Of a DNA stretch of 64,000 nucleotides, positions 1 through 64,000 are shown piece after piece. The first letter of the stretch is position 1. The number at the start of each line of letters is the position of its first letter. Made by a program: the position numbers and the translations under genes. This stretch comes from Verrucomicrobium spinosum DSM 4136 = JCM 18804. Its GTDB lineage: Bacteria; Verrucomicrobiota; Verrucomicrobiia; Verrucomicrobiales; Verrucomicrobiaceae. A model generated the notes under the pieces. That model made no database searches. It was not told the origin of the DNA and was given only the letters and a program-made list of their open reading frames with translations. The stretch spans positions 3,939,105 to 4,003,104 of the forward strand of contig NZ_ABIZ01000001.1 in NCBI RefSeq assembly GCF_000172155.1, given 5' to 3'.

Positions 1-464
1 ATCCCGACATGCCGGCAAGGGTGGGGCCCGGAGTGGAGACCATCCTGCAGGACTGCTCCCAAACTTGGCAACTGCCGGACAATTCTTTGGACGTGATTTT
101 CACGAGCAACTTCTTTGAGCATCTGCTGACCAAGGATGCCTTGCGCCGCACGCTCATCGAGGGACTGCGGTGCCTGAAGCCTGGGGGAAAGATCATCGCC
201 CTGGGGCCCAACATCCGGGCGCTGCATGGGACCTACTGGGACTTCTGGGATCACTACCTCGCCCTGAGTGACCGGACTATGACGGAGGTGCTCACGCTGA
301 CGGGGTATGCAGTGGAGCGGGCGGTGCCCCGCTTTCTGCCGTACTCCATGTCTCTGGGGATGACACCGCCGGTGGTGCTGGTGGGCCTGTACCTGAAGCT
401 GCCCTTCCTGTGGCGCTTTTTTGGGAAGCAGTTTCTGGTGGTGGCGCGGAAGCCGGTAGAGTGA
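1..464 (+). CDS. Class I SAM-dependent methyltransferase, C-terminal part (cut by window edge)
   Basis: The reading frame is open through the first base of the window, so the N-terminus, including the glycine-rich SAM loop, lies outside. The visible part has the acidic-loop region LDVIFTSNFFEHL and the post-motif segment LKPGGKIIALGPN, both typical of the Methyltransf_11 fold. It ends with a hydrophobic stretch around 340-420 (PPVVLVGLYLKLPFLW) that may sit against the membrane. Such proteins usually modify small molecules, sugars or lipids. The substrate cannot be told from this fragment. The next gene is convergent, 75 bases away. Confidence 0.8.
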   Translation, partial: PDMPARVGPGVETILQDCSQTWQLPDNSLDVIFTSNFFEHLLTKDALRRTLIEGLRCLKPGGKIIALGPNIRALHGTYWDFWDHYLALSDRTMTEVLTLTGYAVERAVPRFLPYSMSLGMTPPVVLVGLYLKLPFLWRFFGKQFLVVARKPVE

Positions 465-538
465 GCTTGCTGGCGAGCAGATGTGACGTGTCCTACTTGG
501 GGAAGCCTGGCCTCGGCATGAGGCTTTCCGCTTGGCGT

Positions 539-2344
539 CTATTTTGTCTCGCCCGGGCGTTTCGACCGGGTATCACACGTTGCTCTGGCTCTCAGGTACT
601 CAGAACCGGTCAGGGGTTTGCCATCATCGTCTTTGACGATGAAGACGGACCACTGATCGTCGCCAGGTGGATAGGTCTCGATGAGACCGTGTCCGCCAGG
701 TGGAATTTCCTGAACCTGGGTCGCCCAGTGAGGTGGGCGAATCGCTGTGGGGGCGGTGGCGCAGAGGCCGGGCATCATGCTTGCGAGCGTGACGGCAGCG
801 AGTCCCTGTAGAAGGCGCAGACGTGAGGAGAAGAGGGTTGCCAGTGCAATCACGATGAGGGCATAGGGTATGACATAGTAGCGTTCTCCACCGAGCCAGG
901 AGCGGCTCGTGCCCTCGGATCGAGCCCATCCTGCTGCTGCGAAGAGTGCTGCGAAGGCCAGCATCCAGACGAAACGGGCGCGTCCCGGTTGCCCGCCCTT
1001 CCAGAAGAAAAGGCCACTCGTGAGGAGCAGCAGCAGTCCGCCAGCGAGAACGGTTCCCCAGAGTTCCGCCTGGCCTGAGGACCATGCGACAGGCTTGCCG
1101 AAGAGGCCCAACGCAAAATCCGCCACCCAGGGGAGCAGCGCGCCCTGTGCGGTGGCAGGTGTGGCGGGATGGTAGTCTGTCACGGTCAAGACGGCCATCT
1201 GGGTGCTGGCCGCAATGACTTGCGAGAGGGCCAGGATGATATCGAACCGGGTGCGACTGTGCCACGCCCGCCAGATCATGGCGGGCAGGGTAATGATGGC
1301 AAAGGGGCCTGAGAGTGCGGCGGCTGAGGCGATCACGATCAAGAAAATCTGTCCTCCGACATGGGCAGGCCTGGGGGCCGGGTGGACGGCCAGCAGAGCA
1401 AGCGCCAGGCCTGTGAACCATTGCAGATTGGTGGGAGAGTACATGAGGTACCCGCCCATGGGGGCGAACGTGAAGAAGGCCGCGACGGCGATGCGTTCAG
1501 CCCAGCTCGTCCAGGTGCCGATGAAATAGAACGTGACGCTCACCAGGCCCATCGTGATCCAGACCAAGGCCGCGGGCTGTGAATGCAGTGGGAAGATACC
1601 TCCCACCCAGGCGATCAAACGGGGGAGTACGTGGAGATAGCCCGCGTAGGGGACAACGAGGCTGCCGATGCCATAGGAGAGGTTGTCCTCAATAAAGATA
1701 GAGCCATCCTCCGCCACCAAGTAGGGGGCGCTGAGTTTTTGCCAATTGGCCGCTGCCAGGGTGGCAGAGGTGGCTGCTGCGTAGGCTGCCAGCGCTGCGG
1801 GGTGGAAGGCTACGCGCTCGAAGGCCTGAGTGGCGGCTTGCCATCCGGTCTGCATCTCCACGATGCAAGTGTTCCTCCAACGGCTGCGCCACAGGGAGGT
1901 CGTGACCACAAGGCAAGTCCCCGCCCAGGACCACCAGAGCCACGGAGGTGAGGTCCAAGGTCTGACCAAAGAGTAACCCTTTGGGCGGGATCCTGGAGCA
2001 GGGGTGACAGCGGGCCTGATGTGGAGCGAACTCTTGCGCAGGACAAAGGACGCTTCAGCTCCCGGTCGGGACAATTCGTGAATGGCCTCTCTTTTCGTAA
2101 AGCGTTTGCCATCGTGTGTGACAAAGGCGTGGCGGAGATCTGTGGGGGTGAGTGCGGGCAGGGCGTCCTTCTTTGCACGCAATAGTTCGCCACTTAAGGC
2201 AAGTCGTCCCGGCTTTAAGCTCACCGTGGAGCGGATGACCCCCAGTTGACCAAGGAGCGCTGCCAAGGGGAGACCAAACCAGACGGCGCAGATGACTGTG
2301 ATCAAGATGCGGGCGCCGAGTGCTCCCGGGAGCAGGGTCAACAT
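539..2344 (-). CDS. Large polytopic membrane protein, possibly GT-C type
   Basis: 601 residues with about ten or more hydrophobic segments. An N-terminal transmembrane pair is followed by a soluble loop of about 90 residues, then closely spaced helices to about residue 530 and a soluble tail. An acidic loop after a transmembrane segment (AEDGSIFIEDNLSYG, about residues 215-230) followed by a helix-rich core resembles the layout of GT-C glycosyltransferases, but no diagnostic family motif was recognised, so function is open. The ATG at 2344 follows a pyrimidine-rich leader with no Shine-Dalgarno. It could be transcribed with the upstream kinase/receiver pair. Confidence 0.6.
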   Translation of the reverse strand: MLTLLPGALGARILITVICAVWFGLPLAALLGQLGVIRSTVSLKPGRLALSGELLRAKKDALPALTPTDLRHAFVTHDGKRFTKREAIHELSRPGAEASFVLRKSSLHIRPAVTPAPGSRPKGYSLVRPWTSPPWLWWSWAGTCLVVTTSLWRSRWRNTCIVEMQTGWQAATQAFERVAFHPAALAAYAAATSATLAAANWQKLSAPYLVAEDGSIFIEDNLSYGIGSLVVPYAGYLHVLPRLIAWVGGIFPLHSQPAALVWITMGLVSVTFYFIGTWTSWAERIAVAAFFTFAPMGGYLMYSPTNLQWFTGLALALLAVHPAPRPAHVGGQIFLIVIASAAALSGPFAIITLPAMIWRAWHSRTRFDIILALSQVIAASTQMAVLTVTDYHPATPATAQGALLPWVADFALGLFGKPVAWSSGQAELWGTVLAGGLLLLLTSGLFFWKGGQPGRARFVWMLAFAALFAAAGWARSEGTSRSWLGGERYYVIPYALIVIALATLFSSRLRLLQGLAAVTLASMMPGLCATAPTAIRPPHWATQVQEIPPGGHGLIETYPPGDDQWSVFIVKDDDGKPLTGSEYLRARATCDTRSKRPGETK

Positions 2345-2466
2345 GGGGAAAGGGGAGGTCCAGGAAACGGGGCTGTCTAAGGCAGGGCGGGCATGGAGGT
2401 CACGATGAGCGCGGTACGTGTATGGCCGAGGTGGGAGGTGTGGTCAACTGCGGCCTGAATGAGGGG

Positions 2467-2907
2467 TCAGTTTTTTGGCAATTCGCCATGCATCACCCGA
2501 TGGATGGCCTGGACGAGCGAGTGGGAGGTGATGGGCTTGTCCAAGCACTCCGCCACACCGAGGCGCGTGCATTCGTCCTTTGTCTCCTGAGTCCAGTACG
2601 CGCTCATGATGAGCACTGGCAGGCTTGGGTGCGTGCTTTTGATGACACTGAGAATGAACTTGCCGCTTGTCACAGGCATGCGCAGATCGGTCAGGACGAC
2701 GTCGAATCCCAGATTCGGATCCGACATGAGTGCCATGGCTTCTGCCGTCGAGCAGGCAGAGCATACCTGGGCTCCGGCACGGCTGAGCACCTTGGTCACG
2801 GCGCGCAGCATGGGCAGGTCGTCATCCACCACCAGCAGTCTGTATGGGGCACGGGTGAGTGAGGCAGTCTGGTCAACAGGCAGGGGAAGGCTGGACATGG
2901 AGTTCAT
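2467..2907 (-). CDS. Single-domain response regulator (CheY-like receiver)
   Basis: Receiver domain of 146 residues without an output domain. The acidic pair is in LLVVDDDLPM, the phospho-acceptor Asp in VVLTDLRMP, the conserved Thr/Ser position in LIMSAY and the Lys in CLDKP. The start is taken at ATG 2907 (a second in-frame ATG is at 2898). Longer readings would run inside the kinase gene. It overlaps the 3' end of the kinase by 35 bases, which implies translational coupling. It probably takes phosphate from that kinase and acts by protein contact, not DNA binding. Confidence 0.8.
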   Translation of the reverse strand: MNSMSSLPLPVDQTASLTRAPYRLLVVDDDLPMLRAVTKVLSRAGAQVCSACSTAEAMALMSDPNLGFDVVLTDLRMPVTSGKFILSVIKSTHPSLPVLIMSAYWTQETKDECTRLGVAECLDKPITSHSLVQAIHRVMHGELPKN

Positions 2908-4156
2908 GGGATGATGAGGCTTGGGGATTGAAGTGATCGAGTGAGAGCGAGGGAGGTGAAGTCGATGGGGAGAGAGCTTGATCCGGCAGGAGGGGCAGCG
3001 TGATGGTGAACGTGGTCCCTGATCCGGGGATGCTCTGGCAGGAGAGTTCTCCATCATGCTCGGCGATGATCTGGTGGGACAGCGCCAGGCCAAGTCCGGT
3101 GCCATTGGCCTTGGTCGTGAAGAAAGGGGTGAAAAGGCTGGGCAGGTCCTCCTTGCGGATGCCGCAACCGGTGTCTGTCACGGTGATCTGCAGTGCAGTC
3201 CCAGACTGCCGGGTGGCCACGCGCAGCACGCCGCCTGCGGGCATGGCGTCCCGCGCGTTCAATACGAGATTGAGCAGGACCTGCCATAGCTGCACCGCAT
3301 CGATGTTGGCGGTACGCACTTGCGGATCGTAGCTCTTGATGAGGCGCACATGGGCCTTGCCCAGTTCGGGCAGGAGCAGGGCGAGCTTCTCATCCAGGAA
3401 AGTGTGCAAACAATGGGGGGCCGGCATCACCTTGGGCAGCCGCGCAAATCCGAGGTAGTCCCGCACGACCTTCTCGACACGTTCCACCTCGGCACGGATC
3501 TGATCCACCAGGGCGTGGGCTTCATGCGGCGTATGGGTTGCTGGAGTGGGGGCGCTGCTGGCAAGCTCGGTCACCTCGCAGGCCAGAAGGTCGAGGTTAA
3601 GGGAAATAGCTCCCAGGGGATTGCGCACTTCGTGGGCCACCTGCGCCGCCATGGTGCCTACTTGCGCCAGTCGTTCCGCCCGTAGTCGTGCCAGCTCCGC
3701 ATCGTGACGTCGCGTCATTTCCTCCCGCAGCTGACTCGTCCTCAGGCGCACCCTCCGTTCCAGAGAGTTCATCATGTCATGGAGGGCGGACAGCAACAGG
3801 GCCACCATGAGGAACACCGTCAGAAACATGAGTGCATTCCAGAGCAGGCTGGATTGCCGGGCATGAATGCCGCCGATTCCGACTTCCGCGGCGAGCCAGG
3901 TGCAGGCGGAGAGCAAGCTGAACGCCATGCCCCAGCGCCGCCCTGCGACCCATACGACAAGAGACACTGGCAGCAGGTAGAGCGCCACCACCTGGCACTC
4001 CTGCCCTGTGAAGTAGTCCAGTGCGCCAATTGCCACGGTGAGCAGCGTGGCCAGACCAAGAGCAATCGCAGGGCGCTTGAGGGCTTTCTTCACCGTGTTC
4101 ATCACTGATGATAAACTGCCACGAAAGTCGTGTTTGGACCGTTCGCCGGTGCCCAT
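2873..4156 (-). CDS. Membrane-bound sensor histidine kinase
   Basis: 427 residues. The first ~135 residues contain about five hydrophobic segments with very short loops, so the sensor probably sits in the membrane. A coiled segment leads into a HisKA domain with phospho-acceptor His in QVAHEVRNPLG, then an HATPase domain with the N box (NLVLNARDAMP), G1 (DTGCGI), F box (FTPFF) and G2 (GTGLGLAL). The start is uncertain: ATG 4156 gives the longest frame, and ATG 4102 just before the first hydrophobic segment is equally likely. It is co-transcribed with the overlapping receiver gene downstream. The signal sensed is unknown. Confidence 0.8.
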   Translation of the reverse strand: MGTGERSKHDFRGSLSSVMNTVKKALKRPAIALGLATLLTVAIGALDYFTGQECQVVALYLLPVSLVVWVAGRRWGMAFSLLSACTWLAAEVGIGGIHARQSSLLWNALMFLTVFLMVALLLSALHDMMNSLERRVRLRTSQLREEMTRRHDAELARLRAERLAQVGTMAAQVAHEVRNPLGAISLNLDLLACEVTELASSAPTPATHTPHEAHALVDQIRAEVERVEKVVRDYLGFARLPKVMPAPHCLHTFLDEKLALLLPELGKAHVRLIKSYDPQVRTANIDAVQLWQVLLNLVLNARDAMPAGGVLRVATRQSGTALQITVTDTGCGIRKEDLPSLFTPFFTTKANGTGLGLALSHQIIAEHDGELSCQSIPGSGTTFTITLPLLPDQALSPSTSPPSLSLDHFNPQASSSHELHVQPSPAC

Positions 4157-4611
4157 CTTGAGTAGGCGCTATGCCTATTGCGCGGGTTGCAATTCGTAAC
4201 GTGAGACGTCCGTTGGGGTGTCCATGGAGATTGCCGGATGGAGGGGGGTGTTGGGGGCAACACGTTGTTGTTTCCCCCGGCAAACGATGGTCGTAAACTG
4301 GAGTGAGGGTTTTAGGTAAGTATCTTTCTATGGCGTCTGTGGTGATGAACGCTTGGAATTTCATGAACCCCGCGTCGTGGCGGAATTCTTGAAAAAATCC
4401 CGCCTCTCCATCGCCCCGCTGGCCGCGTACGGGTGCAAGGGTGGTGCCAGACACTTATTCACATTTTCACGTCGGGAGGTGTGACTTGCAGCGGGTGCGG
4501 CCCTCGTGAGCCAGTCCTGCATCTTTTCGTGACGACAGACTGCCGCAGGACTTGCATACGGCGGCCACATGGGGTACCAGATGCGCACCTGGAGCCATGC
4601 TATTTCATCCC
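4157..4611. other. Intergenic region upstream of the kinase gene
   Basis: About 455 bases with no supportable gene on either strand. It should carry the promoter for the leftward kinase/receiver pair. No strong hairpin terminator or RNA motif was seen. Confidence 0.4.
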
Positions 4612-4785
4612 ATGCAAGAGTTCAAACCCGAAGTCGTCGAAGCCCTGTTGAAACTGCCCGGTCTGGTGGGCTGGCAGGTGCGCCTCTGTGAGGCCGCGCT
4701 CTACGGCGACGAGTACTCTGAGTACGATCTGGCGGACCTCATTCAGTCCCGCTGGCGTGAGCTCATGGAGATGGGCGCAGTCTGA
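4612..4785 (+). CDS. Small hypothetical protein (57 aa)
   Basis: Acidic, probably all-helical protein (GYGDEYSEYDLADLIQ-like region: LYGDEYSEYDLADLIQSRW) lying alone between two leftward genes. ATG 4612 is preceded by a TTTCATCCC leader that matches the Shine-Dalgarno-free leaders of neighbouring genes. An alternative ATG is at 4597. The amino-acid composition looks coding, but no family was recognised. Confidence 0.4.
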   Translation: MQEFKPEVVEALLKLPGLVGWQVRLCEAALYGDEYSEYDLADLIQSRWRELMEMGAV

Positions 4786-5177
4786 TCCGGTACGCCGGTA
4801 GTTCAGAGGGGCAGTCATTCAGTGACACGGTGAGCCAGCGGTGTCGTTGGGGAATCCCGTCCCGGCATTCGCGGGCCTGTGTGATGGCGGTCGGTGTTGT
4901 AGGTGGGAACCGTGCACGCTTCCGGTGGCCCCTTGTCATCGAGCTCATTCATCCGGCAGAGTTCCATAGGGATCTCGGTATCGAGGTCATGTGGGCGGCG
5001 AGCCAGCTGCCGGTGTAGCCGCCGCCGGAGAGGGGCAAGGCAGATGCGGTGCGTCAAGCTGGCTGGAGGCTGGTGATGCAGGGTGAATGACCGGTTCGAG
5101 GATAGAGTTCGGTGATGAAAAACGGCTGCTGGGGATGAGGAAAATACGGCGGGCGCAGACGACCCTGGTCGCGTCGT
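4786..5177. other. Intergenic region, nothing recognised
   Basis: About 390 bases between the small rightward gene and the 3' end of the protease-nuclease gene. Open frames here have no coding character. No terminator hairpin with a T-tract was found. Confidence 0.35.
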
Positions 5178-7598
5178 TCAACCGCGGCTGCGTCGGCGTG
5201 TGGGGGGCGGGCTGCCCGGATCCCCGGTGGCGGCTGTGGGTCGGCGGCGGGGGCGGGGACACTGGGGGGCGATCTCTGGTGCGGCAGCAGGTTGGTGGGT
5301 GTCTGCTGCGTGAAGATTGGCGGGGAAAGTGAGGGTGCCGCCCAAGGCCGTCTCAAGCTCCGCCACGGAGACCTGGTGGGGCCGCCAAGTGGCGGTAACA
5401 TCGAACTCCAAGAGAACGCTGCTGAGGTCCTGGCGCAAGATGAAGGCGAAGACCTCGAGCCGGTTGTCCCTGCGGGCAATGATCATCTTCCAATAGCGTT
5501 GCGGGATTTTTACCCGGAGCATGCGGCCCTCTTCATCCCGGCCGCTGAAGGTGCGGTCGTCGTCGTCATGGGTGCCGTCTTCGTCAAAGACCGGGCCGGC
5601 AAAGATGCAGTAGCGCTCCTGCTTGCCCTGCCGCTGGACCTCGTTCTCCAGGTCGCCCCAGATGCCGTCGGAGCCTGACTGGTTAAATCCTTTAACCTGG
5701 GGTGTGCAGTTGGTGAGGTGGAAGGTGTCGCCGTTGGCACGCTGGACCTCGGCGTAGTCATAGCCCCAGCAGACGTCGTCACGGCGGACGACGTGGCCCT
5801 TGTCAAAGGCACCGCGATCCTCGGTGTAAAAGCTGTCGGGGACCTGATAGCGCGGCTCCATGCGGCGGTCGATGACCCACTTCTCCGCGATGATGTCGCG
5901 GCCTTCCATCGGGAAGCCGTTGAGGGCTTTGCGGCCGTAGTCGCGGCCTTCCTCGGGCCTGCGGCTGACTCCGTTCCAGTCCACGTTGGAGGCGGTGAGG
6001 AGGGCGAGCCGTCGCGTCTTGTGCATGAAGACGCTGAAGTGCTCATACTTGAGCTCATGTTCGCCGCCGTCCGCCTCCCTCACAGGGGCGGCGATGTCAT
6101 CGGTGGGGATGGGAAGTTCGACAACGAGCGCAGGATTCTCGGGCTCGCCCTCGTCCATGAGGAACCAGGTGTTGAAGCCGGTGCGATTTTCGTACTGGTC
6201 ATCGATTTTGGGTTCGAGGTAAACGAGGCGCTCCACGAGGGCGGTCTCAGCCGGTGGAGGTCCTGGGGCCGGCAGGGGCGGCGGTGCGGGCGCGGGCGCG
6301 GGCGCAGCGGGAGCGGCTTTGACAAGAGCGGCGGGCAGGATGAGGGGCTGGCCGTAGAGGCTGAGGCGGAGATCCAGGTTCACAGGAAGCTGGAGGCCAT
6401 GGCCCTGGGGAGGGGGGAGGAGGTGGGACCCGTTGCTGGCTGATGTGGGAACAGGTGGGGTGGCATCTGTGCGGTTTTCGAGCAACCTTTCCAGGGGACT
6501 CGCGCCGGCATGGCGGAAGGCTCGGGAGAGGACATCATCGCTGCCTTCCATCGCGGCCTTGAGCTCGGTGATGTGCCCATTTTGGTCTGGCAGGGTGAGC
6601 AGGGCGGCACAGATGCGGGAAATGCGGATGCCAGCGTTGGAGGTCCAGTCCACCAGGGAGTCGTCGAGACCTTCGATGCTGGCCACCTTGCGGCCGTCCT
6701 TGAGAATGTAGAGGCCTTGGGCATCCCGGCGGGCGCGGCCGGCATGGTGGAGCGCGGCGATGAGGAAGGAGTCATTGAGCACGGGCGAGCCGGAGGAGCC
6801 CTGGGCGGTGTCGCTCTTGTACAGGAGTGCGTCGGGCTCATCGGTGCTGATGCACTGGTTCTCCCGGATGGCGAACTGACGGCGGGCCCCGCCGGGGTGC
6901 TGGATGATGGTGAGCCATTCGTCCTTTCCCACCTTGCCGGTGGTGGGGATGAGCCGGTGATAGCCAAAGGAGGACAGGGGTCTGCCCTCCGTGACGGAGG
7001 TGGGTTCTACAGAAACAACTGCAAAGTCGAGCCCCTGAAAGCTGTGGAAGAAGAGGTCGGGCCGGAGCCGGAAGGTGAAAAAGGGCTCGGGATTGCCGGC
7101 AACGTCGTCCCGGTAGTTGAACTCGGCGACTGACTCCACTGCGGCGGCGGCGGTGGGGAAGACGTGCCAGTTGGTGAGGAGGAGCCGCGGCGAGATCATG
7201 AAGCCGGTGGCAAAGCCCTTGCCAAGGGGCGAACGGACATTGAGCCGGGCGACGGGCTGGGCGGCCAGGAGGGCACGCAGGAGGTAAAACTCGTCAACCA
7301 GATCATTGGTGCCGAGGATGCGCTCCTGCTCACTCTTGGAAGGAGTGACGCCGCCGACCGAGAGATAGGCGGCGCGGCGGGCGATGGTGCGCATGCCCGG
7401 CGGCGCGCTCGTGCCGGAAGTGATGACAGGTGAGCCGCCCGCATAGGATGCCGCTGGGGCAGCGGCCGCGGTGGCGAACTCTGCGCCTGGGGCGGTAGGG
7501 GTGGTGGGTGACGCTACCGACGGGGGCGCTGGCGGAGGGACAGGCACGGACTGGAGGCGCTGCTCGGCAGCGGCAATGGTAGCGCGGGGCAGTTTCAT
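5178..7598 (-). CDS. Trypsin-like serine protease fused to DNA/RNA non-specific endonuclease
   Basis: 806 residues. After a short helical start (KLPRATIAAAEQRL) and a Pro/Ala-rich linker comes a chymotrypsin/V8-fold protease at about residues 110-310 with all three catalytic positions: His in TNWHV, Asp in GLDFAVV, Ser in AQGSSGSPV. A second Pro/Ala linker (about 400-450) leads to a NUC1/Serratia-type nuclease at about 460-740, with the DKGH version of the DRGH catalytic motif (FDKGHVVRRDD) and the metal-binding Asn region (TNCTPQ). The tail is Pro/Arg-rich. ATG 7598 is chosen because the MKLPRATIAAAEQ start resembles related protease-nuclease proteins. A longer form from 7709 is possible. 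No signal peptide is evident, which suggests a cytoplasmic protein, perhaps a protease-controlled nuclease used in defence or cell killing. That role is inference. Confidence 0.88.
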   Translation of the reverse strand: MKLPRATIAAAEQRLQSVPVPPPAPPSVASPTTPTAPGAEFATAAAAPAASYAGGSPVITSGTSAPPGMRTIARRAAYLSVGGVTPSKSEQERILGTNDLVDEFYLLRALLAAQPVARLNVRSPLGKGFATGFMISPRLLLTNWHVFPTAAAAVESVAEFNYRDDVAGNPEPFFTFRLRPDLFFHSFQGLDFAVVSVEPTSVTEGRPLSSFGYHRLIPTTGKVGKDEWLTIIQHPGGARRQFAIRENQCISTDEPDALLYKSDTAQGSSGSPVLNDSFLIAALHHAGRARRDAQGLYILKDGRKVASIEGLDDSLVDWTSNAGIRISRICAALLTLPDQNGHITELKAAMEGSDDVLSRAFRHAGASPLERLLENRTDATPPVPTSASNGSHLLPPPQGHGLQLPVNLDLRLSLYGQPLILPAALVKAAPAAPAPAPAPPPLPAPGPPPAETALVERLVYLEPKIDDQYENRTGFNTWFLMDEGEPENPALVVELPIPTDDIAAPVREADGGEHELKYEHFSVFMHKTRRLALLTASNVDWNGVSRRPEEGRDYGRKALNGFPMEGRDIIAEKWVIDRRMEPRYQVPDSFYTEDRGAFDKGHVVRRDDVCWGYDYAEVQRANGDTFHLTNCTPQVKGFNQSGSDGIWGDLENEVQRQGKQERYCIFAGPVFDEDGTHDDDDRTFSGRDEEGRMLRVKIPQRYWKMIIARRDNRLEVFAFILRQDLSSVLLEFDVTATWRPHQVSVAELETALGGTLTFPANLHAADTHQPAAAPEIAPQCPRPRRRPTAATGDPGSPPPTRRRSRG

Positions 7599-8171
7599 GG
7601 AGAAAGGCGTGCAGGGGGAGGATTGCTGGCTGGTGGCTGCTACGATGGCAAGCCACGTGGGGAGCGGCTGGGAGGTGACACAACAACTGTGGAACCCTGC
7701 TCTGTGCATGGTGGCAGAGCAGGCCTGACGATGAACGTGCAGCGGGCGGAGCGAGAGCCCTCAGGGAACGGGGCTCATGAAGGCTCTCGTCAAAGTTACA
7801 CGAACGTCAGAAGCGCATGAGGCGCTGTTAACTTAAAAAGGTGGGAGTTGAGTTGGCGAAAGGCAGGGCGTGGACGTCACCATGTCACATCGCTTGTCTT
7901 CAGTATTTGAGGTCCCGGAGTCGGGCGAAGATCGTTCACGCCCGGGCCAGGTCAAGTGAATGAGTGATGCCAAGTGGCAATGAGAGTTTAGGGGTGGCTG
8001 GAGAAAAGCAGGCTGACGTGTCCGTCGGAACTCCGCTCTGGGGAAGACATGCGAGAGTCTCCAAACTTCCGGGTTTGCGGATGCTTTGGAAAACTCAGCC
8101 ACACGTCGCAGCAGCGCCGCTTCCGCCTTGAAGTCTCACGTTTGGGCATGCAGGTTGGGTTGCACGATACT
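7599..8171. other. Intergenic region between divergent genes
   Basis: About 570 bases separating the leftward protease-nuclease gene from the rightward 8172 gene. It must hold both promoters, but no convincing -35/-10 pair or operator was picked out by eye, and no coding frame is convincing. Confidence 0.35.
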
Positions 8172-8612
8172 ATGGATCCCGCCCACCTTGCCACCTCAGA
8201 GGCTGACGACTTCGATGCCGAGCGCCTCCTCCACGCGCTCGTCCAGTCCGGCGATGAGGTGTCTCTCAAGGCTGCCTGCTGGGCCATTCTCACTGCGGAG
8301 TGCTTCCCACCGCGATTAGGGGCGGCCTATGCTGCGGTGCAGCAGGTGGATGCTCATGCTGGATGGCGGGAGGAGTTCTGGGGCCGCATTCTGAGCGGTG
8401 CGGGAGGGTGGACTTCCGCTCAGTTGGCCAACTGGTTGAGCGGACACTACTACTTCGCCTACACCGCGGGTGACTTTGAGAAGTTCGTTGAACTCACTTC
8501 CTCCATCGCGTCAATCCAGGACCGACGCTGTGTCGCCGTCATGCTCTTCACCTGGCGGCGTTTGGGGCGAGATGAGGCACGAGTCTGTGAGTTTATTGAT
8601 GCCGCCATTTAG
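8172..8612 (+). CDS. Hypothetical helical protein (146 aa)
   Basis: Start set at ATG 8172 (MDPAHLATSEADDFDAERL), where acidic, helix-rich coding composition begins. The frame extends upstream to 8049, but that part looks non-coding. The protein looks like a short alpha-helical repeat protein (LLHALVQSGDEVSLKAACWA, then a Trp-rich middle). No signal peptide, membrane segment or known catalytic motif. It is next to the protease-nuclease gene and divergent from it. No family recognised. Confidence 0.5.
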   Translation: MDPAHLATSEADDFDAERLLHALVQSGDEVSLKAACWAILTAECFPPRLGAAYAAVQQVDAHAGWREEFWGRILSGAGGWTSAQLANWLSGHYYFAYTAGDFEKFVELTSSIASIQDRRCVAVMLFTWRRLGRDEARVCEFIDAAI

Positions 8613-8834
8613 GCGGGCGGGCGCACTGACCTGTACAATGGCCCGGCGCCGCCCGCGCCTGCCGTGGTTCAAGGTATCAATAACGCGGTTGGCTTTGGTG
8701 CTCAGGTCCCTGGCTTCTTCAGGCTGTCCAGGTTTTATCACGCCATTGTGGAGTGCCAGAGCAGCCTTGAAAAGGAAAGTTCTGGCGAACAGGAGTGCTT
8801 GACTCTGGGGTTGCGGGATGGTTGCGGCGGTAAG

Positions 8835-9608
8835 CTATGCTCCAAACCGGGTCGGGTACAGTTTCTCCAGGGCTATGCGGCTCGCGGACATGCGGTTTTC
8901 CACCCCCAGTTTGGGGTAGATGCGCTCCAGGTGGACCCGGACCGTGCCAGGGGAGATATTTAGGATGGTCGCCGTATCCGCGTTGGTCTTCCCTTCTGAG
9001 ATCCAATAGAGCACTTCCTGTTCGCGAGGCGTCAGCCCAAGACCCACCAGGCGGTCAGGAGAGGGGGCGCAAGACCCTGACCCGGGTGGGTTCAACATCA
9101 AGAGGTTGCGCAGGTGGGGCAAAAGCAGCGTGAAAAGGAGCCGGTCTCGCTCCGTGAAATTGCGCTTCTCGCGGATGACGCATCCCTGGAAAAGCTCTCC
9201 CCCTGGCAGACGCAGATCCACGCCCAGATCGTCTTCCAGACGCACGGATCCGCGGTCCACATTGTACAGATCCGTACGCTGCCAGCGGGCCTGACTCAGA
9301 AAGTCGGAGACGCTCAGCACTTCGCCGCGCGGCCCCGATTGCAGACGCGGATGCGATTGCAAGAGCCGGAATTGCTCCGGGCTCCAGTCGAAGGCGCCGT
9401 GTTCAGAGAGGGCAAACCCCGGCGCTTTCTCTGGCAAAGCCGGGCTAAGACAGGCTGCTGCCACTGTCCCACCCACCACGGTCGCCAGCGTGCGGGCAAT
9501 CACGGGCAGCGGCTCTTCTCTCAGTGCGCCTGCATAGAGCGCCGCCACATGATCATTGAACCGACGGCATTCAGCCGCGGACAAGGCAGGTGGAGAGGGG
9601 AGGTTCAT
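8835..9608 (-). CDS. LuxR-family transcriptional regulator
   Basis: 257 residues. The C-terminal ~60 residues form a GerE/LuxR helix-turn-helix (LTPREQEVLYWISEGKTN, then TVRVHLERIYPKLGVENR). The N-terminal ~180 residues resemble no receiver or autoinducer domain I can name and may bind a ligand. It lies 106 bases downstream of the metallo-beta-lactamase-fold gene in the same direction, so the two could share a transcript. A second LuxR protein at 40923 has a similar C-terminus but an unrelated sensor. Confidence 0.8.
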   Translation of the reverse strand: MNLPSPPALSAAECRRFNDHVAALYAGALREEPLPVIARTLATVVGGTVAAACLSPALPEKAPGFALSEHGAFDWSPEQFRLLQSHPRLQSGPRGEVLSVSDFLSQARWQRTDLYNVDRGSVRLEDDLGVDLRLPGGELFQGCVIREKRNFTERDRLLFTLLLPHLRNLLMLNPPGSGSCAPSPDRLVGLGLTPREQEVLYWISEGKTNADTATILNISPGTVRVHLERIYPKLGVENRMSASRIALEKLYPTRFGA

Positions 9609-9714
9609 GGAGCGTAGTCGGTGAAGGGGCGCATAAGAGAGCAGAACTTCGGCGGCGGGAAAGGGGAATGTGCCGGTGCGTCAGTGCGTCAGGCTGGGCC
9701 CTCCCGTGCCAGGC

Positions 9715-10647
9715 TTACGCGCCGATGGCCTTTAGATACCGCTTTGCCGAAAGGCGGACCCTCTCCTTGGCAGATTGGCTCACGATGCTCGGCCAGAAGG
9801 CCCCGTAGAGGTGCTCATAAGGGTACGGATCCAGGGCATCCGTGATGCGGCGGATGGCAGGAGCGTCTAGAGGAATGAAATTGGGATAGCTGTACATGAA
9901 GCTCACCCACTTGCGATCAGCCGCCACCTGCGGCTGGTCTCCGCTCAAGATCGCCCCTTGGCCCTGTGCGCCATTGCTCCAGTGCAGCACTTGAAACCCG
10001 TCGAAGTGCCCGCCGGTGTTGATCAGTGTGAGATCCTCCCCCAGCTTCTTCGTCTCGCCCTTCCAGAACTGGTAGTTCACCCCAGCATCCGGCCGCATGA
10101 CCCACTGCCGGTCCGCCTCGTGCAGATGGATGGGCACGTTGCCAAAAGCCCGGCTCCACTCGGCCATGCTGCTGTAGTAGTGCGGGTGGGAAATCGCGAT
10201 CGCTGAGATGCCTCCCAGCTTCTTCACGGCTGAGATTGTGGCCTCGTCCAGATAGCTGATGCAGTCCCACAGGATGTTGCCCTGGGGGCGCTGTACCAGC
10301 AAGGCCCGCTGACCGATCCCGAACTTTGGCTCGGTGCCAATCCCGTGCAGCCCTGGCTCGAGTTCCCGGATGATGTTCTTCCAGGCGCCCCGTTGTTTCA
10401 TCGTCTCCAGGGTGTTCCACTCCTGGCCATTGGCTCCTACATACTGGCGTTCGTCCAGGCAGATGGGGCATTCCTTGGGCGGTCCGTCTGTGGGGGAGAA
10501 CTGGGATCCACAGGTGATGCACAGGTGCGGATGCGCTCCGCTCGCTGCGGCAGTTTGAGCAGCCGGTGCTGTTGTCATCCGGGAAAGCGTGCCGGTAGCG
10601 GCGGCGGTTGTCGAGAGGAAACGGCGGCGGGTAAAGGAGGGGGGCAT
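9715..10647 (-). CDS. Tat-exported metallo-beta-lactamase-fold protein with N-terminal zinc knuckle
   Basis: 310 residues from ATG 10647. The N-terminus has a twin-arginine signal (FTRRRFLSTTAAATG). A rubredoxin-like knuckle follows with two Cys pairs (HLCITCGS and ECPICLDE, about residues 47-75). The body resembles a metallo-beta-lactamase hydrolase, but the HxHxDH metal motif appears as SHPHYYSS, which keeps two His and lacks the Asp-His pair. Later ligands may be in NTGGHFDG and LSGDQP. Export to the periplasm is likely. Catalytic activity is uncertain because of the changed motif. Confidence 0.75.
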   Translation of the reverse strand: MPPSFTRRRFLSTTAAATGTLSRMTTAPAAQTAAASGAHPHLCITCGSQFSPTDGPPKECPICLDERQYVGANGQEWNTLETMKQRGAWKNIIRELEPGLHGIGTEPKFGIGQRALLVQRPQGNILWDCISYLDEATISAVKKLGGISAIAISHPHYYSSMAEWSRAFGNVPIHLHEADRQWVMRPDAGVNYQFWKGETKKLGEDLTLINTGGHFDGFQVLHWSNGAQGQGAILSGDQPQVAADRKWVSFMYSYPNFIPLDAPAIRRITDALDPYPYEHLYGAFWPSIVSQSAKERVRLSAKRYLKAIGA

Positions 10648-11089
10648 GCTGGGGGAGGGGATGTTGCTGGTTTTTTGATTTCCGCCATTCTGAAGGGTGG
10701 AAGGGGCGTGGAGAAGTGCTTTTAAGGTTGGGCCATGCATGCCTGGCGGGTATGGCACCAAAAATCCCTTCATGGGGAGACAAAAGTTTGCACGAGCGCG
10801 ACTGCGAGTGTGACGAGAGTCAGTTGGGATTTATTTACAGATGGCTTTTGAGGTGCTTTGCAAGCCGCTGAGGCTTGGAGGGATGCAAATGAACGGGCGT
10901 TGAACGGTGTCGGGGTTTCTGTTCAACGGGACGGGGACTTCCGTTGAACAAAAGAGAAAGGAAATAGGAAGAGAAAGAGGAAGAGGAATGAAAAAGGAAG
11001 GGAACGAGGAAACCAGTGTGGCGTGCGCGTTTTTCCAATGGCCGTTGAATCAACTTGCAAGGTGTGGGTGCTTAGGGTGCACTCTGCTT
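10648..11089. other. Intergenic region with hairpin and purine-rich tract
   Basis: About 440 bases between divergent genes. It holds a perfect 10-base inverted repeat at 10920-10950 and, directly after it, a ~60-base run made almost only of A and G (10951-11012). No coding frame is convincing. Confidence 0.5.
10920..10950. repeat. Perfect 10-bp inverted repeat
   Basis: TGTTCAACGG at 10920-10929 pairs exactly with CCGTTGAACA at 10941-10950 across an 11-base loop. Two further GTTGAA copies lie close by (around 10899 and 11043). No T-tract follows in either direction, so a plain intrinsic terminator is unlikely. An operator or a REP-like hairpin is more plausible. Confidence 0.6.
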
Positions 11090-11389
11090 ATGGATTGGAT
11101 GACCAAGCACCCGTTGACATGGATCACCTGCCTTGGGTTGCTGTTGGCGTGGGTGGTGACTGCCTCTGGCTGGCAGTATGACAGCCCCGGTCTGCATGGG
11201 GCGGAGTTTTGGGCGGCTTGGCTGTTTGCCTTGCCTGTGTGGGCGGTGGGGGAGGTTAACTCGGCTTTGGGACTTGGGGCACCCAGTTGGGTGTTGATCG
11301 CAGTGGCTCTCGTAATGTGTTGGCTGATCGAGCTGGGCGTTGGCAATCTGGTTGGGCGAGGGCGTCGGAGTTTTTCCAGTGGGTCTTGA
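11090..11389 (+). CDS. Small membrane protein (99 aa)
   Basis: ATG 11090 is preferred (11102 is an alternative). The frame upstream is a purine-rich tract with no coding look. Three hydrophobic segments are visible: WITCLGLLLAWVVTA, FWAAWLFALPVWAVG and WVLIAVALVMCWLIELGVG. A short basic/serine tail follows. This resembles small inner-membrane proteins of unknown function. It is convergent with the sulfatase gene. Confidence 0.5.
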   Translation: MDWMTKHPLTWITCLGLLLAWVVTASGWQYDSPGLHGAEFWAAWLFALPVWAVGEVNSALGLGAPSWVLIAVALVMCWLIELGVGNLVGRGRRSFSSGS

Positions 11390-11521
11390 AAAAAGACTCA
11401 GGCGGTCAGGAGTTGATCTGTTGACTGGACCCTTTACACTTCGTCAACCTGCGGGACCGGAGATCCCGCTTCCCTTGCTTAGCGTTCTTAGTTGTCAGAG
11501 GGTTTTTTGTTGATGGGAATG

Positions 11522-13183
11522 CTACCGGATTTTTGCCTCGGGCAACTCCTTCTTTACGCCTTCATCGATCGGCATTTTGTCTTCTTTCAATCCGGCTTCG
11601 TCCATCAGTACGGCAAGCTGGACCTGCAGTTCCCGCTTCCTGGCGTCGTGGGCGACAAGGTTGATGAGGTTGTGGTTCTCGCCGGGATCGGTTTTCAGAT
11701 TGTAGAGCTCGGCCATGTGGCGATCTTCGGAGTCATCGCCATGGGGGTAGTGGATGTACTTCCAGTTGGCAGTGCGGATGCCCCTGACGTTGGGTGTATA
11801 GGGGAACTGTTTCTCGTAGTTATATTCATAGAACCACGCGGTGCGCCAGGACTTGTCTCCTGACTTGACCAGCTTTACCCAGGATTTGCCCTGGGCCTCG
11901 GTCAGCGGGGCGGCGTGGCAGAGTTCGAGGAGACTGGGGGCGAGGTCCAGGGTCAGCACCTGCTGGGACACAGCCTTGGACTTGTCCGTGGGGACGAGGC
12001 CTGGGTACCGGACAATCAGGGGGATGCGGATGCTGGCGTCGTGCATCGCCCGTTTGTCCACCATGCCGTTCTCGCCATTGAGCAGACCGTTGTCGCCCAT
12101 GAAGACCACCACGGTATTGTTGAGCTGGCCGCTCTCCTCCAGTTGCTTCGTGAGTGCGCCAATGCTGTCGTCCACGCTCAGGATCACCCCCCAGTAGCCG
12201 TGGATCATGTTTTCGAAGTCTTTGACTCCTTCAGGTTTGTTATTGGGGAACTCCTTGCGCCACTCGAAGAGCGGGCCGTAGATGCCGTGCCAGGTATTGA
12301 GGCGGTCGCGGTACCAGCGGGGCTTGTCTTTCAGATTGAAGGCGCTTTTGGGGTAGGGGACGCGGATGTCGTCAAAGGTGTGGGCGTACTTCTCCTCAGG
12401 CGTGTAGAAACTGTGCGGTGCCTTGTGGCCGAGCATGAGGCACCAAGGTTTGTCATGCGACTTTTTGATGTAGTCGGTGGCCAGTTGGGTGACGCTGGTG
12501 GTGTAGTAGCCGGGCAATACCTTGCGTTCCCCCTCGATATTGAACTCGGTATCGAAATACTTCCCCTGGCCTTTGTGCGACGCCCAGTAGTTGAAGTGCG
12601 GGCGTTTTTCGTCGTTGTCCTCGCCCATGTGCCACTTGCCGATGTAGGCGGTGTCATAGCCTGCCTCTTGAAGACGCTGGGGCAGGCTGGCGATGTTGGA
12701 GGGGAACTCGGTGAAGTTGTCCCGGACGCCATGCTTGTGTGCGTACATGCCGCTGAGGATGGAGGCGCGGCTGGGGGAGCAGAGGGACGTGGTGCAGAAG
12801 GCGTTCTTGAAATGCACGCCCTCCTTGGCCAGGCGGTCGATGTGGGGCGTTTTCAGGTTGGGATGGCCCGCGCAGCCCAGGTGATCCCAGCGCAGATCAT
12901 CGCAGAGGACAAACAGGAGATTGGGCATGGCGGGAGCAGCAGGCGGCAGTGGGGCGGGAGAGGGGGCTTCGCCCTGGGGTGGGGAAGGGGGCAAAGTCGG
13001 CCCGGCGGAGGGCTGGGTGGACGGAGCAGAAGCTGGCTCAGGAGCGGAAGTTGAGGCCGTGCGAGATGCCGGAGTCTCGGCAGGTTCCGGGGCGGACGGA
13101 GCGGTCTGGCCGGGTAGGGGGCTCGCGACGGAGAACATCGCAAGTCCAAGCACGAAATAGAGGCAGTATAACGACGGGTTCAT
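11522..13183 (-). CDS. Secreted formylglycine-dependent sulfatase
   Basis: 553 residues from ATG 13183. A signal peptide ([16 protein letters not shown]) is followed by a ~65-residue Pro/Ala/Ser-rich spacer and the sulfatase domain. The cysteine-type maturation motif [11 protein letters not shown] is present, so the active site needs Cys-to-formylglycine conversion. Metal-ligand Asp pair in [12 protein letters not shown], further ligands in [13 protein letters not shown]-terminal region contains the usual DLAPSLLEL segment. The long low-complexity spacer suggests attachment or reach outside the cell. Such enzymes remove sulfate from polysaccharides and other sulfate esters; the substrate is not predictable here. 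Confidence 0.9.
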
Positions 13184-13308
13184 GGAATAGTGAAGCAAGG
13201 GAGTGGGCGGATGTCGCAACGCGGGCGCTCAGGTGAATGAAACGTCGTTAAAATGGGGAAAATGTCTCCGGGCACGCAAAGCTCCTCAGGCAGGACCGAG
13301 CCCTCCCT

Positions 13309-13827
13309 CTATTCACTCTGTGCCGGACGTGGGGCCAGAAAGGTGTTCATCTCCTTCGTCGTCATGCGGTACAAGAACCATTCGCTCAGGCGACGGGCCC
13401 CGAGCTTCTCTTCATACACGCGCTGGGCATTTACATTCCAGTCCAGCGCCGTCCACTCGACACGCCCGCACGCTCGCTCAGCGGCCAGTTCCACGGCCTT
13501 GCGGAGCAGCCCGCCCCCAATGCCCTGCTTCCTGAAAGGGGCATCCACAAAGATGTCCTCAATGTAGAGGGTGGGTCGGGCGAGGAAGCTGGAGTAGGTC
13601 TCCAGAAAGATCGCGTAAGCGACGGGTGCGGCCTGATCGGGCACAAAGGCGAGCCAGGGCTCAAAACGGGGGAGGGGGCCAAAGGCGTCCTCGATCAGCC
13701 GTGTACGTGCGGCGTGATCTGGTGGCTCCAGTTTCTCAAACTGCGCGAGTGCTTCCACAAGGTCGAGAAATGCCGCGGCATCCTCCCGGGTGGCGGGACG
13801 CAGGGTGAAGGTGGCGGGGTTGCTCAT
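13309..13827 (-). CDS. GNAT N-acetyltransferase, diamine-acetyltransferase-like
   Basis: 172 residues, single GNAT domain. The acetyl-CoA loop is FRKQGIGGGLL, preceded by the strand TLYIEDIFVD and followed by WTALDWNVNAQRVYEEKLGA. The pattern of an ED before FVD and a DWN.NA..VYE motif resembles the spermidine/diamine acetyltransferase group (SAT2-like). Substrate specificity is inferred from resemblance only. It is in line with the second GNAT gene upstream and the sulfatase downstream, so all three may share a transcript. Confidence 0.8.
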   Translation of the reverse strand: MSNPATFTLRPATREDAAAFLDLVEALAQFEKLEPPDHAARTRLIEDAFGPLPRFEPWLAFVPDQAAPVAYAIFLETYSSFLARPTLYIEDIFVDAPFRKQGIGGGLLRKAVELAAERACGRVEWTALDWNVNAQRVYEEKLGARRLSEWFLYRMTTKEMNTFLAPRPAQSE

Positions 13828-13895
13828 GGGAGAGGGTGGGTGAATTCCAAAAGTTCTAGGGCATTACGCTCGGGAGGTGCGAAGTCTGGCTCGCG

Positions 13896-14324
13896 TCACG
13901 CCGTGCGGCGGACCATGAAGGTGTACGGGTAGGCCCCGGGCTCCGTGATGTCGCGGAAGCCCAGTCCAACATACACCTGTTGGGCGTCTTTGGTTCCGAG
14001 CGTCCAGGTGCTCACGGTGGCGAAATCTGGGTGCTCCAGAGCATGTTGCACCATGCGTCTGGCGAGTCCCTGACCTCGATGAGGAGTGTCCACCCAGACG
14101 TCGCAAAGGTAGGCGAAGCGGGCCTTGTCGGACACGACTCGCAGGAATCCCGCCTGGATGCCGGAGGTGGTGCAGGCACTCAGCACCAGTGCCGAGTGCC
14201 GCGAGGCGTGCTCGATGCGGTCCCGGCCTATGCCTGGTGTCCAATAGGAACCGGACAGCCATTCGTGCACCCGGGCGAAATCCACGTGCTCCAGACCTTC
14301 AAAAAGGGAGTAGGTTTCTTTCAT
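13896..14324 (-). CDS. GNAT N-acetyltransferase
   Basis: 142 residues, compact GNAT fold. The strand FAYLCDVWVDTPHRG leads into the acetyl-CoA loop HRGQGLARRMV, and the C-terminal GLGF motif is present (QQVYVGLGFRDI). The group with a YLCDVFV-type strand includes many small acetyltransferases of unknown substrate. It is 68 bases upstream of the next GNAT gene in the same direction. Confidence 0.8.
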   Translation of the reverse strand: MKETYSLFEGLEHVDFARVHEWLSGSYWTPGIGRDRIEHASRHSALVLSACTTSGIQAGFLRVVSDKARFAYLCDVWVDTPHRGQGLARRMVQHALEHPDFATVSTWTLGTKDAQQVYVGLGFRDITEPGAYPYTFMVRRTA

Positions 14325-14579
14325 GCGGGGGTTGCGTCGCTTTATAGAGGGCTTATGGTCCGGGGGTCAAGAGCAACCCTCCAAATCCAGGTCCGGTTTT
14401 GGAGGGAACGGCACGAGCTGTTCGCACTGAATTGAATCCTGCTTGGCCTTGGAATCGGCTCCCCAGCGCGGTTACCCAGGGTTGGGCGTCTTTTTTGATA
14501 CGTGAGTCTCAATTGGGAGGTTGATTCCTTGCTTCGACTGCGTTTTGATGGGAAAACTTTATTTTTTAACCCGGCTGGA

Positions 14580-17500
14580 ATGGCGAAACTGATCTTCATC
14601 CTCGACGACGAACAGGAAATCGAAGTCCCCCTGCCTCAGCAGGTGACAGTCGGCCGCCAGGAGGGAAACGATGTTGTTGTGGATGATCCGCGAATTTCCG
14701 CGCGTCATGCTGTCGTGGTGAGGGATCGCAACGGGAACTACGAGGTGCGAGATCTGGGCTCCAAGGCAGGCACGTACATCAATGGCGTGCGCCAGGAGCG
14801 GCACCTCCTCCACCCGGGAGACAAGCTCAGCTTCGGGCCACTGAAGTGCATCTTCCTCATGGAGGAAACGGAGCGCCCCGTGAATCGTCAGCGGCCCGGT
14901 GGCTCGGGGGGGCACCCGGTGCTCACCGGCATACTGGAGTCCACCTCCGTGCGGCCTCACGCCGAGCAGGATGGTCCCCGACTGACTGGCAACGCCTTTG
15001 GCTCCAGTGCTGGCGAAGGGAAATCGCCGGCGCCAGTCCCGGGTAACTCAGGCATGGTGGTGACACCGCGCCTCATGCAGCCTCATTCCAGCGTCACTTC
15101 CCCCCGCTCGCCTTACGATGATCCGCTGGATAAAAAAGCGGCGGGAGGGGCTGGCAAACCTTCTGCGAGCAAGGGCACCGGCGGGGTTTTGAAGTCCTTT
15201 TTGCGCAGTGTCGGCGCCATCCGCCACGAAGAGCAGGAGTCTGCTGAAGATAAAAACCGTAATACAGTGAGCCCCCGTCAGGCACCGCCGTCGCGTGATG
15301 ACGAGCGTGCTGGCAGCCAGCCTGTGGTGAGGCCAGTCAGCGGGGACCAGACCGGACATGTCTCTCATCATCAGCAGCAGCCAACGCCTATCTCTCAGCG
15401 CAGTGCCGCGCAAGGGCGGGACACTGGCAGTGGTGTGAAGCCACTGGCCGGGATCAACAAAGGGCCGCAACCGAGGGATGTCGGCCTTGGTGCGGGCGGC
15501 GAGGGAGCTCCCCAATCTGAGCTGATCGAGCGCGTGCCGGTTTACACCTATGCGGTGCAGCCCAAGGCGCGCCCTAGTGCTCCTATGGATGAGGATGCCC
15601 GCCGTCGTGAAGACGAGGTGCCCCCAGTACCTGTCCCGAGCCAGGAGATCCCTCGTCCGACCCAGCTTTTGGTTCCACCAGCGCAGTCGTACTATCCCCA
15701 GCAACCTTTGCCGCCGCAGCCACTTGCCCCAGCACCGGGGCAGGGGGGGGTGCCGTCATCGCTTTCTCCACTACCGCCCATGCCAGCGGGCATGGTGCGT
15801 CCGCCCTTGCCTCCGCTGCCAGCTCTGCCAGCGACCTTGAAGCAGGGGCTGCCTGAGCTTCCATTGACTCCGGTGCTGCCCTCCACGGGCCTTAATCCAC
15901 CTGGCGGCAATACGAGCCCGGCTGGTCAGAGTCCAGGAGCGTTGCCCGCCACGGGAAGGGCGGCTGGCAGTGGATTCAAGGTCCGCATTTCGCCATCCTC
16001 CGGAACGGGGAGCTCCTCCCCTGCGCCCGCTCCCTTGCCTAGTCCCGTTCCTCTCGATTCGCCCATTGCATCTGCCGCCACTCCTGCACCGGTCCCTGTA
16101 GCGCCGCCAGTCCAGGCTCAGTCGCGCCCAGTCGTGGCACCACCCGCAACAACGGCACCCGCGCCGGTAGAGAACAAGACCAAGCCACCTGAACGCCCCG
16201 CCCATCCGCAGGCAGGTGAACCCGTTTCAGTCCTTCCAACTCCTGGCGCGCTCCATAAGCCGACCGTCGCCCACCTGGCTCCTGAAACGGTTGAGGAGCC
16301 AAAACCCTCCCTGCCTCCAGAGGCTGCTGTGAAGCAAGTCGTAGCGCATCCAGTTCAGACGGATGAGGTTCTGCCTGACGTTTCAGCCAAGGTCGAATCT
16401 GAACAACAGGCAAAAGCAGCTTCCTACCTCGCCGCCCCGGTGATCTCCGTTCCGAAGGAAGAGCCTGACCGAGTTGACAAAGTAGCGAAATCTGGGCCCT
16501 CGACGGCCGATGCTGTAGAAGGCCTTCCGCCGAAGGTTGGGCCAGTGATCGCAGAGGTTCCAGAGGAATCTTCGCCAGATACACCGACCGTGTCCGCAGA
16601 AAAGGTAGAGGCTGTTGAGCATGCCAAAGCGGCAAAAGCCTGGGGCGTCGAGACATCCAGTCCTCTCGCCAGTGTTCAGACCCCGAGTCCAGCACCAGCG
16701 GAAAATCTTGCACCGGAGGGTACACCTGCTGCCGCAGCCCCCGTCGCACAACACCAGCCGGAAAAAGCATCGTCCCCGGCACCCGCCATGTCAGCTTCTC
16801 CCGTTGCGGCAGCGCCACTTTCTTCTTCCACAGCTGCATCGGCTCCCGTGGCGGAAGGCGCAGGCAAGGCAACAGAGGTGGCTCCCGAGGCGAAACCTGC
16901 CCCAGCAGCGGCTGGGCAGAATGCAGAACCAACGGCAGCAGAACAACCCCAGTTCCCCCTCTCCACCATGGATGCCGATCGCGCGCATGTTTCCCAACTC
17001 GTCAAAGACCTTGAGGGCAAGCAGAGCAATCTGATGCAGTCCCTCAGGGCTCTGACTGACAGGAAACACGCCACCCAGGCGGAGATGGAGCGGATGATGA
17101 ATGAGGTCCGCCGCTCGGTGACCGAGTTGGAAGGGCTCAAGAATCAGATCCTGGCCCGCCAAGAAGAGCTGCGCGCCATTGACCGGGAAACGGAGTCCCG
17201 GCGTGCCCATCTCACCCAGCTTACTGCTGAGCAGCAGCGTCTGGCTCCCATGACGACGGCCCTACAGCAAGCAGAGGTCCGGCACAACGAACTTGTCGTC
17301 ATCCTGCATGCTTTGGTTGAGCAACGTCAGGCGAGAGAGGCTGATCTGCAGCGCGCCGCAGAAGATCTGCAACAGCGCTCGCAGATGGTCTCCCGCCTCC
17401 AGGCGGAGCAGCAGCGCCTGTCTCACGTGACTGCGGCCCTCATTGAAGGGGAAGGGCGCTATAGTGAGATGGTGGTTGCGCTGCAGACTCTCGCCGAGCA

Positions 17501-20066
17501 GCACGACGTCACTCAAAATCACCTGAAAACTGCCTCAGAAGAGGTGCGGCTGAAGGCGGAGCGAGTCTCCCAGTTGTCCGAGCAGGACGAGTGGTACGTG
17601 CAGTCGATTTCTCATCGCCAGTCTGAACTGGCTGAGGCAGAGCAGAAGCTCACGCAGACGCTCGAAGCGATCACCCAAGGGGTGGCTCGCCACGAGGAGT
17701 TGGTGCGTGGGTTGGAGAACCTGGACGTCGCCTGTGGCAAAAGGCAGCTTGAGTTGCAGCAGCTCGCCGACGCGGCAGCAGCCTCCACCCAGGATCTTGA
17801 GGCGATCCGAGCCAAAGTTCAGAACACAGAAGGCCAGTTGCGAGACACCGATGGGCGACTTCGGACGACCGAGGGCACCCTCCGGGGCATTGAACTCGAC
17901 ATTCAGTCCAGGCAGAAGGTTCTCGACAAATTGGGTGTGGATGAAAAGCGCCTGCAGGCCGAGTTGGAGGCTCTCAAGGAGCGCGAACTCGCCTTCCAGG
18001 GGGCTGCCAACGACGCCGAGGCCAAACACGCCGGATGGCTGACGGCCATTCAGGGGCTCGGGCTCCAGCACGATCAGAAACAAGCTGAGATCCAACGTCT
18101 GCACAACGCCTCTGAGGCTGCCCTGCGGGAGTTGGAGGCCATGACGGCGAACAAGGAGCAGATGTCTGTGCACCTGCTCAGTCTGCTGAAAGAGCAGGAG
18201 GCCATTGACTCCCGCCTCACGCACATGCGCAAGCAGTCGGACGACGCTGAAGCGCGCGTGGCCTCACTGAAGGCCCTGGTGGAGAAGCGTGAGGATGAGG
18301 CTCGTGAGCGCCAGCAGGTGCTGGCCGAGCTGGAGATCAAACGAAAAGGGCTTGAAGAGCGCATCGAAGCGTTGAACGGGACCGAGGAAAAGCTTCTCGC
18401 CGCCAAGCAGCAGCTCAAGGAAACCGAACAGGCTCAGGTGCGGGTAGGGGATGAGTTGACGGACGTCAACAACCGTCTCCAGACTGGTAAGGGAGAGGCG
18501 ACGGAGCTCGAGTCGCGCATCAGCGAACTGCAGAACAGACTGGAGAGTCTGCATGTGGAGATCACGGAATCTCGTGCCGGGCTGGCACGTGACCAGAAGA
18601 CACACGAGGACTTCCAGTCTGCGGCGTCCGAGGCACGCTCGAAACAGGAGAGCTACCGAGAGGCGCTGGACAAGCAGCTTGAGACCCTGCGAGCAGATCT
18701 TGCCAAGGAGAGCCAGAAGCTGGCCGAAACCATGTCCCAGCGCGAGGAACTGGACCGCCAGTGTGCAGAGCTGATTGAGACGACCGCCAAACTCGCGGAA
18801 ACAAAGGCCTCCCTGCAGCGCAGCGAGGCAAAGAAGACGGAACTTGACTCCTTGAATCGGGAACTCGAGGGCAAGCGCGACAGTCTGGAGCAGATCGTGG
18901 GAGGTCTCCATGGAGATGAGGAAAGCACGAAAGGTCGCCTGGAAGTGTTGCGCACTCGTGAGAAGGATCTGCGTCAGGTTCTGGATGAGCTGGCGGACCG
19001 GGAGCGCAATGAGCGTGAGCGTTTTGAAGCCCTGCGCCGTCTTACCGCAGAGGCTGACAAGGAGCACAATGAGCAACGGGAGAGCCTGCTGGCCAAGCTG
19101 GACGGCAAACGTCGCGAGCTTGCTGATCTGGAAATGAAGCTGACACCCCTGCGGGAGTGGAAGGAGTGCATGGATATTCGCTATGCCCGCCTGGCCTCAC
19201 TGCCGGAGGATTCAGATGCGGCCCGCGAACTCTGGCGCGAAATCGAAGGTGAGAAATCCAATCTTCGCAATCTGATTGTCGGGTCCCCAGGAGGCTCCCG
19301 CGGCGTGAGCCTGAGTGAAGCGGTGCTGCGTGGGCTCAGCGCTCCCAGTCAGCAGGGGGGCGTTGCCTCAGATAACGTGCCGCACACGGACGAAGCTGTG
19401 GGCGCACTGGATGGCGATGAGTCGCGGAGATCGGGCGGCATGTCAGCCCGCAAAGGGCGGTTCGCCAGCGGCGCTGGTAGTGCTGATGAAATGATGACGT
19501 CCGAAGAGCGGAGCAATGTGGGGCAAACTGGCACGGGTGCCATGCATTCCGGCACGGGTCAGGAGATGGCACTTAAAGCTCGCCTCAATCGCTTGCGCGA
19601 AAGTGTGCAGCGTGAGGCCACCCGCCTGGAATTTCTGCGTCAGGAGCGCGCCCGTGAGGAGCTGCGTACGAAGGGGGGATCCACGGGCGAACCCATGCTG
19701 CGTGAGCAGGAGCGCCAGTTGGAAACCAAGATCCGTCGCGAAGAGGAGAAATTTGCCACAGTGCAGCGCAAGCTGGAACTCGCCGAGGTGGAGGAAGAGA
19801 AACGTCGCGAACGCATCACCGAAATGGAGCGCAAGCTGGCGGAACTCAAGTCTGCCATCATCGATGCAGAACGTGATCGAGGCGCAGCCCGTCATCACGC
19901 CGAAATTGCTCAGGCCGAACAGAAGGCGCAGGAGGAGAATCTGAAACGTCTCAACGACAATTCAGGGACGGGCACCGAAGAAACGAGCGTTCTTGCCGCC
20001 CTCATCGGTGGTAAAAAGAGCCGTGGCCCCTCGAACCTGAAGCCCATGGGAACGCCGAAGGAGTAG
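14580..20066 (+). CDS. Giant FHA-domain coiled-coil protein
   Basis: 1828 residues from ATG 14580. Residues ~1-95 are a forkhead-associated domain with conserved GR, S..H and NG positions (TVGRQEGNDVVV, ISARHAVV, GTYINGV), which binds phosphothreonine peptides. Residues ~95-800 are a disordered Pro/Ala/Ser linker. From ~805 a long coiled coil runs to ~1550, starting with about three imperfect ~60-residue repeats built on the AEQQRL and LVV.L..L.EQ motifs. After a ~100-residue Gly/Ser break, a second charged coiled coil reaches the end. There is no transmembrane segment, so it is probably a cytoplasmic scaffold, perhaps in cell shape or signalling. No Walker motif, so it is not an SMC ATPase. 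Confidence 0.85.
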   Translation: MAKLIFILDDEQEIEVPLPQQVTVGRQEGNDVVVDDPRISARHAVVVRDRNGNYEVRDLGSKAGTYINGVRQERHLLHPGDKLSFGPLKCIFLMEETERPVNRQRPGGSGGHPVLTGILESTSVRPHAEQDGPRLTGNAFGSSAGEGKSPAPVPGNSGMVVTPRLMQPHSSVTSPRSPYDDPLDKKAAGGAGKPSASKGTGGVLKSFLRSVGAIRHEEQESAEDKNRNTVSPRQAPPSRDDERAGSQPVVRPVSGDQTGHVSHHQQQPTPISQRSAAQGRDTGSGVKPLAGINKGPQPRDVGLGAGGEGAPQSELIERVPVYTYAVQPKARPSAPMDEDARRREDEVPPVPVPSQEIPRPTQLLVPPAQSYYPQQPLPPQPLAPAPGQGGVPSSLSPLPPMPAGMVRPPLPPLPALPATLKQGLPELPLTPVLPSTGLNPPGGNTSPAGQSPGALPATGRAAGSGFKVRISPSSGTGSSSPAPAPLPSPVPLDSPIASAATPAPVPVAPPVQAQSRPVVAPPATTAPAPVENKTKPPERPAHPQAGEPVSVLPTPGALHKPTVAHLAPETVEEPKPSLPPEAAVKQVVAHPVQTDEVLPDVSAKVESEQQAKAASYLAAPVISVPKEEPDRVDKVAKSGPSTADAVEGLPPKVGPVIAEVPEESSPDTPTVSAEKVEAVEHAKAAKAWGVETSSPLASVQTPSPAPAENLAPEGTPAAAAPVAQHQPEKASSPAPAMSASPVAAAPLSSSTAASAPVAEGAGKATEVAPEAKPAPAAAGQNAEPTAAEQPQFPLSTMDADRAHVSQLVKDLEGKQSNLMQSLRALTDRKHATQAEMERMMNEVRRSVTELEGLKNQILARQEELRAIDRETESRRAHLTQLTAEQQRLAPMTTALQQAEVRHNELVVILHALVEQRQAREADLQRAAEDLQQRSQMVSRLQAEQQRLSHVTAALIEGEGRYSEMVVALQTLAEQHDVTQNHLKTASEEVRLKAERVSQLSEQDEWYVQSISHRQSELAEAEQKLTQTLEAITQGVARHEELVRGLENLDVACGKRQLELQQLADAAAASTQDLEAIRAKVQNTEGQLRDTDGRLRTTEGTLRGIELDIQSRQKVLDKLGVDEKRLQAELEALKERELAFQGAANDAEAKHAGWLTAIQGLGLQHDQKQAEIQRLHNASEAALRELEAMTANKEQMSVHLLSLLKEQEAIDSRLTHMRKQSDDAEARVASLKALVEKREDEARERQQVLAELEIKRKGLEERIEALNGTEEKLLAAKQQLKETEQAQVRVGDELTDVNNRLQTGKGEATELESRISELQNRLESLHVEITESRAGLARDQKTHEDFQSAASEARSKQESYREALDKQLETLRADLAKESQKLAETMSQREELDRQCAELIETTAKLAETKASLQRSEAKKTELDSLNRELEGKRDSLEQIVGGLHGDEESTKGRLEVLRTREKDLRQVLDELADRERNERERFEALRRLTAEADKEHNEQRESLLAKLDGKRRELADLEMKLTPLREWKECMDIRYARLASLPEDSDAARELWREIEGEKSNLRNLIVGSPGGSRGVSLSEAVLRGLSAPSQQGGVASDNVPHTDEAVGALDGDESRRSGGMSARKGRFASGAGSADEMMTSEERSNVGQTGTGAMHSGTGQEMALKARLNRLRESVQREATRLEFLRQERAREELRTKGGSTGEPMLREQERQLETKIRREEEKFATVQRKLELAEVEEEKRRERITEMERKLAELKSAIIDAERDRGAARHHAEIAQAEQKAQEENLKRLNDNSGTGTEETSVLAALIGGKKSRGPSNLKPMGTPKE

Positions 20067-20280
20067 CGCGGTGTTTCGGTCGCTCAGCGCGTCAAGGGGG
20101 CGGCCAAATCGGGGCTCGTCAGGTGATGACCGGCAGCGGAGATTGGCAATTTGCTGTGCTGCCGATTGGCTATCGCCATCAGTGCATCACTTGATGTGCC
20201 AAGCAAGTGTTGTCGCATGCCGTCCCTGCAGACCCCGAGTGATCCCATCCCTACAGCCCTGACGCAACGCCACCCGCACC

Positions 20281-22359
20281 CTACTCAACCAACTCAGCCT
20301 TTACCGGGGCGGGAGCGGCTGCGGGATTGCGCCAGTTGTACTGGGGCACAGCGGTGAGTTCGACCCATTGCTGGCTGCCCTCTTTGCGCCATTGAATCTC
20401 AACTATGGCGGCAGCTTTGGAGACCTCCCAGCCCACGTAGCGGTCCAGGTCGTGTGCGAGCGGAGTGGCTCGACGGGCGAAGACATGTCCGGTGAACCCT
20501 GGCATAGGGGGCTGAATCTCGAAGCAGGTGAGCTTGTCCAGGCCTGGAATGTCGTCGTCAAAGTAGTGCGTGCGCCGCATCATGACATGGAAGCGCTTGG
20601 GCTCGTCCTGATAACTTTCCAGGAAACGCTGGAGGAGTTCGTCCTTGAACTCAGTGAAAGTGAGCCAGTCCACCTTCCAGTTGCTGCCCTCTTCCTCCAC
20701 CATCACAGGCAGGGGTTGTTTGAGATCACCGCCGGAGACCTGAAAGACGCAGTGGGGTGGGCCGCCGGTGTTGGGAGTCTTGTCATGGCGCATGAGCTGG
20801 ATCTGCCTTACGGCGATGGGCCCATCAGGATTTTGGTGATAATACTGCTCCATCAACGGCCGCACCTTGTCGGCAGTCTGCACCACCTTCTGTCGCTCGG
20901 TCCAGTTTGGTGCCGCCAGGAATTGCTTCAGAGCATCCACGGCACCCTGGCTCTCAGGCGTGGCGTTCTCGAAGATCCTGGGAGGGGCAGCGTTGGGGCT
21001 CAAGGACACTGGCTGTTCGGACTTCCGGATGGAAGCAGGTGGGCCATCCATGGACCTGCGATCTTCGGCGGTGATGGGAAGCGGAGGGAGCACGGTTACG
21101 GGCGGGGCCGTGGGCGGCATGGCTTGCGGTGGTGCGAGCGTAGCCGGATTGGACACGGGGGAAGCTGCTTTCGCAACGCTGGAGGCCGCAGGCGCGGGTG
21201 CCGTTTGTGGCGGGAGAGCAGTCTGTGCAGGCGGCGTGTCTCCAGGTCCTGGTGGGGGTAAAGCCGGGGGCGCACCGGGTGAGAAGGCCGCAGTAGGTAC
21301 GGCTGGGGGTGAGTTCGTCGTCAGGGGGCTGGATTCCTCTTCTGGCGCGTGCTGCAACGTGTAAGTGATGTAGGCTACGCGAATCTGGTCTCGGAAAAAC
21401 CACCCAATCCCCAGCAGTACGAGCAGGGCCATCACCAGGGTGGCGGCCATGGCACCACGACGGCCAGTGGGAGCAGAGCGAATCTGCCGCCGGCTGTTGG
21501 CAGGCATCGCGGGAAGGCGGGTCTTGGGGGCTGCGGGTGCCGAGGCTTCTGGACTGCCAGGACGGCTGTATGCGGGGCCGGGCAGGCCGCCCAGTCCGAC
21601 ACCTGCGCTCGTGGCGGGTCCAGTCGGGATGCCAGCCCCCTGAATAGGGAGCAAACTGCCGCTGCCCAAGCCTGACTGAAATCCTGTTCCGGTGGCAGCC
21701 CCGACTCCCTGGCTTGCTACTTGGTGCGGGTGCCATGGCAAAGGAAGTTCCTGGCCGACAGGCGGAACACCCTGGGGGGGCAGCACGGAAGGAATCTGAA
21801 GCACATGGCTCAGAACCGGGTGGGTGCTGTCGGATACGGTGGCGGGTGTTCCCGGTGGTCTCGGTGCCGGAGCGGTAGGAAGGGCTGAAGCTTGTCCTGA
21901 CTGGGCATTGGGCCACGGGGGCAGCGGTGAGGCAACTGGCGACGGGCCACCCGCTGGAGGAGGAAGCGCGCCGGGAGGAGAGGGCCAGGCAGGGGCATCC
22001 CTGGTGACAATGGTTGGACGCGGATCCAGCGCCTTCGGCACCGCTAATGGAGCGGGTGGCAAGGCCGGAATTCCACCCGGAGCTGCCTCAGGCGGGGCGG
22101 CAGCCTTCTGCCCCAAGGGAAGCAACGAGGGACCGGTACCCGGCAAGCCCGCTAGCGCAGGCCCGGATGGTACCCCCTGAGTGGGGTGCACGGTCGGCAC
22201 CGTGACGGGCCCCTGGGCGACGGGCTCCGGCTTTGGAGAAGTGATCATGGACCCACAGCCAGGGCAGGGCCCTGAGGCTCCAGCCAGCTCCATCGGCACA
22301 GTCAGGGGCATCCCGCAGGCATGGCAGGTGAAATGAATCACGGTGGGGGTTGGAGTCAT
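20281..22359 (-). CDS. Zinc-ribbon, proline-rich, membrane-anchored protein
   Basis: 692 residues. An N-terminal zinc ribbon (FTCHACGMPL and GPCPGCGS, residues ~9-37) is followed by ~250 residues rich in Pro/Gly/Ala, a basic stretch and one transmembrane helix (AATLVMALLVLLGIGWFF, about residue 305). A second Pro-rich spacer leads to a folded C-terminal domain of about 240 residues (TERQKVVQTADKVRPLMEQYY onward). That domain resembles nothing I can name. The layout suggests a cytoplasmic sensor or handle linked to an extracytoplasmic domain. It is convergent with the FHA protein and shares its composition, so they could belong to one system, but this is only suggestive. Confidence 0.7.
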   Translation of the reverse strand: MTPTPTVIHFTCHACGMPLTVPMELAGASGPCPGCGSMITSPKPEPVAQGPVTVPTVHPTQGVPSGPALAGLPGTGPSLLPLGQKAAAPPEAAPGGIPALPPAPLAVPKALDPRPTIVTRDAPAWPSPPGALPPPAGGPSPVASPLPPWPNAQSGQASALPTAPAPRPPGTPATVSDSTHPVLSHVLQIPSVLPPQGVPPVGQELPLPWHPHQVASQGVGAATGTGFQSGLGSGSLLPIQGAGIPTGPATSAGVGLGGLPGPAYSRPGSPEASAPAAPKTRLPAMPANSRRQIRSAPTGRRGAMAATLVMALLVLLGIGWFFRDQIRVAYITYTLQHAPEEESSPLTTNSPPAVPTAAFSPGAPPALPPPGPGDTPPAQTALPPQTAPAPAASSVAKAASPVSNPATLAPPQAMPPTAPPVTVLPPLPITAEDRRSMDGPPASIRKSEQPVSLSPNAAPPRIFENATPESQGAVDALKQFLAAPNWTERQKVVQTADKVRPLMEQYYHQNPDGPIAVRQIQLMRHDKTPNTGGPPHCVFQVSGGDLKQPLPVMVEEEGSNWKVDWLTFTEFKDELLQRFLESYQDEPKRFHVMMRRTHYFDDDIPGLDKLTCFEIQPPMPGFTGHVFARRATPLAHDLDRYVGWEVSKAAAIVEIQWRKEGSQQWVELTAVPQYNWRNPAAAPAPVKAELVE

Positions 22360-22597
22360 GTCTGCAGCTGGGCAAGGCGATGATGGAAACCTGCGGGCCC
22401 CCTCAGGGGCTCAGACATGAAAGGCGTGCTTTCAGCGTTTGTCTCATCAGCTGGCAAAATATCAATCAATCCCAATCAAGGCAAGGGGAACTGGATGTGG
22501 CTGAAGGGAGATAACCCAGATCCTGATCGTGACAATCGTATCGATAAGAGATTCGTGAGAACGCGGATCGCCGGTTGGGGCAACGTATTTGTGGTGC

Positions 22598-23527
22598 ATG
22601 AAAAGCCCGACGCTCTTGTTGCTCCCGATCATCCATTCCATCACTCTGCTGGTCGGAGCCTCGCAAGAAGCGAGCGCACAGTCTCCGGCGGCGGTCTCTG
22701 AACGCTCGCCAATGCCTTCCGTGCCGGACCTTGCGGCCTTGAGACCGCACATCGTCCTTGCAGCCTCATTCGACCATGGCGTGGATGCTGATCATGCCGC
22801 GGGAGATGGCAGGGTCTTCCATGCCAGTACGGCGACCCGGCTCGACAAGCAGCCCGGGCTGCCTGTCGAGGGATGGGTCCAACGTCTGCCAGATGGCGGT
22901 CGCTCGGGTGGGATGCTGGCCTTCACCAGGAAGATGAAGCCTGTCGTCTTCTTTGAGGGCGGACCCAACATCGCGCACAGCCCATCCAACTGGCATGGCA
23001 CAGTCTCCTTCTGGCTGAAGCTTGATCCAGAAAAGGACTTGGAGCCTGGCTATTGTGATCCTCTCCAACTGGTGGGGCAGGCGTGGGACGCTGGTCACAT
23101 GTTTGCCGAGTTCAGCAAAGATCACACTCCGCGGCGGTTTCGGTTTGCCATTCGGCCAGTCAAGCAGCTCTGGAATCCCGCCAACGTGAAGTGGGAGGAC
23201 TCGACAGAGAAGCCGCGACTGATGTCTGAATGTCTGGCCCCTCCTTTTCGTAGGGATCGATGGACCCATGTGGTGATGACCTTCACGGGCGTAAATGTGA
23301 AAGGCAAGGAAGCGGAGGGAGTGCTCTATCTGGATGGGAAGGAAGTCGGTCGTTTCCGACGTGAACAGATCCTCGACTGGGAGGCCGCCCGTAGTGCCCT
23401 CACCATCGGGGTCAGTTATGTCGGAGGATTCGACGAATTGCTCGTGCTCAATCGCGCCCTCACTCCAAACGAGGTGGTGGCGTTGCACCAGTCAACAGAC
23501 TCGGTCGCAGAGCTTGCTCGCAAGTAG
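22598..23527 (+). CDS. Secreted LamG/concanavalin A-like protein
   Basis: 309 residues from ATG 22598. A signal peptide (LLLLPIIHSITLLVGA) is cleaved near SAQS. The body is a LamG-like jelly roll: an AASFDHG opening strand, GTVSFWLKLD, RWTHVVMTF, YLDGKEVGRF and a closing DELLVLNRALTPNEV segment. These domains bind carbohydrate or protein. No catalytic residues are visible. A bidirectional hairpin terminator lies about 94 bases downstream. Confidence 0.8.
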   Translation: MKSPTLLLLPIIHSITLLVGASQEASAQSPAAVSERSPMPSVPDLAALRPHIVLAASFDHGVDADHAAGDGRVFHASTATRLDKQPGLPVEGWVQRLPDGGRSGGMLAFTRKMKPVVFFEGGPNIAHSPSNWHGTVSFWLKLDPEKDLEPGYCDPLQLVGQAWDAGHMFAEFSKDHTPRRFRFAIRPVKQLWNPANVKWEDSTEKPRLMSECLAPPFRRDRWTHVVMTFTGVNVKGKEAEGVLYLDGKEVGRFRREQILDWEAARSALTIGVSYVGGFDELLVLNRALTPNEVVALHQSTDSVAELARK

Positions 23528-23616
23528 CATGAGCGTGTTTAAGCGCTCGCCATCGGTTTGCCAAGGGCTCTTCAGGCCCCAATGGCCAGCCCCCAGCCAA
23601 AGCAACAAACCAACAA

Positions 23617-23643
23617 AAAAGCACCGGATGAACCGGTGCTTTT
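23617..23643. terminator. Bidirectional intrinsic terminator
   Basis: GCACCGG (23621-23627) pairs with CCGGTGC (23633-23639) around a 5-base loop. A runs flank the left arm and T runs the right arm, so a hairpin with a U-tract forms on both strands. It ends the rplM-rpsI transcript (leftward) and the LamG gene (rightward). Confidence 0.85.
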
Positions 23644-23673
23644 CTGAAAACACAAAGATGAGTGAACCCAGCA

Positions 23674-24070
<397 letters not shown>

Positions 24071-24103
24071 GAGCGAACTGCTGAGAGTAAGAATGGAGTG
24101 GAA

Positions 24104-24535
24104 TTAGGCCAGTTGAAGGGCTACCGGGCGCTGGGCTTCATGGGGGTGCTTGTCACCCTTGTAAACCTTGAGCTTCGTGTAAACAGCGCGGCCAAGACGG
24201 TTGTGGGGAATCATGCCCTTGATGGCCTTTTCAAGCATCAGTTCTGGATGCTTCTGACGCAGGCGCTCAGGATTGGTGCTGTGATGGCCACCGACATAAC
24301 CAGAGAAGGAGGTGTACACCTTGTCGGTTTCTTTTTTGCCAGTGAGGCGCACGTGCTCCGCATTGATGATCACCACATGGTCGCCAGTATCCACATGGGA
24401 GGTGAAAATGGGCTTGTTCTTGCCGCGAAGGATATTTGCTGCGGTCACCGCCACTCGTCCGAGCACTTGGTCTTTGGCGTCAATGACCCACCACTTGCGC
24501 TCGACTTCTTCGGCTTTGGCGGAAAACGTTTTCAT
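24104..24535 (-). CDS. rplM: 50S ribosomal protein L13
   Basis: 143 residues, normal for bacterial L13. Recognisable segments are [16 protein letters not shown] at the start, [16 protein letters not shown], and the [15 protein letters not shown] motif with HPHEAQRP near the end. First gene of the rplM-rpsI operon. The start region has no Shine-Dalgarno (leader AACCAACACAAGAC before ATG), notable for a highly expressed gene. No autoregulatory RNA structure was identified. Confidence 0.97.
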
Positions 24536-24686
24536 GTCTTGTGTTGGTTGCTAAACAGGGTTCTAGAATTTGGGAGGGCAAAAGTAGGAGAATCTTTCGG
24601 ACAGTCAAATGAATTGTGAAAAAGTGAAGAACGTGCAGGCGGAAAATGTGGTGGCGGTTGCCCCGTCTTTCCCTATATAGACGCCC

Positions 24687-24794
24687 ATGGCGACCAATCA
24701 ACCTCGCGGCACTCCTGGTCTGATCCTGCTGGCCTTCGCCGTGATCGTGCTGGGAATCGCCCTTGTAGGCTGGATCCAGCATTGGCAACGGTAG
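24687..24794 (+). CDS. 35-residue single-span membrane protein
   Basis: A short frame starts at ATG 24687 with MATNQPRGTPG, followed by one clean hydrophobic helix (LILLAFAVIVLGIALVG) and a WIQHWQR end with TAG at 24792. It is divergent from rplM. A CCCTATATAG stretch about 10 bases upstream could be a -10-like element. The hydrophobic core and basic end suit a real micro-protein, but homology cannot be tested here. Confidence 0.45.
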   Translation: MATNQPRGTPGLILLAFAVIVLGIALVGWIQHWQR

Positions 24795-24830
24795 GTGAAG
24801 CAGAACCTGGGCCCGCAAGGAGCCGATCAG

Positions 24831-26078
24831 CTATCGCTTGCTCAAGGTAGGCGCGGTCAGCGGTTTGGAAGACCATGCAGCCGGGTGATCGCCGTGACTT
24901 TGCGTCCAGAAGACGCGAAAACCAGCCTCTGTGTCTACGATCCGCCCATGCGTGGCGCTAAATACAGGATCCGAAAGGACGATGGGCTCACCCCAGGTGC
25001 TGCCACCGTCAGTGGAGACGACCCCTTTGATCACGGCGGCATCACCTTGTTTGGCATTCCAGACGGCGGCCACCTGACTGCCAGAGACAGCGACATCCGG
25101 ATGAGATGCGGAGCTGTCCCCCAATCGTACCGGGTCTTTCCACTTGGTGCTGCCCGCCAGCCCTCGATTGACATAATAAACGCCCATGCGGTCGGGTTGG
25201 CCGGTCCACACTGTAGCATGTAAAGCCGCTCCCGCAGACGGTCCGCCCACGGCCAAGCCGCCACCCACATGGGGGCACCCTTCGAACTGCCATTCAAAAT
25301 TTCCTACGGTGGCGGGTTTGGACCAGGTTTGGGCTCGCTCACCCCCCGGCAGCTCAACCAGACTCATATCACGGGGCGACTTGTCACGGTAGAGGATGGC
25401 GACCCTGCCGTCTGGACCAGCAGCGATGGCATTCCAGCAGCATTCGCACGTTTCGGCATCCGGGGTCTCGTTGGAGGACCATGTCTTCCCAGCATCCGTG
25501 GAGCGGGCGTAGCGCAGTCCTCTTTGCTCATTGCGGGTGTCGAACCAAGTGAGGTGGAAGGTGCCGGTGGGGCCGCCGACCATGTCGATGAAGCCGTGTC
25601 CGGTGGTCGAACCATCGTCAGCGGGGTTGGGGCCTGCGGTCCAGGTTTTCCCCCCATCTGCCGAGAGGGCTGTGGCCATTGGTCCGCCGCCAAAGCGGTC
25701 CGTTCCCGGGGTCATCCATGCCGCGACCAGCTTTTCGCCTGATGCGGCGATCTGAGCGTCCATCCCGCGGTGGGGCATGTGCGCCTGGGTCAGCCCTGCA
25801 TCGACTTGGGTGGGCTTGCTCCAGGTGCCGCCCCCATCCAGGGAGCGGAGATGTTCCAGTCGGGCACGTGGTTCGCCTGATGCATAGGTGCCGAGAAAGA
25901 GGTCCAGCGTATTGCCTTGGGCTGCGATATCCAGAGACTGTGTTCCCGCGAGCCCCTGATTGCCATGGTGACCAGCGGTGTGTTTCTCAGAAGCCGGGAG
26001 TGTGGCTGGCAGGGCGGCAGTGGCGACGAGCCATGTGCCGAAAAGCAGGTGGGAGGGGAGGGTGGCGAAGGGGGACAT
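24831..26078 (-). CDS. Secreted BNR/Asp-box repeat protein (sialidase-like fold)
   Basis: 415 residues with an N-terminal signal peptide (LLFGTWLVATAALPATLPA). Several Asp-box repeats are visible (SLDGGGTWS, SADGGKTWT, STDAGKTWS, STDGGSTWG), which indicate a beta-propeller. The family is often labelled exo-alpha-sialidase, but the catalytic Arg triad and Tyr could not be assigned, so sialidase activity is not supported. A Cys cluster (ETCECCWNA) and a later GCPHVGG motif could bind a metal or form disulfides. It lies 141 bases downstream of the TonB receptor gene on the same strand. Confidence 0.75.
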   Translation of the reverse strand: MSPFATLPSHLLFGTWLVATAALPATLPASEKHTAGHHGNQGLAGTQSLDIAAQGNTLDLFLGTYASGEPRARLEHLRSLDGGGTWSKPTQVDAGLTQAHMPHRGMDAQIAASGEKLVAAWMTPGTDRFGGGPMATALSADGGKTWTAGPNPADDGSTTGHGFIDMVGGPTGTFHLTWFDTRNEQRGLRYARSTDAGKTWSSNETPDAETCECCWNAIAAGPDGRVAILYRDKSPRDMSLVELPGGERAQTWSKPATVGNFEWQFEGCPHVGGGLAVGGPSAGAALHATVWTGQPDRMGVYYVNRGLAGSTKWKDPVRLGDSSASHPDVAVSGSQVAAVWNAKQGDAAVIKGVVSTDGGSTWGEPIVLSDPVFSATHGRIVDTEAGFRVFWTQSHGDHPAAWSSKPLTAPTLSKR

Positions 26079-26219
26079 GAGGTAGGAGGCGGGAAACTAA
26101 CCTCAAATACGCCGATGCAAACAGCTTGGCGTCACTCTGGTTGATCTTCGGTTGCCCCAGAATGGAAAAGGGTGCCTCCCGCACGCAGGTGGAGAGGCAC
26201 CCTGGTATGGGTGCGCAGG

Positions 26220-28412
26220 CTAGAATTTGTATTCTACCCCGAAGAAGAACGAGCGTCCGTCGCCGGGCAGGAACTGGGCCTGGTTAAAGGCACCCGCACG
26301 GTTGATGACGCCGGTAGTGGCCGCGTAGTGCTCATCCGTCAGGTTGCGGGCGTCCACATAGATGGACAGTCCCTTGGCCGTGCGGTAGCCGACCTTGAAG
26401 CCGAGGATGGCATAGGAGTCGGCTGAGAGAGTGCCAGCGAAATCCACCGGGTAGTCGTTGAACACCCACTCAAGATTTGGCCCGAGGTAGAAGCCGGAGG
26501 GGTGCTCATAGACGAGTTCCGCACGGTAGTAGTGCTCGGGCACGCCAGCGAGTTGGTTGTCACCAAACTCCTTGTCGTTGTCGAACCGGAACCCGTTGTA
26601 GAGGTAGTTCTGGCGAAACACGAGGCGATCCTGCGGCGCGGGGGCGGCCAAAGGTTGCACAGCTTTGGCACCTTTCGCACTCGCAAGGGCAGGGGCAGGG
26701 GCGACGGTGCCACGGGCAAAGATGCCTTCGAGCAGTGTCACATCGAGACCGAGTTCCACCCCTTGGTGGATCGTGCGTCCGGCGTTGATTGTCTGGTTCA
26801 GTCCCGGAGCCACGGAGAGTTCCAGCATTTCATCATCGATCCAGGAAAAGTAGTAGGCGATGTCCCACTTCACACGGTTGTTGGCGCTCTTTCCACGGGT
26901 GCCAATCTCCAACGTGGTGGCAGTTTGCGCCTCCAGTTCCACAAGACCTGCGCCGCCGAGGGCGGAGTTGCTCAGTTCGCCAAACGATGGCGGCTCGAAG
27001 CTGCGGCTGGCGTTGAAGAAGAGCTGGGCGCTCTCTGTCAGTTCATAGAGCAGGCCCACCTTCGGGCTGTAGCCCCACCAGTCCTGCACATCACTGTTGT
27101 CAGGGTTCGTGGCGCTAACAGGGAAGCGGTCCTCGTTGTCCCGGCGTGCGTAGCTGATCTGGCCGCCCACGGAGACTGCGAATCGGTCGGTGAGGTAGTA
27201 CAGGTCCTCAATGTAGAAGTCCACGTTGGTGGACTGCTGGTAGTTCTGCGCGAACTTCGCGCCGCGTTCGCCCAGAACGTTGGCAAAGCGTACATCATCC
27301 AGCAGGCCGAAGGTGGGGCTGATGCCAGCGATGAAATGGTTCTTGTGGCCGCCGAGATCCGCGTTGTTCAGGTAGTTGAGATCGAACCCAAAGTCATGGC
27401 TGACTTGATCGATCACAAAGAGGATCGGGTGGTCCAGATCTTTGTAGGCATAGAAGCTGGAAAACGAGAGTTGCTGGTCTTCGCCCAGATTCCACGTCGT
27501 GCGGTTGGCGATGCGGAACAACTCAAAGTTGCGCTGCCAGTCGCTGTCGATGTAGTCGAACTGTTTGGCGAAGGCATTGCGTTGGGCGCGATCCGGATGG
27601 TTGCGGAGTTCCTCCTTGGTCAGGTTGCCCGGGAGTTCAGAGTCCGTGTGCACATAGGTCAGGAAGAAGCGGGTTTCCACGTCTTCGGAGAACTTGTAGC
27701 CCACATTGCTGAAGAAGCGTTGTGTGTTCTGGTCGCTGTGGTCGCGGAAGCCCTCGGTGCTGTAGTGGGTAACAGTCGCGTAGTAGTCCAGATTGCCCAG
27801 CACGTCCGCAGCGCTCAACTGCCCACGGAAGGTGTTGAAGCTGCCGTACTCAAAGCGGCCCTGGAAGGCCGGGGCCGTGTATCCGGTGGGGGAGACAAAG
27901 TTGATGGCACCACCCAGTGTCGTGGAGCCATAGCGCAAGGCGTTGGCACCACGGTACACTTCGATGTAGTCAGCAGCGAGTGGCTCGATGGATTGCATGT
28001 CGAATCCGCCGTCGGCCAGGTTGATGGGCACGCCGTCTTGCAGCACCTTCAATCCGCGACCGTGGAACGTGCGCTGGATGCCGGAGCCCCGCACAGAGAT
28101 GCGGGCTTCCTCCGTCCCGAAGCGTGGCTGGGTGAAGACGCCAGTGGCGAAATCGAGGGCGTCCTTGAGCGTGACCGCCCGACCCTTTTTGTAATCCTCA
28201 GCATTGACCACGCTTGCGCCTCCAGTGACGAGCGCGAGTTCCTGCTCGGCTTGGGCGATGGTGGGTACGGTGAGAGATTCGGGTGTGGCGGTCACCGTGA
28301 CGGTCGGGAGTTCCGTCGTGGTGCGGACGCTGGTCGCAGGCGTTTGCCCGTGACTGAGCTGGGAGGGGAGCACGCCTGCCAGTAGGAGCAGCAGGGATGG
28401 AGTGTGTTTCAT
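26220..28412 (-). CDS. TonB-dependent outer-membrane receptor
   Basis: 730 residues from ATG 28412. A signal peptide (MKHTPSLLLLLAGVLPSQLSHG) is followed by a plug domain with conserved ALDFATGVFT, RGSGIQRTFHGRGL and ANALRYGSTTLGGAINFVSP, then a 22-strand-type barrel ending in FFFGVEYKF with a terminal Phe. The plug resembles siderophore/metal receptors, and small copper receptors of the OprC/NosA type are one possibility given the neighbours, but the ligand is not determined. Its 5' leader carries a perfect hairpin at 28517-28547. Confidence 0.92.
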   Translation of the reverse strand: MKHTPSLLLLLAGVLPSQLSHGQTPATSVRTTTELPTVTVTATPESLTVPTIAQAEQELALVTGGASVVNAEDYKKGRAVTLKDALDFATGVFTQPRFGTEEARISVRGSGIQRTFHGRGLKVLQDGVPINLADGGFDMQSIEPLAADYIEVYRGANALRYGSTTLGGAINFVSPTGYTAPAFQGRFEYGSFNTFRGQLSAADVLGNLDYYATVTHYSTEGFRDHSDQNTQRFFSNVGYKFSEDVETRFFLTYVHTDSELPGNLTKEELRNHPDRAQRNAFAKQFDYIDSDWQRNFELFRIANRTTWNLGEDQQLSFSSFYAYKDLDHPILFVIDQVSHDFGFDLNYLNNADLGGHKNHFIAGISPTFGLLDDVRFANVLGERGAKFAQNYQQSTNVDFYIEDLYYLTDRFAVSVGGQISYARRDNEDRFPVSATNPDNSDVQDWWGYSPKVGLLYELTESAQLFFNASRSFEPPSFGELSNSALGGAGLVELEAQTATTLEIGTRGKSANNRVKWDIAYYFSWIDDEMLELSVAPGLNQTINAGRTIHQGVELGLDVTLLEGIFARGTVAPAPALASAKGAKAVQPLAAPAPQDRLVFRQNYLYNGFRFDNDKEFGDNQLAGVPEHYYRAELVYEHPSGFYLGPNLEWVFNDYPVDFAGTLSADSYAILGFKVGYRTAKGLSIYVDARNLTDEHYAATTGVINRAGAFNQAQFLPGDGRSFFFGVEYKF

Positions 28413-28516
28413 GTGTTGTAGGTTGTGATTTGACGATGAATGGCGAAAATAGAGGCGGCGAACCGGCCTTGTATGTCGGAAGCAATTCTGGACATGCGCA
28501 GTCCGCTGACGGCCCG

Positions 28517-28547
28517 CCCCCTCTGCCAATACCGGTGGCAGAGGGGG
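28517..28547 (-). promoter_or_regulatory. Perfect 12-bp hairpin in TonB receptor leader
   Basis: CCCCCTCTGCCA (28517-28528) pairs with TGGCAGAGGGGG (28536-28547) around a 7-base loop. It is about 105 bases upstream of the receptor start codon. There is no U-tract, so it may be an operator or an RNA regulatory structure, not a plain terminator. Confidence 0.5.
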
Positions 28548-28594
28548 ACGTGCCGCGATGTTCCAGGTACTCTGCTCAGGACCTGAAAGGGGAG

Positions 28595-28626
28595 GAGAGA
28601 GGGAAAAGGGAAGAGGGGCAAGGGAT
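28595..28626. repeat. Purine-rich dispersed repeat, copy 1
   Basis: A run of nearly pure A/G with the core AGAGGGAAAAGGGA, then GAAGAGGGGCAAGGGAT. A close copy, longer by a GCAAGG insertion, is at 31052-31090. Both lie upstream of leftward genes. Confidence 0.5.
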
Positions 28627-28885
28627 AAGGCGAACTCCTCGGAGCTCGGAAGACGGCATGGGAATGGCCATCCTCGATTTGGTGCACTCATGACGTCCGG
28701 CCATGAGGCTCCCTGTAGCGACTCTGCCTACGATGTGGCACTAGTTGTGCGCTGATCCGCTTGCTCTATCTTTCAGCGAGGTTCCGAAGATTCGGATGCC
28801 TTTGAAAGAGAAGTCAGGCTGTCATGACGACAGGACAGACATAAGCTGGCGCAATCCGGCGCGAAGATGCCAACATCGCCCCTCT

Positions 28886-29299
28886 CTACGCGAGAATCCG
28901 GGGAGGCGGAAGCTGGGGCGCATCATGACGCCCGTCTGTGAAGTTATTGAACCATTCTGCCTGGGGCAGGCTGGCGATCTCATGGGCCTGCGGCAGGGCC
29001 AGCGGGCTCATGGGAACAAATTCTTTGAGCTTGGTCAGCTCACCTTTGGCTGGAGCCTTGGAGCTGGACGAGGTGGCGGGAGATTTTTCTTCCGTCACGG
29101 CTGCTTCCTTGACCATCGAGCAGAGGCGGCACGGATGGTCGCCATCGAACGTCGTCTTGACCGCTTCCGTCAGGCCCTGTTCTGCCGTGCGCGTCGCGAT
29201 CATGCCGCTCCATGCGGCCACCTGCAGCACCAAAAGATCGCCACCCGCGAGACGCAGGGAGGCGATGGCAATCAGTATCCAGGCAAGAGCGCGAGGCAT
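28886..29299 (-). CDS. Small secreted or membrane protein with HPCRLC motif
   Basis: 137 residues from ATG 29299. An N-terminal hydrophobic segment (ALAWILIAIASLRLAGG) is a signal peptide or anchor. It is followed by a conserved-looking HPCRLCSMVKEA motif (about residues 55-66), then a Ser/Lys-rich linker and a Pro-rich end. The size, His-Cys pattern and position upstream of a TonB receptor recall DUF2946-type proteins found near copper genes. This is resemblance only. It is likely the first gene of a leftward set with the receptor and the BNR protein. Confidence 0.6.
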   Translation of the reverse strand: MPRALAWILIAIASLRLAGGDLLVLQVAAWSGMIATRTAEQGLTEAVKTTFDGDHPCRLCSMVKEAAVTEEKSPATSSSSKAPAKGELTKLKEFVPMSPLALPQAHEIASLPQAEWFNNFTDGRHDAPQLPPPRILA

Positions 29300-29473
29300 G
29301 TGCAGGGGTGAGGTCTGCTGTTTAGACCGCAAAGAGAACGTTGTGGCAAGCCGAATCCTTCACCTGCGACGTTTTTTCCTGTGCGACTGCAATTTGAGAC
29401 AAGGTGCGGACGTTTCGGGACCACACAGATCGAGAGGGCGACGACGGTAGGTATTTGGTGATCGACAGCCACT

Positions 29474-29878
29474 ATGAAAACCCTATTCACAGGCAATATG
29501 GTTGGAAGCTGGCGTTTCGTCCGATCTACCCAGCCACGCTACAATGGGAGAACCCTCTATCACTTCACCGGGGCAGGCCTGTGCTACTGGGAGTTCGATG
29601 ACTGTGGACGACGAGCAATGGAAGCCGTTCCATACAAGTTCGAGAACGGTGAGCTCGCTTTCGGTCATGAGAATGGCTTCTATCCGGCTAGGGAAGCCGT
29701 GCAGGAGGACGATGGCTCCGTGCGTCTGACCAATGCCAAGGGCGATGTTCAGTGGTGGATGGTGCGGCTTTCTGCGCCAGAGCCTTACTCCATGGCATTC
29801 GTCAACTCCGAAGGGCAGATGGAGACCATCAAGACGGACGAGTTGCTGCATGATGGAGATGCCAGTGACGTCCGGTGA
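29474..29878 (+). CDS. Hypothetical protein with lipocalin-like start (134 aa)
   Basis: ATG 29474; a second Met (codon 9) begins MVGSWRFVRS, a G.W pattern common at the start of lipocalin-like barrels. The remainder alternates beta-strand-like segments (TLYHFTGAGLCYWEFDD, SVRLTNAKGDVQWWMVRL). No signal peptide. It is convergent with the next gene, 45 bases away. Function unknown. Confidence 0.55.
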   Translation: MKTLFTGNMVGSWRFVRSTQPRYNGRTLYHFTGAGLCYWEFDDCGRRAMEAVPYKFENGELAFGHENGFYPAREAVQEDDGSVRLTNAKGDVQWWMVRLSAPEPYSMAFVNSEGQMETIKTDELLHDGDASDVR

Positions 29879-29923
29879 CGATGAAAGGGGCATTGGACAA
29901 CCTTTTTATCAATGCGGTGATCG

Positions 29924-31048
29924 TCAGCCTTGGGCCACGAAAGGGCGTACTTTGACGCAGAGGCGGTCCACTGCGGCCTTGGTTGTCAGATTCGAAGCCT
30001 TCTCGTCAGCGTTAGCGAGCCAGTACCTCGTTTCCAGCAGATCTCCCAGATGATGATGCGCGATCGCCAGGTGACTCGCGCAAACGGACTGCTCCGCCTT
30101 GGTCAGGCGCTCCAATCCCGCCACGGGTTCCAGGAGCGCCAGGCCTTCGGGAATGCGGCCGTCCTGAATCAGCAGGCATCCCAGGGTCATCCGAAGCTTG
30201 GCGGAGTCAGGAAAAAGCGAGTGAGCCTGGGTCGCGAGTCGCAATGCGCGATGATGAAGTTCTGGGGCATCGTGAAAAACCGGGATGGAGGCGATGGTGT
30301 CGAGCAACCGGGCGCGTTCCCCAGGGGCAAAGTCCACGGTATGAAGCAGCCGTTTGCAGTGCCAGACCACGGAATCATAATCACCACTGGCTGAGTCCAG
30401 ATGGACCTCCAGGAAACGCCTCCAGATGGCGGGTGGCATGTGGGTCAGGATTGGGGAGTCTTGCTTTTGGAAGCCTGGGTCATAGGCCCGGACCGATTTC
30501 ACATAGTGCTCCACCATCTTTCCGGGTACATCAGAGAATCTCCCCCACAGAAGTGCGAGTAGCAGGTTCCCATCCGAGTAGAACACGGGGTCTTGTTTGG
30601 ACTCGCCATGAATTTCCACCGGCATGAGGTTCAGCACGGTCACCAACAGCTGGGCATAGGGAAGGCAAAGGATGGGCACTGTCCATAGTGGAAGCACGGG
30701 GTGCGCGGTGTGCAGAGCTTCCCGTGCGGTCATCATGGCGGCCAGCAGGGAGATATCCGTGGCCACCGCCGCCAGGATGCAGGCGGACCAGCGCCAGATC
30801 AGGCCCAACTGGGAAGGCATGTGGAGTGTGGCCTGACTGAAGAGCGGGGCAGGTGTCCACTCAACCCAAGTGCGGCCGACCCGGTGACTCCACCATACAT
30901 TCCCGATGCCGATGGTTACGGTGCGAGGTGCATATCCCACCAGTCTCGCCGCGATGCCCCGCACCAGTTCATGAAACACCCTCGACACCACAAGCCACAC
31001 GTAGAAGGTGACCAGGAGCCCGAGGAGGTACAGAGGCAGGTAGGTCAC
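29924..31048 (-). CDS. Membrane protein resembling an inactive site-2 protease with TPR-like tail
   Basis: 374 residues from a GTG at 31048. The first ~155 residues have four hydrophobic segments. The second part of the first helix region reads VFHELVRGIAAR, where an M50 protease would have HExxH; the second His is Arg here. A later LNLMPVEIHGESKQDP segment sits where M50 proteins carry N.LP..xxDG. The C-terminal ~200 residues are helical and TPR-like (RMTLGCLLIQDGRIPEGLALL). This suggests a pseudo-protease scaffold. It is the last gene of the leftward guanidine/urea operon, 90 bases after atzF, but a role there is unproven. Confidence 0.6.
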   Translation of the reverse strand: MTYLPLYLLGLLVTFYVWLVVSRVFHELVRGIAARLVGYAPRTVTIGIGNVWWSHRVGRTWVEWTPAPLFSQATLHMPSQLGLIWRWSACILAAVATDISLLAAMMTAREALHTAHPVLPLWTVPILCLPYAQLLVTVLNLMPVEIHGESKQDPVFYSDGNLLLALLWGRFSDVPGKMVEHYVKSVRAYDPGFQKQDSPILTHMPPAIWRRFLEVHLDSASGDYDSVVWHCKRLLHTVDFAPGERARLLDTIASIPVFHDAPELHHRALRLATQAHSLFPDSAKLRMTLGCLLIQDGRIPEGLALLEPVAGLERLTKAEQSVCASHLAIAHHHLGDLLETRYWLANADEKASNLTTKAAVDRLCVKVRPFVAQG

Positions 31049-31051
31049 GAG

Positions 31052-31090
31052 GGAGAGGGAAAAGGGAGCAAGGGAAGAGGGACAAGGGAT
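31052..31090. repeat. Purine-rich dispersed repeat, copy 2
   Basis: A/G-rich run sharing AGAGGGAAAAGGGA, GAAGAGGG and CAAGGGAT with the copy at 28595-28626. It lies only a few bases upstream of the GTG start at 31048, so it forms the leader of that gene. Confidence 0.5.
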
Positions 31091-31138
31091 TTGATGCGCC
31101 CGGGGAAGGCGGGTGGAGAGGACTTGGCGAAGTGCCTC

Positions 31139-32809
31139 TTATCGACTCAGGTACGCCCGCCATCCACCGTAGGAGGTGATGTCTGTGGCGTCTGCCAGCA
31201 CGTAGGGTTCACACATGAAGCCTTTCACCCAGGTGCCATCTGCTAGTTCCAGATTGCCTATGGTCATGGGGGCGGGAACTCCGGCCGTGAAGCGGCCGAA
31301 CGCCTCGGCAGACAGAATGTAAACCTCGATCTCGATGGCGGTGCCGCCTTGTTTTACCCGTTCCAGCCCCGGCTTGGGTGGGGTGGTATTTGCCAGGGCA
31401 TAGAGCTTGTAGGCGGCGGCCGTGGTGGTGCGCTGTTGCAGGGTGGCCCCCAGTTGGACCAATTGCCCGTGCAGAGGCTGCCCTTGCAAATGAGCTCCGA
31501 CGACCGCGAGTGAAACGGGGCCTTCTGGTGACGCCATGCGCTTGGGCAAAGGTTCCCCCAGGAAACGAGCCGCGAGGTCCAAGAGGCTGTCATCAGCAAA
31601 CGCGGGGGCTACCAAGTTCAAGCCAAAACCCACGCCGTGGCTCCAACGACCTGCGGGGACGGCGACTGCCGCCAGATCGAGCAGGTTGACGAAGTTGTTG
31701 TAGGTGCCCAGCCGACTGTTGAGTTCCACGGGATTCGCCTGAACTTCCGCGATGGTGTAAACGCTGGGGACGGTGGGAACGACCAGGAAGTCCACTTTGG
31801 CGAAGACTTCATCGCTGATGCGCCTCAACTCGGCGAGTCTCACAGCGGCATGGTAAACCGCGCTCGCTTTGAGGTCGCGACCTCCCAGGATGATCTTCGA
31901 CACGGTTGGATCCGCCTCCGCATGATGCTCCTCCAGCCACTCGCCGACGGCGGCGTAGCGCTCAGCAACCCACGGGCCCTGATAGAGCAGCGCGGCGGCT
32001 TCGGCGAAGGGGGCGTAGTCGATCTCGATCTTCGTGCCGCCCAGGCTGGTCAGCTTGTCGCAAGCCGCGGCATAGAGTCCTGCGGCTTCACTGTCGCCAA
32101 AGAACTGCAACTGCTCTGGCCTCGGCACGGCAAAGGTAAAGGCACCCTGTCCCCGGCCATCGCGCACGGAATGCCAAGGGCGGGACATGGGATCCAGGGG
32201 ATCGTACTGGCGGGCGTGGGGCGCAAGCTCCCGCAGCTCGGCCACGGTCCTGGCCATGAGGGTGATGCAATCCAGGGAGCGACAGGCGGGGACAGCATTG
32301 CGGGTGCTGAGCACGCCCTTGGTGGGCTTATAGCCTACGATTCCGTTGAGGATGCAGGGCACGCGACCGGAGCCAGCTGTATCCGTACCGAGGGCGAAAT
32401 CTACCTGCCCGCTGGCCACCGCCACTGCAGAGCCGGAACTGGAGCCGCCGGAGATGTAGTCCGGGTTCAGGACATTACGGCAGATGCCAAAGGGGGAACG
32501 CGTGCCCACCAGACCGGTGGCAAACTGGTCCAGCGTGGTCTTGCCCGCCACTGCCGCACCGGCAGCTCGCAGGGCGGCCACGACGGGATTGTCCTCTGTG
32601 GGTTGGTATCGGTAGGCCGGGCATCCTGCGGTGGTGGGCAGAGGCAGGGCGTCGATGTTGTCCTTCACTGCAAAGACCCTGCCCGCCAGTGGGCCAGTGG
32701 CTGCCGCCAGTTCCATCGCGAAGGCTTCAGGAGACACCACGTCGATCCAGACGGGGCCGTTGCGTTCTGCGTAGAGGGTGGCATGGCGGTCAGCGGGGGA
32801 GTCAGGCAC
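31139..32809 (-). CDS. atzF: Allophanate hydrolase
   Basis: 556 residues from GTG 32809. It is an amidase-signature enzyme with the full Ser-cisSer-Lys triad: Lys49 in FAVKDNI, a Ser near 124 in GGSSSGSA and the nucleophile Ser147 in DTAGSGR. The C-terminal ~130 residues match the extra domain typical of allophanate hydrolases (GQLVQLGATLQQRTTTA through a TSYGGWRAYL end), which sets it apart from other amidases. It hydrolyses allophanate to ammonia and CO2 as the last step after the carboxylase encoded 118 bases upstream. Confidence 0.93.
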   Translation of the reverse strand: MPDSPADRHATLYAERNGPVWIDVVSPEAFAMELAAATGPLAGRVFAVKDNIDALPLPTTAGCPAYRYQPTEDNPVVAALRAAGAAVAGKTTLDQFATGLVGTRSPFGICRNVLNPDYISGGSSSGSAVAVASGQVDFALGTDTAGSGRVPCILNGIVGYKPTKGVLSTRNAVPACRSLDCITLMARTVAELRELAPHARQYDPLDPMSRPWHSVRDGRGQGAFTFAVPRPEQLQFFGDSEAAGLYAAACDKLTSLGGTKIEIDYAPFAEAAALLYQGPWVAERYAAVGEWLEEHHAEADPTVSKIILGGRDLKASAVYHAAVRLAELRRISDEVFAKVDFLVVPTVPSVYTIAEVQANPVELNSRLGTYNNFVNLLDLAAVAVPAGRWSHGVGFGLNLVAPAFADDSLLDLAARFLGEPLPKRMASPEGPVSLAVVGAHLQGQPLHGQLVQLGATLQQRTTTAAAYKLYALANTTPPKPGLERVKQGGTAIEIEVYILSAEAFGRFTAGVPAPMTIGNLELADGTWVKGFMCEPYVLADATDITSYGGWRAYLSR

Positions 32810-32927
32810 GGGGTGGTAAAGGGTGAGAGGTAGAGGTCAGCGGTGGTCAGGATGATGATTCCAGTTATTCAAGCATGTCGCGTGCCTGTTTGGCCGGTGG
32901 TTGCAGTAATTTTGGAGGGCCTCCGCA

Positions 32928-35900
32928 TCAAGCGGCGGTGTCCACCACGATCAGAGCCTGACCGGACTGGACTTGCTTGCCCGCCGCCACCCGGATTTCC
33001 CGGACTCTGCCGGTGGCCGGGCTGACAATTTCGGCTTCCATCTTCATGGCCTCCACGATGACGACAGCCTGGCCTGCTTTGACCTCCTGGCCGGGCTCTA
33101 CGAGCACCTTCCAGAGATTGCCGGTGAGGGGCGTGCGCACCAGTTCGCATCCTTCCGGGGCCAGTTCATCCTCCACAGGTGGCGGCTCGGCCTCGGGTTC
33201 GGAGGCGACCACATTTTGCCCGGCTGCGGCCCAGCGTTCGCGTTCCTCCTGGAATGCCTGCCGCTGGGTGATGCGGAAACTGGCGATGGAGTCGGCGTTC
33301 TGATTGAGGAAGTCGAGATAGTCGCCCAGTTTAAAAGTGGTTTCCTCAATCTTGAGTTGGAATCGACCGAGAGGGAAGTCTTCGCGAAGCTTGAGCAGCT
33401 CCTCCGCGCTTACCGGATAGAAGCGAATCTGGTCAAAGAAACGCAGCAGCCACGGCTTCCCGCCCGTGAAGTCCTGGGTCTGCCGCCAGGCGTTCCACAT
33501 TTGAATGGTGCGTCCCACAAACTGGTAGCCGCCAGGACCCTCCATGCCATAGACGCACATGTAGGCCCCCCCGATGCCCACGGCGTTCTCCGGGGTCCAG
33601 GTGCGGGCGGGATTGTATTTGGTGGTCACGAGCCGGTGGCGGGGGTCCAGCGGGGTGGCCACTGGCGCGCCCAGATAGACGTCACCCAGCCCCATGACCA
33701 TGTAGCTGGCATCGAAGACGATCCGCTGCACCTCCTCGATGCTCTCCAGCCCGTTGATGCGACGAATAAACTCAATGTTGCTCGGGCACCAGGGCGCGTC
33801 TGGGCGCACAGACTGCATGTACTTCTCAATGGCGAGGCGGGTGGCGGGATCGTCCCAGGAGAGGGGCAGATGCACAATCCGGGAGGGGACCTCAAAGTTC
33901 TGGAGGTCGCCCAATTCATCTTCCGCCCGGGCCAGCAGCGCGAGGAGTTCGGTCCGGGGCATGACCCGGTTGTCATAGTGGAACTGGAGGGAGCGGATGC
34001 CGGGGGTCAGGTCAATCAGGCCCGGCAGGTGTTGTTTCCTGATCCATTCCATGAGAGCGTGCACGCGGGCGCGCAGGGTGATGTCCAGCACGAGAGGGCC
34101 GTATTCCACCAGCAGGTATTTGTCCCCCGCGGCCCGGTAGCGCACCTCCACCTGGGTGTCGGTGGCAGGGCGTAGGACCGCGACAGGGCTCTCCAGATCC
34201 GCCACGATCACGGGGCCGGGGCTTTCTGCGGCGGCGGCATAGGTCAGGGATTCCAGCCCGGTGTCCGTGGCGCGTTCAGCAGCCTCCGCCTCCGCCAGTG
34301 TGACGGGGAGGAACTTCAACGTGTCGCCGGGACGGAGCTGTCCCATCATCCATCGGTCGGCGCGAATGATCACCGCCGGGCAGACGAAGCCACCGCAACT
34401 GGGACCGTCTGGGCCGAGGATGATCGGCATGTCGCCCGTGTAGTCGATCGCGCCAATCGCGTAGGCGTTGTCGTGGATGTTGGAGGGGTGCAGGCCAGCC
34501 TCACCGCCGTCCGTGCGGGCCCAGCGGGGCTTGGGACCGATGAGGCGGATGCCGGTGGGGTTGGAGTTGTAGTGCACTTTCCACGCTGTGGCGAAGAAGG
34601 TCTCTATGTCCTCGTTCGTGAAGAAATCAGGAGCCCCATGTGGACCGTAGGTCACGCGGATGACCCACTCGTTCTTCCAGGCTGGAGCGGTGACTCTCGC
34701 GGCCGGGGCCACGCCCGTCTCTACGGCCGCCCCCAGGTGAATGATGTCCCCCGCGCGCAGAGCGCGACCTGCGTGGCCGCCGAAGCCTCCCAAGGTGAAG
34801 GTGGAGCGACTGCCGAGATACACCGGGACATCCAGGCCGCCGCTCACGGCCAGATAGGCGCGCACACCCGTGTCGCCCAGACGGCCTGTTTTCAAGATGC
34901 CACCGGCGGGAATGGCGATGGCCGTGTCCATCGGCACCGATTCGCCGTTCAGGGTTGGTTTCATGCGGGCCCCAGTGAGCGCGACCGTGCAGGCCTGCTG
35001 AAACTTGAGGGTGGGGCCCGCCATGGTTATTTCCAAACCCGCAGCGTGATCGTCATTGCCCACGAGGCGGTTTGCCAGACGGAACGAGACATCGTCCATG
35101 GGGCCGGACGGCGGCACGCCGATGTCCCAGTAACCCAAACGGCCGGGGAAGTCTTGGACGGTGGTTACAGCGCCCGGTTCCAGCACCTCCATGGTGTGCG
35201 GCTGCCAGGCGAACTCCGAGAGCATGCGGGTGGTGGCGTGCCCCGCCAGGAAGGGGGCGTGCTGCAGGACGGCCAGCAGGTAGCTCCGGTTGGTTTCAAT
35301 CCCGGCCAGAGTCGTGCCCTCCAAGGCGCTGCTCAGAGCGGCCACGGCTTGCTCGCGGTCCGCGGCATGGACAATCACCTTGGCCACGAGTGGATCATAG
35401 AATGGGGAGACGGTGACCCCCTGAGTCACCCAAGTCTCCACACGGGCCTGTGGCGGCCAGGCTGCCGCAGTGAGCATGCCGCTGCTGGGCTGGAAGTTCC
35501 GGGCAGGATCCTCTGCATAGACACGTGCCTGGATGCTGTGTCCCTGGGAAACGGGCAGTGTCTCGGGCCAGAAGCCCAGATCCCCCGCCGCCAGACGCAC
35601 CATCCACTCCACAAGATCGATTCCCAGCACCTCCTCGGTGACCCCATGCTCCACCTGGAGCCGGGTGTTGACCTCGAGGAAATAAAACTTCCGGCTGTCC
35701 GCATCGTACACGAACTCGACCGTGCCCGCGGAGCGGTAGTTCACCGCCTTGCCCAGCCGCTCCGCGCAGGCGAGCAGTTCCGCCCGTCCTTCAGATGAAA
35801 GGTGCGGCGCTGGCGTTTCTTCGATGACCTTCTGGTTGCGGCGCTGCACGGAGCAGTCGCGTTCGCCCAGGGCAAGCACGCGTCCTTCGCCATCGCCGAA

Positions 35901-36542
35901 GATCTGCACCTCGATATGCCGGGCGTGACGGACGAACTTCTCCAGAAACAGACCGCTGTCCTTGAAGTTGGCCATGCTGAGCCGCTGCACCGATTCAAAC
36001 TGCGCCCGCAGATCCGAGTCGTTCTCGCAAACCCGCATGCCGATCCCACCACCACCCGCCGTGCTTTTGAGCATGACGGGGTAACCGATGCCTTGGGCCT
36101 TCTCCACCGCCTCATCCACGGTGGCGAGGAGACCGGTTCCCGGCAGCAACGGCACCCCCGACTCCATGGCGATTTCCCGGGCCGTGTGCTTGAGGCCGAA
36201 CTTGACCATCTGCTCAGGCGTGGGGCCGACGAAGGCGATTCCCGCCGCTTCACAGGCGCGAGCAAACTCTGGATTCTCACTGAGGAATCCGTAGCCTGGG
36301 TGAATGGCAGTGGCTCCGGTGGCCTTGGCGGCTGCCAAGACTTTTTCTGTATCCAGGTAACTCTCCTTCGGTGCGGGTGGGCCGATGAGGACCGCCTCGT
36401 CTGCGGCATCCACATGCAAAGATGCCTTGTCAGCTTCTGAGTAAACGGCCACTGAGCCATATCCCAAGCGTTTAAGAGTGCGGGATACTCGGCAGGAAAT
36501 GGCACCGCGATTGGCAATGAGGACCTTGGGCGTGGAAGACAT
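32928..36542 (-). CDS. Biotin-dependent urea/guanidine carboxylase
   Basis: 1204 residues, normal length for the single-chain enzyme. In order: biotin carboxylase with ATP-grasp (residues ~1-450, [13 protein letters not shown] near 155-170), a carboxyltransferase built of KipA/KipI-type halves (~470-1000, [21 protein letters not shown]), and a C-terminal biotinyl domain with Lys1167 in EAMKMEA. It carboxylates urea or guanidine using ATP and bicarbonate. Two DUF1989 genes directly upstream favour guanidine, since that gene set is known as guanidine carboxylase plus carboxyguanidine deiminase. The sequence alone does not settle the substrate. A REP-like pair lies in its leader. Confidence 0.93.
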
Positions 36543-36576
36543 GGGAAGGATGAGAGTGAGTGCTGGGAGATGCTTC

Positions 36577-36707
36577 AGCCGCCTCGAGGCGGTACTCCAA
36601 CCCGCTTCGATGGGAGTCTGAGGGGGGAGTGGAGGGGAGCCGTTCTGGATCGAGCATTCTGCCGCTTGAGTTTCGCAGCAGGGTTGGAGTACCGCCTTTA
36701 GGCGGCT
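36577..36707. repeat. REP-like pair inside the operon
   Basis: Copy 1 (36577-36603) and copy 2 (36681-36707) are 27-base inverted copies that differ only at the two central bases of the small palindrome, AGCCGCCTcgAGGCGG versus CCGCCTttAGGCGG. Each copy is itself a hairpin followed by the tail TACTCCAACCC. Together they can form one large stem. The arrangement is typical of a REP/BIME element placed between the second DUF1989 gene and the carboxylase gene. Confidence 0.8.
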
Positions 36708-36714
36708 CAGGAGA

Positions 36715-37353
36715 TCAGTCCCAAATCAACAATCTGATGGGCGTCGGATTGTAAGCATTGCACGGATTGTTGAGCTGCGGGCAGTTGGAGATCAACGCCA
36801 CCACATCCATCTCGGCTTTCATCTCCACGTACTTGCCGGCATCAGAAATGCCGTCTTCGAAGGTGAGCCTGCCCTCGGGAGTGACCGGCACGTTCATGAA
36901 GAAGTTCACGTTGCTGGTGAGATCCCGCTTGGAGTAGTCGTGGCCATACTCGGCCATTTGAAGCAGGAAGGTGTCGCGGCAGTTGTGCATGTAGCGCTTT
37001 TCGATGGCATAGCGCACCATGTTGCTCTCGGCAGCGCATGCACCGCCCAGGGTGTCGTGACGGCCGCAGGTGTCTGCGGTGATCGTGAGCATGGGGTTCA
37101 GTTCGGTGGAGAGCAGGGTGGAGCCGGTGGTGAGGTAAATCGCCCCCTGTTCCCGGATGGTGTCCACGGCGCTGTAGCGCTCGTCTGCATTGGCAGCATT
37201 GTAGAAGAGTATGTCCACGGCCTGGTTGCCCTCCAAGTCCACGATGCGGAAGGTCTGTCCCTTCTTGATCTCGTGCATCCAGCCGTCACCAGCTTCGATC
37301 ACCTGGTCGTAGATTGCTTGTTCAGGAGTAAGTGGGCTCAGGGTCAGGCTCAT
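36715..37353 (-). CDS. Urea amidolyase-associated protein 2 (DUF1989)
   Basis: 212 residues, one DUF1989 domain. Conserved-looking parts include [21 protein letters not shown], a Cys-bearing [15 protein letters not shown] segment and [14 protein letters not shown]. In the guanidine pathway this family pairs with its paralogue to form a carboxyguanidine deiminase that yields allophanate. In older annotation it is called urea amidolyase-associated protein 2. It is 48 bases downstream of its paralogue and 172 bases upstream of the carboxylase gene, with the REP-like pair in that gap. Confidence 0.88.
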
Positions 37354-37400
37354 GGAAGGAACAGAAAAGGGGGTGAAAAGTGAGGGGCGGGGGCTCTAAG

Positions 37401-38138
37401 TTACATGAAATAACGGTCAGTGAGGATGAGTCCGCGGTCATTCTCCGGGCGGAACTTGCGCACCACGTCTTCAGGCCCGGCGGGCTCGGAGGAGTACACC
37501 ACCAGATGCACTGGCTTGGGATCATAGGTGCCGCTGGGGGCGAGTGGGTGAGGGCAGGTGTTAAGCACAACAAGCGTGTTCAGCCCGGCACGCAGATCCA
37601 CGTGGGCACCTGCTTTGGCGTGAGATTCGTCAAAGTGCAGACCACCCGTATCGTCCACGGTCACTTTGCTGAAGAAGTTTGCATTCGGCACCAGATCCTT
37701 GGCACCCAGTCCATATTTGCCCAGCTCCACCAGAAAACTGTCCCTCCCGTTCCGGTGGTACTTGTTGCGGTGCTCCTGAAAGCTCGCCTTGCCATACTTC
37801 CGCTCCACCAGGGGGGCCGTGCTATGCCCGCAGATCGTGTCGTGCCAGCCGCTGGTGTCGTCTGTGATGGAAACAAGAATGCGCCCCATGTCCGAGTACA
37901 ACGCACGACCGGTCGTCAGATAGGCCACGTGCTGGGCCTTGAGCGTGTCAGACATGTTGTAGCGCTCCACCATCAACTCAAAGTTGAAAAACAGGGCCGA
38001 CACATTGGTGCCGCCGTGAGGATCAATGATGCGCATGGTGCTGCCGCGCTTCAGCACATGCGACCAACTGGCACCGCCGAGCACGACCTCGCGGAAACGG
38101 ACTTTGTCTTCTGGGATGTCTGGGGTGGGGGAGAACAT
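37401..38138 (-). CDS. Urea amidolyase-associated protein 1 (DUF1989)
   Basis: 245 residues, DUF1989 family, paralogous to the next gene. It shares the fold landmarks HVLKRGSTMRIIDPHGG, DDTSGWHDTICGHST with a conserved Cys, and NANFFSKVTVDD, and has a longer C-terminal tail (VVRKFRPENDRGLILTDRY). It is expected to form a complex with the other DUF1989 protein and to deiminate carboxyguanidine. The leader is AATTCCACCCTCCGCATTCCCC before ATG 38138, with no Shine-Dalgarno. It follows the regulator gene by 47 bases. Confidence 0.88.
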   Translation of the reverse strand: MFSPTPDIPEDKVRFREVVLGGASWSHVLKRGSTMRIIDPHGGTNVSALFFNFELMVERYNMSDTLKAQHVAYLTTGRALYSDMGRILVSITDDTSGWHDTICGHSTAPLVERKYGKASFQEHRNKYHRNGRDSFLVELGKYGLGAKDLVPNANFFSKVTVDDTGGLHFDESHAKAGAHVDLRAGLNTLVVLNTCPHPLAPSGTYDPKPVHLVVYSSEPAGPEDVVRKFRPENDRGLILTDRYFM

Positions 38139-38185
38139 GGGGAATGCGGAGGGTGGAATTTGGAAATCGGAATGGAGGGAGCGAG

Positions 38186-38701
38186 CTAGGCGGACTCGGC
38201 GGCGGGGGGCGTCGTGCGACGGATCTTCTTCTTCTGATGGGCAGAGGAGGAGGATTCCCCGGCCTCGTGGAGCGGAGGCAGCAGGGTGGTGCTGAGCTGG
38301 AGCTGACCGTGACGGACGCCTTTAAGGGCGCTCATTTCTTCTTTAATCTCCCGCAAAATGCGGGCCGGACCCTGCACGAGCATGATTTGCAGGCTTTGGT
38401 TGTCCTCCAGGTGCACCAGCTGGATGGTCACGATCTCCCGGAGGTATTTGTGCTGGATGTCGGTCAGCGTGTTCTGCAGGTTTCGCTTTTGGTGATCGTA
38501 GATCAGGCTGATCACCCCCATCATGACTGTGTCGCCCAACTCACTGGCATAGGCGACGAGGTGATCCCGCACCAGGGCGGTCAGGCATTGGGACCGATTT
38601 GCGAACCCGCGGCCGGTCGCCATGCGGTCAAGACCCTCCACGGCGTTTGCGGGCATGGAAACACTGAACCGGATCAGATTGGAGCCTTGGCGCTTTGGCA
38701 T
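38186..38701 (-). CDS. NikR-like ribbon-helix-helix regulator
   Basis: 171 residues from ATG 38701. The N-terminal ribbon-helix-helix (LIRFSVSMPANAVEGLDRM) is followed by an ACT-like ligand domain of the NikR type (GVISLIYDHQKRNLQ, VHLEDNQSLQIMLVQG, GVRHGQL). Compared with E. coli NikR from memory, one high-affinity nickel His is kept but the other His and the Cys ligand appear replaced by Leu and Ser. Nickel response is therefore doubtful and a different effector, perhaps guanidine or a product, is possible. A long Ser/Lys/Arg tail extends the C-terminus. It is the first gene of the leftward operon and probably controls it. Confidence 0.85.
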   Translation of the reverse strand: MPKRQGSNLIRFSVSMPANAVEGLDRMATGRGFANRSQCLTALVRDHLVAYASELGDTVMMGVISLIYDHQKRNLQNTLTDIQHKYLREIVTIQLVHLEDNQSLQIMLVQGPARILREIKEEMSALKGVRHGQLQLSTTLLPPLHEAGESSSSAHQKKKIRRTTPPAAESA

Positions 38702-38733
38702 GGGTTGAATGGGTGTGAAGAATGTCCACATTC

Positions 38734-38770
38734 GTAACACGAAATGTGCCAAAAGCGAACGGTGTGTTAC
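38734..38770. promoter_or_regulatory. Candidate operator in the divergent promoter
   Basis: GTAACAC at 38734-38740 and GTGTTAC at 38764-38770 are exact inverted copies 23 bases apart. An overlapping imperfect dyad (ATTCGTaacACGAAA) lies within the left part. NikR-type regulators bind widely spaced dyads, and the site is 33 bases upstream of the regulator start, which suits autoregulation and control of the operon. Confidence 0.45.
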
Positions 38771-38857
38771 CCAGAGAGGTGATTTTTTTAAGCAAAGTTC
38801 GGGCCAAGAGAGGGGTGGCTCCCCGACATTTCCTTTGCGCCCCTCCCCCTTTTCTTT

Positions 38858-40741
38858 ATGTTCACGGTTCCCATGATGTCCCCTGAAGTCGAGAAACTGG
38901 TCAATGCCGGCAAGCTGTCGCGCGCCGATGGTGAAAAGCTTTCCAACCTCCCTGTGGGAGCGTTCTGCCAGCACAAGAGCTGGGGAGCTGGTCGGATTGC
39001 AGAATGGGACTTGCTGGGCGACCGTGTCGTGATCGACTTCGAAGGCAAGCCAGGGCATCCCATGAAGCTGGGCTTCGCGGCCGGTTCGCTGGAGCCACTG
39101 GCTTCGGATCACATCCTGGCCCGCCGGGTGGGTGATTTGCCCGCGTTGCAGTCCATGGCCAAGGAGCGCCCTGCGGATCTGGTGACGCTGGCTCTGAAGA
39201 GCAGCGGAAAGACCATGTCTCTGGATGCGCTCGAAGGCCTTCTCATTCCCCGCGTCATCAAGGAAGCTGACTACAAAGCTTGGTGGAGTGCCGCCAAAAA
39301 GGCGCTCAAGGACAAGCGCCATATTGTGGTGCCGGCCAAGCGCACGGAACTGCTGGTGCTCCGTGATGAGGATGTGAGGCACGGCAACGCCATGCTGGAC
39401 GACCTCAGGAATGCCCGCGACCTCAAGGCCAAGCTGAATGCGTTGGCCCGCATCCAGAAGGATCTCGACCTCTTTGAGAACCACGCTTCAGACCTCATCC
39501 CCGTGTTCCAGGAACTGGACACCACGGTGCGCAAGTCCTGGAAGCTACAGTTGAAAGAGGCGCTAAACCTGCTGCTCTCCCGCGATGAACTGCTGGACTC
39601 TGCCAAGGGTGCCAAGCTTCCCGAGGGCTCGCTGACAGTGGAGCAACTTCTGCGTGATGCCCGGCCTCAGCTGGCAGATGCTGTGAATGGTCTGCCGGTG
39701 GCGCTGCTCAGCCGCGTGTACAAGGCTTTCCCCGCTGCATTCCCTGATCGCGCCTGGGTCCAGGAGTCGCTGAATCACCTCACCAAGACGGGCGGTCGCG
39801 CCGTGGCCGAAATCGCAGCGGTGCTGGATGCCAACGATGAAATCGACCTGCTTGCCGACTTTTTGAAGAAGGCGGTGCGCAACCGTCAGCTCAGCACGGA
39901 CCTCCTCATCTGGATGTGCAAGGAGCGCAAAGGCAAGGCGGAAGGCGTCTTCGACATGGACCTTGGCAATGCCATCATCAGTGCCCTCGAAGACGACCAC
40001 ATTGCTGGTGGACCCAAGCGCACTGGTCGTCTGCATGACGCTTTCGCCGAAGACATCGGTTTGGTGGGCGAGATGGTGGGTGATGCGGACGCCGACGAAC
40101 TGCGCCTCTTCGCCAAGCGAATCCTTTCCAGCCCGGTGTTCGACGAACTGACCCGTCGTTCCCTGATGGGCCGCCTGATCAAGGCACGGCCGGAGACGCA
40201 GGAACTGATGGACGACACGGGCAACAATCAGGCTGCATCCCTGGTTGTTTCCTGGGACAGCATGGAGAAGCGCAAGATCGAGCTTGAAGAGCTCGTGCGC
40301 GTCAAGATCCCGCAGAACAAGAAGGACATCCAGATTGCCCGTGAGTACGGCGATCTTCGTGAGAACTTCGAGTACAAGTCCGCCCGTCAGCACCAGGCGG
40401 TGCTGCTGCGCATGCAGTCCACTTACGAGCGGGAACTCCGTCGTGCGCGTGGTACGGATTTCGTGGGTGTCAGCACAGAAACGGTCGGAATTGGCACCAT
40501 CGTTGACCTCCAGGACGTCGGGACAGGAAAGACGGAAACTCAAACGATCCTTGGGGCTTGGGATGGAGATCCAGATCAGAGCATCCTCTCTTACCTGTCC
40601 GAGATGGCCAAGGCCCTCATTGGCAAAAGAGTGGGTGACGAAGCCGAACTTCCGACGGATACCCACGGCACGCGGAAGGTGAAGATCGTCAGCATCCGCC
40701 CTTACCGTACGCAGGCAGAGGCCGCCCCGATTGCGGGTTGA
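38858..40741 (+). CDS. GreA/GreB-type transcription factor with long N-terminal extension
   Basis: 627 residues. The last ~170 residues are GreA-like: a coiled-coil tip with the catalytic acidic motif GDLRENFEYKSARQHQ (near residue 497, with the GreA Asp and Glu positions kept) and an FKBP-like C-terminal part (GDEAELPTDTHGTRKVKI). The first ~450 residues contain a small beta domain (CQHKSWGAGRIAEWD) and helical repeats. Chlamydial GreA proteins are also very long, so this form may be a PVC trait. It rescues backtracked RNA polymerase in the family. ATG 38858 is used (38873 and 38876 are alternatives). It is divergent from the NikR-like gene. Confidence 0.85.
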   Translation: MFTVPMMSPEVEKLVNAGKLSRADGEKLSNLPVGAFCQHKSWGAGRIAEWDLLGDRVVIDFEGKPGHPMKLGFAAGSLEPLASDHILARRVGDLPALQSMAKERPADLVTLALKSSGKTMSLDALEGLLIPRVIKEADYKAWWSAAKKALKDKRHIVVPAKRTELLVLRDEDVRHGNAMLDDLRNARDLKAKLNALARIQKDLDLFENHASDLIPVFQELDTTVRKSWKLQLKEALNLLLSRDELLDSAKGAKLPEGSLTVEQLLRDARPQLADAVNGLPVALLSRVYKAFPAAFPDRAWVQESLNHLTKTGGRAVAEIAAVLDANDEIDLLADFLKKAVRNRQLSTDLLIWMCKERKGKAEGVFDMDLGNAIISALEDDHIAGGPKRTGRLHDAFAEDIGLVGEMVGDADADELRLFAKRILSSPVFDELTRRSLMGRLIKARPETQELMDDTGNNQAASLVVSWDSMEKRKIELEELVRVKIPQNKKDIQIAREYGDLRENFEYKSARQHQAVLLRMQSTYERELRRARGTDFVGVSTETVGIGTIVDLQDVGTGKTETQTILGAWDGDPDQSILSYLSEMAKALIGKRVGDEAELPTDTHGTRKVKIVSIRPYRTQAEAAPIAG

Positions 40742-40762
40742 CCCTTGTAAGCGAAACTTCAG

Positions 40763-40798
40763 GCCCCTGACCGGCGTCGGCTGGTCGGGGGCTTTTTT
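40763..40798 (+). terminator. Intrinsic terminator after the GreA-like gene
   Basis: GCCCCTGACC (40763-40772) pairs with GGTCGGGGGC (40783-40792), with one G-T pair, followed by six T (40793-40798). It is 22 bases after the stop codon. Confidence 0.88.
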
Positions 40799-40922
40799 GT
40801 TGGGGGATAGTGCCTGGGCATCCGATCGTCCGCTTGCCTTTCAGGATTGGCTTGGCTCCTGCTTCAATTGAGCCTTCTCCGTGCGGGTGCCCGCAAAATC
40901 AGGCAGTCCACCCAGGTTCCTC

Positions 40923-41918
40923 ATGCAAGGTCCCCCCTCCAACGTCATCAGCACGGCTCAGGCACTGGCCCTGACCTTCAGCGGCATGAGAGAACTGGGG
41001 ATACTGGACCGGGCACTCTATGGCAACATTCTGCAGCGCATTCTGGTGCAGCATCCGGAGTACCTGGGCGTGTGGACGGTCTGGGAGCCCAACGCGTTGG
41101 ATGGTCGTGATCACGAGTTTGCCCATGCTCCGGGCCACGATGGCACGGGGCGGTTCGTGCCGCTGTGGAACCGGGCGGGTGGCGTGGTGCATCTGGAGCC
41201 CAACGTGAACTACGATGTACCAGGGCAGGGAGACTGGTATCTGCTGCCCACCCAGTGTGGCAGGGAAACGGTGATGGACCCCTACCAGTTCCCGGTGGCG
41301 GGCCGCAAAGAATTCATTACCAGCCAGGTGGCACCGATCTTTTACCAGGGGCGCTGTGTGGGCGCGGCGGGAGTGGACATAGAGATGGATCGCCTTTTGC
41401 AGCCTGAAGCGGAGGAGTTGGAGGAGAGTCTGCATCGCGGTTTTGTGCGCCTGGATGCGAGAGGCAGGATCGACCACTTGAATGCCCGCACGCGGCAGTT
41501 GTTGAGTTCCTTTGTGGGGCGTCGTCTGGTTCAGGAAATGCCCGCGGTCATTCTCCGGCAGATTGCCAGGGTACGAGAGTTTCCGGGCACGGTGGAGCTG
41601 GCACCGTTGCGCCGGGGCAAAGACTCACTGCGGCTGAAGCATGCGCCGCATCCCGAGTCAGGCATGTCTTTGTTGATTGTGGAAGAGGATCTTGATGGAA
41701 GCCCGCAGGCGCCCGACGAAACGCTGACGGCCCGGGAGAAGGAGGTGCTGGAGTGGATGCAGGAGGGCAAAAGCAATCCGGAGATCGGCGTGATCCTGGG
41801 CATCAGCACACACACCGTGAAACGGCACGTGGAGCGGGTGCTGGCCAAGCTGGGGGTTGAAAACCGCGTTGCGGCCGCCTTGTATGGCCAGTCCCAGACG
41901 AAAAGGCACGCCGCATAG
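40923..41918 (+). CDS. LuxR-family regulator with Cache sensor domain
   Basis: 331 residues from ATG 40923 (a GTG at 40881 gives 345). Residues ~10-160 have the hallmarks of a dCache domain: [38 protein letters not shown] and [20 protein letters not shown]. The middle is a PAS-like segment ([22 protein letters not shown]). The end is a LuxR helix-turn-helix ([18 protein letters not shown], then [19 protein letters not shown]). No signal peptide or transmembrane helix is seen, so the Cache domain is cytoplasmic, which is unusual. It likely senses a small amine or amino-acid-like ligand and controls the three genes downstream. Confidence 0.85.
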
Positions 41919-41965
41919 GTCCACCGACCTATATCCGGACGGTGACGATTGCCGCATTGTCCGGC

Positions 41966-43333
41966 ATGACTTCAACGACTCCCGCCGGGCTCACGGCCAT
42001 CAAGGAAGACCTCATTGCCAAAGGGGTGAAATATTGCATCGGCGCGTATGTGGACATCCACGGCGTGCCCAAGGGCAAAGTGGTGCCTGTGAACCACTTC
42101 GAGAGCTTCGCCCAAGGTTCAGAACTGTACACGGGCTACGCACTGGATGGGCTGGGGCAAAGGCCGAATGATGATGAACTCTCCAGCGTGCCGGACCTCA
42201 GCCGCGGCGTGCAATTGCCCTGGCAGCCGGAGGTCATGTGGTACCCTGCGGATCTCGCCTTCCACGGCCAGCCCTATGAAGTCAGCACCAGGGTGGCCTT
42301 TGGTCGTGTGCTGGAGCAGGCGCGATCGATGGGCTTCGGGTTCAACCTGGGCATTGAGTGTGAAGTGTACTTCGTAAAGCAGGAAGAGGGGCGGTTGGTG
42401 GTGCCAAACGCGGATGACAACCTCATGAAGAGTTGCTATGACGTGAAGCGCTTCATGGATGTGTACGGCCTCGTGGATCGCATCGCGACGACCATCAATG
42501 GCCTGGGCTGGGATCTCTACTCACTGGATCATGAGGATGGGAACTCACAGTTCGAGTTCGACTTCAAGTTCGCCGATGGCTTGACCATGGCAGACCGCTA
42601 TGTGTTCTTCCGCTTCCTGGCCAAGAAGCTGGCGGCAGATGCTGGCCTGCTTGCCACTTTCATGCCGAAGCCTTTCGCTGACAAGACGGGGAATGGGGCG
42701 CACTTCAACATGTCCCTGAGCGACCTGGAGACTGGGAGAAATCTTTTCAAGGCGGCTCCTGGTGAAGCGGACGCCTATGGCCTGGGACTTACGGGATTGG
42801 GGTACTCCTTCATTGCGGGAATTCTGAAGCACGGGCGCGCTCTGTGTGCCGCCTTCGCTCCCACGGTGAACTCCTACAAGCGGCTCATCCGTCGTGGCGC
42901 CATGGGGTACTATTCGTGGGCCCCGGTGTTCAATTCGTTTGGCACCAACAACCGCACCAATTCCGTGCGTGTGCCGATGGCGGGAGGACGTTGCGAGTCG
43001 CGCAATGCGGACTCATCCTGCAACCCCTACCTTGCCGGGGCGCTGGTGCTGGCGGCGGGATTGGAAGGGGTGAGGGATGGGCTCCTGCCGGGCCAACCCC
43101 AGACGGAGAACCTCTATGAACTGACGGATGCTCAATTAGCCGAGCGCGGGGTCCAGCCTCTGCCGCGCACCCTGGCCGAGGCGGTGCAGGCCTTTGAGGA
43201 TGATCCCTTCACTGAGCAGGTGTTGGGCTCTGCGCTCAAAAAAGAGTTCATCGAGTACAAACGCGCGGAGTGGGAGGAGTACCACCTGACCATCAGCCCG
43301 TGGGAGGTGCAGAAGTACGCGAGTCTCTTTTGA
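41966..43333 (+). CDS. glnT: Type III glutamate-ammonia ligase (GlnT-like)
   Basis: 455 residues from ATG 41966 (a GTG at 41942 is possible). It has the glutamine synthetase fold with the beta-grasp part ([15 protein letters not shown]), catalytic metal residues ([21 protein letters not shown]), the ATP-site loop [14 protein letters not shown] and the substrate segment ...PTVNSYKRL followed by NRTNSVRVP. Size and motifs fit GlnT, a ligase distinct from GlnA that in rhizobia assimilates ammonia or makes gamma-glutamyl compounds. Its place beside a creatininase and a regulator suggests use of ammonia released from amines. Substrate not proven. Confidence 0.9.
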
Positions 43334-43361
43334 TGAACTCCCCATCTTGCCTCCTCCCGTC

Positions 43362-44153
43362 ATGACGCCATCTTGGTTTGCCCAACTGCCAGTGCCTCCC
43401 GTCCGCAGCCCTGTGCGGCTGGAGCGGCTGGCCTGGCCAGATGCAGCGCACACCCTGCAGGATGTGCTCCTGCTGCCGGTGGGGGCCATGGAGCAGCACG
43501 GTCCCCATCTGCCGTTGCATACGGACACGGTCATTGCCGAGTCCACCTGTCAGCTTGCTTCAGCCCTCACCGGGGCACCGGTCCTGCCCGCCCTGGGGTA
43601 CTCCGTCTCACTCGGCCACACGGTGAAGTGGCCGGGCACGTTCTCCTTGTTTCATGAAACCCTCATGCTCACCGTGCGGGAGATCGCCCAGTGGGCGGCT
43701 GACACCGGCTGGAACCGGCTGCTGATCGTAAACTCCCACTACGGGAACGATGCCGCCCTCCGCTGCGCGGTGGACCGCCTGCGCCACGACCTTGGCGGCA
43801 ATCTCCTCACGGCGACACGGAATACCTGGGACCTCACTCCGGAAATTGCCGGACGATTCACGCATGATGCGGCAGACTGGCATGCCAACGAGGCTGAGAC
43901 ATCCCTCATGTTGTTTCTTGATCCTGCTGCCGTGGTGAAAGAGCGCCTGAGCACGGCAGACGATCCTGATCGCACGATGGGGTGTGTCTTTCCGCACCGG
44001 GTGGCTCACACCAGCCTCAATGGCGTCACCGGAAGGCCAAGTCTGGGTACGGTGGAGCAGGGGGCTCTGTTGATCTCCCGCATGGGAGATGCTCTGGCAG
44101 ATCTGATCCAGAAGGCTCGCGTAGAGCATCCCCCTTTGACTTGGGCCCCCTGA
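43362..44153 (+). CDS. Creatininase-family amidohydrolase
   Basis: 263 residues from ATG 43362. Metal-binding motifs of the creatinine amidohydrolase family are present: VGAMEQHGPHLPLHTD (Glu, His, Asp ligands), the NSHYGND segment and the ANEAETS Glu. Members open cyclic amides or imides, with creatinine only one substrate. The leader is pyrimidine-rich (CCTCCTCCCGTC). It follows glnT by 28 bases and precedes the solute-binding-protein gene by 67. Together with the guanidine-type operon nearby it points to breakdown of guanidino or related nitrogen compounds. The actual substrate is uncertain. Confidence 0.85.
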   Translation: MTPSWFAQLPVPPVRSPVRLERLAWPDAAHTLQDVLLLPVGAMEQHGPHLPLHTDTVIAESTCQLASALTGAPVLPALGYSVSLGHTVKWPGTFSLFHETLMLTVREIAQWAADTGWNRLLIVNSHYGNDAALRCAVDRLRHDLGGNLLTATRNTWDLTPEIAGRFTHDAADWHANEAETSLMLFLDPAAVVKERLSTADDPDRTMGCVFPHRVAHTSLNGVTGRPSLGTVEQGALLISRMGDALADLIQKARVEHPPLTWAP

Positions 44154-44220
44154 AGACGCCGCACATCCTCATCCCGATCAAACATCCCATCCAACCCCTA
44201 ATCCATCCATCCAGAAATCT

Positions 44221-45195
44221 ATGAAAACACTTGTCAAATGCCTGTTCTCCATTGCCGCCGTGGCGTTGTCCTCGGCCGGTCTTCACGCAGAACCACTGAA
44301 AATCGCCTACTCGGACTGGCCCGGATTCACCCTCATCGAGGTGGCCAAACAGAAGGGGTGGTTCAAAGAAGCCGGGGTGGACGTCGAGCTGGTCTGGTTT
44401 GACTACCTGCCTTCGCTGGACGCCTTTGCCTCGGGCAAGGTGGACGCAGTGACCTGCGTCACGACGGATGCGATGGTGACAGGAGCCAACGGTGCCAAGA
44501 GCAAGATCATCTGCCTGCTGGACTACAGTGATGGCGGTGACATGATCATTGGCAAGGCAGGGATCAACTCCATCAAGGATCTTAAAGGCAAAAAAGTGGC
44601 GCTGGAGCTCACGCTCGTGGAGCATCTGCTGCTGCTCAAGGCGCTGGAGGCAAACGGCATGGCTGCATCCGACGTGGAACTGGTGAATACGGCCACCAAT
44701 GAAACACCCCAGACCCTGGTGTCGGGGAACGTGGCCGCCATCGGGGCGTGGTACCCTGTTTCCAACCAGGCGCTCAAGGCGGTGGCGGGGTCCAAGCCCC
44801 TCTTTACCAGCGGCGACGCCAAAGGACTGATCTATGACGGACTCTGCGTGAACCCGGTCAGCTACAGCCAGCGCAAGGCAGACTGGGAAAAGGTGGTGAA
44901 AGTGTACTACAAGTGTGTGGACTACATCCTTGACGAGAAAACCAAGGAGGATGCGGCAGCGATTCTGGCCGCGAAGGTGGGGGCCGAGGTGAAGGACTAT
45001 CTAGCCGCGATGAAAGGCACCCATTTCCTGACGCTTGAGGAAGCCAAAATAGCCTACAAGAAGGGCACAGGGCTGGACTCTGTCTATGGCTCCATGGCGC
45101 TGGGAAACAAGTTCAACCTGGACAACAAGGTTTACACGGAGTCGCAGAAACCGGAGAGCTACTTGGTTCCCGGCATCGTCAACAGCCTCAAGTGA
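44221..45195 (+). CDS. TauA/NMT1-like ABC-transporter solute-binding protein
   Basis: 324 residues with a signal peptide (LFSIAAVALSSAGLHA, cut before EPLKIA). The body has the two-lobed NMT1/TauA fold: KIAYSDWPGFTLIEVAKQ, GKVDAVTCVTTDAMV, LKGKKVALEL and a YPVSNQAL segment. Proteins of this group bind sulfonates, nitrate, pyrimidines or urea-like compounds, and in carboxylase operons they are often called putative urea-binding proteins. No permease or ATPase gene follows in the window, so it is an orphan unless partners lie elsewhere. A hairpin follows 31 bases after the stop. Confidence 0.88.
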   Translation: MKTLVKCLFSIAAVALSSAGLHAEPLKIAYSDWPGFTLIEVAKQKGWFKEAGVDVELVWFDYLPSLDAFASGKVDAVTCVTTDAMVTGANGAKSKIICLLDYSDGGDMIIGKAGINSIKDLKGKKVALELTLVEHLLLLKALEANGMAASDVELVNTATNETPQTLVSGNVAAIGAWYPVSNQALKAVAGSKPLFTSGDAKGLIYDGLCVNPVSYSQRKADWEKVVKVYYKCVDYILDEKTKEDAAAILAAKVGAEVKDYLAAMKGTHFLTLEEAKIAYKKGTGLDSVYGSMALGNKFNLDNKVYTESQKPESYLVPGIVNSLK

Positions 45196-45226
45196 GGGCC
45201 GCAGGAGAGGATTCAGGCAAGGAAAA

Positions 45227-45265
45227 CCCGGTCAAACTTTTCCTTGGGGAAAGGGTTTGGCCGGG
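45227..45265 (+). terminator. Terminator-like hairpin after the solute-binding protein
   Basis: CCCGGTCAAAC (45227-45237) pairs with GTTTGGCCGGG (45255-45265), one G-T pair, with further pairing in the loop (TTTTCC/GGAAA). Only CTAAAA follows, so there is no clear U-tract. It may stop transcription weakly or protect the 3' end. Confidence 0.45.
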
Positions 45266-45328
45266 CTAAAATGCATTCCCGCCCCCATCCCTGCTTGAAA
45301 CCCTGCCCTCCTTGAGGTTAAGAAACCA

Positions 45329-45811
45329 ATGGTAAAATTTGAAAGCATTCTTGCCGGGGGACAAACCGGGGCGCAGCGTGCCGCGCTGGATTGGGCGATC
45401 GCCCACAATGTGCCGCATGGTGGATGGTGTCCCAAGGGCAGAAAAGCCTTGGATGGTGTGTTGGACGCCAAGTACCAGTTGAAGGAAACGGAAAAAGATG
45501 TGACGATCGAGCGCACGGAATGGAATGTGCGGGATGCCGATGCCACGGTTGTTTTCACCTTCGCGGAAAAAGCCACTGGCGGAGCTCTGAAGTCGGTTAC
45601 TTTCGCCCGCAAACTGAAAAAGCCCTGTTTGCACCTGCACCGGGGCATTCTGGCCGGCTCTGAGAAGCTGGTCGCCTTCATGGACAAGCACCGCGTTCGT
45701 CGGCTGAACATCGCTGGTTCTCATGAGGAAAAGGAACCTGGCATCTATGTTTGGGTGACCTCCACCCTCGACAAGGCGGAAGGGATCATGATGCGAATGG
45801 GCGAGCTTTAA
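45329..45811 (+). CDS. Putative molybdenum-carrier / YpsA-like SLOG-fold protein
   Basis: 160 residues. The start SILAGGQTGAQRAALDWA is the nucleotide-binding loop of the YpsA/SLOG group, with HGGWCPKGRKA, a RTEWNVRDADATVVFT strand and a conserved PCLHLHRG segment. A characterised relative in the putative molybdenum carrier family (PF12694) suggests metal or nucleotide handling, but activity is not known. This gene has one of the few leaders with a GAGG-like run (GAGGTTAAG about a dozen bases before ATG). Standalone gene. Confidence 0.85.
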   Translation: MVKFESILAGGQTGAQRAALDWAIAHNVPHGGWCPKGRKALDGVLDAKYQLKETEKDVTIERTEWNVRDADATVVFTFAEKATGGALKSVTFARKLKKPCLHLHRGILAGSEKLVAFMDKHRVRRLNIAGSHEEKEPGIYVWVTSTLDKAEGIMMRMGEL

Positions 45812-45889
45812 GCTTGGCTGCCCTGCAGGACACCGTCTCCCAACATGGAGGCTTCAGAGAAGCTCTGGAGCCTTGAAGTGAGCTCCATT

Positions 45890-46207
45890 TCAGTTCGCCG
45901 CTTTCTGGCGGGCATAGGCAAGTTCCTGCCCGCCCATCCAGCGGTCCAGGAAGAAAGGCACCAGAGGCAGAAGGGAGGCAACGAAGACCAGCGCCGCCCT
46001 GAAGATGGGCCATTTGGCGGTCAGCCAAACTTGGAGCAGGGAAAGGCAGAACACCACAAACAGGGCTCCATGCACCCAACCCACGTACTTCACTGCCAGC
46101 GGCATGTGCCACACGTACTTCAGCGGCATGGCGATCCCCAGCAGGATGAGGTAGGACACAGCCTCGGCCAGGGCCACTTTGCGCAGCAGGGTGACAGGGT
46201 TTTTCAT
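45890..46207 (-). CDS. DUF3817-type integral membrane protein
   Basis: 105 residues from ATG 46207. Three to four hydrophobic helices (AEAVSYLILLGIAMPLKYV, WVHGALFVVFCLSLLQVW, FRAALVFVASLLPLVPFFLD). The EAVSYL...PLKY pattern at the start and the HG in the second helix fit DUF3817. No function is known for the family. It is 98 bases downstream of the PAP2-glycosyltransferase gene on the same strand. Confidence 0.8.
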   Translation of the reverse strand: MKNPVTLLRKVALAEAVSYLILLGIAMPLKYVWHMPLAVKYVGWVHGALFVVFCLSLLQVWLTAKWPIFRAALVFVASLLPLVPFFLDRWMGGQELAYARQKAAN

Positions 46208-46305
46208 GCTGCCGCCATACCGCACCCTCAGGCGAGGTTCAAGTGCTGCGCTCTTTTGCCGCACCTGGCGAACCGCGGCGGCCGATGGCCCATAAGCCGC
46301 AAGTT

Positions 46306-48474
46306 CTAGGGTTGACCAGTGAGTTGAGGGAAGGAGGGCTTCTTGCTGTAACAGGCAAAGAGCTGCACCACGCTGCATAGTTCTCCCCGGTGGCGGACCT
46401 TGAAGAGGCCAAGACTTTGCACGGACCGGAATTGCTGGGCAAGCTGCTTGGGTGGTTTGCGACGCCCCGATGTCTTCACCACGTAGATGGCATTCTCTCC
46501 CACACGGGCATCATAGGAGGGCCAGAACCAGTATTGGTTCTGGGGTTTCTCGGTGGCCAGCACATAGACCAGTTGATCTTCGGGAAGGAGTTTATGTGCC
46601 TCTGGTAGATAGAAGTTCAGCAGACTGGCCCGGCCGTAGTGATCAGCGATGACAAACACTGGCTGGCCTTCGACGGCAAGGTGCTGCCGGTGATCTTCAA
46701 CCAAGCGTGCGAGTTCGGAGGCTCCACGGACTCGAACGAGGGGGTCGTTTTTTTCTGTCAATGCCACGCCCAGGCCCTTGTGGAGCCATTGGGTCTCGTG
46801 GAGGAGGGTGACGACGGGCAGGCCCACCACGAGACCCGCGGTCAGCCATCGGGTGCCCCATCTGATCCCTGCGACATGACGCTCATGCCAATAGAGGATG
46901 GCGAAGAGAAAAAGCACGGGAGAGGCGGGGGCAATCCAGTTGGGCTGGGCTTTTCCATGGCAGGCCAGCGCGAGATAGAAGACGAAGACCGGCAGTGCAG
47001 TGCACAGAAGGAAACGCTGAAGAAGTGGCAGCCCCCGGGCGCGGACAAATCCCATGACGGCACCGATGACGGCGAGGAAGAAGACCGGATTCAAAAGTGC
47101 TGCTACGGAGCCCAGGAAGGCGCCTGCGTATTGAAAGCGCAATCCTCCCGGTTCCTGCAGCCCACCACGTTCACCCAGATGAACCAGGGTCACCCAGTCA
47201 TGCTGCTGATTCCACCACAAGACGGGCAGCAGCGCGATGATGTTCATGCCCATGGCCAGCCAGAGGCCCGGTCGTGTGAACTGTTTTCGCGCACTTGGGG
47301 TAAAGGCGGCATAGAGGAAAAAACCGGCCCAGAGGAACGGGGAGAAAAACTTGCTCAAAAATCCCAAGGCCATGGTCCCGCCGGTGAGCAACCACCAGCG
47401 GAGCTGATCAGTCTCCAGCGCCTGCCACATGGCCAAGGCGGACAGCGTGTAAAAGAACACCGTAGGGGCATCCACGGTGAGCAGGGTGGAACCCACTGCA
47501 AAAAACGGGGTGGCGGCAAAGATCGCGGTAGCGCAGAAGGCCGTTCTCTCGCTGGTGTGGCGGCGGAGAAAACTCCAAAGCACGAGTCCCAGCACGAACG
47601 CAAAGACAGGAGAGAAGAAGCGGACGCCAAATGCAGTATGGCCCCACAGGTGGGTGCCCAGCCATTGGATCCATGCAATGAGAGGAGGCTTGCTATAATA
47701 GGCCCAATCCAACCGACGGCTCCACATCCACTGGTATGCCTCGTCTTCGCTCAACTCGATCGTGTCTCCCGCGATGTAGAAGAGTCGTAAGATGAGCAAC
47801 AGGCCCAGCACCATCCAGGTGGCATGCCGCCACGTGAGTTCCTTGTCCTGCTCGGACAAGGAGACTCCGGAGGCGCAGGAATCACGGAACAAGTGGGGCG
47901 TGCGGTGCCACCATGCCGGGAAGATCCTGCGTCCCAAGGTGGACCAGAACCAGGCGGCAAATCCCGCCACGGCAAGCCCCGTCAGTGCTCCAAGCAGCCA
48001 TCCCGCCACCACATCAGAGGGATGATGAACGCCGAGGTAGATGCGGGAGTATCCTACGAGAAGGGCCATGGGGATGCCCAGCCAGCCTGCACGGCGGCAA
48101 AAGAGCCATACCACGATGGCGAGGGCACCCCAGGTGGTAGCATGACCAGACGGCATGGCCGTGAGTCCATGCCCGTTACCCGCAACCAAGCGCACGTCAG
48201 GCAGAGTCATCGCAGGACGGGGGCGCTGCCAGAACTCCTTCAACGGAGCGGCAACCCCATCTCCCGCCACCAAGGCTGCCAGCACCGCCACCATGACGAA
48301 CGCCGCACCCCGGCTGCGGCCTTTCTTCACGACGACGGATGCCAGGATGAGGAGCAGCGGGTAGAAGGCCTTGTTCCCGCTCAACCAGGTCATGAAGGGA
48401 TCCCAACCGGGACCGGCAAGGTCACGATTGATTAGATGAAACAACCAATGGTCCAGGTGTTGCAGAAAAGGCAT
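46306..48474 (-). CDS. PAP2 phosphatase fused to ArnT-like glycosyltransferase
   Basis: 722 residues, multi-span. Residues ~1-185 form a PAP2-type lipid phosphatase with its three motifs (KEFWQRPRPA, AMPSGHATTW, YSRIYLGVHHPSDVVAG). From ~210 a GT-C glycosyltransferase of the ArnT/PMT-like type follows, with the acidic loop ELSEDEAYQWMW and YYSKPPLIAWIQ, a dozen helices and a soluble C-terminal part after ~570. The fusion suggests that an undecaprenyl- or dolichyl-type sugar donor is used and the lipid phosphate recycled by the same protein, in lipid A or envelope glycan modification. Substrates are inferred from family only. Confidence 0.88.
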   Translation of the reverse strand: MPFLQHLDHWLFHLINRDLAGPGWDPFMTWLSGNKAFYPLLLILASVVVKKGRSRGAAFVMVAVLAALVAGDGVAAPLKEFWQRPRPAMTLPDVRLVAGNGHGLTAMPSGHATTWGALAIVVWLFCRRAGWLGIPMALLVGYSRIYLGVHHPSDVVAGWLLGALTGLAVAGFAAWFWSTLGRRIFPAWWHRTPHLFRDSCASGVSLSEQDKELTWRHATWMVLGLLLILRLFYIAGDTIELSEDEAYQWMWSRRLDWAYYSKPPLIAWIQWLGTHLWGHTAFGVRFFSPVFAFVLGLVLWSFLRRHTSERTAFCATAIFAATPFFAVGSTLLTVDAPTVFFYTLSALAMWQALETDQLRWWLLTGGTMALGFLSKFFSPFLWAGFFLYAAFTPSARKQFTRPGLWLAMGMNIIALLPVLWWNQQHDWVTLVHLGERGGLQEPGGLRFQYAGAFLGSVAALLNPVFFLAVIGAVMGFVRARGLPLLQRFLLCTALPVFVFYLALACHGKAQPNWIAPASPVLFLFAILYWHERHVAGIRWGTRWLTAGLVVGLPVVTLLHETQWLHKGLGVALTEKNDPLVRVRGASELARLVEDHRQHLAVEGQPVFVIADHYGRASLLNFYLPEAHKLLPEDQLVYVLATEKPQNQYWFWPSYDARVGENAIYVVKTSGRRKPPKQLAQQFRSVQSLGLFKVRHRGELCSVVQLFACYSKKPSFPQLTGQP

Positions 48475-48568
48475 GCGTACGCGAGTCCCGGACGGGGGCT
48501 GACTGTCCGGTGGAGGCGAGGCATGCTAAGTCAGGGGCATGACCAGAGAATGACATGGGGATAACTTT

Positions 48569-50023
48569 TCAGTTAGTCACCTTCTTCATGTTGCTATTGA
48601 ATCGCATTTCCACGGTGGTGCCTGCGCCTGGGGTGCTGCTCACAGACACGGTGCCGCCATGCAGTTGAACCACCGTTTTTACGAGTGCCAGCCCCAGGCC
48701 CACCCCGGCATCACCACCCTGGCTGCTGCGGGCCGAGTCCACGCGATAGAAACGATCAAACAGGCGGGGCAGATGCTCGGTGGCAATGCCCGTGCCGGAG
48801 TCGGCCACGGAGACAAGGCACATACCAGCCTCTCTTGCGATCATCACGGAGACCTTTCCTCCTGGCGGAGTGTGCCGGATTGCGTTTGAGATGAGATTGC
48901 CCAGTGCCATGCGCATGAGCGAGGCATCGGCCATCACGCAACCCTCCCCAGATGAGGTGAGCATCACCCCCTTGTCCTCAGCGAGTGCAGAGTAGAAATC
49001 CGCAACTTCCTCCGCCAGTGCAGCGGCATCCACCTCCGCCTTGGTGAGAGATGCTTCTGCATTGTCCGCCCGGGCGATAAAGAGGAGACTTTCCACCATA
49101 TGCTTGAGGCGGTCGTACTCCTCAAGATGCGTGGCCAGCGTCTGGCGGTAGTCTTCCTGGGCATGATCCCTGGAAAGGGCCAGGCTGGTGGAGAGCACGA
49201 GATTGTTCAAGGGCGTGCGGAACTCGTGTGCGACATCGGCGCTAAACTGGGACTGGCGCGCAAAAGCGTCGCGCAGGCGTTGCAACATGCGGTCAAATTC
49301 CCCGGCCATGGCCGCCAGTTCCCGGGGCCAGGGTTTGCCACCCAGTCTTTCATCCAGTCCCTCTGCTCCCACTCTCTTCATGGTGGAGGTGATTTCGCGA
49401 ACGGGTTCCAGACCGCGATGGGTCAGGAGCCAGGCTAGCAGGCCTGAGAGAGCGGTGCCTGTGGCCACCACCAGGATCAACTGAAGGCGCAGCTCACCCA
49501 ACCACTCCTCCAGATGCCTCACGTCCAGTGCCACATGGTAAACGAGTGGAGGTTTGGCAGGATCATGGGCCACCAGCGCGGCGGCCAGGAAGGACGGGAT
49601 GCCTTTGTTGGAAACATGGCGAGCCACCGCTGAGATGTTCCCATTCTTGGGTGCCGCGACCGGGAAGGCGGCGTCTTTCTCCACCAGATCGCTGAAGCCC
49701 GGTGTCTCCAGCAGTACTTTGCCTGTGTGGTCAAGCAACTGGCCGTAGTAGCGCTCCAGGGTGCGATGGGTGGCCGTGGAAAGAATGATTTCCTCTGCCT
49801 CACGGAGGCTCTCTGGAGCACGCTCCAACTCGTGCCTGAGGGTGTTCACGTGGTCTGTAAGCAGCTCGGCGTCTTCAATCTCAAAGCTCGTATAGAGCAT
49901 GTGATAGAGGAAGACAGCAGCGGAAGACATCGTGAACAGAGCCGCAAGCACGTAGCCCAACACCAAGCGCTCGGTGAGCCCAAGCGCAGGCCGACGGGGT
50001 GGGGCGGTATCAGGACTGTCCAC
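48569..50023 (-). CDS. Sensor histidine kinase, CusS-like
   Basis: 484 residues from GTG 50023, which overlaps the stop of the regulator gene by 14 bases. First transmembrane helix at about 20-42, a periplasmic sensor of ~140 residues, second helix (LILVVATGTALSGLLAWLL) followed by HAMP, then HisKA with His in DVAHEFRTPLNNL and HATPase with NLISNAIRHTPPGG, DSGTGI and GVGLGLAL. The order and short periplasmic part fit the heavy-metal sensor group, but the ligand is not clear. Paired with the OmpR-type regulator just upstream. Confidence 0.85.
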   Translation of the reverse strand: MDSPDTAPPRRPALGLTERLVLGYVLAALFTMSSAAVFLYHMLYTSFEIEDAELLTDHVNTLRHELERAPESLREAEEIILSTATHRTLERYYGQLLDHTGKVLLETPGFSDLVEKDAAFPVAAPKNGNISAVARHVSNKGIPSFLAAALVAHDPAKPPLVYHVALDVRHLEEWLGELRLQLILVVATGTALSGLLAWLLTHRGLEPVREITSTMKRVGAEGLDERLGGKPWPRELAAMAGEFDRMLQRLRDAFARQSQFSADVAHEFRTPLNNLVLSTSLALSRDHAQEDYRQTLATHLEEYDRLKHMVESLLFIARADNAEASLTKAEVDAAALAEEVADFYSALAEDKGVMLTSSGEGCVMADASLMRMALGNLISNAIRHTPPGGKVSVMIAREAGMCLVSVADSGTGIATEHLPRLFDRFYRVDSARSSQGGDAGVGLGLALVKTVVQLHGGTVSVSSTPGAGTTVEMRFNSNMKKVTN

Positions 50024-50690
50024 GATCTTCAAGGATGTAGCCCAAGCCCCGCTGGGTGTGGATGAGCTTGTTCTCAAACGGCTCATCCACCTTGCGACGC
50101 AGCCGGCCCATGGCCACATCCACTGCGTTGGAGTCGGTGGAAAAATTCATGTCCCACACCTGCTCGCAGATCGTCGTGCGGGAGAGAACCTCCCCCCGTC
50201 TGCGGGCCAGGAGGCTCAGGAGTTGAAATTCCTTGGCCGTGAGGTCGATAGGGTGTCGGCCGCGGCGTGCCTTCATGCGAGGCAGATCCAGCTCCAGGTC
50301 GCCGATCTTGATGATCTCCGCCGTGCGCACTGGACTGCGCCGCAGCAAGGTGCGGACCCGGGCGAGGAACTCCGTCCAAGCGAAAGGCTTAACCAGATAG
50401 TCATCTGCACCCAGCTCCAGCCCACGCACCCGATCGGGGACCGAGTCGCGCGCTGTGAGGAAGAGAACAGGCGTTTCGCAACCCTCGGTGCGGAGGTGCT
50501 CCAGCACATGCCAGCCGTCCCGGACAGGAAGCATGACGTCCAGCACGATGAGGTCGAAGGCGCTGTCCCGCGTCGCTTGGAGCCCCTCCTCGCCATCACC
50601 GGCCACATCGACCACGTAGCCCGCCTCCTGGAGCCCCTTGGCGAGGAACTCCCGGCTCCTTCGTTCATCTTCCACAATGAGGATGCGCAT
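50010..50690 (-). CDS. OmpR-family response regulator, CusR-like
   Basis: 226 residues from ATG 50690. Receiver with acidic pocket (LIVEDERRS), phospho-acceptor Asp in LIVLDVMLP, Thr in FLTARD and Lys in DYLVKPF. The winged-helix output domain ends with DSNAVDVAMGRLRRKVD and a TQRGLGYIL segment. The length and DVAMGRLRRK pattern match the CusR/CopR group. It is the first gene of the two-component pair and overlaps the kinase gene by 14 bases. Confidence 0.9.
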   Translation of the reverse strand: MRILIVEDERRSREFLAKGLQEAGYVVDVAGDGEEGLQATRDSAFDLIVLDVMLPVRDGWHVLEHLRTEGCETPVLFLTARDSVPDRVRGLELGADDYLVKPFAWTEFLARVRTLLRRSPVRTAEIIKIGDLELDLPRMKARRGRHPIDLTAKEFQLLSLLARRRGEVLSRTTICEQVWDMNFSTDSNAVDVAMGRLRRKVDEPFENKLIHTQRGLGYILEDRGQS

Positions 50691-50894
50691 GTTGTCAGCC
50701 AGAGTTAAGGGGCTGGGGGGCAATTCGTCAACGCCCTTCACGACCTGGAGGGATCTGCGACCCGACGGTCAAAGACGCATGCCCCTGTCGAGGTGTTCAC
50801 ACGCGATGCCTTCATGAACAAGATTTTAGATGAGCAGATCCCCGAATGTCCTGTCCCAACGTATTGACGGTTAACCTTTCAACACCACAACATC

Positions 50895-51332
50895 ATGTTT
50901 GAGATCGTAAAAAAAGGCGTTTATATGGGACTCGGGCTGGCCAGCCTGACCAAGGACAGGGTCCAGCAGTTTGCCGCCGATGTGTCTCGGGAGGCCAAAC
51001 TGACGGAGGAGCAGGGCCGCAAGTTCGAAGAGGAATTGCAGCAGCAGGTAGATGCTTCCAAGAGTGACCTGGAGACGGAAATCGACAAGCGTATCGATCA
51101 GTCGCTGGTGCAATTGGGGATTGTGAAGGCGGGTATCAAACGCACTGCAGGCCAGGCGGCCGACGGCATTCAAGGTATGGTGGACAGACGTATCGATGAG
51201 GTGCTCAGCCGGCTTAAGGTGGCCCGGCAGGAGGACATCGACTCGCTCAAGCAACGGATCGAACTGCTGGAGTCCAAGCTCCATGCGGCTCCTGGAGAAA
51301 CTCCCATTGTGCAACCAGGGTTCGAGAGCTAA
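50895..51332 (+). CDS. Phasin-like granule protein (polyhydroxyalkanoate regulator type)
   Basis: 145 residues, almost wholly helical and heptad-patterned. The start (FEIVKKGVYMGLGLASLTKD) and the charged coiled coil with DRVQQFAADVSREAKLTEEQG fit the phasin-like group of COG3937. Such proteins coat PHA or lipid bodies or bind membranes. It is ten bases upstream of the UbiB-type kinase gene, an arrangement suggestive of a shared lipid or quinone role. No PHA synthase is in the window. Confidence 0.75.
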   Translation: MFEIVKKGVYMGLGLASLTKDRVQQFAADVSREAKLTEEQGRKFEEELQQQVDASKSDLETEIDKRIDQSLVQLGIVKAGIKRTAGQAADGIQGMVDRRIDEVLSRLKVARQEDIDSLKQRIELLESKLHAAPGETPIVQPGFES

Positions 51333-51341
51333 TACCAGCCC

Positions 51342-53009
51342 ATGGAATTGAATCCGCTTGCGAAGCATCAGCGGGATTTCGGGCGGGTGGCCGAGATCAT
51401 GAAGGCCCTTGTGCGCTATGGACTGGCCGACTGGATGCGGCCTCTGCCATTCGCAAGCTTGCAGCAGTTTTTCACAAGTCGGGAAGGGGATGTCATTGCG
51501 GAAGCTCCCATGGCGGTGCGGGTGCGTCTCGTCCTCACGGAGCTGGGGCCTACCTTCATCAAACTGGGACAAGTGCTCAGCACCCGGCCAGACCTGATCG
51601 GTGTGGATCTGGCGGAGGAGCTGTCCAAGCTTCAGTCCAGCACCCCTCCCGATCCTCCAGACGCCATCCGCGAGGTCATCATAGAGGATATGGGCCGTCC
51701 TCCGGAGGCGATCTTTGCCACCTATGAGCCCCATGCCTTTGCCTCGGCATCGATCGCCCAGGTGCATCATGCCACCTTGCACACGGGTGAGGCTGTGGTC
51801 TTGAAAGTGCGCAAGCCCGGCATTGAGCGCAAGGTGGAGGCGGACCTCTCCATTCTGGCTTGGCTGGCGGAGATGTCAGAGGTGCATGCCCCACAGTCCA
51901 AGCAGTATGAACCGGTGGCGCTGGTGCGGCAGTTTGAGCGCACGCTCATGCACGAGCTGGATTTCAATCACGAGCGCCGCAATATCGAGGAATTTACCCG
52001 TCGGTTTGCCGGGGACCCTACGGTCCGTTTTCCCCGGGCCTATGCAGAATACTCCAGCAAGCGGGTGCTGACGATGGAGCGGCTTGACGGCATTCCCGGC
52101 AATGACCGGGAAAGCCTCCAGGCCTCTGGGGCAGATCTCAACGCCTTTGCCCTCCGCGGGGCAAACATGTACATGGCGATGATTTTCCGTGATTCCTTTT
52201 ACCATGCCGATCCCCACCCTGGGAACCTGATGCTGATGCCGGGTGGCGTGGTGGGAGTGCTGGATTGCGGCATGGCGGGTCGGCTGGATGAACGCCTGCG
52301 GGATGAGGTGGAGAATCTCGTGCTCGCCGTGGGCCAGGCGGACGTGCTGGCGCTGGCGGATGCGGTATGCCGGCTGGGCTCGGTATCGGCTGGTGCCGAC
52401 CATGATCAGCTGATTGCCGAGTTGTCTGACTTTGTAGCGGACTATGCTTCCCAGTCCATCAGCGAGCTCGACGTGAGCGAGGCCCTTTCATCCTTGACGA
52501 GCATCATCCGGCATCACCATGTGGTTCTGCCTCCCGGGGTTTCCCTGCTCTTACGCACCTTGGTGCTGCTGGAAGGCACGTCTCAATTGCTCAGCCCCAA
52601 GTTCAGCCTGGGCGAGGTAATCCAGCCCTTCTATCGGCGAGCCATCAAACGGCGGTTCGCGCCCAAACGCATGCTGCTGCGGCTCCAGCGCACCTTTCGC
52701 GACTGGGACCTGTTGTTTCAAGCACTGCCCCGGGACCTGGGAGACGCGCTTCAGCGCGTTCGTACTGGCAATTTCCAGGTGCATCTGGACCACCGGCACC
52801 TTGATCATGTCGTCAACCGGCTGGTCATGGGCATCATCATGGCCTCCATGTTCCTGGGTTCCTCCCTGCTCTGGAGCATGAAAGCACCGCCGGTGGTGTG
52901 GGACATCTCCATCTTCGGCGCTGCCGGGTATGTGATCTCCCTTTATCTAGGCTGGAGACTGTACCGGGCCATCCGTAAGTCGGGCAGTATTGACTCGAAG
53001 GACCCTTAG
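51342..53009 (+). CDS. UbiB/ABC1-family atypical kinase
   Basis: 555 residues. Diagnostic motifs: KLGQVLSTRPDLIG (KxGQ), an Ala-rich nucleotide loop in AFASASIAQVHHATL, VVLKVRKPGI with the Lys, DSFYHADPHPGNL as the catalytic loop and VGVLDCGMAG as the metal loop. Two transmembrane helices end the protein (LVMGIIMASMFLGSSLLW, FGAAGYVISLYLGW). UbiB relatives work as kinases or ATPases supporting quinone biosynthesis at the inner membrane. It directly follows the phasin-like gene. Confidence 0.92.
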   Translation: MELNPLAKHQRDFGRVAEIMKALVRYGLADWMRPLPFASLQQFFTSREGDVIAEAPMAVRVRLVLTELGPTFIKLGQVLSTRPDLIGVDLAEELSKLQSSTPPDPPDAIREVIIEDMGRPPEAIFATYEPHAFASASIAQVHHATLHTGEAVVLKVRKPGIERKVEADLSILAWLAEMSEVHAPQSKQYEPVALVRQFERTLMHELDFNHERRNIEEFTRRFAGDPTVRFPRAYAEYSSKRVLTMERLDGIPGNDRESLQASGADLNAFALRGANMYMAMIFRDSFYHADPHPGNLMLMPGGVVGVLDCGMAGRLDERLRDEVENLVLAVGQADVLALADAVCRLGSVSAGADHDQLIAELSDFVADYASQSISELDVSEALSSLTSIIRHHHVVLPPGVSLLLRTLVLLEGTSQLLSPKFSLGEVIQPFYRRAIKRRFAPKRMLLRLQRTFRDWDLLFQALPRDLGDALQRVRTGNFQVHLDHRHLDHVVNRLVMGIIMASMFLGSSLLWSMKAPPVVWDISIFGAAGYVISLYLGWRLYRAIRKSGSIDSKDP

Positions 53010-53469
53010 CCGGGTGAGGGGGGCGTCTTTGGGGGACAGGATTAACAGGATGGAATGCAGGGGATTTTTAGACGGAATTAACGGAATTTACAGAATTGGG
53101 TTGGGGCTTGGAGCTCGGGGAGCGCACGCATCTTGCGTGCTGTTTGCGGCATCTTGCCGCAAACGTCAGCATCCGATTGCCGTCGAGGCGTTGAGGGCGG
53201 CAGGGGCAAGTGGATGCTGTCGGCATCCCCACCTGATCATCCTCCGCGGTGGTACCCAGGGTCTCCGTCCACTTCGTGATCTTTGCCCCTGGGCTGGATT
53301 CGGTGGGCCCTTCAGGCCCAAGTCCGCTTCGGGAATGCTTCACACTGAGCCAGAGCTGGTTCCTTGGCGGCCACCCGCAAATGTGCATAGCTCGCTCCAA
53401 CTCCTCAGATCCTCTGGGTTCTCTGCGCCTCTGTGGTTAATTTAGAAGCGCTCTCCCTTCTGCAATTTC
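53010..53469. other. Intergenic region with repeat fragments
   Basis: 460 bases with no gene. It holds an AT-rich segment with near-repeated GGATTAACAGGAT and GGAATTAACGGAAT units (53038-53097), two TCT-loop hairpins (53124-53164) and a CTCTGCGCCTCTGTGG stretch (about 53420-53436). These look like dispersed non-coding repeats. Confidence 0.5.
53124..53164. repeat. Twin hairpins with identical GCA-TCT-TGC core
   Basis: GCACGCA/TGCGTGC (53124-53130 with 53134-53140) and GTTTGCGGCA/TGCCGCAAAC (53142-53151 with 53155-53164) are both perfect, each with a TCT loop. The shared core and tandem layout fit a REP-type element. Confidence 0.7.
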
Positions 53470-54453
53470 CTATTTCCCTTCACTCTGCCAGGTCGCCACA
53501 TCCTTGGCGAAGTAGGTCAGGATCAGGTCTGCACCGGCGCGGCGGATGCTGGTGAGGGTTTCCAGGACGATCTTCTTTTCATCCAGCCAGCCGCTGGCCG
53601 CGGCAGCTTTGATCATGAGGTATTCGCCGCTCACGTGATAGGCGGCCACGGGGAGGGGGCTGTGGTGACGGAGGCGGTAGATGACGTCCAGATAGGGGAC
53701 CGCGGGCTTCACCATCATGATGTCCGCGCCTTCTGCTTCGTCCAAGGAGGCTTCGCGCAATGCCTCCCGGGCGTTGGCGTAGTCCATCTGATAGGTCTTC
53801 TTGTCGCCAAACTTCGGGGCGGAGTCCAGCGCGCCGCGGAAGGGGCCGTAGTAGGCGGACGCATACTTGGCGGTGTAGGACATGATGGCCACGTCCTGAA
53901 AGCCGCCCTTGTCCAGCGCGGAGCGGAGGGCGGCCACGCGGCCGTCCATCATGTCACTCGGAGACACCATGTCGGCACCAGCAGTCGCATGGCAGAGGGC
54001 CTGCTTCACCAAGGCTGCAACGGTCTCATCATTGAGGATGCGTCCGTCGTCGGCGACCAGCCCGTCGTGCCCATCCGTGTTGTACGGGTCCAGCGCCACG
54101 TCCGTGATGACGGTGAGTGTGGGATGGGCCTTCTTGAGAGCCGCAATGGCCTTGGGCACGAGTCCCTTGGCATTCCAGGCCTCACGGGCGTCCTTGGTCT
54201 TCAGCTTGTCGGAGATTGCAGGAAACAACACGACGGCCGGGACCCCGAGCGCGTGAGCTTCACCGGCTTCCTTCACCAGACCGGCGAGACTCCACCGGGT
54301 ACAGCCTGGCATGGACTCAATGGGCTGGTCTGCGGTCCCAGCATGGAGGAAGAGGGGGTAGATGAGATGTGCTGCAGTGAGCTCCGTTTCCCGCACCAGA
54401 CCGCGGATGGCTTCGGTGCGACGATTGCGGCGGGGACGGATGGGGAGGTCCAT
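53470..54453 (-). CDS. hemB: Delta-aminolevulinic acid dehydratase (porphobilinogen synthase)
   Basis: 327 residues from ATG 54453. Both active-site lysines are visible, in SYTAKYASAYYGPFR and MMVKPA. The metal-site segment reads DVALDPYNTDGHDG, in which the zinc-binding Cys residues of animal-type enzymes are replaced, suggesting a magnesium-type enzyme. It condenses two 5-aminolevulinate molecules in tetrapyrrole biosynthesis. It is 82 bases downstream of cysS on the same strand. No other heme gene is in the window. Confidence 0.96.
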   Translation of the reverse strand: MDLPIRPRRNRRTEAIRGLVRETELTAAHLIYPLFLHAGTADQPIESMPGCTRWSLAGLVKEAGEAHALGVPAVVLFPAISDKLKTKDAREAWNAKGLVPKAIAALKKAHPTLTVITDVALDPYNTDGHDGLVADDGRILNDETVAALVKQALCHATAGADMVSPSDMMDGRVAALRSALDKGGFQDVAIMSYTAKYASAYYGPFRGALDSAPKFGDKKTYQMDYANAREALREASLDEAEGADIMMVKPAVPYLDVIYRLRHHSPLPVAAYHVSGEYLMIKAAAASGWLDEKKIVLETLTSIRRAGADLILTYFAKDVATWQSEGK

Positions 54454-54535
54454 GACAGTTGAGGACGAGGAAAACGGGCGCACTGAGGGAATAAACTCTG
54501 AGGGGTGTACAAAGAAAGCGGGTGCCAATGAGTGC

Positions 54536-55975
54536 TTACGCCTGCGGTGTGAGGGTGTAGCCCTCTTTTGAGTCTTTCACGATCCAACCGAGCAGCTCGA
54601 TCTGCTTGCGCAGATCGTCGGAGGTGGTCCAGTCGCGGGCCTGCTTGGCGTTCCAGCGCTGGTCTGCCAGGGCCTTCACCTCCTCAGGGGCTTCGACTTC
54701 GCCTTCGTCTTTGATGACGGGCAACTCCAGTCCCAGCGCGGCCAGCACAAAGTGCAGACCGATCCAGGCGGATTTGGCTGCCTCAACCGAGAGGGCGGCG
54801 GGCTTGGTCTTGTTGAGCGTGGCGAAGACGGCTCCAATGGCACCGGGAACGTTCAGGTCATTGAGCAGGTCTGCCCAAGCCTCTGCAAAGATGTCCGCTT
54901 TGCCGGTGGCCTTGAGCTCATCGAGCGAGGGCGCTTCAGAGGCTTGCGTGAGGGCACGCAGTTGCTTCTCGAACTTCGCCAGCTTCAGGAGCGCCTGATG
55001 GGAGGCATCCAGCGAGTGCAGCGTGAAATTGAGCGGCTGGCGGTAATGCCCGCTGAGCAGCGTGTAGCGAACCACAGCGGGTGAATAGCCCCGATGGCCC
55101 AGATCCGCGAGCGTGTACAGGTTGCCAAGGCTCTTGCTCATCTTCCCGCCGTCCACCATGAGGTGGGCGATGTGCATCCAGTGCCGGGCGAACCGGCCCC
55201 CGGTCGCGCAGCAGCTCTGGGCGATCTCGTTCTCATGGTGGGGGAAGACAAGGTCGATCCCGCCGCTGTGCAGATCAAACTCGACCCCGAGGTACTCCAG
55301 GGCCATGGCGCTGCACTCCAGGTGCCAGCCGGGCCGCCCCTTGCCCCAGGGGCTTTCCCAGAAGTTTTCACCGTCATCTGTCTTATGGGCCTTCCACAGG
55401 GCGAAGTCCGCCAGCGAGTCTTTCGTGTACTCGTCGCTGTCATTCGCGGTCTGGGCGGCCCCGACCTTGAGCTCGCGGTCCTCCAGATGGGAAAGCTTGC
55501 CGTAGTCCGCATAGGACGAGACGCGGAAGTACACTGATCCATCCGGCGCGGCATAGGCGTTGCCGTGGGAGATCAGGTCCTCGATCATCTTGATCTGGTG
55601 CGCAATGTGATCGGTCGCTTTGGGCTCTACGTGAGGGGGCAGGAGGTTCAGCGCGGCGCAATCCGCGTGAAAGCGCTCCGTCCAGTACCGGGTGAACTCG
55701 AGGAGCGTCTGTCCCGCCTTCTGGGAATCGCGAATGGTCTTGTCATCGACATCTGTGATGTTCCGCACATGCAGAGTGGGCGTGCCGCTCAGCTCCACCA
55801 CGCGACGGAAGACGTCCTGGGCGATGAAGGTGCGGAAATTGCCAATGTGCGCCGGGCCGTAAACCGTGGGTCCACAACCGTAAAAGCGCAGGGTGCCGGC
55901 CTCAGAGGGCCACACCTCACGCGCAGTGCGGGTCAGCGTGTCGTGGAGTTGCAGACGGTTGGCAGATTCAGACAT
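54536..55975 (-). CDS. cysS: Cysteinyl-tRNA synthetase
   Basis: 479 residues from ATG 55975. The class I landmarks are GPAHIGNFR in place of HIGH and KMSKSLGN for KMSKS. Zinc ligands are likely Cys in FYGCGPTVYG and HLECSAMALEY plus a His-rich VFPHHENEIAQS segment. A C-terminal helical tRNA-binding domain is complete. It charges tRNA-Cys. The start is divergent from the TrhO-RluA fusion gene, whose start is at 56097, so they may share a promoter region of about 120 bases. Confidence 0.97.
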   Translation of the reverse strand: MSESANRLQLHDTLTRTAREVWPSEAGTLRFYGCGPTVYGPAHIGNFRTFIAQDVFRRVVELSGTPTLHVRNITDVDDKTIRDSQKAGQTLLEFTRYWTERFHADCAALNLLPPHVEPKATDHIAHQIKMIEDLISHGNAYAAPDGSVYFRVSSYADYGKLSHLEDRELKVGAAQTANDSDEYTKDSLADFALWKAHKTDDGENFWESPWGKGRPGWHLECSAMALEYLGVEFDLHSGGIDLVFPHHENEIAQSCCATGGRFARHWMHIAHLMVDGGKMSKSLGNLYTLADLGHRGYSPAVVRYTLLSGHYRQPLNFTLHSLDASHQALLKLAKFEKQLRALTQASEAPSLDELKATGKADIFAEAWADLLNDLNVPGAIGAVFATLNKTKPAALSVEAAKSAWIGLHFVLAALGLELPVIKDEGEVEAPEEVKALADQRWNAKQARDWTTSDDLRKQIELLGWIVKDSKEGYTLTPQA

Positions 55976-56096
55976 GGGTTGGGTAGTATGCGCAGAGTGG
56001 TGCAGTTTGCAAAACAGTTGCGTGGTGGAGGGGCGTGTGGAGAAGCAGAAGGAGCTTGGCAGCGCCCCGGTGTGATCCATATTGTTCGCCCGCCCC

Positions 56097-57887
56097 ATGC
56101 CAGTCTTCACGAACATCGCCGCCTACAAGTTTGCCACGCTTGCCGATCTCAAACCGTTGAGGGAGCGACTCATAGCCCAGTGCAAGGCCTGGAATCTGAA
56201 AGGGACGATTTTGCTCAGCCCGGAGGGCATCAATCTGTTTGTCGCGGGAGGTGCCGCTGAAATTGAGGGCCTCATGGATCTGCTGCGGGCGATTTCCGGG
56301 CTGGAAGCTCTCACACCCAAGTATAGCGAAAGTGACCACCAGCCCTTCCGCAGGATGCTCGTGCGGCTGAAGAAGGAGATCATCGCCTTTGGCGTGGAAG
56401 GGATTTCCCCTGGCGTACACACCTCCCCCAAGCTGGCCCCCGCCACGCTAAAACAGTGGCTGGACGCAGGTCGGCCGGTGACCTTGCTGGACACGCGGAA
56501 TGATTACGAGGTCAAGCTGGGCACCTTCAAAGGGGCGCTGATTCCCGGGATCGATCACTTCCGGGACTTCCCTGAAGCGGTGCGCAGGCTCCCCGAGACG
56601 CTGAAAAAAGAGCCCATTGTCATGTTCTGTACGGGTGGCATCCGCTGTGAAAAGGCGGGCCCCTTCATGGAGCGGGAAGGGTTCGAGCAAATCTACCAGC
56701 TCGACGGCGGCATCCTGAAGTACTTCGAAGACTGCGGTGCCGACCACTATGATGGCGAGTGTTTCGTGTTCGACCAGAGGGTGGGTGTGGATCCCAGCCT
56801 GCAGGAGTCGGACTCTGCTCTTTGCTTTGCCTGCCAGACACCGCTGGATCTGGAGGACCAGAAGGACCCTCGCTTCGTGCCCAGTGTTTCCTGCCCCTAT
56901 TGCTACAAGACCACGGATCAACAGCGCGAGGACGCTGTGCAGGCCAGAAATGAGGCCATCCAGAAGTTGGTGAACCCGCTCCCAGGCAGCGTTCCCTACG
57001 AGAATGAGCGCCCGCTCAATGTGCCCTCCGAGCAGGATGGCAAGCCGCTCCTGGAGGTGGTGATCGCCCTCTTTCCCCAGATCGATGCGGAGGAATGGCA
57101 GCGTCGCTGTGAGGAAGGGCGCTTCACTCGGGAGTCGGGAGAGCGCCTCACTGCTTCCACGGTGCTGGCAGCGGGAGATCGTTGTGTCCAGCATTTCCCG
57201 GCTGCGGCAGAGCCCCCGGTGAACGCTGACTTGAAGGTGCTTCATGAGGATGAAGCGATCGTCGTGCTCGACAAGCCAGCACCGTTGCCCATGCACCCGG
57301 CGGGCCGGTTCAACCGCAATACCGCTCAGTACATCCTGAGTCAGGTGTATGCCCCGCAGCGCCCGCGGCTGGTGCACCGCCTGGATGCCAATACCACGGG
57401 ACTGGTGGTTTGTGCCCGGACCCGGCATTTTGCCAATCTGCTGCAAAAGCAGTTTAAAGACTTCAGCATCGAGAAAGGGTATGTGGTGCGGGTGCTGGGG
57501 CATCCAGAGGCAGACCAGTTTATGGTGGATGCCCCCATCAGTGCTGAGCCGGGCCATCTGGGCTCGTATGCCGTGGATGAAGAAATGGGACAGTCCGCTC
57601 GCACAGACTTCGTCGTTCTGAGCCGGGATGGGGATGGCACCAGTCTCCTGGAAGCCCGCCCGCTCACAGGGCGGACGAATCAGATCCGCCTGCATCTGGC
57701 GCACCTCGGCCACAACATTGTGGGCGATCCCACCTACCTCCAAGGGGGTGGCTTGGGGGATACCCAGACGCTTGAACTGGGCAGTCCGCCCATGTGCTTG
57801 CATGCCTGGAAGCTTGGTTTCAAACATCCGCTGACAGGGGAGCGCCTGGCGTTCGAGACGCCGCTGCCGGATTGGGCAAAGCGGTAA
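56097..57887 (+). CDS. TrhO tRNA hydroxylase fused to RluA-type pseudouridine synthase
   Basis: 596 residues from ATG 56097. Residues ~1-310 match tRNA uridine-34 hydroxylase TrhO (YceA), including the rhodanese catalytic segment VMFCTGGIRCEKA and the Cys pairs CFACQ and CPYC. Residues ~320-596 form an RluA-type pseudouridine synthase, starting with an S4-like part and containing the catalytic Asp in LVHRLDANTTGLVV and GRTNQIRLHLAHLGH. The first half makes 5-hydroxyuridine in tRNA wobble position; the second isomerises uridine in rRNA or tRNA. A single chain doing both suggests linked RNA modification. The exact uridine target of the second half is not predictable. Confidence 0.9.
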   Translation: MPVFTNIAAYKFATLADLKPLRERLIAQCKAWNLKGTILLSPEGINLFVAGGAAEIEGLMDLLRAISGLEALTPKYSESDHQPFRRMLVRLKKEIIAFGVEGISPGVHTSPKLAPATLKQWLDAGRPVTLLDTRNDYEVKLGTFKGALIPGIDHFRDFPEAVRRLPETLKKEPIVMFCTGGIRCEKAGPFMEREGFEQIYQLDGGILKYFEDCGADHYDGECFVFDQRVGVDPSLQESDSALCFACQTPLDLEDQKDPRFVPSVSCPYCYKTTDQQREDAVQARNEAIQKLVNPLPGSVPYENERPLNVPSEQDGKPLLEVVIALFPQIDAEEWQRRCEEGRFTRESGERLTASTVLAAGDRCVQHFPAAAEPPVNADLKVLHEDEAIVVLDKPAPLPMHPAGRFNRNTAQYILSQVYAPQRPRLVHRLDANTTGLVVCARTRHFANLLQKQFKDFSIEKGYVVRVLGHPEADQFMVDAPISAEPGHLGSYAVDEEMGQSARTDFVVLSRDGDGTSLLEARPLTGRTNQIRLHLAHLGHNIVGDPTYLQGGGLGDTQTLELGSPPMCLHAWKLGFKHPLTGERLAFETPLPDWAKR

Positions 57888-57929
57888 AAAACGGCGAAAA
57901 AGGCACGGCCAGGGGCGAAATAGTTAAAA

Positions 57930-57965
57930 AGTCAGTTTGACTGACTAATATGGTCAGGGTATCTG
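57930..57965 (+). promoter_or_regulatory. MarR promoter and operator
   Basis: AGTCAGT (57930-57936) and ACTGACT (57940-57946) are exact inverted copies with a TTG spacer. The dyad overlaps a TTGACT -35-like box (57937-57942), with TATCTG 17 bases later (57960-57965) as a -10. The start codon of the MarR gene is at 57985. Binding by the MarR protein would block its own promoter. Confidence 0.6.
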
Positions 57966-57984
57966 ACTATGTGGCTTGCCTGCT

Positions 57985-58476
57985 ATGAGTTTGCTCAATC
58001 CCACCGATCATGCCGACAGCCTCGGGGCCTCGCTGCGTCGCCCGTACCGTCTCCTTCAGGAGCGGGTCTATGCGGAGCTGGCGGCATCTGGCTTCCCGGA
58101 GATCCGGGCAGCCCACAGCGCGGTTTTTCGGCACATTCTGCCAGAGGGTTCACGACTCACGGCGCTGGCTGAGCAAGCAGGAATGACCAAGCAAAGCATG
58201 GCGTACCTGGTGGAACATCTGGTGGAACATGGTCACGTAAGCGTTGGCCCTGATCCAGATGATGGTCGGGCGCGAAGGGTCCGCCTGACCCCCCGGGGTG
58301 AACGTTTTATCCAGGCGGCCTTGAGTGCCAGTCAGCGGGTGGAGGATCTTCTTTCTGCGGAACTGGGAGCCAAGGCCATGCGCGAGCTGAGGCGGATTCT
58401 GGGGGACATTGAGACAGTCCTGATGACGCCTGAAAACGACCCCCGCCAGTCGCTGGCCCAGAGACCGACGGATTGA
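57985..58476 (+). CDS. MarR-family transcriptional regulator
   Basis: 163 residues from ATG 57985. Winged-helix core with LTALAEQAGMTKQSMAYLVEHL (recognition helix) and the wing DPDDGRARRVRLTPRG, a strongly diagnostic MarR wing. The N-terminal helix (YRLLQERVYAEL) would form the dimer. The promoter has a perfect dyad, so autoregulation is likely. The cupin gene starts 24 bases after the stop and probably belongs to its regulon. The ligand may be a phenolic or other small molecule, unknown here. Confidence 0.9.
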   Translation: MSLLNPTDHADSLGASLRRPYRLLQERVYAELAASGFPEIRAAHSAVFRHILPEGSRLTALAEQAGMTKQSMAYLVEHLVEHGHVSVGPDPDDGRARRVRLTPRGERFIQAALSASQRVEDLLSAELGAKAMRELRRILGDIETVLMTPENDPRQSLAQRPTD

Positions 58477-58499
58477 GCTTTTTCACAAACACACCACCC

Positions 58500-58958
58500 A
58501 TGAGCACCAACTCAACAGCAACCCCCTGGATCACCCGGGCTGGCGAAAGCCAGGTCATTCACGCCTTTGGCGATGAGATTCACATCCATCTCGGAGCCCG
58601 TGAAACAGGAGGCCGGTACACCTTGTTCACCGATTTCACCCCGCCGGGAGGAGGCCCCCCTCCTCACGTCCATCATACGGAGGACGAGTGGTTCCATGTG
58701 CTGGAAGGGCAGGCCGCCTTCCTCAAGGACGGCGTTTGGGAGGAAGTCCCCGCAGGCAGCACGGTCTTCATGCCGAAAGGCTGCGTGCATACTTTCAAGA
58801 ACATCGGTGATGTTCCGCTCAAGCAGCTCATCACCGTGGTCCCGGCAGGCATCGAGAGGTACTTCGCCCGCTGCGGGGAGGAATTCGCAAAAGCCGGCGG
58901 CCCAGACATGGCGGGCATCCTGGCCATCAGCGCAGAACACGATATCGTGTTCGTGTAA
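58500..58958 (+). CDS. Cupin-domain protein
   Basis: 152 residues from ATG 58500. One cupin_2 barrel, with metal-binding motif 1 PPPHVHHTEDEWFHVLEG (two His, one Glu) and a second motif around MPKGCVHTFKN with the last His. Such proteins are small metal-dependent dioxygenases, isomerases or ligand binders. It is just after the MarR gene and likely co-transcribed with it. Convergent with the LysR gene, 22 bases away. Confidence 0.85.
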   Translation: MSTNSTATPWITRAGESQVIHAFGDEIHIHLGARETGGRYTLFTDFTPPGGGPPPHVHHTEDEWFHVLEGQAAFLKDGVWEEVPAGSTVFMPKGCVHTFKNIGDVPLKQLITVVPAGIERYFARCGEEFAKAGGPDMAGILAISAEHDIVFV

Positions 58959-58979
58959 TTGGTTTCCCGGCAAGCCGCC

Positions 58980-59876
58980 CTATTTGCCGCCTTTCGCCAC
59001 GGCTTTGGCGTGTTTCATGAACCGCTCAACCGTGGCGTCCTGCAGGTCATCACGGCAGGCCAGCACCACCTCCATTTCGGGCGGAGCCGGCGTTATGGGT
59101 ACGAACTGAATGCGTGGGCCCGAGATGCAAAGCAGGCTCTCTGCACTGAGGGCGATGCCGCGACCGCCTTCCACCGCGGCGATGAGGCTCAGGGCACCGT
59201 CGCATTCCTCCTCGATGTGCAGTTTCTTGGCGGACACTCCCAGTACGCGGGAGATCCAGCCGTGGTAGTCGTTGTAGTCCCTGCGGGTGTACGCCACCAG
59301 CGGCTCTGCGACCACCTCCTGCGCGGTTACTGCTTCCTTCAGGGTGAAGGGATGTCCGGGGGGGACGGCCACCCCCACACGGTATTTGCGGAGGGGCTGG
59401 TACACAATGCCCGGCATGATGTTGTTCGGCTGAGCCACCAAAAGTGCCAGGTGAAGTTCGTCCTTGCGGAGCCCGTTCAGCATCTCGGCAGAGGTCATGT
59501 CATGCAGAGTGACCCGAACGCCGGGCGAAGACTCGCGGAAGGCCCGCAGGGCAGGGGGCAGGATTTCCACAGTGGGAGAGGGGGCATACCCCACATGCAG
59601 CTCGCTTAGCTGGGACAGCGCGGCATCCCGCGCCGCCTGAATCGCCTCCTCTGCACGCAGAATAACCGCACGGGCTTCATTGAGGAACACCCGGCCGGCC
59701 TGGGTCAGCTTGACGGACTTGGCCGTCCGTTCCAGGAGATCCACCCCCAGTTCGTCCTCCAGATCCCGGATTTGCCGACTCAGCGGCGGCTGGGAGACAT
59801 GAAGCCTTTCTGCGGCACGCGTGATGTTCTGCTCTTCAGCAACAGCGACGAAGTAGCGGAGATGGCGCAATTCCAT
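58980..59876 (-). CDS. LysR-family transcriptional regulator
   Basis: 298 residues from ATG 59876. The N-terminal helix-turn-helix has the family pattern (LRYFVAVAEEQNITRAAERL, VSQPPLSRQIRDLEDELG) and the rest is the two-lobed effector domain (HVGYAPSPTVEILP and later). The recognition helix matches CbnR/BenM-like regulators with a VSQPPLSRQI sequence. It is divergent from the flavodoxin-type gene, 119 bases apart, with a T-N11-A dyad between them. The effector is unknown. Confidence 0.93.
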   Translation of the reverse strand: MELRHLRYFVAVAEEQNITRAAERLHVSQPPLSRQIRDLEDELGVDLLERTAKSVKLTQAGRVFLNEARAVILRAEEAIQAARDAALSQLSELHVGYAPSPTVEILPPALRAFRESSPGVRVTLHDMTSAEMLNGLRKDELHLALLVAQPNNIMPGIVYQPLRKYRVGVAVPPGHPFTLKEAVTAQEVVAEPLVAYTRRDYNDYHGWISRVLGVSAKKLHIEEECDGALSLIAAVEGGRGIALSAESLLCISGPRIQFVPITPAPPEMEVVLACRDDLQDATVERFMKHAKAVAKGGK

Positions 59877-59888
59877 GAATGGCACCAG

Positions 59889-59905
59889 CATACCTTTGGA
59901 GTATG
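59889..59905. promoter_or_regulatory. Candidate LysR-type T-N11-A site
   Basis: CATAC (59889-59893), seven bases, GTATG (59901-59905) is a perfect dyad that contains the LysR T-N11-A pattern. It lies 12 bases before the LysR start in the divergent promoter shared with the flavodoxin-type gene. Confidence 0.5.
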
Positions 59906-59995
59906 GCCAGACAAGGTCTTTCGTCTTTGGACGATGCGGAAGCTGGTGGTTCGCTCGGGGTGTCAACAGCAACACCCTTTCAAAGCACCATCATC

Positions 59996-60598
59996 ATGAA
60001 AAACATCGCCATCATTTACTTCTCCGGTTCAGGTCACACTGCTCTCATGGCTGAGGCCGTCAAGAGCGGAGCAAGCTCCGTAGCCGGAGTGGATGTCAGC
60101 CTTATTCCGATCGAGGGCAAAGACATCGTGGAAGGCCGCTACACGAACAATGAGGTCCTGACCCAACTCACGGCCGCAGATGCCATCATCTTCGGGACCC
60201 CGACTTACATGGCCGGACCTTCTGCCCAGTTCAAAGCCTTCGCCGATGCCACGGGCATGATCTGGTTCCAGCGTGGCTGGCGCAACAAGATTGCCGGCGG
60301 CTTCACGCACAGCGGCTCTCCCAGCGGGGATAAAGTGGTGACGCTCAACTACCTCAGCGCACTGGCGGCTCAGCAGGCCATGATCTGGGTGAACTTCCCA
60401 GAGATTCCTTCCTTTAACTTTGGCAAGGACGATGGCCTGAACCGCTTTGGGTTCTACACCGGTGCTGCCGGGGCCACACCGATGAACCCCGGTGCCCCTG
60501 CCAAGGTGGATGCAGGTGACCTGCTCACGGCGGAGACCTATGGCCGCCATCTCGCAGAAGTGACCCTGCGCTTCAACGCGGCTCCCGCTCAGGCCTAA
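59996..60598 (+). CDS. WrbA-like flavodoxin-fold NAD(P)H oxidoreductase
   Basis: 200 residues from ATG 59996. The N-terminal FMN phosphate loop is YFSGSGHTALMAEA, followed by FGTPTYMAGPSAQFKAF, which contacts the flavin in the WrbA group, and FTHSGSPSGDK. The size and segments fit an NAD(P)H:quinone oxidoreductase-like protein. Two-electron quinone reduction under oxidative or electrophile stress is the family role. It is divergent from the LysR gene, its likely regulator, and is followed by a DoxX-type membrane protein. Confidence 0.85.
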   Translation: MKNIAIIYFSGSGHTALMAEAVKSGASSVAGVDVSLIPIEGKDIVEGRYTNNEVLTQLTAADAIIFGTPTYMAGPSAQFKAFADATGMIWFQRGWRNKIAGGFTHSGSPSGDKVVTLNYLSALAAQQAMIWVNFPEIPSFNFGKDDGLNRFGFYTGAAGATPMNPGAPAKVDAGDLLTAETYGRHLAEVTLRFNAAPAQA

Positions 60599-60647
60599 GT
60601 TTGGGGCATTCGCCTTGTCGATCCTTCACCCTTTCGCGCTCTCCTTT

Positions 60648-61016
60648 ATGAAAATTGCTCCCCTTGTCGCTCGAGTCCTTCTCGCATTGATCTTCCTTGT
60701 TTTTGGCCTGAATTTCTGGCTGAAGTTCATCCCGGTGCCGCCCGCCAGTGGTCAGGCCGGGGCCTTCCTCGGTGCCATGTTCCTCAGTGGGTACCTGGCA
60801 GTGATCAAGGCCTTGGAGGTGGTCGGCGGCCTGTTGGTGCTCAACAAGCGGTTCCTGCCGTTGGGACTCCTTGTGCTCGGGCCGATCATCATCAACATCA
60901 ACCTCTATGACCTCTTCCTTTCCAAGGGGTTCAACCCGCCAGCCCTTCTGGCCGCTGTGCTTTCCTTGTTCCTCCTGTGGACCGAACGGAATCGTTTTGC
61001 CGCGCTGGTGAAATAA
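60648..61016 (+). CDS. DoxX-like membrane protein
   Basis: 122 residues from ATG 60648, four transmembrane helices: VARVLLALIFLVFGLNFWL, an amphipathic GAFLGAMFLSGYLAVIKALEVVGG region, a central LPLGLLVLGPIIININLYDLFL helix and ALLAAVLSLFLLW. The RxLLAxIFLxFGLNF start fits the DoxX family. Members are redox-linked membrane proteins of unclear function. The transcript ends at a strong terminator 32 bases downstream. Confidence 0.8.
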   Translation: MKIAPLVARVLLALIFLVFGLNFWLKFIPVPPASGQAGAFLGAMFLSGYLAVIKALEVVGGLLVLNKRFLPLGLLVLGPIIININLYDLFLSKGFNPPALLAAVLSLFLLWTERNRFAALVK

Positions 61017-61048
61017 AGAACTGAGATTCACCATCGGCCCCCCGGAAA

Positions 61049-61079
61049 AGAGGCGCAGGGAGACCTGCGCCTCTTTTTT
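61049..61079 (+). terminator. Strong intrinsic terminator
   Basis: AGAGGCGCAGG (61049-61059) pairs with CCTGCGCCTCT (61064-61074) around a GAGA loop, followed by five more T (to 61079). A perfect 11-bp stem, 32 bases after the DoxX-like gene. Confidence 0.92.
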
Positions 61080-61172
61080 GCGGTTGTTCATATTCGTGGC
61101 GACGCTCCAGACCGTGTGCTATCCGTGTCCCCCTCACCCGAGGCGACCAATCTCCATTCCGACCCGACGATC

Positions 61173-61547
61173 ATGTTCAAGACCGGCCAGCAGGTGGTGT
61201 GCATCAACGACGAATTCGACCCGTGGGTTTACGACCTGTACCGGGCTTTGCCAAAGAAGAACCGTATCTACACCGTTCGGGCCGTGGGCGTGGGGCGCTC
61301 CAATCCCACCTTCGTGGTCAACGATGACGCCGAGATCAAGTTGAGCGGGGCCGAGTTTGACCTCCTGCTGCTGCTGGAAGAACTGCGCAATCCAGATGAT
61401 CCCCATTCCAGTGTGAAACAGGAGCTTGGGTTCCGCTCAGAACGTTTTGCCCCGCTTGATGAAGAAGAGGAAGAGGCGGAGGAGTTCGAGCTGGTGGGCA
61501 CGGGGAAAGCTACGGAGTCTTGGGAACCAGCCACAAAGCCGGGCTGA
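61173..61547 (+). CDS. Small acidic hypothetical protein
   Basis: 124 residues from ATG 61173. The first half is compact (MFKTGQQVVCINDEFDPW, IYTVRAVGVGRSNPTFVVND) with an apparent beta-barrel look. The second half is highly acidic, with an EEEEEAEEFE run. An N-terminal GxxVVCI-like strand followed by a VR..G pattern occurs in small phage or chromosomal proteins of unknown role. No signal peptide. It lies between a terminator and the tRNA gene. Confidence 0.6.
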   Translation: MFKTGQQVVCINDEFDPWVYDLYRALPKKNRIYTVRAVGVGRSNPTFVVNDDAEIKLSGAEFDLLLLLEELRNPDDPHSSVKQELGFRSERFAPLDEEEEEAEEFELVGTGKATESWEPATKPG

Positions 61548-61711
61548 GCTGGCCGCAATGGACCTGGCCCGGAGGTGATGATGGAAGGGAGAGGGAAGTT
61601 GCTCGGCAGCAACGGGTGAGGGCTTCTCGGACCCCGAAAAAAGTTCACGAAAGTGAAGATTTTAGTGGCAAAGTTTTTGGTCTGAGGTACATAAACCTCC
61701 GCTTCGGCGAC

Positions 61712-61786
61712 GCGCGGTTAGCTCAGTGGTAGAGCGCTTGCTTCACACGCAAGATGTCACAGGTTCGAACCCTGTATCGCGCACCA
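61712..61786 (+). tRNA. tRNA-Val (anticodon CAC)
   Basis: A complete cloverleaf. Acceptor stem GCGCGGT pairs with ATCGCGC (one G-T pair). The anticodon stem CTTGC/GCAAG has a TTCACAC loop with anticodon CAC, which reads the Val codon GTG. The T arm is CAGGTTCGAACCCTG. The discriminator is A and the CCA end is encoded in the DNA (61784-61786). Confidence 0.95.
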
Positions 61787-61806
61787 TCCTTTTAGATTTT
61801 TATTTC

Positions 61807-61845
61807 ACCCGCAGATTCGCTCGTTCAAGGCGCTGCGGGTTTCTT
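61807..61845 (+). terminator. Hairpin terminator after tRNA-Val
   Basis: ACCCGCAG (61807-61814) pairs exactly with CTGCGGGT (61833-61840) across an 18-base loop, followed by TTCTT. It lies about 20 bases after the tRNA and could end its transcript. Confidence 0.5.
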
Positions 61846-62217
61846 ATGCCGAAATGCCGACCGCCAGGTTTGGGGTGATCCCGGATGATTGGTGCAGGCT
61901 CCGAAGTCCCGGGCTTTGCGATTCTGAATTTGGCTGCAAAGGAGGTGGCTTCTGCGCAGTCTGGAATTAATCGCCCAAGGAGATTTGTAGCGCAGCCCTG
62001 TGGTGGAACGAGTCCCGTAAGGGGGCCATGAGTCAACCCTGGGTACGTCTCCCGCACAGGCCATTGAGAGATCGCCAGACTGGGTTTGGGAGCCGAGGTT
62101 CCTTGGCAGGCGATAGCTTTCCGGTAGCGGATGTTTGGTTTATGCGTGCTGCCAAATACCCAAAGGGTGCTTCACATGGCCGTGAGTCGCGGTAGCATTA
62201 CGTACCCCGGAAATGTG

Positions 62218-62244
62218 TCCTCCCCCGGAGGAGTGGCGCCACTC
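62218..62244. repeat. Adjacent palindromes
   Basis: TCCTCC-CCC-GGAGGA at 62218-62232 is a perfect hairpin, and GAGTGGCGCCACTC at 62231-62244 is a perfect 14-base palindrome that starts where the first ends. Confidence 0.6.
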
Positions 62245-62539
62245 GGGCCTTTTTTGGCACCTCCGATTCCTTCCCTGGTGGCCTCTGGAGAGCTTCAACT
62301 GGGGTGGCAGCCCCGCATCACGTTCAAATGCCGTATGACGCTCCATCCCTTCGCTCCAACGTGGGGGCTGGGAACCCCGCATCCTTTCGGCTTCCAGGCT
62401 CGTGATCAGTAAAAGGATAGAGGACATTCCTGGCCGGGTCGTGTGCAGATGTCCCATGAGATTGTATTAGGAATCGCCGTCCAGATAACTTGGTTTGTAG
62501 GGCGACCGCTTCGGTTGCCTCAGTTCGGCGGACATGCAA

Positions 62540-62558
62540 GGCAAGCGGAGCGCTTGCC
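62540..62558. repeat. Perfect 8-bp hairpin
   Basis: GGCAAGCG (62540-62547) pairs exactly with CGCTTGCC (62551-62558) around a GAG loop. Confidence 0.6.
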
Positions 62559-62626
62559 CTGCCCTATAGCGTCAGGGAGGGAAGGAGTGTTAGAGACGAA
62601 CGAATCTCAGGGGGACGGCGCTTGAG

Positions 62627-62691
62627 CCGGATGGCACATCCGGACTACGCCTGAGGCAACGCTGCGGGAGTAGTCCGACGGTCCCCGTCGG
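62627..62691. repeat. REP/BIME-like composite of nested inverted repeats
   Basis: CCGGATG-GCA-CATCCGG (62627-62643) and CCGACGG-TCC-CCGTCGG (62675-62691) are perfect small hairpins. They are joined by GGACTAC (62642-62648) and GTAGTCC (62670-62676), which are exact inverted copies, so the two hairpins can sit on one central stem. This is a typical paired-REP architecture. Confidence 0.75.
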
Positions 62692-62859
62692 TTTGGGAGC
62701 GAAGGGGGGATAGGTAATCACCCTTGACGCACTGACTCTTGAACGCCCCACGGCGTCTGGTCGGGCAATACCCAAACTTGTTGCCCCCCAAGCCTGATAC
62801 CTGCCTGTTTTGGCGGTTGTGGTACCACTACGCGCCTCCGCGCAAAGTTGAGTTCTTCA

Positions 62860-63208
62860 TCAATGTGAGGCATCCTCAGGGGATGCTGATATGATGGCAA
62901 CATCAGATGCGTTAGTCGGAGCATGGTACAACCAGTTCTCGCTCCTGGCGCCTGATGAAATTTTGAACCGGAGTGCCTCAAACTCCTTCTTGTCCAGAAG
63001 TCCGTCTGTTGTCAGCTCTGTCAGCACCTCAGGGTAGAATCCATGCTTTTGCCGATGAACTGATAGCGCGGAGCCGAGTTTGATCGCATTTTCAAGCTGT
63101 TTGGGCTGGCCACAACTTTTTAGAACTCTGGCGGCGAAGAAATTCGCCTGATGCGGTCAATCCGATCAGCAGTCCGACGGCGACAAGTATCAAGAGCCTT
63201 TTTTCCAT
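62860..63208 (-). pseudogene. Frameshifted pseudopilin-like protein gene
   Basis: The frame from ATG 63208 gives a membrane start (MEKRLLILVAVGLLIGLTAS) and then stops at 63092. From about 63150 the +1 frame continues with a clearly coding sequence (FFAARVLKSCGQPKQLENAI, then HGFYPEVLTELTTDGLL, then SENWLYHAP) to a TGA at 62860-62862. A transmembrane start followed by a G.YP..L..L segment resembles short pseudopilin-type proteins. One inserted or deleted base between about 63157 and 63110 would restore a ~115-residue protein. It may be a pseudogene, a sequencing error or a real frameshift. It follows the 63240 gene by 31 bases in the same direction. Confidence 0.55.
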
Positions 63209-63239
63209 CCCGTGCGGGCGTAAATTGGCTAATCCACTG

Positions 63240-63608
63240 TTACTTCGGCAGCCTCTTGCCGGTGATTCTCCGGGCCTTGTCGAAGTCGAGCACTTCGAAG
63301 GTCGAGTAATCATCACTGAAGGTCATCACGGCCTGCTCTCCGCCTTTGCGATTGAGCTCCACGGTCTTGATGTCTTTGATGACGAATTTCGCTGTGAAAT
63401 GCGGGTGGCGGAATGTGCCGTCAGGCATGAACACGCACTCCCGATCCGGCACCCCAGCGCTCACATTGCGCCAGGACCACTTGCTGGTGAGCAGGAAATC
63501 ACGCAAATTCGCGGTTGTGCTGACGCGGCTGGGCTCCTTTGGAGGTAGCTGGGCACTTGCGACTAAGGTGAAGGTCAAGAGCAGAGAGAGGGCCAGAAGG
63601 TGTTTCAT
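63240..63608 (-). CDS. Small secreted hypothetical protein
   Basis: 122 residues from ATG 63608. A clear signal peptide (KHLLALSLLLTFTLVASA) precedes a compact domain with LTSKWSWRNVSAG, a FMPDGTFRHPHFTAKFVI strand and a VMTFSDDYSTFEVL strand. This resembles small beta-rich secreted proteins of unknown function. Upstream of the frameshifted pseudopilin-like gene, probably in one transcript with it. Confidence 0.65.
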   Translation of the reverse strand: MKHLLALSLLLTFTLVASAQLPPKEPSRVSTTANLRDFLLTSKWSWRNVSAGVPDRECVFMPDGTFRHPHFTAKFVIKDIKTVELNRKGGEQAVMTFSDDYSTFEVLDFDKARRITGKRLPK

Positions 63609-63642
63609 GAGATTGGAGGTGGCAAGAATAGGCAATTCAATG

Positions 63643-63807
63643 TCAGTCTTGGTTGCGCTGGCCGAGTGCGCTTGCGCTTGCGAGCATAATTTGGATGATC
63701 GGAATCAGGACCTTATCGATCTTGGGCATGTGGCCAGATCCGGTGGGCAGCAACCTGATGACGTAGGAAAAAGCGATCGCTGCCGCCCAGAAGGCCTGAT
63801 TGAGCAC
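63643..63807 (-). CDS. Possible small membrane protein (54 aa)
   Basis: GTG 63807 opens a frame reading VLNQAFWAAAIAFSYVIRLL, with one good hydrophobic segment and a second weaker one (KVLIPIIQIMLASASAL), to a TGA at 63643-63645. Just upstream in another frame, ATG 63844 starts MNEAHGDKTKPIS, which would join this frame if one base were changed. So either the GTG is the start or there is another frameshift. Confidence 0.35.
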   Translation of the reverse strand: MLNQAFWAAAIAFSYVIRLLPTGSGHMPKIDKVLIPIIQIMLASASALGQRNQD

Positions 63808-64000
63808 TGATAGGTTTCGTCTTGTCTCCGTGTGCCTCGTTCATAGCGCTGTTGGCAGGGGGGGCGCGGGAATTCTCGCTTCGTCTTGGGGGTTGTCCAA
63901 CCATTCCGGTCCAGGCACCTACGCAACGACGCTCAACCTGCTCACCGAGACCGCTCCACCAAAACACACGTTCACATCAGAACCCACAGGTGCTGGGCGG

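Follow-up and report, generated by a model that had tools for sequence, protein, structure and literature searches.

The window, a stretch of 64,000 nucleotides from Verrucomicrobium spinosum, encodes a soluble Cache–LuxR one-component regulator (CLR), which as a whole is best explained, at a probability of roughly 0.55, as a cytoplasmic sensor-regulator of amines or guanidino compounds acting on the GlnT unit that it leads. A guanidine-carboxylase operon lies next to this unit on the opposite strand. The features that bear on this reading are the following.

31139..32809, minus strand: allophanate hydrolase (AtzF-like); TIGR02713 699 bits, cut-off 511
32928..36542, minus strand: guanidine carboxylase, annotated as urea carboxylase; TIGR02712 1884 bits, cut-off 1304
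36715..37353, minus strand: UAAP2 (DUF1989), carboxyguanidine deiminase subunit; TIGR03424 342 bits, cut-off 285
37401..38138, minus strand: UAAP1 (DUF1989), carboxyguanidine deiminase subunit; TIGR03425 323 bits, cut-off 206
38186..38701, minus strand: NikR-fold regulator, canonical nickel-ligand set absent; NF003381 115.8 bits, cut-off 105
40761..40794, plus strand: intrinsic terminator between a GreA-like gene and the CLR unit; 15-pair stem followed by a T-run
40923..41918, plus strand: CLR, 331 aa; called from Pfam, amine-motif residues, hydropathy and dN/dS
41942..43333 (alternative ATG 41966), plus strand: GlnT, type III glutamine-synthetase-like ligase; TIGR03105 575.7 bits, cut-off 469.6
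43347..44153 (alternative ATG 43362), plus strand: creatininase-family amidohydrolase; PF02633 198 bits
44221..45195, plus strand: NMT1-type periplasmic binding protein; NMT1 78 bits

An earlier note on this DNA had described a Cache sensor fused to a LuxR output and devoid of a signal peptide or helix, and our domain and hydropathy analyses bear this out. Pfam places an MCP-like_PDC_1 module at residues 34-158 of CLR (36.7 bits, cut-off 27) and a GerE helix-turn-helix at residues 267-320 (68.8 bits, cut-off 23.5), which makes it a member of the LuxR/GerE family. The middle of the protein, about residues 165-255 (160-260), matches no family, and no second PDC module was matched, so that CLR lacks the double Cache of the dCache_1AM family. 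We read the whole frame from stop to stop and found neither a signal peptide nor a membrane helix from any in-frame start, the highest 19-residue mean hydropathy being 1.01. A structure predicted from four input sequences reached a mean pLDDT of 41.

The Cache module carries the residues of an amine-type pocket, although amine detectors of this type usually face the cell exterior. Its nearest solved relatives by sequence are 3li8 (7.9e-29), 9heh (1.3e-27), 7psg (4.6e-25) and 3lib (1.9e-24); 7psg is the betaine-bound PacA domain and 3lib a Methanosarcina mazei kinase domain. The amine motif of dCache_1AM (PctD R103, D133, W155, F188/Y189, M215, S217 and D235) has counterparts in CLR at R30, D60 or D63, W82, W105/Y106, I132, S134 and D152, a correspondence that runs through alignments to 3lib, 7psg and 9heh rather than through a direct alignment to PctD. 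Among 24 CLRs, R30, D60, D63, W82, Y106 and D152 are invariant. Position 105 is Trp or Tyr, position 132 is Ile, Leu, Val, Phe or Cys, and position 134 is Ser in 17 proteins and Thr in three, Ser-134 thus being absent in 7 of the 24. According to the excerpted text of PMC10104139, alanine substitutions of PctD R103, W155, F188 and D235 lower choline affinity 162- to 373-fold, and a solved M. mazei kinase domain, apparently 3LIB, binds dimethylamine with a KD of 0.53 uM.

Domain searches reproduced exactly the four-gene content previously reported for positions 40923-45195. The genes are separated by 23, 13 and 67 bp, and the terminator sets the unit off upstream; loci L009 and L010 retain its stem-loop with some bases changed. 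GlnT is closest among solved chains to the glutamate–methylamine ligase 9qur (345 bits). The GlnTs of loci L137-L139 and L112 form a separate clade, and the neighbours of the L137-L139 genes are presumably glutamate-synthase-like. For the third gene, the assignment to the creatininase family stands, but creatininase itself does not, since the protein scores 109.5 bits against a cut-off of 235 for creatininase proper (TIGR04448), and a simple creatinine pathway was rejected for this reason. The label TauA-like for the binding protein is a loose one, with 43 bits for the taurine model versus 115 for SsuA_fam and 114.2 for the urea-carboxylase-associated TIGR03427, the latter two themselves below cut-off (333.9 for TIGR03427).

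That this binding protein comes without a permease is correct locally but not genome-wide. It shares 46-54% identity with binding proteins from operons in which permease and ATPase genes come next, and a 67-69% identical paralogue, accompanied by a permease and an ATPase, lies 400 kb away in the same Verrucomicrobium genome. The binding protein is likely served by an importer in trans, with the distant permease and ATPase as its partners; its action as a lone sensor is less likely given this paralogue.

The proposed connection to guanidino nitrogen proved strong. Residue 700 of the adjoining carboxylase is an Asp of the guanidine type, at a position that is Asn in yeast urea amidolyase (K. lactis position 1330), and every other carboxylase that we read also has Asp there. 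The excerpted text of PMC11410670 uses this Asp as the mark of a guanidine carboxylase. Both carboxyguanidine deiminase subunits (CgdAB) and allophanate hydrolase stand alongside, all above cut-off, and relatives unite the two halves in one cluster. The operon also contains a NikR-like gene, conserved with it in relatives, whose product passes the curated NF003381 score yet reaches only 74.3 bits against 175.45 for TIGR02793. Aligned to solved NikR, whose nickel ligands we take to be H76, H87, H89 and C95, it carries Leu in place of H87 and Ser in place of C95, and Cys-95 is missing from all 14 distinct copies read, including that of the window.

We then considered how CLRs are distributed. 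Our set comprises 24 proteins from 15 genomes, several of one genus and thus non-independent. On the same strand and within 10 kb of CLR we found GlnT in 20 of 24 cases, a binding protein in 22 and a creatininase-family gene in 12; by the same measure, CLR is linked to guanidine genes less often than to GlnT (carboxylase 1/24, UAAP1 3/24). GlnT is missing at L155 and L163; two further loci, L101 and L170, sit at the edge of a contig. Carboxylase was detected by similarity in 13 of 14 CLR genomes, versus 48 of 315 genomes of the class. In one genome (G914, L154) CLR leads cgdAB, a carboxylase with the guanidine-type Asp, and the creatininase-family, GlnT and binding-protein genes. Co-conservation, which the earlier note had named as a test of its proposal, thus holds for CLR with glnT, a linkage found again in further families of the class, but the strict four-gene neighbourhood was seen in no more than three genomes, all of Verrucomicrobium. 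In G786, G884 and G803 (L156, L158 and L160), which belong to another family, the gene order is the same apart from one insertion, and a permease and an ATPase follow. All nine operons compared from outside the genus contain binding-protein, permease, ATPase, creatininase-family and GlnT genes together with cgdAB, with the carboxylase in eight of the nine stretches and the NikR-like gene also in eight. CLR is absent from all nine stretches, and it is therefore not required. On this comparison, the GlnT, creatininase-family and binding-protein genes are one half of a Verrucomicrobiota guanidine-carboxylase operon, which has been split in Verrucomicrobium.

The search of the class (384 genomes, 78 matched, mostly by the helix-turn-helix or a receptor Cache alone, with scoring limited to five candidates in each genome) recovered CLRs from at least 14 genomes, and the idea that CLR is confined to Verrucomicrobium was dropped on this basis. 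Across the phylum (288 genomes, 12 matched) CLR was found in G131 and in two genomes of the Verrucomicrobium genus; the other nine matches, with frames of 634-768 aa, were taken by length as chemoreceptors or other receptors. A search with the Cache part gave no sign of CLR on plasmids among the 40 listed of 282 records, and six unannotated plasmid matches have frames of 694-772 aa, a chemoreceptor-like length. In Pseudomonadota, 69 of 398 genomes matched at 1e-12; of the candidates scored (at most five per genome), 20 stretches were taken up and four proteins scanned with Pfam, none of them a CLR but two soluble chemoreceptors and two response-regulator LuxRs, a sample that does not prove absence.

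The neighbourhoods allow for a second reading, possible though clearly less probable, by which the ligand of CLR is a (methyl)amine that has nothing to do with guanidine. GlnT and the creatininase-family protein would then make up an amine-assimilation branch of their own, having no more than the importer and the neighbourhood in common with the guanidine genes. The nearest solved relatives of both Cache and GlnT are indeed amine-related, and L156-L161, L165, L168 and L169 have GlnT and importers without an adjoining carboxylase. Against this, the carboxylase accompanies CLR in nearly all CLR genomes, and the GlnT and creatininase-family genes lie inside the cgdAB–carboxylase cluster of the nine CLR-free operons. 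It is unlikely that GlnT is an ordinary glutamine synthetase assimilating the ammonia that the guanidine pathway releases, with CLR answering to general nitrogen status. GlnT does exceed the curated cut-off for a type III glutamate–ammonia ligase, but it lacks the Asp and Ser of the FDGSS motif, which we take to be the ammonium-site residues of glutamine synthetase: YTGYA replaces this motif in all 25 close GlnT rows with a readable site, the window copy included, and the methylamine ligase 9qur likewise has no Asp there. Finally, it is very improbable that CLR is a constitutive or decaying LuxR protein that has lost sensing and was stranded by rearrangement: CLR evolves faster than GlnT (dN 0.053-0.057 versus 0.013-0.015) and the locus is rearranged in the genus, but dN/dS is 0.09-0.11 among three Verrucomicrobium copies, which shows purifying selection, the pocket residues noted above do not vary, and the GlnT linkage is repeated in other families.

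Under the preferred reading of CLR as an amine or guanidino sensor-regulator, a nitrogen compound would enter through the binding-protein importer, probably using the permease and ATPase encoded elsewhere in the genome. A small cationic ligand, either taken up or released by the pathway and most likely a methylated amine or guanidino compound, would bind the Cache pocket, and the LuxR domain would then turn on the glnT, creatininase-family and binding-protein genes, possibly also those for guanidine carboxylation. GlnT is predicted to glutamylate an amine rather than ammonium, while carboxylase, CgdAB and allophanate hydrolase would convert guanidine to ammonia.

We searched for RNA and DNA elements that could control these genes. 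No guanidine riboswitch matched Rfam at gathering score in the window and 12 other Verrucomicrobiota stretches (13 in total), and the same scan found one in three of five Pseudomonadota loci. A Pseudomonadota carboxylase locus (L132) also has none, and the absence is thus not peculiar to Verrucomicrobiota. A scan for palindromic operators upstream of CLR gave none, but it was insensitive and overlooked the terminator already known there in two of the three sequences. One may tentatively go further and propose that guanidine, or methylated guanidines or amines, are sensed inside the cell by a protein, CLR, which together with the nickel-blind NikR-like regulator replaces the riboswitch in Verrucomicrobiota. 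It would stand over an extended guanidino pathway that supplies the carboxylase with substituted guanidines by way of a GMAS-like GlnT and a hydrolase of the creatininase family, joined in some loci by a Rieske oxygenase and an enzyme similar to biuret hydrolase.

A group of guanidine-degradation operons with no detected riboswitch is accompanied by protein regulators of two kinds, and one of these is a soluble protein with an amine-type Cache pocket. If confirmed, CLR would allow guanidino compounds or methylamines to be sensed with a single gene and would show that an amine Cache works as a single-chain cytoplasmic transcription switch, and GlnT and the creatininase family may widen guanidine degradation to substituted guanidines. 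The unit had been put forward as an undescribed system for scavenging amine or guanidino nitrogen. Its guanidino link stands, but the degradation pathway is known, and so is an intracellular amine-type Cache beside a transcription factor, in Actinobacteria (PMC10104139, in excerpt). The combination with CLR was not found among the literature matches listed. Term searches of PMC12186494, PMC11410670 and PMC12508155 returned neither "glutamine synthetase" nor "NikR", and "creatinin-" only as a metabolite in one text; "Cache" is absent from PMC3466318.

We compared the locus to the systems that have been described. The guanidine carboxylase operons in the excerpted texts of PMC12186494, PMC11410670 and PMC12508155 stand under guanidine riboswitches, which are the guanidine-sensing systems treated there. 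They share with the Verrucomicrobiota operons an ABC importer, a carboxylase with the guanidine-type Asp, CgdAB and allophanate hydrolase, whereas the Verrucomicrobiota stretches scanned have no riboswitch and carry in addition GlnT, a creatininase-family gene and protein regulators. GMAS (9qur) is the closest solved relative of GlnT, whose own substrate here is a prediction. CLR resembles the dCache_1AM sensors PctD, PacA and 3LIB in its match to their first PDC module and in its pocket residues, but the members tested in the available part of PMC10104139 are two-module sensor domains of membrane receptors, whereas CLR is a soluble transcription factor with a single module. The same excerpts describe, in Actinobacteria, a dCache_1AM protein that stands alone inside the cell, its gene adjacent to that of a transcription factor. 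Both cases place an intracellular amine-type Cache next to a transcriptional output, in Actinobacteria as two proteins from a two-gene operon and in Verrucomicrobiota as a single chain that has LuxR as its output and is linked to GlnT and guanidine genes. Soluble Pseudomonadota chemoreceptors with a C-terminal Cache (L084 and L086; L087 by likeness) have a Cache of the same family and no membrane-like segment, with top 19-residue hydropathies of 1.09-1.44. Their output, however, is a chemotaxis signalling domain, and that of CLR is DNA binding.

The earlier note proposed a nitrogen-scavenging unit made of a soluble Cache–LuxR regulator (CLR), GlnT, a creatininase-family protein and a solute-binding protein. 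All four genes were found where it placed them, with intergenic gaps of 23, 13 and 67 bp. The guess at function was broadly right, but the unit is a rearranged part of a guanidine-carboxylase system. The host genome is a single contig of 8.22 Mb, and Verrucomicrobium sp. BvORR034 and BvORR106 share 88-99% protein identity with the window over these genes. A strong terminator, kept in two relatives, separates CLR from the upstream GreA-like gene. The features are as follows.

31139-38701, minus strand: NikR-like gene, UAAP1 and UAAP2 (carboxyguanidine deiminase subunits, cgdAB), carboxylase, allophanate hydrolase
38186-38701, minus strand: regulator of NikR fold, associated with guanidine operons in Verrucomicrobiota
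38858-40741, plus strand: protein with a long N-terminal region joined to GreA-like C-terminal domains, between the split operon's two halves
40923-41918, plus strand: CLR
40923-45195: four-gene unit

The minus-strand operon very probably encodes a guanidine pathway, as its carboxylase has an Asp at the Asn position of K. lactis urea amidolyase and is accompanied by a DUF1989 pair. In the available part of PMC11410670, this Asp, the mark used here, is one of two published for guanidine carboxylase, and carboxyguanidine deiminase is formed by DUF1989 pairs. Among CLR genomes, the guanidine-type Asp was read in five (the window, L009, L010, G131 and G914).

We compared the unit with GlnT loci in 276 Verrucomicrobiota genomes (E <= 1e-60). 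Thirteen genomes matched: two belong to this genus, nine have GlnTs at 65-72% identity, and the other two GlnTs (52%, 41%) are distant and lack the layout described here. In all nine close genomes outside the genus, the genes for binding protein, permease, ATPase, creatininase-family protein and GlnT are consecutive, with the last two swapped in G215. UAAP1 and UAAP2 lie in the same stretch as GlnT in 9/9, and the carboxylase in 8/9; the G048 contig ends first, and its carboxylase opens another contig. Allophanate hydrolase is present in six stretches, the contig ending in G039 and G048 and continuing without the gene in G131. The cluster includes a NikR-like gene in all but G210. In G240 and G215, the part separating GlnT from the NikR-like gene contains a Rieske, FGE-type and TIM-barrel set. 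From this contiguous layout in 9/9 close genomes, which we take as ancestral, we infer that the window's three non-regulatory genes (glnT, creatininase-family, binding protein) represent one half of an operon that has been broken up. The same genome carries a counterpart of the missing importer half some 400 kb from the unit, near 4.386-4.389 Mb (locus L118, 7503-10581). Its binding-protein paralogue is 67-69% identical, its permease and ATPase are 50% and 66% identical to their G131 counterparts, and the three together are likely the importer partner of the window unit.

The regulator belongs to a CLR family present in several families of the class. Four CLR queries against 384 genomes of the class recovered Cache–HTH proteins from 14; with BvORR106 added, there are 24 CLRs in 15 genomes, BvORR034 and G217 being one assembly by coordinates. 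Beyond the window, Pfam confirmed those of L016, L154 and one of L165, the remainder being assigned by alignment. The proteins occur in long (about 330-400 aa) and short (about 230-260 aa) forms. On the same strand and within 10 kb of CLR we found a binding protein at 22/24 loci, GlnT at 20 (a second GlnT type included), permease at 17, ATPase at 16, creatininase-family protein at 12, UAAP1 at three and carboxylase at one. The four loci lacking GlnT are L101 and L170, at contig edges, and L155 and L163, away from edges. In G786, G884 and G803 (L156, L158, L160), CLR is followed in turn by GlnT, a glutamine-amidotransferase-like protein, creatininase-family protein, binding protein, permease and ATPase; in G914 (L154) it comes first, followed by cgdAB, carboxylase, creatininase-family protein, GlnT and binding protein. 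Recurring partners, named by Pfam from one representative each, are Rieske oxygenase, isochorismatase-family, polysaccharide-deacetylase-type, FGE-type and TIM-barrel proteins, the last under its Pfam cut-off. The best model for the isochorismatase-family partner is biuret amidohydrolase (212 bits vs a cut-off of 370). The Rieske, FGE-type and TIM-barrel set, possibly a demethylation branch, recurs beside GlnT or CLR at L162, L163, L164, L166 and L167, and is also seen in CLR-free L103 and L104.

By similarity, the carboxylase is present in 13 of 14 CLR genomes, the G806 match covering residues 5-744 only. In the fourteenth, G729, UAAP1 and UAAP2 reach the end of the stretch (L167). Across the class it occurs in 48/315 genomes and 31/144 genera, and eleven of those 48 are CLR genomes. 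G914 and G970 match the carboxylase and are absent from the 315-genome listing, and so were not drawn in that sample; G729 was possibly drawn without a match, which makes at least 11/12 the fair count. Chance co-occurrence at this level is 3.8e-9, or 1.2e-5 by genus (7/7), with kinship above genus ignored in both.

As regards CREATININASE and GlnT, the window GlnT scores above the type III model cut-off, and its closest solved relative is glutamate–methylamine ligase. It lacks the Asp and Ser that serve the ammonium site in true glutamine synthetases. YTGYA occupies this position in all 25 readable close rows, CLR-linked and CLR-free alike (L169, unreadable there, is outside the 25). The GlnT tree unites CLR-linked and NikR-linked loci in a single supported group (26 rows, 96/93) that excludes the second GlnT type, L134-L136 and GlnTs found in other contexts. 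Two Pseudomonadota loci, L132 and L133, also fall in this group, as does L111, a long branch of unsure placement. The second type (L164 5528-7099, L166 9079, L167 1743) forms its own clade, and its L164 member scores 432 bits, under the type III cut-off of 469.6. The creatininase-family protein is far under the creatininase cut-off; it retains the family's first Glu, His, Asp and His and has Gly at creatininase's further Glu, residues that presumably serve the metal site.

Among 299 Pseudomonadota genomes (E <= 1e-100), eight contain GlnT. The GlnTs of G397 and G317 are close (65-67%) and accompanied by a creatininase-family gene and carboxylase cluster (L132, L133); those of G427 and G463 are at 52% and also occur with carboxylase genes (L134, L135). 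None of these four stretches yielded a CLR match. The soluble chemoreceptors encoded at Pseudomonadota loci L084, L086 and L087 have their signalling domain at the N-terminus and a Cache of CLR's family at the C-terminus (L087 by likeness).

Rfam gathering thresholds gave no guanidine riboswitch in the window and 12 other Verrucomicrobiota stretches, three of which (L101, L156, L164) hold no carboxylase inside the stretch. The scan works, as it found Guanidine-I or -II riboswitches in three of five Pseudomonadota loci (L133, L134, L135), with none in carboxylase-bearing L132 or in L136. By NikR nickel-ligand numbering, none of the 14 distinct copies of the NikR-like protein that were read has the Cys ligand; the window copy also lacks one His, and some copies retain both His. 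Together, the missing riboswitches and Cys ligand suggest that protein regulators may do the riboswitch's job, and the NikR-fold regulator is a candidate non-nickel sensor. An inverted repeat, TTCGT-GTT-ACGAA, lies upstream of its gene and is identical in three genomes.

The window CLR combines a single Cache module of PDC type (residues 34-158) with a LuxR/GerE helix-turn-helix (residues 267-320). Residues ~165-255 matched no family; they are tentatively termed PAS-like, judging only by how the sequence looks and by matches spanning the same part of some response-regulator LuxR proteins. No in-frame start codon yields a hydrophobic N-terminus, in agreement with the claimed lack of a signal peptide. 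In 23/24 CLRs, taken as whole stop-to-stop frames, 19-residue hydropathy never exceeds 1.6; the single exception, in L165 (1.98), is an internal segment. Among solved Cache domains, the CLR Cache part is most similar to the amine group. At the places of the amine motif, taken from the available part of PMC10104139, alignments with 3lib, 7psg and 9heh put R30, D60 or D63, W82, W105/Y106, I132, S134 and D152. R30, D60, D63, W82, Y106 and D152 are invariant in 24/24 CLRs; position 105 is Trp in 23 and Tyr in one, position 132 Ile in 18, Leu in three and otherwise Val, Phe or Cys, and position 134 Ser in 17, Thr in three and another residue in four.

Cytoplasmic Cache proteins are not unheard of: the accessible portion of PMC4822843 describes two Cache families as mainly intracellular and counts transcription factors among the outputs of Cache proteins, and that of PMC10104139 describes a stand-alone intracellular amine-type Cache adjoining a transcription factor in Actinobacteria. 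Among the papers listed by our literature searches, none showed a single-chain CLR in a guanidine/GlnT setting. The actinobacterial Cache, as described there, stands beside a transcription factor; CLR joins Cache and LuxR output in one chain.
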